This document shows positions 1 to 41,731 of a stretch of DNA of 41,731 bases, piece after piece (position 1 is the stretch's first letter; each line of letters opens with the position of its first letter). The translations under genes and the position numbers were made by a program. The notes below the pieces were generated by a model. The model had not been told where the DNA came from. It searched no databases and saw only the letters and a program-made list of their open reading frames with translations. This DNA comes from Bacteroidota bacterium (GTDB lineage Bacteria > Bacteroidota > Bacteroidia > Chitinophagales > Chitinophagaceae), in contig JABDGW010000022.1 of NCBI GenBank assembly GCA_013285855.1, positions 1 through 41,731 of the forward strand, given 5' to 3'.

Positions 1-258
1 GTTACAGGCAACCGCATTATTAATGCAGAGCTTTTTGCAGGCAGTGATGTTTGCCTTGCTGCGTATATTGAAAATATAAAAAGTTATGTACACTCGCTTA
101 CAACAGCAGATGGCATTCCCAATAAAACGCAAGATGAAATAAAAAGCTTCACCGATAAATTTTTGCCGGATAAAACAATACAAAAAAAATATCTTACAAC
201 AAACGGCAGAATGTATTATTATAATAATGAAGTAATTCATTTGGTGGCATACGATTAA
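1..258 (+). CDS. 3' end of an unidentified protein (partial)
   Basis: The reading frame is open from the first base and stops with TAA at 256-258, leaving 85 C-terminal residues; the start lies outside the window. The visible part is a soluble, charged tail with an Ile/Tyr/Asn-rich end (NNEVIHLVAYD) and no membrane segment. I do not recognise the family. The next gene in the same direction is a lycopene cyclase 139 bases further on, so a carotenoid-cluster gene is possible, but the residues do not resemble CrtZ, CrtB or CrtI as I know them. Function is left open. Confidence 0.55.
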   Translation, partial: VTGNRIINAELFAGSDVCLAAYIENIKSYVHSLTTADGIPNKTQDEIKSFTDKFLPDKTIQKKYLTTNGRMYYYNNEVIHLVAYD

Positions 259-380
259 TATAATTTTTTGGTGACCGCCTGCAGAATAAATGGCATCGTC
301 CCTTGCGTCGCAAAATAGGCGAAGCCGTATTCATCGAGGCAATGAAAAAGACGCTTACTACGAGATACACTTCAACTGTA

Positions 381-388
381 TATCTTTA
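381..388 (+). promoter_or_regulatory. Possible -7 box (TATCTTTA) of crtY
   Basis: The octamer matches the Bacteroidota -7 consensus TAnnTTTG at seven of eight positions and ends 9 bases before the ATG at 398. It lies inside the longer open frame that begins at 290, which favours the ATG at 398 as the real start. No convincing TTTG -33 element precedes it. Confidence 0.3.
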
Positions 389-397
389 TTCAGCATT

Positions 398-1579
398 ATG
401 CAGCAACAGTATGATTACATAATTACAGGCGCAGGCTGTGCAGGGTTAAGCCTGCTGCAAAGAATGATGCAACATTCTTTCTTCAGCAATAAAAAAATAT
501 TATTGATTGATAAAGACGAAAAAATCAGCAATGATAAAACCTGGTGTTTTTGGGAACAGCAGCCCGGCTTGTTTGAGGATATTGTTTATCACCGCTGGCA
601 ACAGATCGATTTTTATTCAACTGATTTTTCTGCACGGTTTGATCTGCAGCCTTATCAATATAAAATGATCCGCGGCATTGACTTGTATTCAACCGTTTTG
701 AATGAAGCAAAACAACATTCGAACATTGATATAATTTATGAAGACATTCTATCAATAGAAAATTCATCAAACACAGCCATTGTAAGAACCAAAACAAATG
801 AATTTTATGCTGATTATGTTTTCAACAGTATATTTTTTGATGATTGGAAGCAACAGGCGCTGCAACAAAAAGATATTTACGTTTTACTGCAACATTTTAA
901 AGGCTGGATAATTGAAATAAGCGAAAATAAATTCGATGAGCGTATTGCAACGTTCATGGATTTTAGAGTTGATCAAAATAAAGGAACAAGCTTCGTGTAT
1001 GTTTTGCCTGTTGCAAAAAATAAAGCGCTTATTGAACACACTTTGTTTTCAGAAAACATTTTACAACAACATGAATATGATGCTGCACTTGAAAATTATA
1101 TCCGGCATTATTTGAATGTAAAAAATTACACCGTAACACATAGCGAATCAGGTGTTATACCAATGACCAATTTTAAATTTTCCAAAGGTGAAAATAGAGT
1201 AGTTAATATTGGTACAGCAGGCGGAATAACAAAAGGCAGCAGTGGTTATACATTTCAATTCATACAAAAACATTCTGAGAACATCATCCATGCTTTGGTG
1301 AACAATGAAGACCCTCTGCACATTAAAATAAATGCAAATCGTTTTTATTTATACGATAGCATTTTGTTGAATGTTCTGTATCACAAAAAAATGAATGGAG
1401 ACAAATTGTTTGCTCAGTTGTTTCAAAGAAACTCTGTGCAGCATATTTTAAAATTCCTGGATAATGAAACAAGTTTGAAAGAAGAGCTTAACATCATGAA
1501 CAGCGTGTCACTAAAAACATTTTTACCCGCAGCTATTAAAGAAATTTATTCAATATTTAAAGCAAAGATTAATACTTAA
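398..1579 (+). CDS. crtY: Lycopene cyclase (CrtY-type)
   Basis: Likely converts the linear psi ends of lycopene into beta-ionone rings, giving beta-carotene, at the inner membrane. The N-terminus has a dinucleotide-binding GAGCAG motif at residues 11-16, followed by LLIDKD and the family signature TWCFWE at 48-53. Near the C-terminus the IGTAGG...SSGYTFQFIQ motif of bacterial CrtY is present. At 393 aa it matches the family length. The frame is open from 290, but the extra 36 residues resemble no cyclase and contain a possible promoter, so I chose the ATG at 398. The last 11 bases overlap the end of the convergent GT39 gene. The rest of a carotenoid pathway is not in view and may lie to the left. 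Confidence 0.9.
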   Translation: MQQQYDYIITGAGCAGLSLLQRMMQHSFFSNKKILLIDKDEKISNDKTWCFWEQQPGLFEDIVYHRWQQIDFYSTDFSARFDLQPYQYKMIRGIDLYSTVLNEAKQHSNIDIIYEDILSIENSSNTAIVRTKTNEFYADYVFNSIFFDDWKQQALQQKDIYVLLQHFKGWIIEISENKFDERIATFMDFRVDQNKGTSFVYVLPVAKNKALIEHTLFSENILQQHEYDAALENYIRHYLNVKNYTVTHSESGVIPMTNFKFSKGENRVVNIGTAGGITKGSSGYTFQFIQKHSENIIHALVNNEDPLHIKINANRFYLYDSILLNVLYHKKMNGDKLFAQLFQRNSVQHILKFLDNETSLKEELNIMNSVSLKTFLPAAIKEIYSIFKAKINT

Positions 1580-3098
1580 ACTCCGCTTTGTCTTTTGCAA
1601 TTTTTTCTTTCATATAGTTTTGAAAATTGGCATCAGCGCCTTTAAACAAATAAATATAATCGCCGCGTTCACGTGCAAACTCATTTGTAACACTGTCAAT
1701 AATTGTTATTGACTGAAAGTCTTTCGCGAAGTCATGTTCTTTTTCATGATGATCATCTGTAACTAAAACAAGGTTTTTTAAATTAATGCTCGTTGGCAGC
1801 CAATATAAAAAACTTGCATTATCACTGTATACTTCAGGTAAATGATACTGAGGCGCATAATAATTCAAAGCTCCTGCCATTCCGTAATTATCGCAAAAAA
1901 CAACTGTCTCTTTTTTTTCAGAATCGTTAAGCATAGTGTATGCTTTTGCTGCTTTCTGCGCCATCTCTTTCCAACCAAGCATATCAGCAAAATCCTGTGG
2001 CAGCGGATGATCTTTTAAATCTTCCCATTTTAATGTACCGGTTTTTGCAGTGTTCATTTTCACATATAAATCCGCCAATTGCGGCGGCGGTAATAAGGGC
2101 AATGCAATTGGCAAAAACAATAAGCCGATTGCAACCGGAAAAATAATAAACGCAACCCGCAGCCATCTTCTTTTTGCATCAGTAAATTGTTCAAGTTGTG
2201 TTGCGCCAAATGCAAACAATACGGGATACACACCTAATGAATAATAGCTTTTACCATGACCTAATAACAATAATATTATTACAAACACATACGATAAACC
2301 AACATAACGATATTGCCTGGAAAACAAGCAATATATTAATCCGGTAATCCAGATAAAAAAACAAGGAAGATTTATCAATAGCTGGTCACTTAAAAAACTA
2401 ACAGGACTTATGTATTGCAATTGTGTTTGCTGTAATTCCTTCATGTGGAATACAACCGGGAATTGATTTTGATATTGCCAGATAATATTTGGAAGAAAAA
2501 TAATGAATCCTATTGCCGAAGCAAACCAGAAATGTTTATTGATAAAAATAGTTCTGTATTTAGTAAACAACAATCCAAGCAAAATACTAGTTGTATAAAA
2601 AGCAACAGAATATTTGCTTAGCATTCCCAAAGCAACGCTTACACCAAATACATACAACCATTTATTTTCTTTTGTTTGAATGAACCGAATGATGCTGAAT
2701 GCGATCATCGTCCAGAAAAATATTTCGGGTGGATTGGGTTGAAATAAAAAGAAGACTCTTAAGTAACCGCCAAATATGAACGGAAGAAATAATAGCAGCA
2801 GTGCAAATAATTTTCCGCCGAGGGATTGAACAATTTTTCCTGCTATAATAAATGTTGCCGCGCCAAATAGTGACGGCCATAATTTCACCCAAAACATGCC
2901 ATCGCCAAATAAATGCGTAAGCCATGCGAAAATGGAAAGCATGGGTGGCACTTCCATAAAACCCCAGGCAAGATGATGCCCTTCTGCCAGGTATAAAAAT
3001 TCATCGCGGTGTGGTTCGTAAATAGAATTTTGAAGAAAATATGGAATGATAATTTTAAGCAGCGCAAGAAAATACAACAACCGGTTGCTTTTATTCAT
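1569..3098 (-). CDS. Glycosyltransferase family 39 membrane protein (ArnT/PMT-like)
   Basis: A 509-aa polytopic membrane protein of the polyprenyl-phosphate-sugar-dependent glycosyltransferase type, which moves a sugar from a lipid carrier onto a protein or lipid on the periplasmic side. After a first hydrophobic segment comes the acidic loop EPHRDEFLYLAEGHHLAWG and a VPPML motif, both typical of GT39/PMT_2 proteins; about ten further hydrophobic helices follow, then a soluble C-terminal domain of about 150 residues. The open frame extends ten residues upstream to 3128, but MNKSNRLLYF at 3098 is the better start, 15 bases after a TATCTTTC -7-like box. The sugar and acceptor cannot be deduced. 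Confidence 0.8.
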   Translation of the reverse strand: MNKSNRLLYFLALLKIIIPYFLQNSIYEPHRDEFLYLAEGHHLAWGFMEVPPMLSIFAWLTHLFGDGMFWVKLWPSLFGAATFIIAGKIVQSLGGKLFALLLLFLPFIFGGYLRVFFLFQPNPPEIFFWTMIAFSIIRFIQTKENKWLYVFGVSVALGMLSKYSVAFYTTSILLGLLFTKYRTIFINKHFWFASAIGFIIFLPNIIWQYQNQFPVVFHMKELQQTQLQYISPVSFLSDQLLINLPCFFIWITGLIYCLFSRQYRYVGLSYVFVIILLLLGHGKSYYSLGVYPVLFAFGATQLEQFTDAKRRWLRVAFIIFPVAIGLLFLPIALPLLPPPQLADLYVKMNTAKTGTLKWEDLKDHPLPQDFADMLGWKEMAQKAAKAYTMLNDSEKKETVVFCDNYGMAGALNYYAPQYHLPEVYSDNASFLYWLPTSINLKNLVLVTDDHHEKEHDFAKDFQSITIIDSVTNEFARERGDYIYLFKGADANFQNYMKEKIAKDKAEFKY

Positions 3099-3131
3099 GC
3101 AATTTTTTTTTATGAAAGATACAAGCAATTA

Positions 3132-4649
3132 TTATTGCTGCAACAATTGCAATCCATGTTTTATGCGGTGAATAGTTTCTTCTTTGCCTATTAAAGCTGC
3201 TACATCAAAAACACCGGGGCCAAATTTTCCGCCAACCAGCATAATGCGAAATGGCAATAATAAATCGCCGGGTTTTATCTGGCTTGCTGCAGCAATTTCT
3301 TTAAAAGAATTTTCCATTTCATCATGTTGCCATGTAATACTTAATTCGTATGTGCGGATTAATTCAGCAAAAAATTGTTGTTTGTGTTCATTCCATTTTG
3401 GTTTAACGGATGATCTATCAATTTCCTCAGGCGCAACAAAAAAGAATGAAGATTGCTGTACAAAATCAGGCAGTAACGTACAACGATCTTTTACTAATTC
3501 AATCACAGTTTTCAATTTATCATTATCATTTACTTCAACTCCTGCATCTTGTAAAAGTTTTTTTACCTGCATCTGGTAACTTGTAACTGGCAACCGTTTT
3601 ATCCATTCATGATTGAACCATTTTGCTTTTTCATAATCGAATTTGGCGCCGGCTTTATGCACACGTTCTATTGAAAATTTTTCTATCAATTCATCCAACG
3701 AAAAAATTTCCTGCTCAGTTCCATCATTCCAGCCAAGCAATGCAAGCATATTAATAAATGCTTCGGGCAAAAAACCGCGTTCGCGAAAACCATGCGTAAG
3801 CTCACCTGTTTTAGGATCGGTCCAGTTCATTGCAAATACAGGAAAACCCAAACGATCTCCATCGCGTTTACTTAACTTGCCTTTGCCATCTGGTTTTAAT
3901 ATTAATGGAAGATGCGCCCATTGCGGCATGTTTTCCAAACCAAATAAATATTGCCATAATAAAATATGCACTGGTGAAGATGGCAACCATTCTTCACCAC
4001 GAAATGCATGTGTTATCTTCATTAAATAATCATCTACTACAACTGCTAAATGATAGGTTGGCATTCCATCTGCTTTCAACAAAACTTTATCATCAACCTG
4101 CGAAGTATTAAAGTGCACTTCGCCGCGTATCATATCAACAAAACTTATTGTTTCATCATACGGTATTTTAATTCTTACAACATGCGGAATATTTTCATTC
4201 AATAATTTTTGTATTTCATCATCACTTAAGTTTAATGAGTTTTTCATTTCACTGCGCGATGAAATATTGTATTGAAAATTGGGAATAATTTTTCTTTTTT
4301 CTTCCAGTTCCTGCGGCGTATCAAATGCATAATAGGCTTTACCATCTTTCACCAATTGTTCGGCATATTGCTTATACATTTCTTTTCTTTCGCTTTGGCG
4401 ATAAGGTTCATATTGTCCGCCATGAATTACACTTTCGTCAGGTTCAAGTCCACACCATTTCAAGCATTCAAAAATGTATTCTTCTGCACCGGGCACAAAA
4501 CGATTTTGATCTGTATCTTCTATGCGTAAAATAAAATCACCATTATTATGTTTTGCAAACAAATAATTAAATAAAACAGTGCGCATGCCACCAATATGCA
4601 GGCCACCGGTTGGTGATGGCGCAAAACGTACTCTTACTTTTTTGTTCAT
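3132..4649 (-). CDS. gltX: Glutamyl-tRNA synthetase
   Basis: Charges tRNA-Glu with glutamate in the cytoplasm. The class I signature is clear: RFAPSPTGGLHIGG near residues 8-21 (HIGG in place of HIGH, common in GluRS) and KLSKR at 258-262 as the KMSKS loop. The RIEDTDQ and YHLAVVVDD stretches of the Rossmann core are also present, and the 505-aa length is normal. The frame is open nine codons further upstream, but MNKKVRVRFAPSPTG at 4649 matches the family start. A perfect TACATTTG -7 box ends 4 bases before this ATG, suggesting a very short or absent leader. The matching tRNA-Glu gene lies 4 kb away at 8609-8680. Confidence 0.96.
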   Translation of the reverse strand: MNKKVRVRFAPSPTGGLHIGGMRTVLFNYLFAKHNNGDFILRIEDTDQNRFVPGAEEYIFECLKWCGLEPDESVIHGGQYEPYRQSERKEMYKQYAEQLVKDGKAYYAFDTPQELEEKRKIIPNFQYNISSRSEMKNSLNLSDDEIQKLLNENIPHVVRIKIPYDETISFVDMIRGEVHFNTSQVDDKVLLKADGMPTYHLAVVVDDYLMKITHAFRGEEWLPSSPVHILLWQYLFGLENMPQWAHLPLILKPDGKGKLSKRDGDRLGFPVFAMNWTDPKTGELTHGFRERGFLPEAFINMLALLGWNDGTEQEIFSLDELIEKFSIERVHKAGAKFDYEKAKWFNHEWIKRLPVTSYQMQVKKLLQDAGVEVNDNDKLKTVIELVKDRCTLLPDFVQQSSFFFVAPEEIDRSSVKPKWNEHKQQFFAELIRTYELSITWQHDEMENSFKEIAAASQIKPGDLLLPFRIMLVGGKFGPGVFDVAALIGKEETIHRIKHGLQLLQQ

Positions 4650-4653
4650 GCTG

Positions 4654-4661
4654 CAAATGTA
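4654..4661 (-). promoter_or_regulatory. -7 box TACATTTG of gltX
   Basis: Perfect match to the Bacteroidota consensus TAnnTTTG on the minus strand. Only 4 bases separate it from the gltX ATG at 4649, so transcription would begin at or next to the start codon. The -33 element is not obvious. Confidence 0.5.
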
Positions 4662-4750
4662 ACAACCCCACTCCAACCCATTTCCAAAGGAGAGGAGTAA
4701 AAAAAATTTGATTAGTCTTATTTAAGTCTAAAAGTTATTAATTTAGTACA

Positions 4751-4951
4751 ATGCAAAAGCTTACAGAAATAGAAACCTCAGTTTCAAAACTTTCCGATAC
4801 TGAGTATGCAAAGTTCAGGGAATGGTTTTGGGAACATGAAAATGAAAGATGGGATATTCAACTTGAAAAAGATGTTACAGATAAAAAATTAGAAGGGCTT
4901 GCAAACAAAGCAGTAATAGATTTTAAGCAGGGAAAATTCAAACAGTTATGA
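4751..4951 (+). CDS. Antitoxin of a RelE/ParE-type toxin-antitoxin pair
   Basis: A 66-aa acidic protein that probably neutralises the toxin encoded immediately downstream. The N-terminal half carries the ETSVSKLSDTEYAKFREWFW pattern seen in small antitoxins paired with RelE/ParE-like toxins; the C-terminal half (LEGLANKAVIDFKQGKFKQL) is the usual short helix that clamps such toxins. No ribbon-helix-helix or other DNA-binding motif is evident, so autoregulation is uncertain. Its stop overlaps the toxin start in an ATGA, indicating translational coupling. The pair sits alone between gltX and engB, both transcribed on the other strand. Confidence 0.75.
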   Translation: MQKLTEIETSVSKLSDTEYAKFREWFWEHENERWDIQLEKDVTDKKLEGLANKAVIDFKQGKFKQL

Positions 4952-5208
4952 GGCATTATACATCGCCTTCTTTTTGGGAATGCTATGATAATCTTCCTTC
5001 TAATATTAGAGAACTTGCAGATAAAAACTATGAACTGCTTAAGCAAAATTCCGATCATCCATCCTTGCATTTTAAAAAAATACAAAACTATTTTTCTGTC
5101 AGAGTCGGTATAAAACATCGTGCTCTGGGAATAGAAATTAATGAAAATGTTTTATGGTTTTGGATTGGCAGTCACGCAGATTATGATAAACTTTTATTAA
5201 GAAAATAA
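4948..5208 (+). CDS. RelE/ParE-family toxin
   Basis: An 86-aa basic protein of the ParE/RelE/HigB fold. The pattern FWECYDNLPSNIRELADKNY, then HPSLHFKKI, then SVRVGIKHRALG and finally WFWIGSHADYDKLL follows the helix-helix-beta layout of these toxins, including the conserved arginine in the central strand and the C-terminal H-x-x-Y motif. RelE members cut mRNA on the ribosome and ParE members act on gyrase; sequence alone does not tell which applies here. It starts inside the antitoxin stop codon (ATGA at 4948-4951) and ends 5 bases before the end of the convergent engB gene. Confidence 0.8.
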   Translation: MRHYTSPSFWECYDNLPSNIRELADKNYELLKQNSDHPSLHFKKIQNYFSVRVGIKHRALGIEINENVLWFWIGSHADYDKLLLRK

Positions 5209-5213
5209 TTAGT

Positions 5214-5843
5214 TTAATTTTTTATTGATTTATTACTCTCATCAATAAAATTCAAAATCTCTTCTTTGCCTTGTTTTTTTATTGCACTTGTTACAAAATA
5301 GCGCGGAAGAAACTGCCAGCTTTCTTTCACCTTTTCAAAAAATGAATTTACATTTCGTTGTACAGCACCAGGCTTTTCTTTATCTGCTTTTGTAAAAACT
5401 ATTGTAAAAGGTAATTCCCATTTGCCAATATCTTCTATAAATTCAAGGTCTATTTGTTGCGGTTCATGTCTTGCATCAATCAATATAAAAATATTTAAAA
5501 GATTTTCTCTTTTACGCAGGTAATCTTCTATCATCCTGCTCCATTGTTTTCTTTGCTGCTGAGATCTTTTTGCATAACCATAACCTGGAAGATCAACCAA
5601 AAACCAATTTGTTTTTTTCTTTTGATTTGCAGTGGCGCTTTCAATAGTATAATGATTGATGAGTTGGGTTTTTCCCGGCGTTACAGAAATTTTTGCAAGC
5701 TTTGAATTATTGCAAAGCATATTTATTAAAGATGATTTGCCTACATTGCTTCTGCCGATAAATGCATATTCAGGACGGTCAGCTTTCGGGCATTTATCGT
5801 AAGAAGGACTTGAGATTAAATATGCGGCTTTAGTAATAAGCAT
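5214..5843 (-). CDS. engB: Ribosome biogenesis GTPase EngB/YsxC/YihA
   Basis: A TrmE-Era-EngA-EngB-Septin class GTPase needed for assembly of the large ribosomal subunit. All GTPase motifs are visible: G1 GRSNVGKSS at residues 30-38, a G2 threonine in VTPGKTQ, G3 DLPGYG, G4 TKAD and a final TSA. The 209-aa length is normal. The frame continues eight codons upstream to 5867, but MLITKAAYLISSPSYDKCP is the usual EngB beginning, so I start at 5843. It may be transcribed with the haem-binding protein and gpmI upstream, although the 71-base gap could also hold its own promoter. Confidence 0.95.
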   Translation of the reverse strand: MLITKAAYLISSPSYDKCPKADRPEYAFIGRSNVGKSSLINMLCNNSKLAKISVTPGKTQLINHYTIESATANQKKKTNWFLVDLPGYGYAKRSQQQRKQWSRMIEDYLRKRENLLNIFILIDARHEPQQIDLEFIEDIGKWELPFTIVFTKADKEKPGAVQRNVNSFFEKVKESWQFLPRYFVTSAIKKQGKEEILNFIDESNKSIKN

Positions 5844-5914
5844 ATAGCAAAGAAACAAAGTTTGCAAAGAAGCCTTGTTTTCTTATTTTTTTTGATTGAA
5901 AGATTAAAGCAAAT

Positions 5915-6415
5915 TTATTTGGCTCCTGGCGACGGATTTTTTCTTTCCAAACTATCTTTTGGATATTTCGCTTCCATTTGTTTACGGATATTTTCACTCC
6001 ATGCTTCAACAATATTTTTTTCTGAATCGCTTAATACCGCATCTTTATGAATAAGCGTATACGACCAAAGCGGCATATCGCCTTTATCAATCTGGTTTTT
6101 AATTTCTTTTATTTTATCATATTGCCTTGCTATGGTAAAGGTTGCAAATTCATTTAAGTTGAATGCCCATTTGCCGCCACGAACATGATTATCTAAAAAC
6201 CATGCAACCGGTTGTACATTATTATACCAGGGATACCGTGTATTATTACTATGACAATCTTTACAGGCCTTAATTAATATAGTATCAACATTGGCCGGAA
6301 CAGCGTACAATGTTGAAATATCTGACGGCTGGGGGCCGGGATGAATATTTTTTGAAGGCTTTATAAATTGAATAGCAATAAGAATTATTATCAGTATTAA
6401 TAAAATTCTTTTCAC
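5915..6415 (-). CDS. Haem-binding domain protein (Haem_bd family)
   Basis: A 166-aa protein with an N-terminal hydrophobic segment (residues 3-19, ILLILIIILIAIQF) that anchors or exports it to the periplasm. It is followed by the c-type haem motif CKDCHS at 51-56 and the family pattern NNTRYPWYNNVQPVAWF. These features define the small Haem_bd family of Bacteroidota; the iron ligand would be His55 plus a distal residue. The redox partner is unknown. It begins 11 bases after the gpmI stop and is probably translated from the same mRNA, though no functional link with glycolysis is obvious. Confidence 0.85.
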   Translation of the reverse strand: MKRILLILIIILIAIQFIKPSKNIHPGPQPSDISTLYAVPANVDTILIKACKDCHSNNTRYPWYNNVQPVAWFLDNHVRGGKWAFNLNEFATFTIARQYDKIKEIKNQIDKGDMPLWSYTLIHKDAVLSDSEKNIVEAWSENIRKQMEAKYPKDSLERKNPSPGAK

Positions 6416-6426
6416 GGTTTAAAGTT

Positions 6427-7959
6427 TTATTTATTTAATGCTAAAATATTTCCTGTCATTTCTTTAGGAATGGGCAAACCCATAAAGGTTAAAATAGTTG
6501 GCGCTATATCTCCAAGCTTGCCTGGCTTTACTTCACCTTTCCATTCCTTATCAACTATAAAAAACGGAACCGGATTTAATGAGTGCTGCGTGTTAGGCGA
6601 ACCATCATCATTTATTTCATAATCAGCATTGCCGTGATCTGCAAGTATAAAAATTGTATAGTCATGTTGCAGCGCTGCTGTAACAACTTTTTCGACACAG
6701 GCATCAACTGTTTCAACCGCTTTTATAACAGCATCCCATACACCTGTATGACCAACCATATCTGCGTTTGCAAAATTTAAACAAATAAAATCTGCAGTTT
6801 CATTTTCAATTTCAGGAATCAATTTTTCCGTTACCTCATAAGCGCTCATTTCAGGTTTCAGATCATAGGTTGCTACTTTTGGTGACGGCACCATTATCCT
6901 GCTTTCATCATTAAACGGTGTTTCTCTTCCTCCACTGAAAAAGAAAGTTACATGCGGATATTTTTCTGTTTCTGCAATGCGTATCTGTTTTAACTTATTT
7001 TGTTCAATGATCTCGCCAAGTGTATTATTTAAATTATCATTTTCAAAAATTACATGCACATTTTTAAATGTATGATCATACTCTGTCATGGTTGTATAAT
7101 CCAATTCCAAAGCATGCATATCGTAATCAGGAAAATCCTGTTGTGTAAGCGCTGCTGTTATCTCGCGGCAGCGGTCTGTGCGAAAATTAAAACAGATAAC
7201 CCCATCACCATTTTTAATAGTAGCTATTGGCTGTTGTGCTTCGTTTATAATAACTGCCGGCTTTATAAATTCATCGGTAATATTTGCTGCATAAGATTGT
7301 TCAACTGCATTAATTGCATCAGTTGCTTTAATCCCTTCGCCTTTTACCAAAGCATCATAAGCAAGCTTTACACGTTCCCATCTTTTATCACGATCCATTG
7401 CATAATATCTTCCGCTAACTGTTGCAATTTTCCCAACAGAATTATTCATGCTTTGCTGCAATTCTTTTATAAAACCCAAACCACTTTTAGGGTCAGTATC
7501 CCGGCCATCAGTAAATGCATGTACATACACTTCTGACAAACCTTGCTGCGCACAAACTTCACAAATTGCTTCCAGGTGTTTTATGTGTGAATGCACGCCG
7601 CCATCACTTACCAAACCTATTAAATGCAGCGCTTTTTTATTTTCTTTAGCATAATTAATTGCATTCAGCAAATGCGCATTCTTTTGAAATTCACCTTCCC
7701 GAATGGCAACATTTATACGCTGTAATTCCTGGTAAACAATTCTGCCCGCACCTAAATTAAGATGGCCAACTTCACTGTTTCCCATTTGTCCTTCAGGCAA
7801 GCCAACTGCTTCGCCGCAGGTTGTTAATGTTGTGTTAGGATACGAATTATATAAACTGCTTACAAACGGAGTTTTTGCATGTTGAATGGCATCGGATGAA
7901 TAAGTTTTTCCCAATCCCCAGCCATCCATAATAATTAAAATTGTTCTCTTGCTTCTCAT
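6427..7959 (-). CDS. gpmI: 2,3-bisphosphoglycerate-independent phosphoglycerate mutase
   Basis: Interconverts 3- and 2-phosphoglycerate in glycolysis and gluconeogenesis using two metal ions, without a bisphosphoglycerate cofactor. The N-terminal ILIIMDGWG gives a first metal-binding aspartate (Asp12), and GQMGNSEVGH contains the catalytic serine (Ser62). The C-terminal ILADHGNADY and QHSLNPVPF motifs supply the remaining metal ligands. Length (510 aa) and start match the family. A TAGCTTTA -7-like box at 7964-7971 ends 4 bases before the ATG, so the leader may be very short. The haem-binding protein follows 11 bases downstream. Confidence 0.97.
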   Translation of the reverse strand: MRSKRTILIIMDGWGLGKTYSSDAIQHAKTPFVSSLYNSYPNTTLTTCGEAVGLPEGQMGNSEVGHLNLGAGRIVYQELQRINVAIREGEFQKNAHLLNAINYAKENKKALHLIGLVSDGGVHSHIKHLEAICEVCAQQGLSEVYVHAFTDGRDTDPKSGLGFIKELQQSMNNSVGKIATVSGRYYAMDRDKRWERVKLAYDALVKGEGIKATDAINAVEQSYAANITDEFIKPAVIINEAQQPIATIKNGDGVICFNFRTDRCREITAALTQQDFPDYDMHALELDYTTMTEYDHTFKNVHVIFENDNLNNTLGEIIEQNKLKQIRIAETEKYPHVTFFFSGGRETPFNDESRIMVPSPKVATYDLKPEMSAYEVTEKLIPEIENETADFICLNFANADMVGHTGVWDAVIKAVETVDACVEKVVTAALQHDYTIFILADHGNADYEINDDGSPNTQHSLNPVPFFIVDKEWKGEVKPGKLGDIAPTILTFMGLPIPKEMTGNILALNK

Positions 7960-8081
7960 GCGGTAAAGCTAATTATTTCATGTGTATGTTATTTTGATTT
8001 TCATTACCAATTGCAATTACTATTAAGCTTGTATGGCTCATTTTCACAATTGCACAACTATAGCACTTAAACAATAACCTG

Positions 8082-8089
8082 TATCTTTA
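8082..8089 (+). promoter_or_regulatory. Possible -7 box (TATCTTTA) of the DUF4783 gene
   Basis: Seven of eight positions match TAnnTTTG; the box ends 24 bases before the ATG at 8114, a normal leader length. There is no clear TTTG at the -33 distance. Confidence 0.35.
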
Positions 8090-8113
8090 GTCTTAAATTC
8101 AATATTATTTACA

Positions 8114-8491
8114 ATGAAAAAATTTTTTAGCATAATTACATTTTTGTTTTCAGTTTCAGCTTTTGCACAAAGTAGTGATGGAGTTATAAATGCCTTAAAA
8201 GAAGGCAGCGCAAATAAATTCAGCAGCTATTTTAAAGGTAATATTGATCTTAAACTTCCGCAGGATAAGGATGAAAGAAAAAATGTTGCAAAACAGGATG
8301 CTTCTTCAGCTGTTGAAGGTTTTTTTTCTTCTAATGGTATAAATGGTTTTGACCTTACCTCTCAGCGCGAATTGAACGGCACAATGTATATTACCGGCAA
8401 ACTTAAAGGCAGTTCAAATAGTTTTGGCTTAACTGTAATGATGGAAACCAAAGGAAATGAAATGTCAATAGTCACGGTGCGCATAAAGTAG
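8114..8491 (+). CDS. Secreted DUF4783 protein
   Basis: A 125-aa protein with a clear signal peptide (MKKFFSIITFLFSVSAFAQ, cleavage after AFAQ), so periplasmic or surface-located. The mature part fits DUF4783 of Bacteroidota as I remember it: a helical start (VINALKEGSANKFSSYF) followed by strands in the order NIDLKLP, TMYITGKLKGSS and FGLTVMMETKG, resembling an NTF2-like or lumazine-binding small alpha/beta fold. The biochemical role of the family is not established. It is a single-gene unit with its own possible promoter and a hairpin terminator at 8512-8545. Confidence 0.75.
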   Translation: MKKFFSIITFLFSVSAFAQSSDGVINALKEGSANKFSSYFKGNIDLKLPQDKDERKNVAKQDASSAVEGFFSSNGINGFDLTSQRELNGTMYITGKLKGSSNSFGLTVMMETKGNEMSIVTVRIK

Positions 8492-8511
8492 TTTTTGATG
8501 AAGTTTTTTAT

Positions 8512-8545
8512 AAAAGGGGATGAAGTTTCATTCCCTTTTTTGTTT
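8512..8545 (+). terminator. Intrinsic terminator of the DUF4783 gene
   Basis: The arms GGGGATGAA and TTCATTCCC pair (one G-T wobble) around a short loop and are extended by flanking A and T runs; TTTTTTGTTTT follows on the plus strand, 20 bases after the stop codon. Confidence 0.75.
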
Positions 8546-8559
8546 TCTTACCAAACAAA

Positions 8560-8589
8560 AACCCCACTTTCATTGCTGAAAATGGGGTT
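8560..8589 (-). terminator. Intrinsic terminator of tRNA-Glu
   Basis: On the minus strand the arms AACCCCATTTTCA and TGAAAGTGGGGTT form a 13-bp stem with one wobble pair, closed by a GCAA tetraloop, followed by TTTTGTTTGG. It begins 20 bases after the mature tRNA 3' end. Confidence 0.8.
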
Positions 8590-8608
8590 CAAACTTAACC
8601 TTCCTTTG

Positions 8609-8680
8609 TAGCCAGTACGGGAATCGAACCCGTCTTTCCTCCGTGAAAGGGAGATGTCCTAGCCGATAGACGAACCGGCC
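8609..8680 (-). tRNA. tRNA-Glu (anticodon TTC)
   Basis: The 72-nt minus-strand sequence folds into a standard cloverleaf. The acceptor arms GGCCGGT and ACTGGCT pair with two G-U wobbles. The D arm is GTCT/GGAC, the anticodon stem TCTCC/GGAGG holds loop CTTTCAC, and the T arm carries GGTTCGATTCC. The anticodon TTC occupies 8647-8645. CCA is not encoded: the discriminator A at 8609 is followed by CAA. It is a single-gene transcript flanked by its own promoter and terminator, and reads all glutamate codons by wobble. Confidence 0.95.
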
Positions 8681-8695
8681 TGCTGTTAAGGAGCG

Positions 8696-8703
8696 CAAAG
8701 ATA
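8696..8703 (-). promoter_or_regulatory. -7 box TATCTTTG of tRNA-Glu
   Basis: A perfect TAnnTTTG element on the minus strand, ending 15 bases before the mature 5' end of the tRNA. That leaves a 5' leader of roughly ten bases for RNase P. A T-run lies at the -33 distance. Confidence 0.6.
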
Positions 8704-8770
8704 ATTGTCCTTTGCCAATGAAAAAAGTTTTACTTAAGACACATTTATAAGGTAAATACAAGATTTATTT

Positions 8771-9379
8771 TTACCAGTCTTTTTCAGGTTGAATACCTCC
8801 TGATTTATTTTGTAATTTTTGCTGCAATTGCTTTTCCTGGTTGCGCAACTCATTAAATTTTTGCTGCATCATATCTTTATTCAGCGGTGGCTGCTTTTGC
8901 TTTTTAGGATTTTGTTTTGGCTGGTTTTTATTTTGCGGCTGATTTTGTTGTTGCTGTTTTTTTAACTCATTTAAAGCTTTCTGTAAATTCTCTCTTGTAT
9001 CATCATCGTTAGGGTTTTCTTTTAAAGATTGCTTAAAAGATGTAATGGCCTGCAGCAAATCTTTTTCTTTAATAAATGCTAATCCCTTATTATAATTTGA
9101 TTCCGCCTTAAGAGAATTAATACCCGTTTTTTCAATTACTTCATCATAATTCTTTTTTGCTTCTTTGGTTTCATTTTGTTTTTGCAGGGCATTGGCAAGA
9201 TTAAAGCGGGCTATGCTATTATCGGGATCTTTGCGCAAGGCGTTTTTATAATTTTCAACAGCAGCATCAAACTCATTTTTGCGGTAAGCATCATTTCCCT
9301 GTTGTATATAATTATTTGCCTGTTGCCCATATACTACAGCAGCAGAAAAAATGAATGCTATTGTAAAAAAGAATTTCAA
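8771..9379 (-). CDS. batC: BatC-like periplasmic TPR protein
   Basis: A 202-aa exported protein with signal peptide (residues 1-18, ending VVYGQ) and three or four tetratricopeptide repeats between about 20 and 135 (NYIQQGNDAYRKNEFDAAVE, ARFNLANALQKQNETKEAKK, ITSFKQSLKENPNDDDTREN). The C-terminal third is a Gln/Asn/Lys/Pro-rich tail ending in a coiled segment. TPR proteins of this shape follow BatB in the bat (aerotolerance) loci of Bacteroidota and are thought to assemble with the VWA proteins. No ATG fits the signal peptide; translation starts at a TTG (9379-9377) that overlaps the batB stop as TTGA, so the two genes are translationally coupled. Confidence 0.8.
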   Translation of the reverse strand: MKFFFTIAFIFSAAVVYGQQANNYIQQGNDAYRKNEFDAAVENYKNALRKDPDNSIARFNLANALQKQNETKEAKKNYDEVIEKTGINSLKAESNYNKGLAFIKEKDLLQAITSFKQSLKENPNDDDTRENLQKALNELKKQQQQNQPQNKNQPKQNPKKQKQPPLNKDMMQQKFNELRNQEKQLQQKLQNKSGGIQPEKDW

Positions 9380-10377
9380 TTTATTTTGCTTTTTACTTCA
9401 GGAATAAAAATTTCAGCAATTAAAATCAGTAACGCCATCAATGTGAAAAAATAATAAAAAGATGCGTACTGTTTCTTATCACCTTCACTTTCTATCGCTT
9501 TTTTTTCCATATTATTTAATGCTGCTGCAATATTATTTGCCGTTGCTTCAGCATTACCCAAATGCTGGTAAACACCGTTGGTTTGTTGTGCAATCTGCAT
9601 TAATTCGCCTTCATTTAATTTACTTATAACGGTCTGGCCGTTTATATCCGTCTTATATATGTTTGATCCCGGTTCCATTATTGGTGCGCCTTCTACACTG
9701 CCTACACCAATTGTATTTACAATTACACCATTATCCGCTAATTGCTGCAATATTTTTGTAGAATGCGGATCGTGATCTTCGCCGTCAGAAATTAATACAA
9801 CTGCTTTATATTTTTTTTCTTTTGTATCCAGTGAATTCTCGCAAAGCTGCAATGCATCTCCAACAACCGTTCCCTGCATAGGTACTGCATCGGGCGATGC
9901 ATTAGATACATATAATTTTGCCACTGAAAAATCTGATGTTAGGGGCATTTGCAAAAATGCACGTCCTGCAAATAAAACCAGCCCGACACGATTATTATCC
10001 ATGCGGTCAACCAGTAAACTTACAAACTGCTTTGCTGCATCAAGCCTTGATGGTTTTGTATCTTCTGCCCACATGCTTTTGCTTACGTCGAGTGCAATCA
10101 TTACGTCAATACCGGCTTTTCTTTCCTTTTCGCCTGAAACCGGCTTTCTTAAATTGGCGGCAGCAACAATCAATAAAGCAATGCATGTGGTTATTAAAAT
10201 GAATTTAATTTTAAAACGTTTTGAAGAATAATTTTTTGTAAGCTGGTTGATGAGCTTATCATCACCCAGCGCTTTTGTTACTTTTTTCTTCCAGTTAAGA
10301 ACTGTAAGAAAAAGCAAAACCAGCGGAATAATGATTAATAAACCGATAAGAAATTCTGTATGTTCGAATGAAAACAT
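9376..10377 (-). CDS. batB: BatB/BatA-like VWA-domain membrane protein
   Basis: A 333-aa protein with two N-terminal membrane segments (about residues 10-29 and 59-76), a periplasm-facing von Willebrand factor A domain (about 90-285) and a C-terminal membrane segment (about 305-325). The metal-ion-dependent adhesion site is intact: DVSKS at 97-101, the threonine in MQGTVVGDAL and the aspartate in LISDGEDHD. This is the topology of Bat proteins, linked to oxygen or stress tolerance in Bacteroides. The start at 10377 (MFSFEHTEFLIGLL) is preferred to the upstream frame. Neighbouring bat genes (batA, batD, batE, moxR) are absent: a GNAT gene lies upstream and tRNA-Glu downstream of batC. Confidence 0.85.
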   Translation of the reverse strand: MFSFEHTEFLIGLLIIIPLVLLFLTVLNWKKKVTKALGDDKLINQLTKNYSSKRFKIKFILITTCIALLIVAAANLRKPVSGEKERKAGIDVMIALDVSKSMWAEDTKPSRLDAAKQFVSLLVDRMDNNRVGLVLFAGRAFLQMPLTSDFSVAKLYVSNASPDAVPMQGTVVGDALQLCENSLDTKEKKYKAVVLISDGEDHDPHSTKILQQLADNGVIVNTIGVGSVEGAPIMEPGSNIYKTDINGQTVISKLNEGELMQIAQQTNGVYQHLGNAEATANNIAAALNNMEKKAIESEGDKKQYASFYYFFTLMALLILIAEIFIPEVKSKIN

Positions 10378-10478
10378 TGTACGATTGCTGCAAGCTACAA
10401 GCATTGCGCCAATTGAAAGAAAGAAGAGAAAAATTTATGGTTTGATTAAACTATTGAATTTTGCAGGGATAATACAAT

Positions 10479-10910
10479 ATGAATATTGAAGTAAGATCAA
10501 TGAAAAAAGAAGATGCCGTTGCTGTAATGAATCTTTGCGGCCAACTCGGTTACCAAATAACAGCAGGAGAGGTTCAGACTAACATTCATTTATTTTCACA
10601 AAAAGAGGATGCAGCAGCTTTTGTTGCAGTGCATGAAAATATGGTTGCCGGATGGATCACGGTTGCTTATGTGCTATCTGTTTCATCTTCTCCTGTTTGC
10701 GAGGTACGCGGATTAGTGGTTGATGAAAAATATAGAAAAAACAACATCGGCACAACGTTAATTGAACACGTAAAGCAATGGTGCAAAGAAAAAAATTGTG
10801 GTAAATTAAGATTAAGATGTAATGTGAAAAGAAAAGAAACACATGCGTTTTACCTGCATCTTGGATTTACAGAAAAGAAAGAGCAAAAAGTTTTTGAGAT
10901 CAATGTTTAA
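10479..10910 (+). CDS. GNAT-family N-acetyltransferase
   Basis: A 143-aa single-domain acetyltransferase that would transfer an acetyl group from acetyl-CoA to an amine. The GNAT fold is recognisable from IEVRSMKKEDAVAVMNLC at the N-terminus, the strand EVRGLVVDEKYRKNNIGTTL with the acetyl-CoA-binding R/K-x-x-x-G/I-G loop, and a C-terminal HAFYLHLGFTEKKE, the usual motif B. The substrate is unknown. It is divergent from batB (102-base shared upstream region) and ends 4 bases before the end of the convergent beta-lactamase gene. Confidence 0.87.
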   Translation: MNIEVRSMKKEDAVAVMNLCGQLGYQITAGEVQTNIHLFSQKEDAAAFVAVHENMVAGWITVAYVLSVSSSPVCEVRGLVVDEKYRKNNIGTTLIEHVKQWCKEKNCGKLRLRCNVKRKETHAFYLHLGFTEKKEQKVFEINV

Positions 10911-10914
10911 GCAA

Positions 10915-11748
10915 TCATTTTTCCCCTTTAAAAAATCCATATTGTGTAAGAATGTTTTTCAGAATAGTTATCCGAACGTTTTTAATGTCCATATCATGCG
11001 GGCCTTCAATCTGCACAACAAAAAAATAAGGATGAAGATTCTCTTCTTCCCAGCCAACAATCCAGCCGATGGAATTACCATTTTCACGATAACCAAAACC
11101 AGTTTTATAACTTAATTTATAGTTGGCATTATCTTCTTGCAGCATAACTTTTTTTACAACATCCTGCACGCGTTTTTGAAAAGGCAACTGATCAAAATAT
11201 AATCTTTTTACAAGACCTAACTGCTCATCTGCCGTAATCTTTATATCATTATCAAGCCAGAAAGAATCAATATCATCATGAATAACAGCCCGGCCATATT
11301 TTGCTGCATACCCTAAGCTATCCAGCCAGTGCTGCATTGTATCTTTTCCAATTCTTCTTGCCACTTCCTGGTAATATGGCACTGCAGAAACTTTAAAAGC
11401 CTGTTCCATTGTAAGGTCTTTATTCCAATCAGGATTTGACCGAACAACTTTATCCCACGGAATAACCATTTTTTCATTTGTAATTACACCTGTTTGCAAC
11501 CCAATAAGCGAGTTTACAATTTTAAATGTTGAAGCAGGTAAATAAGCGCTATCGGTAAATCTTTGTAAATTATAAATAGTGAATTGAGCATGCCCATTAT
11601 CATACATTCCAAATGTGCCTGTAACATGATATTGATCGAAATATTTTTTCAGGCTATCATCGTTGGTAACGTTGTTGGGCGTACAAGATGAAAAGAAGTA
11701 AAAGGTAAAAAGTAAAAAGTGAAAAAGCGAGTATTTATGTCTGTGCAT
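10915..11748 (-). CDS. Class D (OXA-type) beta-lactamase, predicted lipoprotein
   Basis: A 277-aa serine hydrolase of the OXA/BlaR-sensor fold. The active-site motifs are all visible: PASTFK with nucleophile Ser73 and carbamylatable Lys76, SAV at 121-123 and KTG at 215-217, plus the FWLDNDIKIT segment whose tryptophan normally stabilises the carbamylated lysine. The N-terminus is a hydrophobic signal ending in FFSSC, a lipobox that would place Cys22 as a lipid anchor in a membrane facing the periplasm. No BlaR-type transmembrane domain precedes it, so it should be an enzyme, not a sensor. It begins 5 bases after kbl and is probably co-transcribed with it. The spectrum, or any resistance phenotype, cannot be judged from sequence. 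Confidence 0.9.
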   Translation of the reverse strand: MHRHKYSLFHFLLFTFYFFSSCTPNNVTNDDSLKKYFDQYHVTGTFGMYDNGHAQFTIYNLQRFTDSAYLPASTFKIVNSLIGLQTGVITNEKMVIPWDKVVRSNPDWNKDLTMEQAFKVSAVPYYQEVARRIGKDTMQHWLDSLGYAAKYGRAVIHDDIDSFWLDNDIKITADEQLGLVKRLYFDQLPFQKRVQDVVKKVMLQEDNANYKLSYKTGFGYRENGNSIGWIVGWEEENLHPYFFVVQIEGPHDMDIKNVRITILKNILTQYGFFKGEK

Positions 11749-11753
11749 TTATT

Positions 11754-12944
11754 TTAATTTTTTATCACACCCAATTCTTTTCCAATTTTACTAAACGCTT
11801 CAACCGCTTTATCAATATGATATGTTTCGTGTGCTGCACTTAATTGTACACGAATGCGCGCCATATCTTTCGGCACAACAGGATAAAAAAACCCAATCAC
11901 ATAAATGCCTTCATCCAATAATTTAGCAGCGAAGTTTTGCGCAACAACAGCATCGTATAACATAATCGGAACGATAGGATGTTCGCCGGGTTTTATATCA
12001 AAACCGGCTTCAGTAATTTTTGTTCTGAAATATTTTGTATTGCTTTCAAGCTTATCACGCAGTTCAGTTGTTTCAGTAAGCATATCAAACACAGCAATAG
12101 AAGCCCCAACAATAGCAGGCGCCAGCGTATTTGAAAAAAGATAAGGCCTTGAACGTTGTCGCAACATTTCAATAATTTCTTTTCTGCCACTGGTAAACCC
12201 ACCGTTCGCTCCGCCTAAAGCTTTGCCTAAAGTGCCTGTAATGATGTCAATTCTTCCCATCACATTTTTATATTCATGTGTACCGCGGCCTGTTTTACCG
12301 AGAAAGCCTGTTGAATGGCTGTCATCAATCATTACAATCGCATCATATTTATCTGCGAGATCGCAAATAATATCTAATTGCGCAATCGTTCCATCCATAC
12401 TGAAAGAACCATCAGTAACAATAATGCGGCTGCGTAAATGGGCAGCATCAATTAATTTTTTTTCAAGGTCTTCCATGTTGTTGTGCTCATAACGATACCG
12501 CTGAGCTTTACATAAACGCACTCCATCAATAACCGAAGCATGATTTAAGGCATCGCTTATAATAGCGTCCTGCTCATTAAACAAAGGCTCAAATACTCCG
12601 CCGTTTGCATCAAAGGCAGCGCAGTATAAGATCGTATCTTCTGTTCCTAAAAAATCTGCAATCTTTTGCTCAAGTTCTTTATGAATGTTCTGTGTGCCGC
12701 AGATGAAACGCACACTGCTTAAACCGTAACCATGCGTTTCAATTGCTTTATGTGCAGCTTCTATAACTTTTGGGTGAGAGGACAAACCAAGATAATTATT
12801 TGCGCAAAAATTTAAAACTACCTTATCATTCACGACAATTTCCGCTCCTTGAGGGCTTGTAATAATGCGTTCTTTTTTTAATAACCCGGATGTTTCTATT
12901 TGTTCTAATTCTGAATATATGCGCTTAACAAAATTTTCATTCAT
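11754..12944 (-). CDS. kbl: Glycine C-acetyltransferase (2-amino-3-ketobutyrate CoA ligase)
   Basis: A pyridoxal-phosphate enzyme of the alpha-oxoamine synthase family. It joins glycine and acetyl-CoA to 2-amino-3-ketobutyrate, or runs in reverse in threonine degradation. At 396 aa it has the family length. NFCANNYLGLSSHPKV at the N-terminus, MIDDSHSTGFLGKTGRG in the middle and TGTLGKALGG with the Schiff-base lysine (Lys241) are diagnostic, and closer to Kbl than to BioF or HemA. Threonine dehydrogenase, its usual partner, is not next to it. A good promoter (TTG at about 12994-12996 on the minus strand and TAGGTTTG at 12965-12972) precedes it, and the beta-lactamase gene follows. Confidence 0.93.
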   Translation of the reverse strand: MNENFVKRIYSELEQIETSGLLKKERIITSPQGAEIVVNDKVVLNFCANNYLGLSSHPKVIEAAHKAIETHGYGLSSVRFICGTQNIHKELEQKIADFLGTEDTILYCAAFDANGGVFEPLFNEQDAIISDALNHASVIDGVRLCKAQRYRYEHNNMEDLEKKLIDAAHLRSRIIVTDGSFSMDGTIAQLDIICDLADKYDAIVMIDDSHSTGFLGKTGRGTHEYKNVMGRIDIITGTLGKALGGANGGFTSGRKEIIEMLRQRSRPYLFSNTLAPAIVGASIAVFDMLTETTELRDKLESNTKYFRTKITEAGFDIKPGEHPIVPIMLYDAVVAQNFAAKLLDEGIYVIGFFYPVVPKDMARIRVQLSAAHETYHIDKAVEAFSKIGKELGVIKN

Positions 12945-12964
12945 GGCAGCATGTGTTTAATACG

Positions 12965-12972
12965 CAAACCTA
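12965..12972 (-). promoter_or_regulatory. -7 box TAGGTTTG of kbl
   Basis: Perfect TAnnTTTG on the minus strand, 20 bases before the kbl ATG, with a TTG on the minus strand 21 bases further upstream as a possible -33 element. It would drive kbl and the downstream class D beta-lactamase. Confidence 0.5.
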
Positions 12973-13090
12973 GTACAATTCAAATATTATCTTCAACAAT
13001 AAAAACGCGCTATTGTTTAGAATTTTTTAACATGCAAAAATATTCAAAGCAAAGTTTTTACGATTACATTCGTACTGTAAACCTGCTATT

Positions 13091-13303
13091 ATGCGCTACG
13101 CGAAAAACACATCACTGCTTATTGCTTCAGTTTGCCTTATTATAACTGCAATTATTTTAGTTCAGCCTAACGAAAAAACTTGTATAAAAAAATCTAACCC
13201 TGCAGGCACTTCTCAGGATAAAAATCTTCAATTTGAGAAAGCTCAAAAAAATTCTATTCTCCGCAGGTTTATTTCGTATAACCAGGTAAAGAATGTTTAC
13301 TAA
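13091..13303 (+). CDS. Small membrane-anchored or exported protein, unknown function
   Basis: A 70-residue open frame with ATG, a positively charged start (MRYAKNTS) and a 19-residue hydrophobic stretch (LLIASVCLIITAIILV). A polar, lysine-rich tail with a single cysteine follows and ends in ILRRFISYNQVKNVY. This signal-anchor plus short basic tail is typical of small hypothetical proteins of this group. It occupies the otherwise empty 447-base gap between kbl and the nitronate monooxygenase gene; the remainder of that gap holds only the kbl promoter. A real gene is likely but not proven. Confidence 0.5.
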   Translation: MRYAKNTSLLIASVCLIITAIILVQPNEKTCIKKSNPAGTSQDKNLQFEKAQKNSILRRFISYNQVKNVY

Positions 13304-13391
13304 TAAGTTTCACTAAAGCTTACCTGCTTTTCAATAACTTCTTACAGATGATTTTTATTTATTGAATTGCTTTGTTTTATTTTGATAGCTT

Positions 13392-14360
13392 ATGCCATCT
13401 TTTAATAACCGCGTAACAAAGCTTTTTAATATAGATTACCCCATTATCCAGGCGGGCATGGTTTGGACAAGCGGCTGGAAACTGGCAAGTGCCGTAAGCA
13501 ATGCCGGTGCGCTAGGATTAATTGGAAGCGGCAGCATGTATCCTGATGTTTTAAAATTGCATATTCAAAAGTGTAAGTCCGCAACCACAAAACCTTTTGG
13601 CGTAAACATTCCTTTGTTGTATCCTGATATTGAAAAACATATTCAAACAGTAATTGATGAAAAAATAAAAATTGTTTTTACCAGCGCAGGCAATCCAAAA
13701 ATATGGACAGGAATTTTAAAGCAACACGGAATAACAGTTGTGCATGTTGTAAGCAGCAGCACATTTGCAAAGAAAGCTGAAGATGCCGGTTGTGATGCTG
13801 TAGTTGCAGAAGGCTTTGAAGCGGGCGGCCACAACGGGCGTGAAGAAACAACTACCATGGTTTTAGTTCCGGCGGTAAAAGAAGCTGTAAAAATTCCGGT
13901 GCTTGCTGCAGGTGGCATTGCAACCGGGAAACAAATGCTTGCCGCAATGATTTTGGGTGCTGATGGTGTTCAGGTAGGAACCCGTTTTGTTTGCAGTGAT
14001 GAAGCATCAAATCATATTGCATACAAACAGCTTCTTGTGAATAGTAAAGAGGGCGATACAATGCTGAGCATGAAAAAAATTGTTCCTGTGCGGTTGTTTA
14101 AAAATCATTTTTATGAATTGATAAATGAAGCTGAAGCACATGGCGCAACGAAAGAAGATCTTGCAAAATTATTAGGACATGGCCGCGCAAAAAAAGGAAT
14201 GCTGGAAGGAGATTTAAATGAAGGTGAATTGGAAATTGGCGAAGTAAGCGCTTTAATAAAAGATATAAAACCTGCTGCTGAAATTGTAAAAGAAATATGG
14301 AATGATTACAATGATGCCTTGAAAGATTTGATCAAAACAAATAACCATCTATTTCCTTAA
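13392..14360 (+). CDS. Nitronate monooxygenase (2-nitropropane dioxygenase family)
   Basis: A 322-aa FMN-dependent TIM-barrel enzyme that oxidises alkyl nitronates such as propionate-3-nitronate to carbonyl compounds and nitrite. The family patterns are YPIIQAGMVWTSGWKLASAV at the N-terminus, GFEAGGHNG at 141-149 with the catalytic His147, and the phosphate-binding VLAAGGIATGKQ followed by GADGVQVGTRF. FabK, an enoyl-ACP reductase, shares the fold. The GGHNG loop and overall pattern favour nitronate monooxygenase, but a reductase role is not excluded. The stop overlaps the start of the symporter gene (TAATG). Confidence 0.82.
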   Translation: MPSFNNRVTKLFNIDYPIIQAGMVWTSGWKLASAVSNAGALGLIGSGSMYPDVLKLHIQKCKSATTKPFGVNIPLLYPDIEKHIQTVIDEKIKIVFTSAGNPKIWTGILKQHGITVVHVVSSSTFAKKAEDAGCDAVVAEGFEAGGHNGREETTTMVLVPAVKEAVKIPVLAAGGIATGKQMLAAMILGADGVQVGTRFVCSDEASNHIAYKQLLVNSKEGDTMLSMKKIVPVRLFKNHFYELINEAEAHGATKEDLAKLLGHGRAKKGMLEGDLNEGELEIGEVSALIKDIKPAAEIVKEIWNDYNDALKDLIKTNNHLFP

Positions 14361-15598
14361 TGAAAAAAGTATTTACCAATCTTACTTTCTGGGTGCTTAT
14401 AGCAATAACAGCGGGTGCATTGCTTGGTAAATTCTATCCTGGTACCGCAATAAAAATGCAGTTTCTTGGTACTGATTTTATTGCCATTATAAAGATTTTT
14501 ATTTATCCCATTATCTTTCTTACTATTTCACTCGGTATAAGTAATATGGGTGATCTGAAAAAAGCAGGGCGTGTAGGTGGTAAAGCAATTTTATATTTTG
14601 AAATTCTTACAACATTTGCTTTATTGATAGGGATCATCGTTTCTCATTTAATACAACCTGGAAGCAGCGTAAATATGTCTGAAATAAATGGCGGCGATAT
14701 TTCCGGTTATGTAAAACAAGCTAAAGCATTTACGTGGCTGGGGTTTTTAAAAGAAAATCCTACGTTGCAAATTTTAGTTGTTGCAATTGTTTTTGGTATA
14801 TGGCTAAACAAATTCAAACAAAAACAAAAAATTATTAAGCCACTTACAATTGTGTCTAAATATGTTTTTAAAGGCCTGCGTATTGTAATGATGTTGGCGC
14901 CGCTGGGTGCTTTTGGCGGCATGGCTTATACAATAGGAAAGTTTGGTTTGCATACATTATTGCCGCTTGGTAAACTCATGCTTTGCGTTTACATCACCTG
15001 CCTCTGTTTTATATTTATTGTACTTGGTTTATTGCTTCACTATTATAAAATAAGCATCTTTAGATTTTTAAAATATATACGCGAAGAATTACTGATTGTT
15101 TTAGGCACCTCATCATCAGAAGCTGCATTGCCATCATTGATAGAAAAGTTAGAGCGCATGGGTTGCTCAAAACCTGTAACTGGCCTGGTTGTGCCTGCAG
15201 GTTATTCTTTTAATCTTGACGGAACAACCATCTATCTTTCTATGTCTGTGATGTTCCTTGCGCAGGTGTATCATATAGACTTATCGCTGCATCAAATTTT
15301 AGTTATAATTGGAGTATTGCTGATCACCTCAAAAGGTGCAGCCGGCGTTACAGGCAGCGGATTTATTGTGCTTGCATCAACATTAACTGCAGTAAAAGTT
15401 ATACCCGTTGAAGGGCTTGCTTTCTTATTAGGTGTTGACAGATTTATGAGCGAAGCAAGAGCGCTTACGAATTTTATCGGTAATGGCGCCGCTACTATTT
15501 TCTTATCTAATAATGAAAAAGAATTTGACCGTAATAAGATGAATGCTGCTTTTAATATAAAAACATCAGAAGACATTAAAGAAGCAACCAATTTATAA
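14360..15598 (+). CDS. Dicarboxylate/amino acid:cation symporter (DAACS family)
   Basis: A 412-aa inner-membrane transporter of the GltP/DctA type that imports acidic amino acids or C4-dicarboxylates with H+ or Na+. About eight membrane segments plus the two hairpin loops are evident. The signature loop GTSSSEAALPSL and the following VPAGYSFNLDGTTIY motif form the substrate and cation site, and the last core helix carries DRFMSEARALTNFIGNG. Which substrate is used cannot be read from sequence. Its ATG shares one base with the stop of the preceding nitronate monooxygenase, so the two are translated together; a metabolic reason for this pairing is not clear. Confidence 0.92.
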   Translation: MKKVFTNLTFWVLIAITAGALLGKFYPGTAIKMQFLGTDFIAIIKIFIYPIIFLTISLGISNMGDLKKAGRVGGKAILYFEILTTFALLIGIIVSHLIQPGSSVNMSEINGGDISGYVKQAKAFTWLGFLKENPTLQILVVAIVFGIWLNKFKQKQKIIKPLTIVSKYVFKGLRIVMMLAPLGAFGGMAYTIGKFGLHTLLPLGKLMLCVYITCLCFIFIVLGLLLHYYKISIFRFLKYIREELLIVLGTSSSEAALPSLIEKLERMGCSKPVTGLVVPAGYSFNLDGTTIYLSMSVMFLAQVYHIDLSLHQILVIIGVLLITSKGAAGVTGSGFIVLASTLTAVKVIPVEGLAFLLGVDRFMSEARALTNFIGNGAATIFLSNNEKEFDRNKMNAAFNIKTSEDIKEATNL

Positions 15599-15637
15599 AA
15601 TCTGGTATTATGCTTGAAGAAGATTAAATAAAGGATT

Positions 15638-15985
15638 ATGGCTAAAAAATCTGCCCCGAAAAAGAATGCGGCTAAGAAGAGCGAGGTAAAAAAAGCTAAG
15701 AAGGCAGCACAAAAAAAATGGTCGAAAAAAGTTACCCAAACAAGCAATGCAATGGATTTGGAAAAGAATATTTTCAAATCAAAAGATCCAAAAAAAATTG
15801 CTGAATCTGTAAAGAATTCCGCAGAAAAAAGCAAGCGGAAAAAAGCCGGTCCCTTTCAATCGGCTATGAGCATGGTCAATTTTTACGAAAATCGCACAGG
15901 CGATAATTTAAGCGCTGCACAAAAAAAAGTACTTGATGCTTCTAAAAATGAATTGCGCAAATTATATGGCAGGGAGGAAGAATAA
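15638..15985 (+). CDS. Lysine-rich DUF3175 protein
   Basis: A 115-aa very basic protein. The first 35 residues are a low-complexity Lys/Ala tail reminiscent of histone H1-like proteins (MAKKSAPKKNAAKK). The remainder fits DUF3175: KKWSKKVTQTSNAMDLEKN, then FKSKDPKKIAESVKNSAEKS, GPFQSAMSMVNFYENR and a C-terminal AQKKVLDASKNELRKLYGR. The function of the family is unknown; nucleic-acid binding is an inference from charge. An AAAGGA sequence just upstream supports the start. It is convergent with a DUF3072 gene, ending 1 base before it. Confidence 0.85.
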   Translation: MAKKSAPKKNAAKKSEVKKAKKAAQKKWSKKVTQTSNAMDLEKNIFKSKDPKKIAESVKNSAEKSKRKKAGPFQSAMSMVNFYENRTGDNLSAAQKKVLDASKNELRKLYGREEE

Positions 15986-15986
15986 T

Positions 15987-16280
15987 TTATTCTTTGCTGT
16001 CATTATTAAGGTTCAACCCTCTGCCGGTTTTCTGTTGCAATTCTTCTATGCGTTTTGATGCGGAAGCTTTTGACAAATTTTCATCAAACTCTTCTCCTGC
16101 TTCATCAGATAAAGTTTTAAGATAAGATTTTTGTGCGCCTGTCATTGGTTCAGCGCCTGTTATCCATTCATCAGGATCTTTTTCTGCATTGGAACCTGTG
16201 CCTGAAGATATTGATGGATCGGGTTGCGGAATATGTTTTTGTGTTGAATTGTCGCCTTGTTTATTTGCATCGTTATTCAT
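15987..16280 (-). CDS. DUF3072 protein
   Basis: A 97-aa acidic, hydrophilic protein. An unstructured Asn/Gln/Ser-rich N-terminus of about 35 residues is followed by the DUF3072 core: DEWITGAEPMTGAQKSYLKT, LSDEAGEEFDENLSKASASK and RIEELQQKTGRGL. The pattern resembles a short helical module seen next to or fused with small stress-related proteins in soil bacteria. No biochemical activity is known. Its opposite charge to the neighbouring DUF3175 protein invites the idea that the two interact, but that is speculation. Confidence 0.82.
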   Translation of the reverse strand: MNNDANKQGDNSTQKHIPQPDPSISSGTGSNAEKDPDEWITGAEPMTGAQKSYLKTLSDEAGEEFDENLSKASASKRIEELQQKTGRGLNLNNDSKE

Positions 16281-16361
16281 AAATGAGTTTTTTATATTGA
16301 TGCAAAAAGTAAACCATAGTTGTTTTTCCTGTAATCTTTAAACCTCATACTCCATATTTAA

Positions 16362-16976
16362 TTAAGTGGTTGAAACCGGTTTATTATCTTTCAAATGCCA
16401 GCAATATAAACAACCATAGGTTCTGTATGGCGCCCATTTTGCGGAAATCTTCAGCAGCTTTTCACGCAGTCGTTTTTTATCCAGCTTATCTAATTTATAA
16501 ATCTTTATCATTGCTTTTTGAACACCATAATCATCAATTGAAAAAACATCTTCACGGCCTAATGCAAACATCAACAACATTTCAACTGTCCATTTTCCAA
16601 CGCCTTTTATTTGTGTAAGCAATGTAACAACTTCGTCATCGCTCATGGAATGTAATTTCTTATCTGTTATCTTATGTTCAACACAAAATGCAGCCACATT
16701 TTTTACATAACTCACTTTTGCATTTGATAAACCAATTGCACGTAATGTTTCATTTGGAGTACCTGATATTTGTTGCGGCTTTGGCTCTTTGTTTTTGTAT
16801 AAAGAAAGAAACCGATTATAAATAATATCTGCCACTTTTGTGTTGAGTTGCTGGCTCATAATACTTCCAATTAGTTGCAGCGGAATATTTGTATGTAGTT
16901 TGATACGTTCGTGCACCGGCTCATTAATAAACGCTGCAAGTTTTTTATCTTTTTTAAGATGATCCATGTAATTCAT
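16362..16976 (-). CDS. DNA-3-methyladenine glycosylase II-like (HhH-GPD, AlkA type)
   Basis: A 204-aa base-excision repair glycosylase that removes alkylated purines. The core is the helix-hairpin-helix LLTQIKGVGKWTVEMLLMFA (residues 120-139) followed by GREDVFSIDDYGVQKA, where Asp148 or Asp149 is the catalytic residue. SIMSQQLNTKVA near residue 38 is the conserved N-terminal motif. It is shorter than E. coli AlkA because the N-terminal domain is absent, as in many such enzymes. Two in-frame ATGs compete, 16976 and 16967 (MDHLKKDKK). A perfect TATTTTTG box at 16981-16988 lies 4 or 13 bases upstream, which fits the second start better if a leader exists. Confidence 0.9.
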   Translation of the reverse strand: MNYMDHLKKDKKLAAFINEPVHERIKLHTNIPLQLIGSIMSQQLNTKVADIIYNRFLSLYKNKEPKPQQISGTPNETLRAIGLSNAKVSYVKNVAAFCVEHKITDKKLHSMSDDEVVTLLTQIKGVGKWTVEMLLMFALGREDVFSIDDYGVQKAMIKIYKLDKLDKKRLREKLLKISAKWAPYRTYGCLYCWHLKDNKPVSTT

Positions 16977-16980
16977 TCAT

Positions 16981-16988
16981 CAAAAATA
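16981..16988 (-). promoter_or_regulatory. -7 box TATTTTTG of the AlkA-like gene
   Basis: Perfect TAnnTTTG on the minus strand, directly upstream of the ATGs at 16976 and 16967. The region is AT-rich, which lowers its weight. Confidence 0.35.
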
Positions 16989-17113
16989 AAAATTCAAAAA
17001 ACAATGCCAGTAGTTATATGATTATATAATACAGCAGCACAATTTAAATTAAGAAGTTGCAGGGATTCTATACTTGAATATTTACTATAACATTGTTACC
17101 TAATATTTGCCGC

Positions 17114-19090
17114 ATGATAAAAAATTCTATTGCCGCTTTTGTGAGCATCGTCATTTTTACAGTTACTTCATTTGCTCAAAATAAAGTAAGTGTTTCATCG
17201 CCCAACGGTCAAATAACTTATCTCTTCAATAGTAATAAAGGTCAGCCGCAATATGCGGTTAAATTTAAAAATAAACTACTTGTTGATTACAGTACCTTAA
17301 GCGTGAATTTTACAGAGGATACTTTCAGCAACAATATTAAAACAGGTAAAATAATTATAACAGATGGCGCTGATGATTATTCATTACCGGAAGGCAAAAC
17401 CAGCGCAGTACACGATACTTATAAAGAAGTATTTATACCTATGCAGGAAACAAAAGGCAAAAACAGGATAGTGAATTTACGGGTAAGAATTTTTAATGAT
17501 GGAATTGGTTTCAGGTATGAATTTCCGCAGCAGCGTGAGTGGAATGATATTACAATTACAAATGAGAATACAACATTTAATCTTACAGAAAATCCAACAG
17601 CAAGAGTTGCTTTTTTAGAAGATTTTTTTACTTCTCACGAGCATCGCTATGATGTGCTTCCATTGAATAATATTAAGAATGATACACTGATGGACATGCC
17701 GGCTTTGTTTCAATTTTCGGGAAATATTTTTATGGCAATTACGGAAGCAAATCTTTTGGATTATGCAGGCATGAGTTTAATAAAACGCAATGGAATACTT
17801 ACCAGCCAGCTAACGCCATTGCCCGATCAAAGCCTGATAAAAGTAAAAGCTGCTTTACCGCATCACAGTCCATGGAGGGTAATGATGATCAGTGATAGAA
17901 TCGGTGCTTTGGTTGAATCAAATATACTTACTGACCTTGCCGATCCATGTAAAATAAAAGATCTGTCATGGCTTGCGCCAGGCAAAGCAACCTTTCACTG
18001 GTGGAACGGAGATATCTCACCAGATACCACATGGGAGCCCGGAGTTGACTTTGAATTCAATCAATATTACATTGATTTTTGTGCGAGAAACAATATTCAA
18101 TACCATACTATAATCGGTTATCGCCGTGTTGCATGGTATAAAAATGATGGTATGGATTATCAGCCCGGACCTAATACAGATATAATGAAACCAAGACCGG
18201 GTTTGGATATACAAGCATTGAGTGATTATGCAAGATCAAAAGGTGTGCGGTTGCGTTTTTGGGTACACTGGCAGGCGCTTTATCCAAAGCTTGACAGTGC
18301 TTTTACTCTGTTTGAAAAATGGGGCATTGAAGGAATGATGGTTGATTTTTTAAACAGAGACGACCAGGAGATGGTTAAGATCCAGGAAGAAATATTACAG
18401 AAAGCCGCAGCGCATCATCTCGAAATTCAGTTTCACGGAGCATACAAGCCAACAGGATTAAGCCGCACATATCCAAACGAATCTACCCGTGAAGGAACAT
18501 TGAATTACGAGTGTGATAAATGGGGTAATCTTATAACGCCGGATGATGATATCAATATTCCTTTTACAAGAGGATTGGCAGGCCCGACTGATTACCATCT
18601 TGGCGGCTTCAGGGCAATGCCACAATCAAATTTTAAAGTGCAGACAACAAGGCCGCATGTATTAGGCACGCGATGCCACATGCTTGCCATGTATGTTGTA
18701 CTCGAAAATCACATGGCAATGGTTTGCGATGAACCCGAAGCTTATGAAGGGCAGCCAGGTTTTGAATTTATTAAAGAAGTGCCAACTGTTTGGGATGAAA
18801 CAATTGTGCCTGGCGCAGAAGTTGGTGAATGGGTTTCCATTGCACGCAGAAACGGAACAGAGTGGTATATAGGAACTATTAATAACAACAAACAAAAAAC
18901 AGTAACTATTCCGCTGAAGTTTTTATCGCCAGGAAATTATCATGCAGAAATATATAAAGATTCTGCTGATGCCGTAAATTATCCTAATCAACTTATAAAA
19001 GAAGAAAAGACTGTTACTTCTTCTGATAATATAACAATTGATTTGCCTTCCGGTGGAGGTGAAGCTGTGAGATTGCAATTAATAAAATAA
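17114..19090 (+). CDS. Glycoside hydrolase family 97 (alpha-glucosidase/alpha-galactosidase)
   Basis: A 658-aa exported enzyme with signal peptide (MIKNSIAAF...TVTSFAQ). It has the three-part GH97 plan: an N-terminal beta-super-sandwich (about 25-270), a TIM barrel (about 275-550) and a C-terminal beta domain. The barrel contains MVDFLNRDDQEM, whose first Asp (411) aligns by context with the nucleophile of retaining GH97 members, and NESTREG with a likely acid/base Glu460. Inverting SusB-type enzymes lack that Asp, so a retaining alpha-galactosidase-like member is the better guess. The open frame begins at a TTG at 17093, but the ATG at 17114 starts the signal peptide. No SusC/D genes accompany it. 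Confidence 0.9.
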   Translation: MIKNSIAAFVSIVIFTVTSFAQNKVSVSSPNGQITYLFNSNKGQPQYAVKFKNKLLVDYSTLSVNFTEDTFSNNIKTGKIIITDGADDYSLPEGKTSAVHDTYKEVFIPMQETKGKNRIVNLRVRIFNDGIGFRYEFPQQREWNDITITNENTTFNLTENPTARVAFLEDFFTSHEHRYDVLPLNNIKNDTLMDMPALFQFSGNIFMAITEANLLDYAGMSLIKRNGILTSQLTPLPDQSLIKVKAALPHHSPWRVMMISDRIGALVESNILTDLADPCKIKDLSWLAPGKATFHWWNGDISPDTTWEPGVDFEFNQYYIDFCARNNIQYHTIIGYRRVAWYKNDGMDYQPGPNTDIMKPRPGLDIQALSDYARSKGVRLRFWVHWQALYPKLDSAFTLFEKWGIEGMMVDFLNRDDQEMVKIQEEILQKAAAHHLEIQFHGAYKPTGLSRTYPNESTREGTLNYECDKWGNLITPDDDINIPFTRGLAGPTDYHLGGFRAMPQSNFKVQTTRPHVLGTRCHMLAMYVVLENHMAMVCDEPEAYEGQPGFEFIKEVPTVWDETIVPGAEVGEWVSIARRNGTEWYIGTINNNKQKTVTIPLKFLSPGNYHAEIYKDSADAVNYPNQLIKEEKTVTSSDNITIDLPSGGGEAVRLQLIK

Positions 19091-19101
19091 TGAGTAGCAG
19101 T

Positions 19102-19887
19102 TTAGTGAACAAGTAAGTTTTGAAAACTGGTTGTATCGCCGCTGAATACATCAAAATCAACTCTTGTGCGAATGCCGTTTACTTTACCCGTTGCATTATG
19201 TTGCCAAAAGTTCCAGCCCTCATCAACACCCGGTCGCTTTTGCACAAAATAATGTGCTACCCAAAGCGGGTAATCATCAAACTGGTGACCAAGAAAATTT
19301 TTATAGAATGAAACGTTTGTATAAATCATCGGCTTTACATTATATGCTTTTTGCACAGTTAATAACCAGGAAGCAACACGGCTGCGCATGCTATCAGGGC
19401 GCACGCCGTATAACTCTTCCACATCAAGAACCGGAGGCAGATCGCCGGGCTGCAGCTTAACTGTTTTTATAAAATTCTGCGCTTGCAGCTTTCCGCTTTT
19501 TGTTGTCAGAAAATAATGATATGCGCCTCGTATTATATTTGCCCCTTTTGCATTTTGCCAGTTGTGACTGTATTGCTTATCTACATTATTTAAACCTTCT
19601 GTGGCTTTAATAAATGCAAATTTTATATTCACATCCTGGTCCTGCATTTGGGCAACAGCAGGCCAATAAATATTTCCCTGGTAGCTGCTTACATCAATGC
19701 CATGAATTTTATAGCCAAGCGGTAATTCAATTCCAAAATCAGGATATAATGCAAACCGTGCTGCTTCTTTTTTTTGCTGAGAAGAATACGTTATCCAGAT
19801 GTAAGCTGCAAGCAACACTACAACTGCAGTAACTATAATAAAAACTTTATTGTTCGATTTCTTTTTTGAACGTTTACGCTTAGCCAT
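19102..19887 (-). CDS. Membrane-anchored GH25 lysozyme-like muramidase
   Basis: A 261-aa protein with a strongly basic N-terminus (MAKRKRSKKKSNNK), one membrane anchor (about residues 14-33) and a GH25 barrel from about 60 to the end. The domain starts with HGIDVSSYQG (Asp65), continues with FAFIKATEG (Glu97) and has PPVLDVEELY with Asp155 and Glu157 as the catalytic pair. PMIYTNVSFY and the closing DFDVFSGD are also typical. It should cut the beta-1,4 bond between N-acetylmuramic acid and N-acetylglucosamine in the periplasm. GH25 enzymes are often phage lysins, but the anchor and lack of holin or phage genes suggest a cell-wall-remodelling role. Confidence 0.9.
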   Translation of the reverse strand: MAKRKRSKKKSNNKVFIIVTAVVVLLAAYIWITYSSQQKKEAARFALYPDFGIELPLGYKIHGIDVSSYQGNIYWPAVAQMQDQDVNIKFAFIKATEGLNNVDKQYSHNWQNAKGANIIRGAYHYFLTTKSGKLQAQNFIKTVKLQPGDLPPVLDVEELYGVRPDSMRSRVASWLLTVQKAYNVKPMIYTNVSFYKNFLGHQFDDYPLWVAHYFVQKRPGVDEGWNFWQHNATGKVNGIRTRVDFDVFSGDTTSFQNLLVH

Positions 19888-19927
19888 GAAGCCTCAATTC
19901 TTATAAGCTGTATTTTAAACGAAAAAA

Positions 19928-21886
19928 TTATTTAATGATTGCGGCAGAATGTTTAGTTCCATTCTCCTCAATTGCCAATAACCTGTAAGTGCCGCTATTG
20001 AAAGAAGAAAATGGTATTTGAATTTGAGTTGATGATTCCTGCACATTTATTTGCCTGCTCCAAACAATATCAGCGGCATTATTAAAAAGCTGTAATAGAA
20101 TTTTTCCTTTACAATTTTTTAATGAAATTTCAGCAACATCAATAACAGGATTTGGACTTACAGATATTGTTGCACCGTTATTTTCACCGGTCTGCAAACC
20201 CTGTATCTTAACTGCTTTATTGTTTTTGCTGATAATATAATTATCCGGATCTATTGTAACAGTTCTTGTAATAAATCCCAGGTTATCTACAACAAAATCC
20301 TGGTTTTTCTGCGTGCAGAATAATGTTATAGTTTTTGTTTTCTTACCATTGCTTACCTGCACAGGTAAAGGCAGTTTAAAGAATTTTACAGATGAAGGTT
20401 TTGAAGTTGTTTGCGATACATGAAAATATAATTTATGGTCAGAAGAGTCTTTCCATTTTACAGTAAAGGACGGATAACCCTCACCGTAAAACCATTGCTT
20501 AAAAAAATAATTTAAGTTAAGCCCGCTTGCCTGCTGCAGATTGCGTTGCAGATCTGCAGTGCGTGCAAAACCATAAGCAAGTGCAGGATCAGTAAGATAC
20601 CTGTTGATACCTTTAAAAAATAAACTATCACCAAGCGTCCATCGCAGCATGCGCAGTAAAAACGCGCCTTTGTCATAGGTTAAGCGTCCATCAAAAATGC
20701 GGTTGCTGTTGGTAGTATCATTTACCCATACACTGCCGTCGGGTTGTGAAGTGATGTAAGTAAGATCTTCCTGAACATCAGGTCTGTAATTAGCTGTATC
20801 AATTTTTTCAGTGTAAAACATATCTGCAAGCCATGTTGCAAAACCTTCATTCAGCCATATATCCTGCCAGCTTCCGCAGGTAACTTTATCTCCAAACCAT
20901 TGATGTCCTAACTCATGTGTTAGTAGCCCTGTTCCCGCATTTACTACAAAAGAATTTGTTTGATGTTCCATACCGCCGCCCCAGCTAAACTGTGTTTGCC
21001 CATACCGTTCTTTTAAAAAAGGATAATCGCCAAAATAACTACTATACAATTGTAATGCGTTTAAAACAGCAGGGGTGTTTGCCTGGAAATCAGAAAGGTT
21101 TTCAGGATATATATATTGTATTACAGGCAAAGTTTTACCATTTATCCGGATGTTGTTTGTAAACACACTATAATTGGTTACAGCTATTGCAACAAGATAA
21201 GAAGCGATAGGATAATGATGCTGGTAATGAGAAGTGGCGGAGCTTCCGTTTGTTGTTGTATTTAGTAATACACCATTTGAAGATGCTTTGTATTGCGATG
21301 GATATGTTATATAAATATCAATACTGTCTGCCTTATCATCAAGCCCATTGCGGCAAGGCCACCAGCCCGACGCGCCGAAAGGTTCACTCAACGTCCAGAT
21401 AACAGGTATTCCTGCATGTGTTGTTTGTGAGAAACCTCCCGTAAAATCACCACTTGCCGGCGGCACGCCATGATAATAAATTGAAACAGAATCCTGTTTT
21501 CCAATTGCAAATTCAACTGAAAAGTTTATTACAATTGTTGCATTAGATTGCTGCGAAAATGATGCATGTTGGTTATGATACAGTACACTGTCAACAGTAA
21601 GCTTGTCTGTGAAATCGTACACAATCTGATGCGTGAAAGCAGTTGTTTTAAAATATGACGTTACGCTTCCGCTCATATAACGCACAGCAGGATCTATTTT
21701 CCAGTTGCACCTGTAATAAGTTACCTGGAAGTTATTTGAAGCAAGCGATGCCAATTTATTGATTGCAGTTGCATCATAATCTGTTCTTTCAATTTGTGCT
21801 ATTGCTTTTGTTCTTTCAATGACTGGTTGACAAAAGCAATTAAAACAAATAATAAAAATTGCGCTAAAAACAAGTAATGATTTCAT
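19928..21886 (-). CDS. Secreted M1-family aminopeptidase with T9SS sorting domain
   Basis: A 652-aa zinc metallopeptidase that trims N-terminal residues from peptides outside the cell. It has a signal peptide (MKSLLVF...CFNCFCQ), an N-terminal beta-saddle domain and a catalytic domain with HELGHQWFGD and, 18 residues on, WLNEGFATW, giving the ligands His324, His328 and Glu347 with Glu325 as base. The usual GAMEN substrate motif appears as GGGMEHQT, a changed residue. The large C-terminal helical domain of classical M1 enzymes is missing; instead about 80 residues from ISVSPNPV onward form a T9SS type A sorting domain. The ATG at 21886 is chosen over the upstream frame because the signal peptide begins there. 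Confidence 0.9.
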   Translation of the reverse strand: MKSLLVFSAIFIICFNCFCQPVIERTKAIAQIERTDYDATAINKLASLASNNFQVTYYRCNWKIDPAVRYMSGSVTSYFKTTAFTHQIVYDFTDKLTVDSVLYHNQHASFSQQSNATIVINFSVEFAIGKQDSVSIYYHGVPPASGDFTGGFSQTTHAGIPVIWTLSEPFGASGWWPCRNGLDDKADSIDIYITYPSQYKASSNGVLLNTTTNGSSATSHYQHHYPIASYLVAIAVTNYSVFTNNIRINGKTLPVIQYIYPENLSDFQANTPAVLNALQLYSSYFGDYPFLKERYGQTQFSWGGGMEHQTNSFVVNAGTGLLTHELGHQWFGDKVTCGSWQDIWLNEGFATWLADMFYTEKIDTANYRPDVQEDLTYITSQPDGSVWVNDTTNSNRIFDGRLTYDKGAFLLRMLRWTLGDSLFFKGINRYLTDPALAYGFARTADLQRNLQQASGLNLNYFFKQWFYGEGYPSFTVKWKDSSDHKLYFHVSQTTSKPSSVKFFKLPLPVQVSNGKKTKTITLFCTQKNQDFVVDNLGFITRTVTIDPDNYIISKNNKAVKIQGLQTGENNGATISVSPNPVIDVAEISLKNCKGKILLQLFNNAADIVWSRQINVQESSTQIQIPFSSFNSGTYRLLAIEENGTKHSAAIIK

Positions 21887-21916
21887 GTGTTCAATTTGTA
21901 ATAAATTCTCGCCATT

Positions 21917-21924
21917 CAAAAATA
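21917..21924 (-). promoter_or_regulatory. -7 box TATTTTTG of the M1 aminopeptidase
   Basis: Perfect TAnnTTTG on the minus strand, 30 bases before the ATG at 21886, giving a leader of about 25 bases. No TTTG is visible at the -33 distance. Confidence 0.35.
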
Positions 21925-22013
21925 TTCCATTTTAATTTAAACTTATCCTAACAGGCTGTTGCATACAAGAGTTGTTCCTATTAAACCTGATAGTTGTAAT
22001 TTTACAGCCTGAT

Positions 22014-23045
22014 ATGGCATACTTTAACTGGAACGATACAAAAAACCTTTTATCCAAGCTTACTTTTCGCCGCAGCTTAAATGCAGCTAAAGTAGTAGCA
22101 AGTTACCAGTTAAGCAAGCTGATTAAAAAACCTTTGCAATGGGGTTACCCGATTTCTATTTCATTTGAGCCAACAACTTCCTGCAATCTTCGTTGTCCTG
22201 AATGCCCAAGCGGTATGCGTGCTTTTACGCGGCCCACTGGCATGCTTAAAAAAGATTTTTTCAGGCAAACAATTGATGATGTTTATAAAGAACTTTTGTA
22301 CCTGATCTTTTATTTCCAGGGCGAACCATTTTTAAATCCTGATTTTTTAGAAATGGTGAAGTACGCGCATGATAAAGGCATTTATACAGCTACATCAACC
22401 AACGCACATTATTTAAATGATGAAAAAGCAAAACGCACTGTTGAAAGCGGTTTAGATCGTTTAATAATTTCTATTGACGGCACAACACAGGATGTATATA
22501 AACAGTACCGTGTTGGCGGCAATATTGAAAAAGTATTGCAGGGTGCACGCAATATTATAAAATGGAAAAAAGAATTAAATAGTAAAACACCTTTTGTTTT
22601 TTTCCAGTTTCTTGTGGTAAAACCAAACGAGCACCAGATTGAAGATATAAAGCTGCTTGCAAAAGAAATTGGTGTTGACCAGGTGCGTTTTAAAACTGCA
22701 CAGGTTTACGATTATGAAAATGATCCACATAACCTTATACCAACTATAGATAAATACAGCCGCTACCGTAAAGATGCCAATGGTAATATGCAAAGTAAAA
22801 GCGGCATGAAAAACCATTGCTGGAAACTGCATCACGCCAATGTAATTACCTGGGATGGAATGGTTGTACCCTGTTGCTTTGATAAGGATGCCATGCACAG
22901 ACTTGGTAATTTACAAACTCAATCCTTTAAAGAAATCTGGCATAATAATAACTATAAACAATTTAGAAGTGAATTAATGAAAAGCCGTAAGAACATTGAT
23001 ATCTGCGCTAATTGCAGTGAAGGACTTACGGTGTGGGAAGACTGA
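22014..23045 (+). CDS. Radical SAM protein with SPASM domain
   Basis: A 343-aa iron-sulfur enzyme. CNLRCPEC gives the CxxxCxxC cluster ligands at Cys57, Cys61 and Cys64. FQGEPFLNPD is the GGE-like motif that contacts S-adenosylmethionine, and LDRLIISIDG follows. The C-terminal SPASM-type region has KNHCWKLHHANVITWDG, VPCCFDKD and ICANCSEG, binding additional clusters. Proteins of this type mature peptides or modify sugars or nucleotides; the substrate is not indicated because no small peptide gene or partner lies nearby. The open frame begins at 21972, but MAYFNWNDTKN at 22014 is the better start. The PAP2 gene follows on the same strand. Confidence 0.88.
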   Translation: MAYFNWNDTKNLLSKLTFRRSLNAAKVVASYQLSKLIKKPLQWGYPISISFEPTTSCNLRCPECPSGMRAFTRPTGMLKKDFFRQTIDDVYKELLYLIFYFQGEPFLNPDFLEMVKYAHDKGIYTATSTNAHYLNDEKAKRTVESGLDRLIISIDGTTQDVYKQYRVGGNIEKVLQGARNIIKWKKELNSKTPFVFFQFLVVKPNEHQIEDIKLLAKEIGVDQVRFKTAQVYDYENDPHNLIPTIDKYSRYRKDANGNMQSKSGMKNHCWKLHHANVITWDGMVVPCCFDKDAMHRLGNLQTQSFKEIWHNNNYKQFRSELMKSRKNIDICANCSEGLTVWED

Positions 23046-23073
23046 ATTATTAATCATTTAAATTGTTTAAAAA

Positions 23074-23919
23074 TTGAAATGCTTCATTAGTTGTTGTATT
23101 GTTATGAGTATTTTTCTCAACAATGCTTTTAGCCAGGATAATATTTCTCCTGTTTTTAATGCAAAAGATGTTTACCATATAAGCTGGAAAGTTGATGCAC
23201 CGGTTACTGGTGCAGGCATTGGTTTTAGTGTGCTTGGACTTCATCTTATACAAAATAAAGATAGCCTTACTGCTTCAGAGGCTGCAAGTAAAACAAGAAG
23301 TGATATCCTTGGCTTTGACCGTGGCAATGCAGGCTTTTATTCAGAGAGTGCAAACACTAACAGTTATTATCCATTTTTTGCAGGCTTTGCTATGCCATTA
23401 ATATTTGTAGTTGCAGATAAAACAGAACGGCAGCAGGCCGGAAAAATTTTAGTGATGTATACAGAATCACTTGCAATAACCTCAGCGCTTTATACTATGG
23501 CGGCAGGCACTGTGCAAAGAAGCAGGCCATTAGTTTACCCTGATAAAAATGAAAATTTCAATGCCCCCTTAAGCAAACGCTTAAGCAATAATTCGCAACG
23601 CTCATTTTATGCAGGTCATGTTGCTGCTACTGCAAGCGCAAGTTTTTTTGCCGCAAAAGTTTTTAGCGATCTGCATCCTGATTCAAAACTTAAACCTTAC
23701 ATATGGGGAGTGTCTGCAGCTTTGCCTGTAGTTACAGGTTATTACCGTTACGAAGCTGGTCAGCATTTTTTAAGCGATATTATTATTGGTTATGTAATTG
23801 GTGCTGGCTCAGGAATTTTAGTTCCTGAATTACATAAGAGCAAAAGCTTTCAGCACGTGGCAATTTCTCCAGCGGTTTGGCCAGGGGCAAAAGGCATCAG
23901 CATTGCTTATAATTTTTAG
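23074..23919 (+). CDS. PAP2-family phosphatase
   Basis: A 281-aa phosphatase of the type 2 phosphatidic acid family, which removes phosphate from membrane lipids such as undecaprenyl pyrophosphate. The three-part motif is present: VQRSRP at 147-152, SFYAGH at 177-182 and YYRYEAGQHFLSD with Arg225, His231 and Asp235. A signal-like segment (residues 1-20) and several hydrophobic helices are consistent with an envelope protein facing the periplasm. No ATG precedes the signal; translation seems to start at TTG 23074 (an in-frame ATG at 23104 would leave too short a signal). It follows the radical SAM gene by 28 bases and ends at a strong hairpin. Confidence 0.85.
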   Translation: MKCFISCCIVMSIFLNNAFSQDNISPVFNAKDVYHISWKVDAPVTGAGIGFSVLGLHLIQNKDSLTASEAASKTRSDILGFDRGNAGFYSESANTNSYYPFFAGFAMPLIFVVADKTERQQAGKILVMYTESLAITSALYTMAAGTVQRSRPLVYPDKNENFNAPLSKRLSNNSQRSFYAGHVAATASASFFAAKVFSDLHPDSKLKPYIWGVSAALPVVTGYYRYEAGQHFLSDIIIGYVIGAGSGILVPELHKSKSFQHVAISPAVWPGAKGISIAYNF

Positions 23920-23962
23920 AAGCGGATATTTTTATTACAATCAGTTACCCATTATAACATAA

Positions 23963-23996
23963 AAGAGGCTGTCTCAAAAGTTTGAGACAGCCTCTT
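23963..23996. terminator. Bidirectional terminator hairpin
   Basis: A perfect 16-bp inverted repeat (arms AAGAGGCTGTCTCAAA and its complement) separated by only 2 bases lies between the convergent PAP2 and Skp genes. Flanking A and T tracts allow it to end transcripts from both strands. Confidence 0.85.
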
Positions 23997-24022
23997 CCTA
24001 ATTTATATAAATGATTTGCTTA

Positions 24023-24643
24023 TTAAGGTTTTCCTGTTCCTGCTTTTGGAACACCAGCACCGCCGATTGTTCCCTGGTCTTGTAAGGCCTGGTTAGGATC
24101 AATAGTTAAGCCCGGAGGCAAAGTAACATTCAGTTCTTTAGCCACTAAAGGAAACATGTTTTCAACCGGAAAGCCTACTTCGTAAGTATTAGGTTTTAAA
24201 ATGAGATTATATTTTTTTACTGCTAATACTTTTTTGTACGCAACAACTACTCTTTGATAAAGCGGCGCTGAAAGGCTGCCCCTGTATTGATCAGATTTTT
24301 GCTGAGCAATTTGCTGCCAGTAAACCAAATTATACATCATTTGCTGCTTTTGCTGATTGTTATAAGACATTATAGTTGGAGATACTCCTTTTGCAGAATC
24401 AGATTTAAGCGTGCTATCCAACCTTTGATATTCGCCCTGGTAAATCTGGTATTCTGTACCCAATGTATCTCTTTCATACAGTTGTGTTAAGCTGTCAATA
24501 CCACGATATTCCGGCAAGGCCTGAACCATCAGATCAATATCAAAAACCCCTACTTTAAATGCCGGGGCTGTTTGGGCATTGGATGTTTTAAAACCAAAAC
24601 ATAAGGCAGTAACACAAACCGCTGCCAGGAAAACTTTCTTCAT
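24023..24643 (-). CDS. OmpH/Skp-family periplasmic chaperone (second copy)
   Basis: A 206-aa exported protein (signal MKKVFLAAVCVTALCFG...SNAQ) of the Skp/OmpH family, which holds unfolded outer-membrane proteins on the way to BamA. The mature chain starts with FKVGVFDIDLMVQALPEY, the usual first strand, followed by long helices (residues 50-140) and the strand YNLILKPNTYEVGFP. It differs from the first copy by a C-terminal Gly/Pro-rich tail (GGAGVPKAGTGKP). It is the last gene of the bamA cluster, 26 bases after the other Skp gene, and ends at the hairpin 23963-23996. Confidence 0.87.
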   Translation of the reverse strand: MKKVFLAAVCVTALCFGFKTSNAQTAPAFKVGVFDIDLMVQALPEYRGIDSLTQLYERDTLGTEYQIYQGEYQRLDSTLKSDSAKGVSPTIMSYNNQQKQQMMYNLVYWQQIAQQKSDQYRGSLSAPLYQRVVVAYKKVLAVKKYNLILKPNTYEVGFPVENMFPLVAKELNVTLPPGLTIDPNQALQDQGTIGGAGVPKAGTGKP

Positions 24644-24669
24644 TTTTTATTGTTTAAAATTTATAGTGT

Positions 24670-25185
24670 TTAATTTTTTATCCCGAGTTGCTGCAGTATA
24701 TCATTACTGCGGTCTAATTTTGGGTCGGCAAATATAATGGTAATTCCTTCACTTTTATCCAGCACAAAATCATATCCATGCGCTACAGCCATTTTTTGCA
24801 CCGCGTTATAAACTTTGTCTTGGATCGGCTTAACAATTCTTTCTCTTTCTTTAAATAAATCGCCTTCGTAGCCAAAACGTTTTTTTTGCAGATCTCTTAA
24901 TTCCTTTTCTTTATTAAACAATTCATCTTCGCGTTTTTTCTTCAAATCATCACTCAACATATATTGCTCGGCATCATAATTTTTATACATATCATTTAAC
25001 TGTGACTGCATATTATCAATTTCTTTTTGCCACTGATCACTTATTTGCTGCAGTTTTTTATCAGCATCCACATATTCGGGCATTTTGCTTAATATATATT
25101 TTGTATCTATAATTGCGTACTTCTGTGCCTGCGTATTAAATGTAAATCCAACTGCAAGCATTATTATTAATAATAGTTTCTTCAT
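24670..25185 (-). CDS. OmpH/Skp-family periplasmic chaperone (first copy)
   Basis: A 171-aa protein with signal peptide (MKKLLLIIMLAVGFTFNTQAQ). It then has the Skp core: KYAIIDTKYILSKMPEY, a long antiparallel coiled coil rich in Lys, Glu and Gln (about residues 40-125) and the closing strands GYDFVLDKSEGITIIFADP. It should form a trimer with tentacle-like helices that carries outer-membrane proteins across the periplasm. It lies 47 bases downstream of bamA in the same orientation, the classical arrangement. Confidence 0.92.
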   Translation of the reverse strand: MKKLLLIIMLAVGFTFNTQAQKYAIIDTKYILSKMPEYVDADKKLQQISDQWQKEIDNMQSQLNDMYKNYDAEQYMLSDDLKKKREDELFNKEKELRDLQKKRFGYEGDLFKERERIVKPIQDKVYNAVQKMAVAHGYDFVLDKSEGITIIFADPKLDRSNDILQQLGIKN

Positions 25186-25232
25186 GACTGGGAAATTTTT
25201 AATTATTAATTTTTTAAGATGTTAAATGTAAA

Positions 25233-28055
25233 TTAATCCGGTTCATAACCCAACATAAATGTAAATCTTGAAACATCTTTAAAACTTGAATTAGGACCAT
25301 AGCGGTCTAATCCTATACCATAATCAAATCCCAGCAAACCGAACATGGGGAGAAAGAATCGCACACCTGCACCAACAGAACGGCGCAACCTGAAAGGATT
25401 ATAATCTTTGAAACTATACCATCCATTAGCAGCTTCAAAAAATGTTTCAGCATAAATAGTACTACTGGGATTAAGCGCAAAAGGGTAACGCAATTCAAGC
25501 GTATATTTATTAAATATGGTAAAATATTCTGAAGCGCCTTGCTGGTCTGGGTTTATGCGCGGGTCAGAAGTTTGATAAACAGGATAACCGCGTTGTGCAA
25601 TAATATCATAACCCAATAAAGCATAACTGTTGCTTAAGCCTGCATCACCTACCTGGAAGCGCTCAAAAGGAGAAATGTTAAGCTGAGGATTATATCTGCC
25701 TATATAACCATACTTGGCAGCAAGCTTTAAAACAAATTGTTTATTTCTGTCAGGGCCTGTTGGTTTACCAATAGGCACATACCATTCGCCGGTAAACCTC
25801 CATTTATAATATTCTATTAAGGTATACGGGTTAGACCAGTTGACAATACTTTTATCAATTAACGACCATGGTGGAGTTGCCTGCAGCGTTAATAAAAAGT
25901 TTGACCCTGTTCTCGGGAATATTTGCTGATCTTCAGAAAAACGCTGCAGCGTAAATTTCAAACTTATGTTGTTGGAAAAACCATTGTTGAAGCCCGGAAG
26001 ATTTGTTGGATCTATATAATAATTCTTAAGCTGGTAACGGGCATACTCAAATGATACACCAGTAGAAAAATAATCATCAGGCCATTTTAATTGCTTGGAT
26101 AAACCAACAGAAAAACCGGTGGTTTTAAAGAATGAAGTATCTGCAGCTAATTTTTCATATTGGCCTGTTAGCGGGTTATATGCGTTTGCAAATTTTGTAT
26201 CGTAAATACTCACAGAAAACGCATTTCTTTTTTTGCCGCCAAGCCATGGCTCGGTAAAAGATGCGTTGTAAGAGCGATAAGCACGACCATTACTTTGCAC
26301 ACGCAAACTTAACTTTTGGCCATCGCCAACCGGTAAAGGATCCCACGCTGATTTACGAAAAATATTATTTACTGAAAAGTTATTGAATGTAACGCCTAAT
26401 GTTCCGGTAACACCAATACCGCCGCCAAAACCAGCGCTCAGCTCAAGCTGGTCACCTGATTTTTCCTCTACCTGCCAGTTCACATCCACAGTTCCATTTT
26501 CCTGGTCGGGAACAATATCAGGAACAATTTTTTCCTGGTTAAAAAATCCAAGGTTTGCAATTTCACGCTGTGAACGAATAACATCTGTGCGGCTGAATTT
26601 TTCTCCCGGCAATGTTCTTAGTTCTCTTCTTATAACATATTCCTTTGTTCTGTCGTTGCCGGAAATTTTAATGTTTTTAAATGTTGCCTGAGGCCCTTCA
26701 TACATTTTAATATCGTAATCAATCGTATCATTATATACAGCCGTTTCTACAGGATCAACATGAAAAAACAAATAACCATCATCCATGTATAAGCCGCTTA
26801 TATCGCCGCCTTCAGGAGAAATAGTAATACCTAATTTTTTGTCAAGAATATCCCGGTTATAAGTATCGCCTTTTCTAATACCCAATAAAGCAATCAATAA
26901 AGAATCAGAATATTTTGTGTTATTGCTAAACGCGATATTTCCGAAATAATATTTATTTCCTTCATTAACCGGAAGATAAAGATGAAGCCCGTCTTGTGCA
27001 TTAACCGCTGTATCATTTTCTATACTTGCATCCCGGTAACCAAGAGAATTATAATAAGAAATTACTTTGTCTTTATCTTCCTCGTATTTCTTCACATCAT
27101 ATTTGGCGGAAGCAAAAGGTTTGATTTTTATGTAAGGCTCAAGTATTTCTTTTGTTTTTGTTAATGATAAAAAGCCCCAGTCACCCATATAATCATGAAA
27201 TCTGTATCCGGTGCTGTCATCAAGCGGAGTTTTGTTTTTGGAGGGGAAGAGTGTAAAATGGCTTTTTTCTTTCGTGCCCTTCATCTGGCTTTTTAACTTG
27301 TCGTCTTCTATGTTATTATTATTCAGAAAACTTACTTCTGCAATTTTTACTTTACTGCCTCTATCAACATTAAATACAAGGATGGAAGAATTTTGATTTG
27401 CCGTATCTTTTATTTCACTTACTGTAACCTGTACATTGCGGTAGCCTTTATCAGCATAAAATTTCTTTATTGCATCAACTGAAGTGCGTTTTACATTTTC
27501 TGTAACAACCCTGTTAATTACCAGCCCTGTTTTTGGCGTAAGATCATCTTTTTCGCCTTTTTTTATTCCTTTAAATATAAACTTTGATAAACGCGGCCTT
27601 TCCGTAACATTTATTTCGAGTGTAATGTTATCATCTTTAAGAGAAGTAATATAAATGGCAACATCACTAAAATAATTTTGTGACCAGAGTTTATTAATAG
27701 CCTTTGAAAAATTATCGCCGCCCGGCAATGAAACTTCATCGCCTACATTCAGACCTGCGATAGATAATAAAAGATTTTGATCAAAATAATTATTGCCTGT
27801 AACTGTAATGGCAGTGATTTTATACTTTTTTGGAATGTTTTGATTAAAAATATTAAGCAGGTCTGGATTTAAAGAAGTTATTGGTACAGTATCCTGCTGT
27901 ATGTGAATAAGGCCGGTAGAATCTCTTTGAACCAATGGGCCTTGAATTGTATCAGGTAAAACCGGAGGTGTTTGCGGCTGTTGCTGGGCATTGGCTGACT
28001 GAATGCTAATGAAGCAAATAAACAGGATTAACGCAATCGCGAACAAATATCGCAT
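25233..28055 (-). CDS. bamA: Outer-membrane protein assembly factor BamA
   Basis: A 940-aa Omp85 protein, the central insertase of the beta-barrel assembly machine. After a signal peptide (ending SANAQ) there are five POTRA modules between about residues 75 and 535; sequences such as ITAITVTGNNYFDQNLLLSI and FKNIKISGNDRTKEYVIRRE mark two of them. The third carries an insertion containing TGYRFHDYMGDWGFL, a feature of Bacteroidota BamA. The C-terminal barrel (about 545-940) holds RNAFSVSIYD and VGAGVRFFLPMFGLLGFDYG and ends in FTFMLGYEPD. Length and order (uppS-bamA-skp-skp) are normal. Upstream lie an AATAATATTATT palindrome and a short inverted repeat at 28094-28111. Confidence 0.96.
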   Translation of the reverse strand: MRYLFAIALILFICFISIQSANAQQQPQTPPVLPDTIQGPLVQRDSTGLIHIQQDTVPITSLNPDLLNIFNQNIPKKYKITAITVTGNNYFDQNLLLSIAGLNVGDEVSLPGGDNFSKAINKLWSQNYFSDVAIYITSLKDDNITLEINVTERPRLSKFIFKGIKKGEKDDLTPKTGLVINRVVTENVKRTSVDAIKKFYADKGYRNVQVTVSEIKDTANQNSSILVFNVDRGSKVKIAEVSFLNNNNIEDDKLKSQMKGTKEKSHFTLFPSKNKTPLDDSTGYRFHDYMGDWGFLSLTKTKEILEPYIKIKPFASAKYDVKKYEEDKDKVISYYNSLGYRDASIENDTAVNAQDGLHLYLPVNEGNKYYFGNIAFSNNTKYSDSLLIALLGIRKGDTYNRDILDKKLGITISPEGGDISGLYMDDGYLFFHVDPVETAVYNDTIDYDIKMYEGPQATFKNIKISGNDRTKEYVIRRELRTLPGEKFSRTDVIRSQREIANLGFFNQEKIVPDIVPDQENGTVDVNWQVEEKSGDQLELSAGFGGGIGVTGTLGVTFNNFSVNNIFRKSAWDPLPVGDGQKLSLRVQSNGRAYRSYNASFTEPWLGGKKRNAFSVSIYDTKFANAYNPLTGQYEKLAADTSFFKTTGFSVGLSKQLKWPDDYFSTGVSFEYARYQLKNYYIDPTNLPGFNNGFSNNISLKFTLQRFSEDQQIFPRTGSNFLLTLQATPPWSLIDKSIVNWSNPYTLIEYYKWRFTGEWYVPIGKPTGPDRNKQFVLKLAAKYGYIGRYNPQLNISPFERFQVGDAGLSNSYALLGYDIIAQRGYPVYQTSDPRINPDQQGASEYFTIFNKYTLELRYPFALNPSSTIYAETFFEAANGWYSFKDYNPFRLRRSVGAGVRFFLPMFGLLGFDYGIGLDRYGPNSSFKDVSRFTFMLGYEPD

Positions 28056-28164
28056 CCGGAATAATATTATTTTATTGATGTGTTTTGATTAATACGTTGC
28101 AGTCACAACGTTTTTTAAAGCGGGCAAATTAGCCTGAATAATTAAAAGTGTTTGTTAAATGCTG

Positions 28165-28935
28165 TCAGGATTGAAAAAGCTGTTCGGGCCGATGAGTTAT
28201 CTGTTCATCTGTTCTGCCAAAACGCCTGCGCCTGCGTTGAAAATCTAATATAGCTTCAAACAGGTTTTCTTTTCTGAAATCGGGCCAACGGGTTGAGGTA
28301 AAGTATAATTCTGCATAAGCTAACTGGTATAATAAAAAATTGCTGATGCGGTATTCTCCGCTTGTTCTTATTAATAAATCTGGATCGGGAAATTCACTTG
28401 TAGCAAGATATTTCTGCAGCGTATCCTGGTCAATATTTTCTGTTGATAGTTTACCTTCTTTCACATCAACCGCAATATTTTTTACAGCGTTTAATAGCTC
28501 CCAGCGGCTGCTGTAACTGAGCGCTAGTATAAGATTGAATTTTTCGTTATGGCTTGTTTCAAGTAAAGCTTCTTCTAATTCTTTACGTGCAAAAGGTGGC
28601 AATGTATGCATGTCGCCAATTACATGAAGCTTAATGCTGTTTTTATTAAGCGTAATAACTTCTTTACGTATAGTATCAACCAGCAACTCCATTAAACCAT
28701 CTACTTCATCTTTTGGCCTGTCCCAGTTTTCTGTGCTAAAGGCATACAATGTGAGATAAGGAATATTCAATTCCGCACAACCTTCCAAAATATTGCGAAC
28801 ACTTTCAACACCATGATAATGGCCATACAAACGATCGTGGCCTTTTTCTTTTGCCCAGCGGCCATTTCCATCCATAATTATTGCAATATGGTTAGGCAAT
28901 TTTGTAAGGTCAATATTATTTTTAAGCTCAGACAC
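28165..28935 (-). CDS. uppS: Isoprenyl transferase (undecaprenyl diphosphate synthase)
   Basis: Adds isopentenyl units in cis to farnesyl diphosphate, making the C55 lipid carrier for peptidoglycan and O-antigen. Motifs are HIAIIMDGNGRWAKE with catalytic Asp22, LTLYAFSTENWDRP, ALSYSSRWEL and the C-terminal PDLLIRTSGEYRISNF followed by ELYFTSTRWPDF, all in the expected order. There is no suitable ATG. A GTG at 28935 gives MSELKNNIDLTKLPNHIA, the common family beginning, while a TTG at 28953 would add six residues. I chose the GTG. It lies between porG and bamA, all transcribed leftward. Confidence 0.95.
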   Translation of the reverse strand: MSELKNNIDLTKLPNHIAIIMDGNGRWAKEKGHDRLYGHYHGVESVRNILEGCAELNIPYLTLYAFSTENWDRPKDEVDGLMELLVDTIRKEVITLNKNSIKLHVIGDMHTLPPFARKELEEALLETSHNEKFNLILALSYSSRWELLNAVKNIAVDVKEGKLSTENIDQDTLQKYLATSEFPDPDLLIRTSGEYRISNFLLYQLAYAELYFTSTRWPDFRKENLFEAILDFQRRRRRFGRTDEQITHRPEQLFQS

Positions 28936-29005
28936 TTTTGTTACTTGACGCAAAATTAATAAATAACAATAACCTTACCGTTAAGATTTAAATTGAATAT
29001 AAATA

Positions 29006-29896
29006 TTAATGCAATTGCGAAGGATCAATGGCTTTTACTGTAGGGCATTTATAAGAAGTTATATTGAAAGACAGGCCAACATGAAATAAAAGATAAGCAT
29101 CTTTTTGGCTGCTGTTGCCTCTTTGTCTGCCCTTTATACCAATTGGCGTACCGGTTTCATAGCTGCGATCCTGTAAATAATAAGCCGGATATTCTACTTC
29201 CTGCGTTCCGTCAGAATGAGTTAAAACAAATGCATCGGCGCCTGCGTAATTAGTGCTTACATCATCTAAGTAATCTGTAGTAGTAAAACGATAGCCGATT
29301 TCTGCAAACGCATTTATATTCTCATTAAGGCTATATTTAAATCCAAACGTGAAAGGAATACAGATCGCCATATCTCCATATTGCTTTTTAGAAGAATCTA
29401 TATTCTGGCCTTCTGTGCCAAGTTGCCTTAAATAATACTTGGTGTTATCTAAATAAGCATAAGGGTCAAAAGAAAAAACGCCGGCGCCTAAAGAAAGATA
29501 AGGCGTAAATTTATAACCTGTAACACCGGGAATATACCTGAAAAAATTAAAATAACCGCTTAAAGAAAACTCCCACACATTAGTATTGAAACTAAGATTG
29601 CGCCTTAGCTGCGTCTCATTTTTGCTATACACATCGCTGTACGCTAAAAAAGCATAATCGCCTGAAACGCGTAAGCCAATATAATTATTAAACTGTTTAA
29701 TAAAATATATACCGCCTGAAAATTTAGGACGGTTTAAAGCTGCTCTTGTGTTTAAATCTCCAAAATAATGAGCGCCGCCTATAGCTACACCAAATTCACC
29801 TTCATTTTTATAACTGTCGTACAGCGTGGTATATTGCCCGTAAGTAAAACCAGTACTTAATAAAAATATAAAAATAAAAAGCCTTTTCAAATTCAT
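29006..29896 (-). CDS. porG: PorG-like outer-membrane protein (DUF6089, T9SS-associated)
   Basis: A 296-aa beta-barrel protein with signal peptide (MNLKRLFIFIFLLSTGFTYG). Typical DUF6089 features are EFGVAIGGAHYFGDLNT at the start of the mature chain, followed by alternating aromatic strands such as YIGLRVSGDYAFLAYSD, YKFTPYLSLGAGVFSFDPYA and INAFAEIGYRFTTTDYLDD. PorG in Porphyromonas gingivalis is an outer-membrane component of the type IX secretion system, binding the PorK/PorN ring; that gene also lies close to uppS and bamA as I recall. The presence of T9SS cargo elsewhere in this window fits. Assignment to PorG rests on family and context, so other roles for DUF6089 are possible. Confidence 0.82.
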   Translation of the reverse strand: MNLKRLFIFIFLLSTGFTYGQYTTLYDSYKNEGEFGVAIGGAHYFGDLNTRAALNRPKFSGGIYFIKQFNNYIGLRVSGDYAFLAYSDVYSKNETQLRRNLSFNTNVWEFSLSGYFNFFRYIPGVTGYKFTPYLSLGAGVFSFDPYAYLDNTKYYLRQLGTEGQNIDSSKKQYGDMAICIPFTFGFKYSLNENINAFAEIGYRFTTTDYLDDVSTNYAGADAFVLTHSDGTQEVEYPAYYLQDRSYETGTPIGIKGRQRGNSSQKDAYLLFHVGLSFNITSYKCPTVKAIDPSQLH

Positions 29897-29967
29897 TGTT
29901 GTTTTAAGATTGTTTGTATAACGAAAAACATAATTATTTCTTGTGTAAGATATGATAATGCAAAAGC

Positions 29968-30840
29968 TTAATTTCTTTTATCCAGCCCCCATGTTAATTT
30001 GGTATGTAAGGTAGAGAGAAAATTATTTTCATTCAGCCGTACAAGACTAATTGAAAATCTTTCTTTTTTTACTGCCAGTTGCACATCTTTATGTACAATT
30101 TCGCGGCGTGCATCCATTGCACAAATATATTCATCACTTCTGCTTTCTACTTCAAATGAAATTATATATGAATCGGGAATAACTATTGGCCGTACATTAA
30201 GGTTATGCGGCGCAACAGGTGTAATTACAAAACTGCCTGCTTCAGGAAAAACGATGGGGCCATTACAACTCATATTATAACCTGTAGAACCGGTTGGCGT
30301 TGCAACAATTAAACCATCGCACCAATATGTATTTAAAAATTCTCCGTTGAGATAAGTGTTGATCTTTATCATTGGGGAAATATCCCGCTTATGAATGGAG
30401 AATTCATTTAACCCGAAAGGAGCATCGCCAAACAATTCTACGTTTGCATCCAAGTGAATCAAGACTCTTTTATCAATTACATATCTGCTGTTTACCAAAG
30501 CATCAACAGCAAGCCCAAGTTCATTTTTGCTTATGCTTGCTAAAAAGCCAAGCCTTCCATAATTAATACCAATTATAGGAATATTTTTATCCCGTACAAG
30601 CGTTATCGTATCAAGAATAGTTCCATCGCCGCCCAGGCTTATTAAAAAATCAACTGTGCTGTTTAATTCTTTTTCACCTGAAAAAAAACTTATCAGTTCG
30701 CTGGTATTGTTATGAATAAATCTTGATAAAGAATAGTGCAGTAATACCTGAATGTTGTGGTGAATTAATTTTGATACAAGCTCTTCCAGTTCGCCCTTTA
30801 AATCCTGATCATTACCACGGCTGTAAATAGCTACTTTCAT
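29968..30840 (-). CDS. nadK: NAD kinase
   Basis: Phosphorylates NAD+ at the 2' hydroxyl to make NADP+. The 290-aa chain has the catalytic LISLGGDGTILDT at residues 67-79, then IPIIGINYGRLGFLA, FGLNEFSIHKR with the NE pair that contacts the adenine, and YWCDGLIVATPTGSTGYNMS, all hallmarks of the family. Length and start are standard. In this group nadK is commonly found between a CBS-domain gene and porG; here a second Omp85 gene is inserted upstream. The 71-base gap to porG has no obvious terminator. Confidence 0.96.
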   Translation of the reverse strand: MKVAIYSRGNDQDLKGELEELVSKLIHHNIQVLLHYSLSRFIHNNTSELISFFSGEKELNSTVDFLISLGGDGTILDTITLVRDKNIPIIGINYGRLGFLASISKNELGLAVDALVNSRYVIDKRVLIHLDANVELFGDAPFGLNEFSIHKRDISPMIKINTYLNGEFLNTYWCDGLIVATPTGSTGYNMSCNGPIVFPEAGSFVITPVAPHNLNVRPIVIPDSYIISFEVESRSDEYICAMDARREIVHKDVQLAVKKERFSISLVRLNENNFLSTLHTKLTWGLDKRN

Positions 30841-30870
30841 CTGTATATTTTTTGTTTTTCATTTGCCAGA

Positions 30871-30897
30871 TGCCCGCCTGAATGACGCAGTCGGGCA
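30871..30897. repeat. GC-rich hairpin between nadK and an Omp85 gene
   Basis: The arms TGCCCG-c-CTG and CAG-t-CGGGCA form a stem of 9 paired bases with one mismatch around a 7-base loop. It is far richer in G and C than the AT-rich surroundings and lies 31 bases upstream of nadK. It could be a dispersed palindromic (REP-like) element or a terminator remnant; no T-tract follows on either strand. Confidence 0.4.
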
Positions 30898-31043
30898 GGA
30901 AATGCCTTTGTAATGATTTTTTTTGAGGTTATTATATTCGGCATTTCATTTACAATGAATTTATATTATAATCTTCTTTGGAGAATTTGCAGGCACTGAT
31001 TAAAGAATAAAGATAATATCTAAATTGTGTGTATTGTATTAAA

Positions 31044-32486
31044 TTAAAAATCTGATGTCACATGAATAAACAAACCATTTCCGCCTAACTGGTTAAAAGA
31101 ATATTCAAATTTAAAAACAAGGTCATAAGCAGTAACCATATCAAACCCCAAACCCCAGCTATGCAATAGTTTATTATTCAATAAACTATTACCCGGGTTT
31201 TTATCATAGGCATAGCCCACATCGCCATATAATTTCGGAAAAAATCTGAATGGAATATATATTTGTTTTGCGCCTGAACCCATTGGAGTTTTAAAATTAA
31301 ATATCTCATGCTGCAAGGTGGCTCTTCCAATTACGCCAACATCTCCATCTACCACATAATATTCATAACCACGCATAAAAATATTTCCATAATAGCCAAA
31401 CATGGTTTTATTATAAAACGGCTGGTTAAAAGGAAGATTTATTACGGCTCCTTCTTTAAACTGTATTTGTGTTTTGGGCAAAATGGGAATTGTATAAGAG
31501 CTGATAAATTGAAACTGCGTTAAATTCATCTCTGCATTTATACCGCGATGCAAAATGCTTGCATCGCCTAAAAAACCTTTAGTTGGATAAGGATTATAAT
31601 CTGCATTGGTGTAGCGGAATGTATAACCAATGTATGGAAAAGATTCTTTTGTTTTACCATTTGAAAAGTAATCTTTATTAAGCGCAAGAATAGTATCAGC
31701 AACGTTTTCATAAATATATCCCAGCCTGAAAATATGCCTTATGCGCAAGCCCGGCCTGTATATATAACTTGCTTCAGCTTTTATTGCCTTTCTAACAAAG
31801 AAAAGACTGTCTGGCATGAAGAATTGTTGCTTGTTTGAATCGGTGCCGTAATTAAGTTCACGCTGGTGTAAGTAACTTACATAGAGGCTAAAACCATTCT
31901 TTAATTTTTTATCAAAATAAGGCCGCTCATATTTAAGCGCAATTTGTTGGGAATAGCCTGTAACAAGCCATGTAGTAAACTTATCATTGCGGCCGGAAAT
32001 ATTGTTATGCAAAAATTTTATGCCATAGTTTGTTCTTTTTAAACTATGATTATACGTTACCCACCATGTATTAAAGTTCGGATCAACATAACGGAAATAC
32101 GGCAGAGGAAAAATATACCATCGCTCCTTTACAAATATTGTAATAAAAACAAATTGACCATACCTGTTTTCTATATACACTGCAACATCTAAAAACAAAC
32201 TCGTATTGATAAGCTGCTGCTTGGCTGTTATGAGGTCTTTTGAAAGTTGTTCAGGTGTAACATAATCGCCCTGTTTAAATGGAATTTCCCGTTGTATAAT
32301 AAATGGTTTGGTTTTATTATTTCCGTAAATAGAAATACTGGCAATAAATAGCGTGGAAGGAACAGTATCTTTAACAGCAGCAGTATCTGCAATTATTGCA
32401 GTATGAACAGAATCATGCTGGCCAATAGCAAAAGCATTTATTACAACTACAAAAAACAGCGATAAAAAGAAACGGGAAAATTTCAT
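31044..32486 (-). CDS. Second Omp85-family outer-membrane protein (BamA/TamA-like)
   Basis: A 480-aa protein with signal peptide (ending FAIGQ), one recognisable POTRA-like module at about residues 45-125 (ISIYGNNKTKPFIIQREIPF and LINTSLFLDVAVYIENR) and a C-terminal beta barrel from about 140 with strands such as FSLYVSYLHQRELNYG and YIGYTFRYTNADYNPYPTKG. The conserved Omp85 barrel end (GLGFDMVTAYDLVFKFEYSF) is present. The short POTRA region separates it from BamA; TamA-like, or a surface patatin-type relative without its passenger, are alternatives. Function is unknown. A TATTTTTA box at 32514-32521 may be its promoter. Confidence 0.8.
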   Translation of the reverse strand: MKFSRFFLSLFFVVVINAFAIGQHDSVHTAIIADTAAVKDTVPSTLFIASISIYGNNKTKPFIIQREIPFKQGDYVTPEQLSKDLITAKQQLINTSLFLDVAVYIENRYGQFVFITIFVKERWYIFPLPYFRYVDPNFNTWWVTYNHSLKRTNYGIKFLHNNISGRNDKFTTWLVTGYSQQIALKYERPYFDKKLKNGFSLYVSYLHQRELNYGTDSNKQQFFMPDSLFFVRKAIKAEASYIYRPGLRIRHIFRLGYIYENVADTILALNKDYFSNGKTKESFPYIGYTFRYTNADYNPYPTKGFLGDASILHRGINAEMNLTQFQFISSYTIPILPKTQIQFKEGAVINLPFNQPFYNKTMFGYYGNIFMRGYEYYVVDGDVGVIGRATLQHEIFNFKTPMGSGAKQIYIPFRFFPKLYGDVGYAYDKNPGNSLLNNKLLHSWGLGFDMVTAYDLVFKFEYSFNQLGGNGLFIHVTSDF

Positions 32487-32577
32487 CTGCTAATAAGCCT
32501 GGCTGGTAATCGGTAAAAATAGGATATGGTAACCAAGATGATTTTAAGATTAAACATTTTTAACAACGTATGTAGAT

Positions 32578-33237
32578 TTATACGTTGAGGTAGGCCATAA
32601 GGTTTTCAAAATTTTCTTTAAGCCCGTTTTCATACAACTCTTCGCCAAAATAATATCTTACAGTATAATCATACCGCTGCAGTGCGGCAAGTATATCAGA
32701 TATTTCGGTTTTATTAATTTTAAAGGTAACAATCAGCAGGCCGGAGAGATGCTCAAGATAAGTATTAAACTGTGTTACAAATGCATCATTTGTTTCAACA
32801 AGCCGGCATATTTCCCCGATAGAAAATTTTTGCGCTGACATTTCTATCACAAAGATTCCGCCAGGCACATCTGAACTTAAAAAAGTACTTAAACATTGTA
32901 ATAAAGCTCTTTCTGTAACTGCGCCCATATATTCTTTATTATCAGAAAGAACAGGCAATACTGTTACACTTGCTTCGGTAATAAGTTTTAATGCGCTTAA
33001 AAAATGCTGGTTATAGGCAATACTTATATGAATGAATTTATCTGAAAGTATACCTACATTATCTGTATCTTCTGCTGATAATAATTCATCCATGCTTAGT
33101 AAGCCTTCATAAATATCATTATTTATTACAGGAAGCTGCTCAACATTATTTTGCTGCAATAACTCTATTGCTTCTTCAACTGTATCATTATAATGCAAAA
33201 CAGGAACGGATGATTGTATGATTTCTGATACTAACAA
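32578..33237 (-). CDS. Protein with paired CBS domains
   Basis: A 219-aa soluble protein with two CBS modules in the N-terminal 130 residues (SSVPVLHYNDTVEEAIELLQ, VEQLPVINNDIYEGLLSMDE, KLITEASVTVLPVLSDNKEY), which usually bind adenine nucleotides. The C-terminal part (about 130-219) resembles an ACT-like regulatory fold (GGIFVIEMSAQKFSIGEICR). No ATG exists near the start. A TTG at 33237 gives MLVSEIIQSSVPVLHY, the common family beginning; another TTG at 33267 would add ten residues. The alpha/beta hydrolase gene ends just upstream, at 33274. Its target is unknown. Confidence 0.8.
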   Translation of the reverse strand: MLVSEIIQSSVPVLHYNDTVEEAIELLQQNNVEQLPVINNDIYEGLLSMDELLSAEDTDNVGILSDKFIHISIAYNQHFLSALKLITEASVTVLPVLSDNKEYMGAVTERALLQCLSTFLSSDVPGGIFVIEMSAQKFSIGEICRLVETNDAFVTQFNTYLEHLSGLLIVTFKINKTEISDILAALQRYDYTVRYYFGEELYENGLKENFENLMAYLNV

Positions 33238-33273
33238 ATTGTTTTTTCTAACTTTTTTAAAAGACAAAAAATA

Positions 33274-34056
33274 TTAAGTCAAAGTTGCAGCAGCAGCTTT
33301 TTTAATTTTTGTAAGAAACTCCTCCAATATGCGGTTAAATTCAGCCGGCTGCTCCATCATTGGTGCATGGCCGCACTTATCAATAAAATGTAATTCGCTG
33401 TTGGGTATAAGCTTTTTAAATTCTTCTGCAACAAATGGCGGTGTTACTGTATCCTGGCTTCCCCATACCAATAAAGTAGTATTTTTTATTTGTCCTAATT
33501 CTTCGCCAAGGTTATTGCGGATGGCACTTTTTGCAAGAGCTAATATGCGTATTAGCTGCAAGCGGTTATTACAAATCTCATACACTTCATCTATCAGTTC
33601 CGGAGTTGCTGTTGCCGGATCATAAAAAGTAACTTCTGTTTTTTTCTTTATGTACTCATAATCTCCGCGACGCGGATATGAATCTCCCATGCCGCTTTCA
33701 TACAAGCCTGAACTGCCGGTTAAAATAAGGGATCTCACTTTCTCAGGATGTTTTAAAACATGCACCAATGCAATGTGGCCGCCTAAGGAATTACCCAGTA
33801 AATGATAATCTGCGTATTCTTTCTTTTCAATAAACTTGTGAATATATTTTGCAAAGCCGCTAACAGAAGTATGCAACAGGTCAAGCTCAAACATTGGCAA
33901 CATAGGAACCACAACTTTATGTGTACGCCTGAAGTGTTCAATAAGGCTTTCAAAATTGCTTAATGCACCAAACAAGCCATGCAATAGAATCAGCGGTTCT
34001 CCTTCGCCTTCTTCAACAAATTTAAACTTATCCAGTTTTCTAATTTCGTATTGCAT
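33274..34056 (-). CDS. Alpha/beta-hydrolase fold protein
   Basis: A 260-aa serine hydrolase. The oxyanion-loop motif LILLHGLFG is followed by the nucleophile elbow LLGNSLGGHIA with Ser90. Strand 7 carries TLLVWGSQDTVTPP with the catalytic aspartate, and the C-terminal DKCGHAPMMEQP holds the histidine. The substrate is not predictable; related enzymes cleave esters or C-C bonds of ring-cleavage products. A perfect TAGCTTTG -7 box precedes it by 20 bases, and the CBS gene follows almost directly, so both probably share an mRNA. Two AT-rich palindromes lie just upstream of that promoter. Confidence 0.88.
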   Translation of the reverse strand: MQYEIRKLDKFKFVEEGEGEPLILLHGLFGALSNFESLIEHFRRTHKVVVPMLPMFELDLLHTSVSGFAKYIHKFIEKKEYADYHLLGNSLGGHIALVHVLKHPEKVRSLILTGSSGLYESGMGDSYPRRGDYEYIKKKTEVTFYDPATATPELIDEVYEICNNRLQLIRILALAKSAIRNNLGEELGQIKNTTLLVWGSQDTVTPPFVAEEFKKLIPNSELHFIDKCGHAPMMEQPAEFNRILEEFLTKIKKAAAATLT

Positions 34057-34076
34057 TTTAATTTATTCTGGTACTG

Positions 34077-34084
34077 CAAAGCTA
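34077..34084 (-). promoter_or_regulatory. -7 box TAGCTTTG of the alpha/beta hydrolase-CBS unit
   Basis: Perfect TAnnTTTG on the minus strand, 20 bases upstream of the ATG at 34056. A TTG 16 bases further upstream could be a close-spaced -33 element. Confidence 0.45.
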
Positions 34085-34110
34085 AAACATCCGCAAACTG
34101 CAATACGCTA

Positions 34111-34143
34111 AAATAATATTATTTCATTTATTGTATACAATAA
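34111..34143. promoter_or_regulatory. Two adjacent perfect palindromes, possible operator
   Basis: AAATAATATTATTT (34111-34124) and TTATTGTATACAATAA (34128-34143) are each perfect palindromes, separated by 3 bases. They lie 27 to 66 bases upstream of the -7 box at 34077-34084, where an activator or repressor would bind. High A+T content makes chance palindromes more likely, so this is tentative. Confidence 0.35.
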
Positions 34144-34153
34144 TAAGAAAGCC

Positions 34154-34690
34154 TTAAGTATTGTGTGCAGCTATATGGCCAAAAAAATCTGAAAGCTGCT
34201 GAAAGATATTTTTGAAAACAGGTATAATAGCGCCGGTTATTTTAATTGCTTTTGGACCAAAAGGCTCCACTAAAGAATAGGTGTGAGATGCTTTTATAGT
34301 TTCTGCTTTTAGTAAATTCATTTTGGTTAAATAGAAAAGAAATATGCTGTACACAAAAAGAAATAATACTATGTATAAAATAATTCCGCCTAATTTGTTC
34401 AGCCAGCCTAACATGGCAATATTTATTGCAGCCTGTATAAGGTTAGCAACCCATCTAACTAAAACAATTACACCAACCAATACAATTATAAAAGATAAAA
34501 TAGGCAGCCATTTGCCATTTATATTTACCACATGCTGCAGCCAGGTTGCCACTATATAAGATAATTTCATTGCCGCTGCAACGCCTATTATAATGGCAAA
34601 AAAAGAAAACACAGCAACTATAAACCCGCGGCTTATACCTTTTATTACAGCAAGTACAAGCAGAATAAAAAAGATGATGTCAATTATCAT
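34154..34690 (-). CDS. CvpA-family membrane protein
   Basis: A 178-aa inner-membrane protein with four hydrophobic helices (about 3-22, 27-47, 64-85, 100-122), beginning MIIDIIFFILLVLAVIKGIS and containing RGFIVAVFSFFAIIIG and GWLNKLGGIILYIVLFLFVY, the CvpA family pattern (colicin V production). The role of CvpA outside E. coli is unclear; links with envelope homeostasis are reported. It lies between yqeY upstream (49 bases) and the alpha/beta hydrolase downstream, all leftward. Confidence 0.85.
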   Translation of the reverse strand: MIIDIIFFILLVLAVIKGISRGFIVAVFSFFAIIIGVAAAMKLSYIVATWLQHVVNINGKWLPILSFIIVLVGVIVLVRWVANLIQAAINIAMLGWLNKLGGIILYIVLFLFVYSIFLFYLTKMNLLKAETIKASHTYSLVEPFGPKAIKITGAIIPVFKNIFQQLSDFFGHIAAHNT

Positions 34691-34739
34691 CGTTAGAGCA
34701 GTTTATGGCTAAACGAAAATGCAGGTTGTTTTCTTGCAT

Positions 34740-35195
34740 TTATTTATTTGAAAGCAAATCTTTAGCAGCAGCAGAAATTGCTTTTCCATCTGCTTTGCCC
34801 GCAAGCTGTTTTGTTGCTGCACCCATTACCTTTCCCATATCTGCCGGTGATGTTGCGCCAACCTGTTCAATAATCTTTTTAAGTTCTTCTTTTAATTCAG
34901 CTTCACTCATTTGCTTTGGAAGAAATTTTTCGATGATTGCAATTTCTTCCTCTTCTTTTTTAGCAAGGTCATCACGGTTTTGAGTGCGGTAAATTTCAAG
35001 CGAATCTTTTCTTTGTTTCAGCATTTTCTGCAGCATTTTATTTGCCGTTTCTTCTGAAACTTCACCGTTGGCGCCGGGTTCCGTTTTTGCTTTTATAATT
35101 TCAGCTTTTATGGCACGCAGCCCGCGTAAACCCGCTTCATCTTTTGCTTTCATGGCGTCTTTCATTTCAGCCATTACCTGTTGTTCGAGGTTCAT
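34740..35195 (-). CDS. GatB/YqeY-domain protein
   Basis: A 151-aa helical protein resembling the tail domain of the GatB amidotransferase subunit. The order is LEQQVMAEMKDAMKAKDEAG, LRGLRAIKAEIIKAKTE, then a helical bundle with KRKDSLEIY-like (QRKDSLEIYRTQNRDDLAKK) and EEIAIIEKFLPKQMSEAE motifs, closing with GATSPADMGKVMGAATKQLA. Stand-alone YqeY proteins are widespread; tRNA-related function is suspected but not proven. It follows gldC after an unusual inverted repeat. Confidence 0.93.
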   Translation of the reverse strand: MNLEQQVMAEMKDAMKAKDEAGLRGLRAIKAEIIKAKTEPGANGEVSEETANKMLQKMLKQRKDSLEIYRTQNRDDLAKKEEEEIAIIEKFLPKQMSEAELKEELKKIIEQVGATSPADMGKVMGAATKQLAGKADGKAISAAAKDLLSNK

Positions 35196-35214
35196 ATAGT
35201 GTGTGTTTTACGAT

Positions 35215-35308
35215 AGTCCGAAAGTCGGAAAAGTCCGCAAGTCAGAAAGAATTTTTAATAACCAAAGTATGTCTTTCAGACTTTCGGTCTTCCTGACTTC
35301 CGGACTTT
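35215..35308. repeat. Four copies of a 17-bp unit as an inverted pair of tandem doublets
   Basis: The left arm 35215-35249 holds two tandem copies of a unit close to AGTCCGnAAGTCnGAAA. The right arm 35273-35308 is the imperfect reverse complement of the left, with two more copies. A 23-base AT-rich spacer separates them. The arms can pair along nearly their full length. The right edge touches the gldC stop codon; yqeY begins 19 bases beyond the left edge. Confidence 0.7.
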
Positions 35309-35651
35309 ATTTTCCTTCCTTCAATTGATTATCACGAAATTTCTGATAAAATGTTTTAGCAAATTCTTTCATTTCATCTGTAAGCTCCTGGTGATGTGTT
35401 GCACGATTATACGTATCGGCCATTGTAATAAAAGTCTGGTAAAAAAAATCTGCCATTTCATCTACCATCATTTCTTTTGTCCAAAGGTCAATGCGCATAG
35501 CCGTTTTTTCCATGCCATCCCAAAATGCAAGCATAAAAGCTTTTGCCTGTTGTGTTTCCTGTGTAGTTGTTCCTGTTGCATTCCATTCTATCTGCTGCGG
35601 AATTTTATCTTCATCTAATTTAACCTTTATCGTTATTGTTGAATGTTCCAT
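35307..35651 (-). CDS. gldC: GldC-like gliding-motility protein
   Basis: A 114-aa cytoplasmic protein without signal or membrane segment. The pattern ITIKVKLDEDKIPQQIEWNA, AKAFMLAFWDGMEKTAMRID, LWTKEMMVDEMADFFYQTF and MADTYNRATHHQEL follows GldC of flavobacteria, which enhances gliding in Flavobacterium johnsoniae. GldC is widely conserved in Bacteroidota that do not glide, so motility cannot be concluded. The nearby presence of PorG and T9SS cargo is consistent. It is followed downstream by the repeat at 35215-35308 and yqeY. Confidence 0.85.
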   Translation of the reverse strand: MEHSTITIKVKLDEDKIPQQIEWNATGTTTQETQQAKAFMLAFWDGMEKTAMRIDLWTKEMMVDEMADFFYQTFITMADTYNRATHHQELTDEMKEFAKTFYQKFRDNQLKEGK

Positions 35652-35682
35652 ACTATTTTTTATTGTTGATTGATTGTAACTA

Positions 35683-36777
35683 CTAAGAATGTGCCGCCGT
35701 TTCTAATAATTGCCATAATTTATTTGCAAATACTTCGCGGTTTAAAATTACAGCCTGCTGCTGCGCTTTTTGTTTTAATTGTGTATGAAGATTTTCGTCT
35801 TTATATAATTGAATAATTGTATTGCCCAAAGCATCCGCATTTTTTTCTGTGCAAAATAAAACAGCACCGGCAGCATATTCACTTACATCATTATCTATAA
35901 AAGAAATTACAGGCAACGAGCATTGCATGGCAATTGACAAAATAAGCAAATGCGGTTTATTTTCTGTAACATGAACAAGCGCGTACGTAGATGCAAAAAT
36001 GGCTGCAATAGTTTTTTCTTCAATATTTTCTATCAGCCGCACATCTTCGCGGTATTTATATGTTTTATGCTTCTCCGTAATTGCTGCACCTAACACTTCA
36101 TATTTAGGAAGAATTAATAATTGCATGTTGCTTTGCTGCCATTTTTTAAATTTTGAAAATGCCTGCAGCAACAATACAAAATCATTTACAGCATCATCTT
36201 CTATTACAGCTATAAAATATTCTTTATTATCTGCATGTTGCGCTTTTATCATTAATTTATCATGCCATTCATACGTTTTAAAAATAGCGGGCGCTGAAAA
36301 TAAAATCGAATGCAATGCATCTTGTTTTAAACCACCCGCATTTAAATTTCTTTTTGTATAGGCAAAAATATTTCCTGCATTTTTTACAGATTCATTCAAA
36401 TGCTTTACAGCAAATTTTTCAAGGCTGGTTAGTTGTTGTTTTTCATGATTAAAAATAAAATCAGCAGCAATAATATATTGAGGAATTTTTATTTTAGCTG
36501 AAGCAACGCCATTCAGGTCAATTACAATTTCTGCTTTTGTTTTTTTTAATATAGATGGGATTTTTACGTTGTATAACCAGCTTAAAAGCAAGGGCGACGT
36601 GCTTTCAATATAAATATAAATAACAGCATCTGCCGCAACCTGTTGCTGAAATGCGGGTACAGAATTACTCCATGTTTTTATTTGGTAATTGTGTTCAGCT
36701 GCTTTTTCATTTATAAGCGAAGAAATATATTCTGCATAATCTCCGGCTTCGGCATGTTCAATAACTGCAATGCGCAT
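35683..36777 (-). CDS. GT-B-fold glycosyltransferase, divergent
   Basis: A 364-aa soluble protein that begins MRIAVIEHAEAGDYAEYIS and has the two-lobed order of family 4-like glycosyltransferases. The C-terminal lobe contains LLILPKYEVLG, VRLIENIEEKTIAAIFASTY, the segment ALVHVTENKPHLLILSIAMQ and PVISFIDNDVSEYAAGAVLF, which mirror the nucleotide-sugar-binding region (a normal E-x(7)-E motif is not clear). Acceptor and donor are unknown. A TATTTTTG box at 36785-36792 ends 7 bases before the ATG. GldC follows 31 bases downstream. Confidence 0.75.
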   Translation of the reverse strand: MRIAVIEHAEAGDYAEYISSLINEKAAEHNYQIKTWSNSVPAFQQQVAADAVIYIYIESTSPLLLSWLYNVKIPSILKKTKAEIVIDLNGVASAKIKIPQYIIAADFIFNHEKQQLTSLEKFAVKHLNESVKNAGNIFAYTKRNLNAGGLKQDALHSILFSAPAIFKTYEWHDKLMIKAQHADNKEYFIAVIEDDAVNDFVLLLQAFSKFKKWQQSNMQLLILPKYEVLGAAITEKHKTYKYREDVRLIENIEEKTIAAIFASTYALVHVTENKPHLLILSIAMQCSLPVISFIDNDVSEYAAGAVLFCTEKNADALGNTIIQLYKDENLHTQLKQKAQQQAVILNREVFANKLWQLLETAAHS

Positions 36778-36784
36778 AACGGCG

Positions 36785-36792
36785 CAAAAATA
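36785..36792 (-). promoter_or_regulatory. -7 box TATTTTTG of the glycosyltransferase gene
   Basis: Perfect TAnnTTTG on the minus strand, 7 bases before the ATG at 36777, implying a leader of only a few bases or none. It may be the promoter of the long leftward cluster. Confidence 0.45.
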
Positions 36793-36807
36793 GTTTGCAG
36801 GAAATAA

Positions 36808-36839
36808 AAAAGCTGCTCCAATTTCTTGAAGCAGCTTTT
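36808..36839 (-). terminator. Intrinsic terminator of the first M4 protease gene
   Basis: On the minus strand the arms AAAAGCTGCTTCAA and TTGGAGCAGCTTTT pair over 14 bases with one G-U wobble around a GAAA tetraloop, and T-rich sequence follows. It starts 20 bases after the stop codon. Confidence 0.85.
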
Positions 36840-36859
36840 CAAAAAAAATTAAACAAAAA

Positions 36860-39520
36860 TTATTTTGCCACTATAAACTGGGTGCGTGCAATAATCATAT
36901 TGCTTTGTTCAGCAATAATCATATAAGTGCCTGGCAACAAGCCTAAGTTGTTTAATGAATAATTGTTTTTCCCTGCAGTGATACTGCTTATTGTTTCTGT
37001 TCTTAAAATCCTGCCTGTGAGGTCTGTAATTTTAATATTTACAGGTGCTGTTTTATTTACCTGCAATGCAATATTTGCCACAGAAGTTTTTACAGGATTT
37101 GGAGATACAGCAATGCTGTTTATACTAATGTTATTCGCTGAAGCAAACCCGGCAAATGTTCCGCCTGTAATGTTTACAGTATAATCTTCTGCTTCCCCAT
37201 CTGTAAATGTGCCGCAGGTTGTTGTGCGTGCACTTCCGTAATGCATAATAACACGCATACGTGTCGCGCCGCTTTTTGCTGTTGAAGGCACAGTAAATGC
37301 TTTGGTTACTGCAGCAGTACCGTTTCCTGTTGTTGCCTGCTCACCTGCATCAGTAAATACACCATTATGGTTATAATCAATATATACTGTCCAGTATTCA
37401 CGGTAAGATGAACCAGTGAATCCTGGCGTTAATGTTATACTTGCAGAACCACCCGCAGCAAGGTTTGTACTTAATGCTGTATAATCTCCATAACCGCTGT
37501 TATTGCCGCTTGTATTATTGATAGTTCCTAATACAATCTTATTAATATACTCATACGTTGTATTGCCTTTTGTAGTGCAATAGGTGATGCCGCCAGATGT
37601 TGACGTAGTAAATGAAGCCGCAGTACTGTATGCACTTGTGCTGCCACCAGAACAAGCAGATTGTACCTGGTAATTATAAGTAGTGCTTGCAGTAAGACCG
37701 GTTAAATTATAAGATGTTCCTGTAATGCCGCTAACAGTTGTCCATGTTGAAGAAGTGGATACTTTATATTGAAGATTATAACTTAATGCACCTGTTGCGG
37801 CTGCCCAGCTTACAGTAGCAGATGTGTTGGTAATTGATGATGAAGCTAAACCTGCAGGTGTATTACATGTGCCTCCGCCGCCGCCACCTGCTGTACCAAC
37901 GCCAACTGCATACCAGGCATTTTCAACCTGTATTACTTCGTTGGATGTTGCGCCATAAAGATCAGTGGCTGCATTAATACATGCAGTACGCCAGTCAGCA
38001 TATTGTGAAGTGGGTACAAGGTAAGTTGTATTGCTGCGGTAAATAATCTGGTCTGCCTCACTTAAACCAATACCGGTTACTGAATAAGCACTGCCTTTGT
38101 CGTTAGTTCCACTGCCGCCGGTTACCAATAAGTAAAACATAAAATTGCCTACACCGCTGTTAGTATGCACTCCATAATTATCCGCGCTGCTTGTAGTCCA
38201 ATATGTGCCTTTATACGTATCGGGCTGACCTTGAGAATTTGGGTTGGACATGCTTCGGATAATCCAATTCATATCATTACTCATCAGCCAGTTTACATCA
38301 GTAGGTTTGCTCCAGAACTGTACAGATTTTCCCATGATATCACTCATGCTTTCATTCATGGCGCCGGGTTCTTTGCTATAGTTTAATCCGGATTCTGATT
38401 GAGTAACCCCGTGTGATAATTCATGGCCTGTTACATCAATACCAGTAACACCGCCGGGGTTTTGAGTGCTGTTTGAACGTTTATTAAAATTCATCGCACT
38501 GCCATCCCAAAATGCATTATCTGTATAAGTAGGATCATTTACATAACTATATAATGCTGTGCCTGCATCATCATAACTATTGCGGTTAAAATTTGCTTTA
38601 TAATAAGCATAAGTTTGAGAAACACCGTAATGTGCATCCAATGCTGCTATGTTTGTTCCGGTTAAAGTCCAGTTAGCAGAACTGCTGGAATAATCAGTGC
38701 CACGTGACGCGCTTTCACCATGTAATGTAATGATGCCATTGCCTTTTGTATAATCTCTTAAACGATACGAAGAACCGTTAAGATCACTATGAATTGTTTG
38801 AGCGCCGCTATAAGCAGTATTTGCTGTGCCAGTTGCGTCAGAATAAAATATCTCATCCTTTTTGCCAAGCACATTACCGTTTAAAGCATCTACAAAATAA
38901 TATGCGCGGCTTAAAGGTTCTCTTGCATACACATCAACCTTATAACATAAGCGCAATTCTCTTGGGCTTACAGCATCTGCTCCACTATACCAAACAAGGC
39001 TTGCTTTTGGCGCATAGCTTGCTTTGGTATTATTGGTTTGTTCTTTTATACGTTGTTCCATACCTGCATCCTGCCATGCGTATACTTTGGCATTTACATA
39101 TTTTATAGCAATGCTTATGGCTTCGCTATTGGAAATTTTTTGTGATGAACGCTGGTCCATCATTTCATCAAAATCTGTAACGATAGTTCCGCCAAGGCTT
39201 TTTAATACACCATTTTTTGTGTGCGCTATATACATGGTATTTTCAACAGGAACACCTTTGTATGTTTGATAATAGCGATATTGAATAAACCCAAGTTTGT
39301 CTGATTCAGTTTTTTGTAAAACCAATTCTGAATTCTGATTAAGATCCAGCAATGATTTTACCTGCGCTGAATTGAACGATATAGGCTGGTTGTTATCAAC
39401 TGCAGTAAACTGTTTGCTGATGCCACGATCGCCGCGAATAACCTTGCTTACAAAACTTTGCGGATAAGCCTTAATAATAATAAAGCTTAATAATACAAGA
39501 GATAGAATTTTTCTTTTCAT
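36860..39520 (-). CDS. Secreted M4 (thermolysin-like) metalloprotease with FN3, GEVED and T9SS sorting domains
   Basis: An 886-aa extracellular protease. The order is: signal peptide (1-21), FTP and PepSY-like propeptide (about 50-220), M4 catalytic domain (about 240-545), fibronectin III domain (about 553-640), GEVED domain (about 648-784, with DYNHNGVFTDAGE and DGEAEDYTVNI) and a T9SS type A sorting domain (about 802-886). Zinc ligands are His366 and His370 of HELSHG and Glu390 of GAMNESMSD, spaced as in thermolysin; His452 in YGVHTNSG is the transition-state histidine. The propeptide is removed on activation, and the sorting domain after passage through the secretion system. A close paralogue lies directly upstream. 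Confidence 0.95.
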   Translation of the reverse strand: MKRKILSLVLLSFIIIKAYPQSFVSKVIRGDRGISKQFTAVDNNQPISFNSAQVKSLLDLNQNSELVLQKTESDKLGFIQYRYYQTYKGVPVENTMYIAHTKNGVLKSLGGTIVTDFDEMMDQRSSQKISNSEAISIAIKYVNAKVYAWQDAGMEQRIKEQTNNTKASYAPKASLVWYSGADAVSPRELRLCYKVDVYAREPLSRAYYFVDALNGNVLGKKDEIFYSDATGTANTAYSGAQTIHSDLNGSSYRLRDYTKGNGIITLHGESASRGTDYSSSSANWTLTGTNIAALDAHYGVSQTYAYYKANFNRNSYDDAGTALYSYVNDPTYTDNAFWDGSAMNFNKRSNSTQNPGGVTGIDVTGHELSHGVTQSESGLNYSKEPGAMNESMSDIMGKSVQFWSKPTDVNWLMSNDMNWIIRSMSNPNSQGQPDTYKGTYWTTSSADNYGVHTNSGVGNFMFYLLVTGGSGTNDKGSAYSVTGIGLSEADQIIYRSNTTYLVPTSQYADWRTACINAATDLYGATSNEVIQVENAWYAVGVGTAGGGGGGTCNTPAGLASSSITNTSATVSWAAATGALSYNLQYKVSTSSTWTTVSGITGTSYNLTGLTASTTYNYQVQSACSGGSTSAYSTAASFTTSTSGGITYCTTKGNTTYEYINKIVLGTINNTSGNNSGYGDYTALSTNLAAGGSASITLTPGFTGSSYREYWTVYIDYNHNGVFTDAGEQATTGNGTAAVTKAFTVPSTAKSGATRMRVIMHYGSARTTTCGTFTDGEAEDYTVNITGGTFAGFASANNISINSIAVSPNPVKTSVANIALQVNKTAPVNIKITDLTGRILRTETISSITAGKNNYSLNNLGLLPGTYMIIAEQSNMIIARTQFIVAK

Positions 39521-39819
39521 AATAGTTGATTAAATTTTGGGAATGAATTTGAAATATGAACTTGTTTTTAGCAGTAGAAAAAAATTTTTACTCATTCTAT
39601 ATTGAAGAATATTTAAACACAGTTTATTAAACTATTTTTAGAGATCAGCCGGTAGACGCTCAGCCTGGTTTTTATAAGGACAGGATAATAATTTGGGGTT
39701 TGAAATACAAACGGTAAATTAACGCTTTTATAAATACGCAAATAAATTCACTGCAAAATTTTTAAAAAAAAATGCCGGATATTACTTCCGGCATTTTGCC
39801 CTAACGATCTTTATAAGTT
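39521..39819. other. Intergenic region between the two M4 protease genes
   Basis: This 299-base AT-rich stretch holds the terminator of the upstream paralogue (39771-39795) and must hold the promoter of the downstream one. I find no perfect TAnnTTTG element and no open frame worth calling. A slightly GC-richer patch lies around 39645-39670. Confidence 0.5.
39771..39795 (-). terminator. Intrinsic terminator of the second M4 protease gene
   Basis: Arms AATGCCGGA and TCCGGCATT form a perfect 9-bp stem around a 7-base loop; on the minus strand a run of nine or more T follows. It begins 24 bases after the stop codon. Confidence 0.9.
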
Positions 39820-41731
39820 TTACCTGCTAACTACTAATTGTGTACGGCCAACAATAACGCCATTTTGTTCGGCAATAACCATAAATACGCCATTGTTTAA
39901 TTTATTACTACCGTTTAATACAACTGTGTTTTTACCAGCCTGCATATTTGCTGTATTTTGACTTACCAAAAGCCTTCCTGATAAATCTGTAATCTTTATT
40001 ATTACATCACCTTTATTTATTAAATTTAAAGATGCGCTGGCCACATTTGTTTTAAGCGGATTAGGCATTATTACAATAGCTGTTGATTTATTTTGCGCTT
40101 CATCTTCACTGGCCACAGCATTGAATTTACCGCCTGTTATTTTTAAACTATAATCTTCTACTTCACCATAATCCAGCATGGCGCAAGGGTCAGAACTGCT
40201 GCTTCCATAATTCATTTGTACACGCAATCTTGTTACAGTGTTTTTAGTATTTGCAGGCACCGTAAAGCTAAACGAAGTGGCGCCGGAACCGTCTGCATTG
40301 CCAATCAATTCTCCTGCATCAGCAAAATCCCCGTCATGATTCCAGTCAGCATATGTACTCCAGTATTCACTATACGCTCCGGCTTTAAAGCCCGGAGTTA
40401 AATAAATTGTATACGTGGTTCCGGCGGTTACGTTTGCTTTAAGATTCGTAAAGTTGCCATAACCGCCATTGTTACCGCTTGTATAATTAAGATTGGAAAG
40501 CTGCATACGATTAATATACTCATACTCAGAAACAGAACTATACGAAGCGCAGTAATTGTCTCTTGGGTTACTTAAAGCAGAGAAAGTATATGCTTCGCTA
40601 AATGCACTTTTATTTGCATCAACACATTGGTTCTGTACTTTAAAATCATAAGAATAACCGGGTGTTAAATTATCAAGGCTGTAAGAATTTGTTGTAAGGT
40701 TTTTTACGATTTTATATTTGGCTTCTGTAGAAAGTTTCCATTCAAGATTATAACCATGTGAACCAGGCACTACCTCCCAATTTAAATCGGCTTTAATTCT
40801 TGTAACGTTTGAAACAGAAAGCCCTGTTGGAACATCACAGCCTGAGGCCTCTGTGCCGATGCCTACTGCATGAAAAGCATTTCTAACCTGGTCAACTTCC
40901 TTTGAATTTGCGCCATATAAATCTGCAGCAGCATTTATACAAGCACCACGCCAATCTATATACTGCGATGCTGATGTTAGATAAACAGTTTGAGAACGAT
41001 AAATAATTTGATCTGCTTCTGCTAACCCAATACCTGCAACAGAATATGATTCACCATTGTCGTTAGCTCCACTTCCACCCGTTACCAACAAATAAAACAT
41101 AAAGTTTCCAACACCACTGTTATAATGCACACCGCCATTATCGCCACCACCGGTATACCACAAAGTACCTTTATAAGTATCAGGCTGACCTTCAGCATTC
41201 GGATTACTCATATCGCGAATAACCCAATTCATATCATTACTCATCAGCCAGTTTATATCTGTTGGCTTTGCCCAAAACTGAACTGACTTTCCCATAATAT
41301 CACTCAGGCTTTCATTAATAGCACCTGATTCATAACTATAATTCAAAGCGCAACTTGTTTGCGTTACTCCGTGTGTTAATTCATGACCTGTTACATCAAT
41401 ACCTGTAACACCTGTGGAGTCACCGGTTGAACGTTTATTAAAATTCATTGCAGATCCATCCCAAAAAGCGTTGTCTATATAAGTAGGATCATTAACATAA
41501 CTATACAAGGCTGTGCCTGCACCATCATAACTGTTTCTGCCGAAAGTTGCCATGTAAAAAGAATAAGTTTGTTCAACACCAAAATGTGCATCCAATGCAG
41601 CTTTATCAAAGCCTGTTAAATTCCAGTTTTTTGTTGTGCTGTTGTAATCGTTGCCGCGCAACCCGCTTTCACCATGTAACGTAATTATATCGCTTTTGTG
41701 TGAATAATCCCTCAATCTGAAATTTCCCTGC
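39820..41731 (-). CDS. Second M4 metalloprotease with FN3, GEVED and T9SS sorting domains (5' end outside window)
   Basis: The frame is open to the last base, so the signal peptide and propeptide lie beyond the window; the ATG-less beginning GNFRLRDYSHKSD aligns with SSYRLRDYTKGNG of the neighbouring protease. Visible are the M4 domain with HELTHGVTQT and GAINESLSD, spaced as in thermolysin, and the histidine of GGVHYNSGVG. A fibronectin III domain, a GEVED domain (DWNHDGDFADAGE, DYGEVEDYSLKI) and a C-terminal sorting domain (IVIMPNPLKTNV...) follow. It is a full paralogue of the protein at 36860-39520 along every domain, so a tandem duplication is the simplest origin. It has its own terminator. 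Confidence 0.93.
   Translation of the reverse strand, partial: QGNFRLRDYSHKSDIITLHGESGLRGNDYNSTTKNWNLTGFDKAALDAHFGVEQTYSFYMATFGRNSYDGAGTALYSYVNDPTYIDNAFWDGSAMNFNKRSTGDSTGVTGIDVTGHELTHGVTQTSCALNYSYESGAINESLSDIMGKSVQFWAKPTDINWLMSNDMNWVIRDMSNPNAEGQPDTYKGTLWYTGGGDNGGVHYNSGVGNFMFYLLVTGGSGANDNGESYSVAGIGLAEADQIIYRSQTVYLTSASQYIDWRGACINAAADLYGANSKEVDQVRNAFHAVGIGTEASGCDVPTGLSVSNVTRIKADLNWEVVPGSHGYNLEWKLSTEAKYKIVKNLTTNSYSLDNLTPGYSYDFKVQNQCVDANKSAFSEAYTFSALSNPRDNYCASYSSVSEYEYINRMQLSNLNYTSGNNGGYGNFTNLKANVTAGTTYTIYLTPGFKAGAYSEYWSTYADWNHDGDFADAGELIGNADGSGATSFSFTVPANTKNTVTRLRVQMNYGSSSSDPCAMLDYGEVEDYSLKITGGKFNAVASEDEAQNKSTAIVIMPNPLKTNVASASLNLINKGDVIIKITDLSGRLLVSQNTANMQAGKNTVVLNGSNKLNNGVFMVIAEQNGVIVGRTQLVVSR

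Follow-up and report, generated by a model that had tools for sequence, protein, structure and literature searches.

Inverted octamer arrays shared by intergenic hairpins and S23 genes of Chitinophagaceae point to a two-part genetic element

INTRODUCTION

The nearest known relatives of the element described here are the intervening sequence (IVS) of Coxiella burnetii and the published intergenic heptamer arrays. In the portion of the Coxiella report cited here (PMC4990558), the 23S rRNA IVS comprises an S23p open reading frame (ORF), a stem and a variable number of tandem heptamers (GACAGAT) in the 5' arm. It is cut by RNase III and scattered in distribution, its ORF is described as decaying, and S23p is described as of no known function. 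TAACTGA heptamer arrays occupy intergenic regions of Beggiatoaceae, cyanobacteria and Bacteroidetes, with no transfer mechanism evident to the author (MacGregor 2015, PMC4679880); S23, four helix, Avd and intervening sequence are not mentioned in the main text of that article. The portion of PMC10053308 cited here likens PF05635, the S23 family, to Avd, a related four-helix protein that is an accessory of diversity-generating retroelements (DGRs).

Here we analyze a hairpin of repeated octamers in a Chitinophagaceae genome (GCA_013285855.1) and compare it with these systems. The window, meaning the whole stretch of DNA that was analyzed, is the 41,731 nt of contig JABDGW010000022.1, positions 1 to 41,731 of the forward strand.

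RESULTS

Build and fold of the hairpin between gldC and yqeY. An inverted array of 94 nt (window 35215-35308) lies between two minus-strand genes, gldC (35307-35651; TIGR03515, PF19937) and the next gene on that strand, a yqeY-like gene (34740-35195, start at 35195; PF09424). The original prediction described a 17-bp unit in four copies, two in tandem facing two inverted. This layout is confirmed, with tandem copies at 35215-35231 and 35232-35248 that are 88% alike and inverted copies opposite, ending at 35308, but the better description of the unit is the octamer AG(T/a)CnGnA (AGWCnGnA), four to an arm and four facing inverted (35215-35306), the 17-nt unit being two octamers plus one extra A. 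On the plus strand the left arm (35215-35250) reads AGTCCGAA (35215-35222), AGTCGGAA (35223-35230), the extra A (35231), AGTCCGCA (35232-35239) and AGTCAGAA (35240-35247), followed by AGA. A loop of some 21 to 24 nt (35251-35271, its boundary uncertain by about 3 nt) leads to the right arm (35272-35308), which on the minus strand reads, from the outside in, AGTCCGGA (35299-35306), AGTCAGGA (35291-35298), AGACCGAA (35283-35290) and AGTCTGAA (35275-35282). As had been noted, the hairpin touches gldC, whose stop codon (35309-35307, minus strand) adjoins the outermost octamer.

Folding, proposed with the prediction as a check, gave -40.4 kcal/mol for RNA of the minus (gene) strand, compared to -20.6 +/- 3.2 for shuffles (z -6.25), and z -5.39 for the plus strand, with none of 200 shuffles folding as well on either strand. 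The predicted lack of a normal T-tract also held: by eye, no T run follows the arm of this copy on either strand, and the G+C-rich stem followed by a T run that marks an intrinsic terminator is not seen. Rfam returned only sub-threshold matches to miRNA hairpins, which were set aside as generic. In a coarse scan the hairpin was the only compact inverted array of the window, a score of 16 being reached only by the two steps that cover it; a whole-window repeat scan at the default seed of 9 missed it. Elsewhere in the window are two adjacent and similar large proteins: in that at 36860-39520 a domain scan recognizes a thermolysin-type M4 peptidase, fn3 and GEVED domains and a match to a secretion tail, and that at 39820-41715 appears from sequence to be its paralogue.

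Dispersal of the octamer. A search of the genome (3.15 Mb in 157 contigs, 67% complete) for the pattern AGTCnGnAAGTCnGnAAG, with one mismatch allowed, found 29 matches at ten sites, while the reversed pattern used as control gave one. The gldC-yqeY gap retains a version of the array in two of the three comparable relatives in the genus, G197 (gap of 75 nt) and G007 (66 nt), each with about two units per arm, some degenerate; that of G107 measures 37 nt and holds no units. In G178 gldC has a different neighbor and the gap is not comparable, and three of the eight genus genomes lack a gldC match. The reading of the hairpin as a dispersed, non-autonomous repeat is thus upheld, the unit being neither confined to this gap nor replaced by unrelated sequence in all orthologous gaps. 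An alignment of the gap from four genomes revealed no clean boundary for a target-site duplication or an empty site.

Three perfect AGTC units occur in 22 of 195 family genomes, very unevenly and up to dozens per genome. Among 60 AGTC sites fetched from seven genomes, a single one (L209) holds an S23 gene, and 30 are two-armed with a loop of at most 54 nt. All 15 sites fetched from G149 have this compact form (L209 being counted for its gene-less neighbor), and the hairpins of G149 and G074 mostly have three or four units per arm and loops of 17 to 25 nt, as in the window; G103 has no compact two-armed hairpin among its 12 fetched sites despite its matching S23. Array centers fall inside an ORF of at least 120 aa at 9 of the 60 sites, compared to 814 of 1,200 random positions. 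Some gene-less hairpins of G149 (L204, about 670-810; L206; L212) are nested in a larger repeated inverted sequence, TTGCGTCGCACACTTGTAC ... GTACAAGTGTGCGACGCAA, and a similar sequence stands beside AGTC arrays in G103 (L187, L195). One intergenic region of G103 (L187, 700-800) carries several arrays of different words side by side, and such sites look as if they attract further arrays.

An S23 gene between arms of the same type. Contig C28 of the same genome carries arms of the window type separated by some 400 nt, and between them a gene for a 117-aa S23/four-helix-bundle protein (PF05635, E = 1e-34; TIGR02436; PDB 2gsc, E = 1.8e-14, and 2rld, E = 1e-6). This copy is flanked by an aguA-like and an aguB-like gene. 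The genome has four more S23 genes, of which three likewise lie between inverted arrays of short words, the words being different ones, and the fourth (L070) is at a contig end. At L005 (1065-1123) the aguA-like gene has its longest ORF beginning within an octamer array, and the repeat would be read as protein if the start were called automatically. Decaying S23 copies exist beside intact ones, as seen from an S23 match of this genome with two internal stops (L069, 1486-1836) between TAGTTCATGG-type arms. In G074 an S23 copy with one stop is accompanied by two sets of AGTC arrays in both orientations (L240, 1371-2061), which suggests nested or repeated insertion.

In general, S23 genes are flanked by inverted arrays of words 7 or 8 nt long, and this extends to other phyla. 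S23 proteins (PF05635) are present in 150 of 195 sampled family genomes, with up to 17 in one genome. For each locus the upstream flank of 160 nt was aligned to the reverse-complemented downstream flank of equal length, and a score of at least 18 was taken as the threshold. The family set of 93 loci, made up of 34 search loci minus L089 (short flank) plus 60 fetched loci, with L070 excluded, consists of top PF05635 scorers rather than a random draw. In this set 71 loci reached the threshold and 22 fell below it, compared to 6.6% of mismatched flank pairs, 2.4% of shuffles and 1 of 163 displaced positions. The link is weaker in wider samples (107 of 110 loci used; L337, L355 and L371 dropped), where about half of the loci fall below the threshold, yet it is well above control: 23 of 46 in named Bacteroidota (mismatched, 6.1%), 13 of 31 in named members of other phyla (1.5%) and 16 of 30 in a phylum sample (2.6%).

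The arms themselves were examined in 79 loci admitted at a cut-off of at least 16, a set without a separate control, the controlled figures being those of the 93-locus flank test. With stricter gap costs, the best period was 7 or 14 in 64 of these loci and 8 in 13; in 75 that period was reached by at most 5 of 100 shuffles. The strand reading inward has more G than C in 74 of the 79.

Word type follows S23 clade. Across the 79 loci the distance between S23 proteins correlates with the 4-mer distance between arms (Mantel r = 0.52, reached in none of 5,000 permutations), a result that could come from co-descent of one element alone. Arm similarity falls from 0.73 at S23 identities above 70% to 0.60 at 60-70%, 0.31 at 50-60% and 0.17 below. 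Exact AGTCnGnA arms flank 13 of 14 S23 loci that are at least 66% identical to the C28 protein and none of 16 at 63% or less; this cut was chosen by eye, where identities drop from 67 to 63%, and partial alignments of at least 69 residues were counted. Since 12 of the 14 C28-type loci lie between aguA- and aguB-like genes, the gene copy is mostly inherited in place and moves rarely. That the unit can move follows from G013, where the complete AGTC element, arms included, is at recO-carB instead. Purifying selection acts on the AGTC-type S23 genes, whose dN is 0.07-0.30 and whose dS exceeds 1 or is saturated.

Dispersed arrays and the matching S23. Genomes with a matching S23 tend to carry dispersed arrays, and this applies to two unrelated words. 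Of 195 genomes, 15 have a C28-type S23. AGTC arrays occur in 10 of these 15 compared to 12 of the 180 others (Fisher, 8e-8), or, counted by genus, in 10 of 12 compared to 8 of 89 (1e-7). For a second word, AGGCAnnR, arrays occur in 8 of 9 genomes with a matching S23 (at least 64% identity) and in 6 of 186 without. Arrays belonging to the S23 element itself are part of these totals, and some genomes with low counts are accounted for in this way. Five of the 15 genomes with C28-type S23 have no three-unit AGTC array, and 12 of the 22 AGTC-positive genomes have no C28-type S23 at 66% identity or above, the array-rich G085, G080 and G112 (the last only 69% complete) among them. As a guess, satellites may persist after their master is lost, or another S23 may serve them.

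A natural experiment is provided by G021, in which the S23 locus has switched its word and the dispersed hairpins carry the new one. Its S23 gene is at the same aguA-aguB locus with arms of the 7-nt word GGTCnGG; the genome has no AGTC arrays, and GGTCnGG arrays stand at three other sites, two further matches resembling chance. The sister genome G118, without a G021-type S23, has no GGTCnGG arrays. A single GGTCnGG match was observed in G103.

What is conserved in the word. Solo hairpins and S23 arms have one unit profile in common. Under a counting rule that requires five of six fixed letters, octamer positions 1, 2, 4, 6 and 8 are near-invariant. Under the same rule, and in solos as in S23 arms, position 3 is almost always T or A, with C or G very rare, and T is uncommon at position 5 (2%, 0% and 10% in the three sets compared). 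At the variable positions, 24 hairpins (5 of 29 having been dropped for low score) gave matches in true arm pairs at 30 of 77 for N5 and 39 of 78 for N7. Arms swapped within a genome matched at 196 of 387 and 222 of 389, and arms swapped between genomes at 603 of 1,287 and 568 of 1,284. Because true arm pairs show no excess of matches over arms taken from different hairpins, the conserved feature is the word itself, read inward from both sides, and not complementarity of arm to arm at the variable positions. An origin of the hairpins by copying of one arm onto the other was rejected on the same comparison. A kept word is the outcome that would be expected of a reader protein, and not of selection for a perfect stem.

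DISCUSSION

The hairpin of the window is real and dispersed, and we take it for a gene-less copy of an S23 element that is IVS-like in build. As in the 23S rRNA IVS, the ends form a long stem, evident from the folds and the flank test, and at C28 the inverted arms enclose an S23p-coding loop, while the window copy is gene-less. By location neither is an IVS, which resides in rRNA genes, whereas the window copy is at gldC-yqeY and the C28 copy at aguA-aguB; the S23 elements described here are intergenic and dispersed and have gene-less copies. The Coxiella ORF, moreover, is decaying according to the portion of PMC4990558 cited here, unlike the AGTC-type S23 genes with their purifying selection. 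The TAACTGA arrays, as described in the main text of MacGregor 2015 (PMC4679880), resemble the present ones in being dispersed, intergenic, tandem 7-nt words with a patchy distribution between genomes, and differ in being direct repeats. As to DGRs, visual inspection of the ORFs of 50 aa or more in 2.8 kb around the C28 element showed no reverse transcriptase or template/variable repeat. In the literature searched, which excluded preprints and most subscription journals, we found no statement that S23 genes are generally enclosed by inverted arrays of short words or accompanied by gene-less satellites, and we claim no priority.

The arms around the C28 gene, the generality of arrays around S23 genes, the match of word to clade, the co-occurrence of arrays with a matching S23 and the word switch in G021 together make it probable that the hairpin at gldC-yqeY belongs to an S23 element as one of its gene-less satellites. 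In complete form such an element is an S23/four-helix-bundle gene enclosed by a pair of inverted arrays, whose degenerate word has 8 nt, or 7 nt in most other clades. S23, which reportedly forms a ring in a published crystal structure, may bind the word, several copies at once, as RNA or DNA. The gene copy would then act as master, and gene-less hairpins of about four plus four units may have spread to intergenic sites and been kept there as binding sites or as passengers. Transcribed between gldC and yqeY, the window hairpin could be a substrate of RNase III or a binding site of S23. Judged from sequence, word recognition by S23 would be the most likely driver of the spread.

That the arrays are instead cis-acting RNA hairpins, serving as terminators or as processing or stability sites in host-preferred words, with S23 genes tolerating or captured by such sites, strikes us as unlikely. 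The strong RNA fold of the window hairpin, its position between two same-strand genes and the placement of arrays mostly outside long ORFs (9 of 60 compared to 814 of 1,200 random positions) fit such a role. This account would have to explain why word type follows S23 clade and why a matching S23 and arrays co-occur for two words; pairing at the variable hairpin positions is not optimized, and no T-tract follows the window hairpin. Less likely again is simple slippage, in which 7- to 8-nt tandem repeats arise and expand locally and S23 genes are recombination passengers without recognition. Unit number does vary among relatives at gldC-yqeY, as repeat number does in the Coxiella IVS in the portion of PMC4990558 cited here, but slippage does not account for the pairing of inverted arms, the recurrence of one word at many loci, the unit profile shared by solos and S23 arms, or the word switch in G021.

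REP/RAYT and MITE-type repeats are short, dispersed intergenic hairpins without a gene, and window-type hairpins resemble them in each of these respects. The original prediction had proposed a REP-like dispersed element, of which the dispersal stands and the membership in the REP family finds no support. Spread of the hairpins by a Y1 (IS200/IS605-like) transposase is very improbable: such transposases are present in 8 of 10 genomes examined, but none was found in G178 (same genus, 96% complete) or in the genome of the window (67% complete), both of which have hairpins, and of 20 Y1 loci scanned across other genomes none had an AGTC array within about 1.5 kb. The gene linked to these arrays is S23, which is not a known transposase to our knowledge, and the arms are arrays of a degenerate word. 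In a MITE the terminal inverted repeats would be those of a parent transposon; the hairpin has its arms in common with the S23 element.

Returning to the satellite reading, we extend it tentatively, and at slightly less than even credence, to S23/four-helix-bundle proteins as a whole. They would be sequence-specific readers of 7- to 8-nt words, one word to a clade; an S23 gene within its own word array would seed and maintain gene-less hairpins, which follow when the word changes; and the rRNA IVS would be a special case of a two-part selfish or regulatory class that crosses phyla.

The evidence points to a widespread two-part genetic element, composed of a gene copy and many gene-less copies. 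Intergenic heptamer arrays had previously been described without a proven partner, and the link between S23 and arrays gives each a testable one, a predicted word for the protein and a predicted protein for the word.
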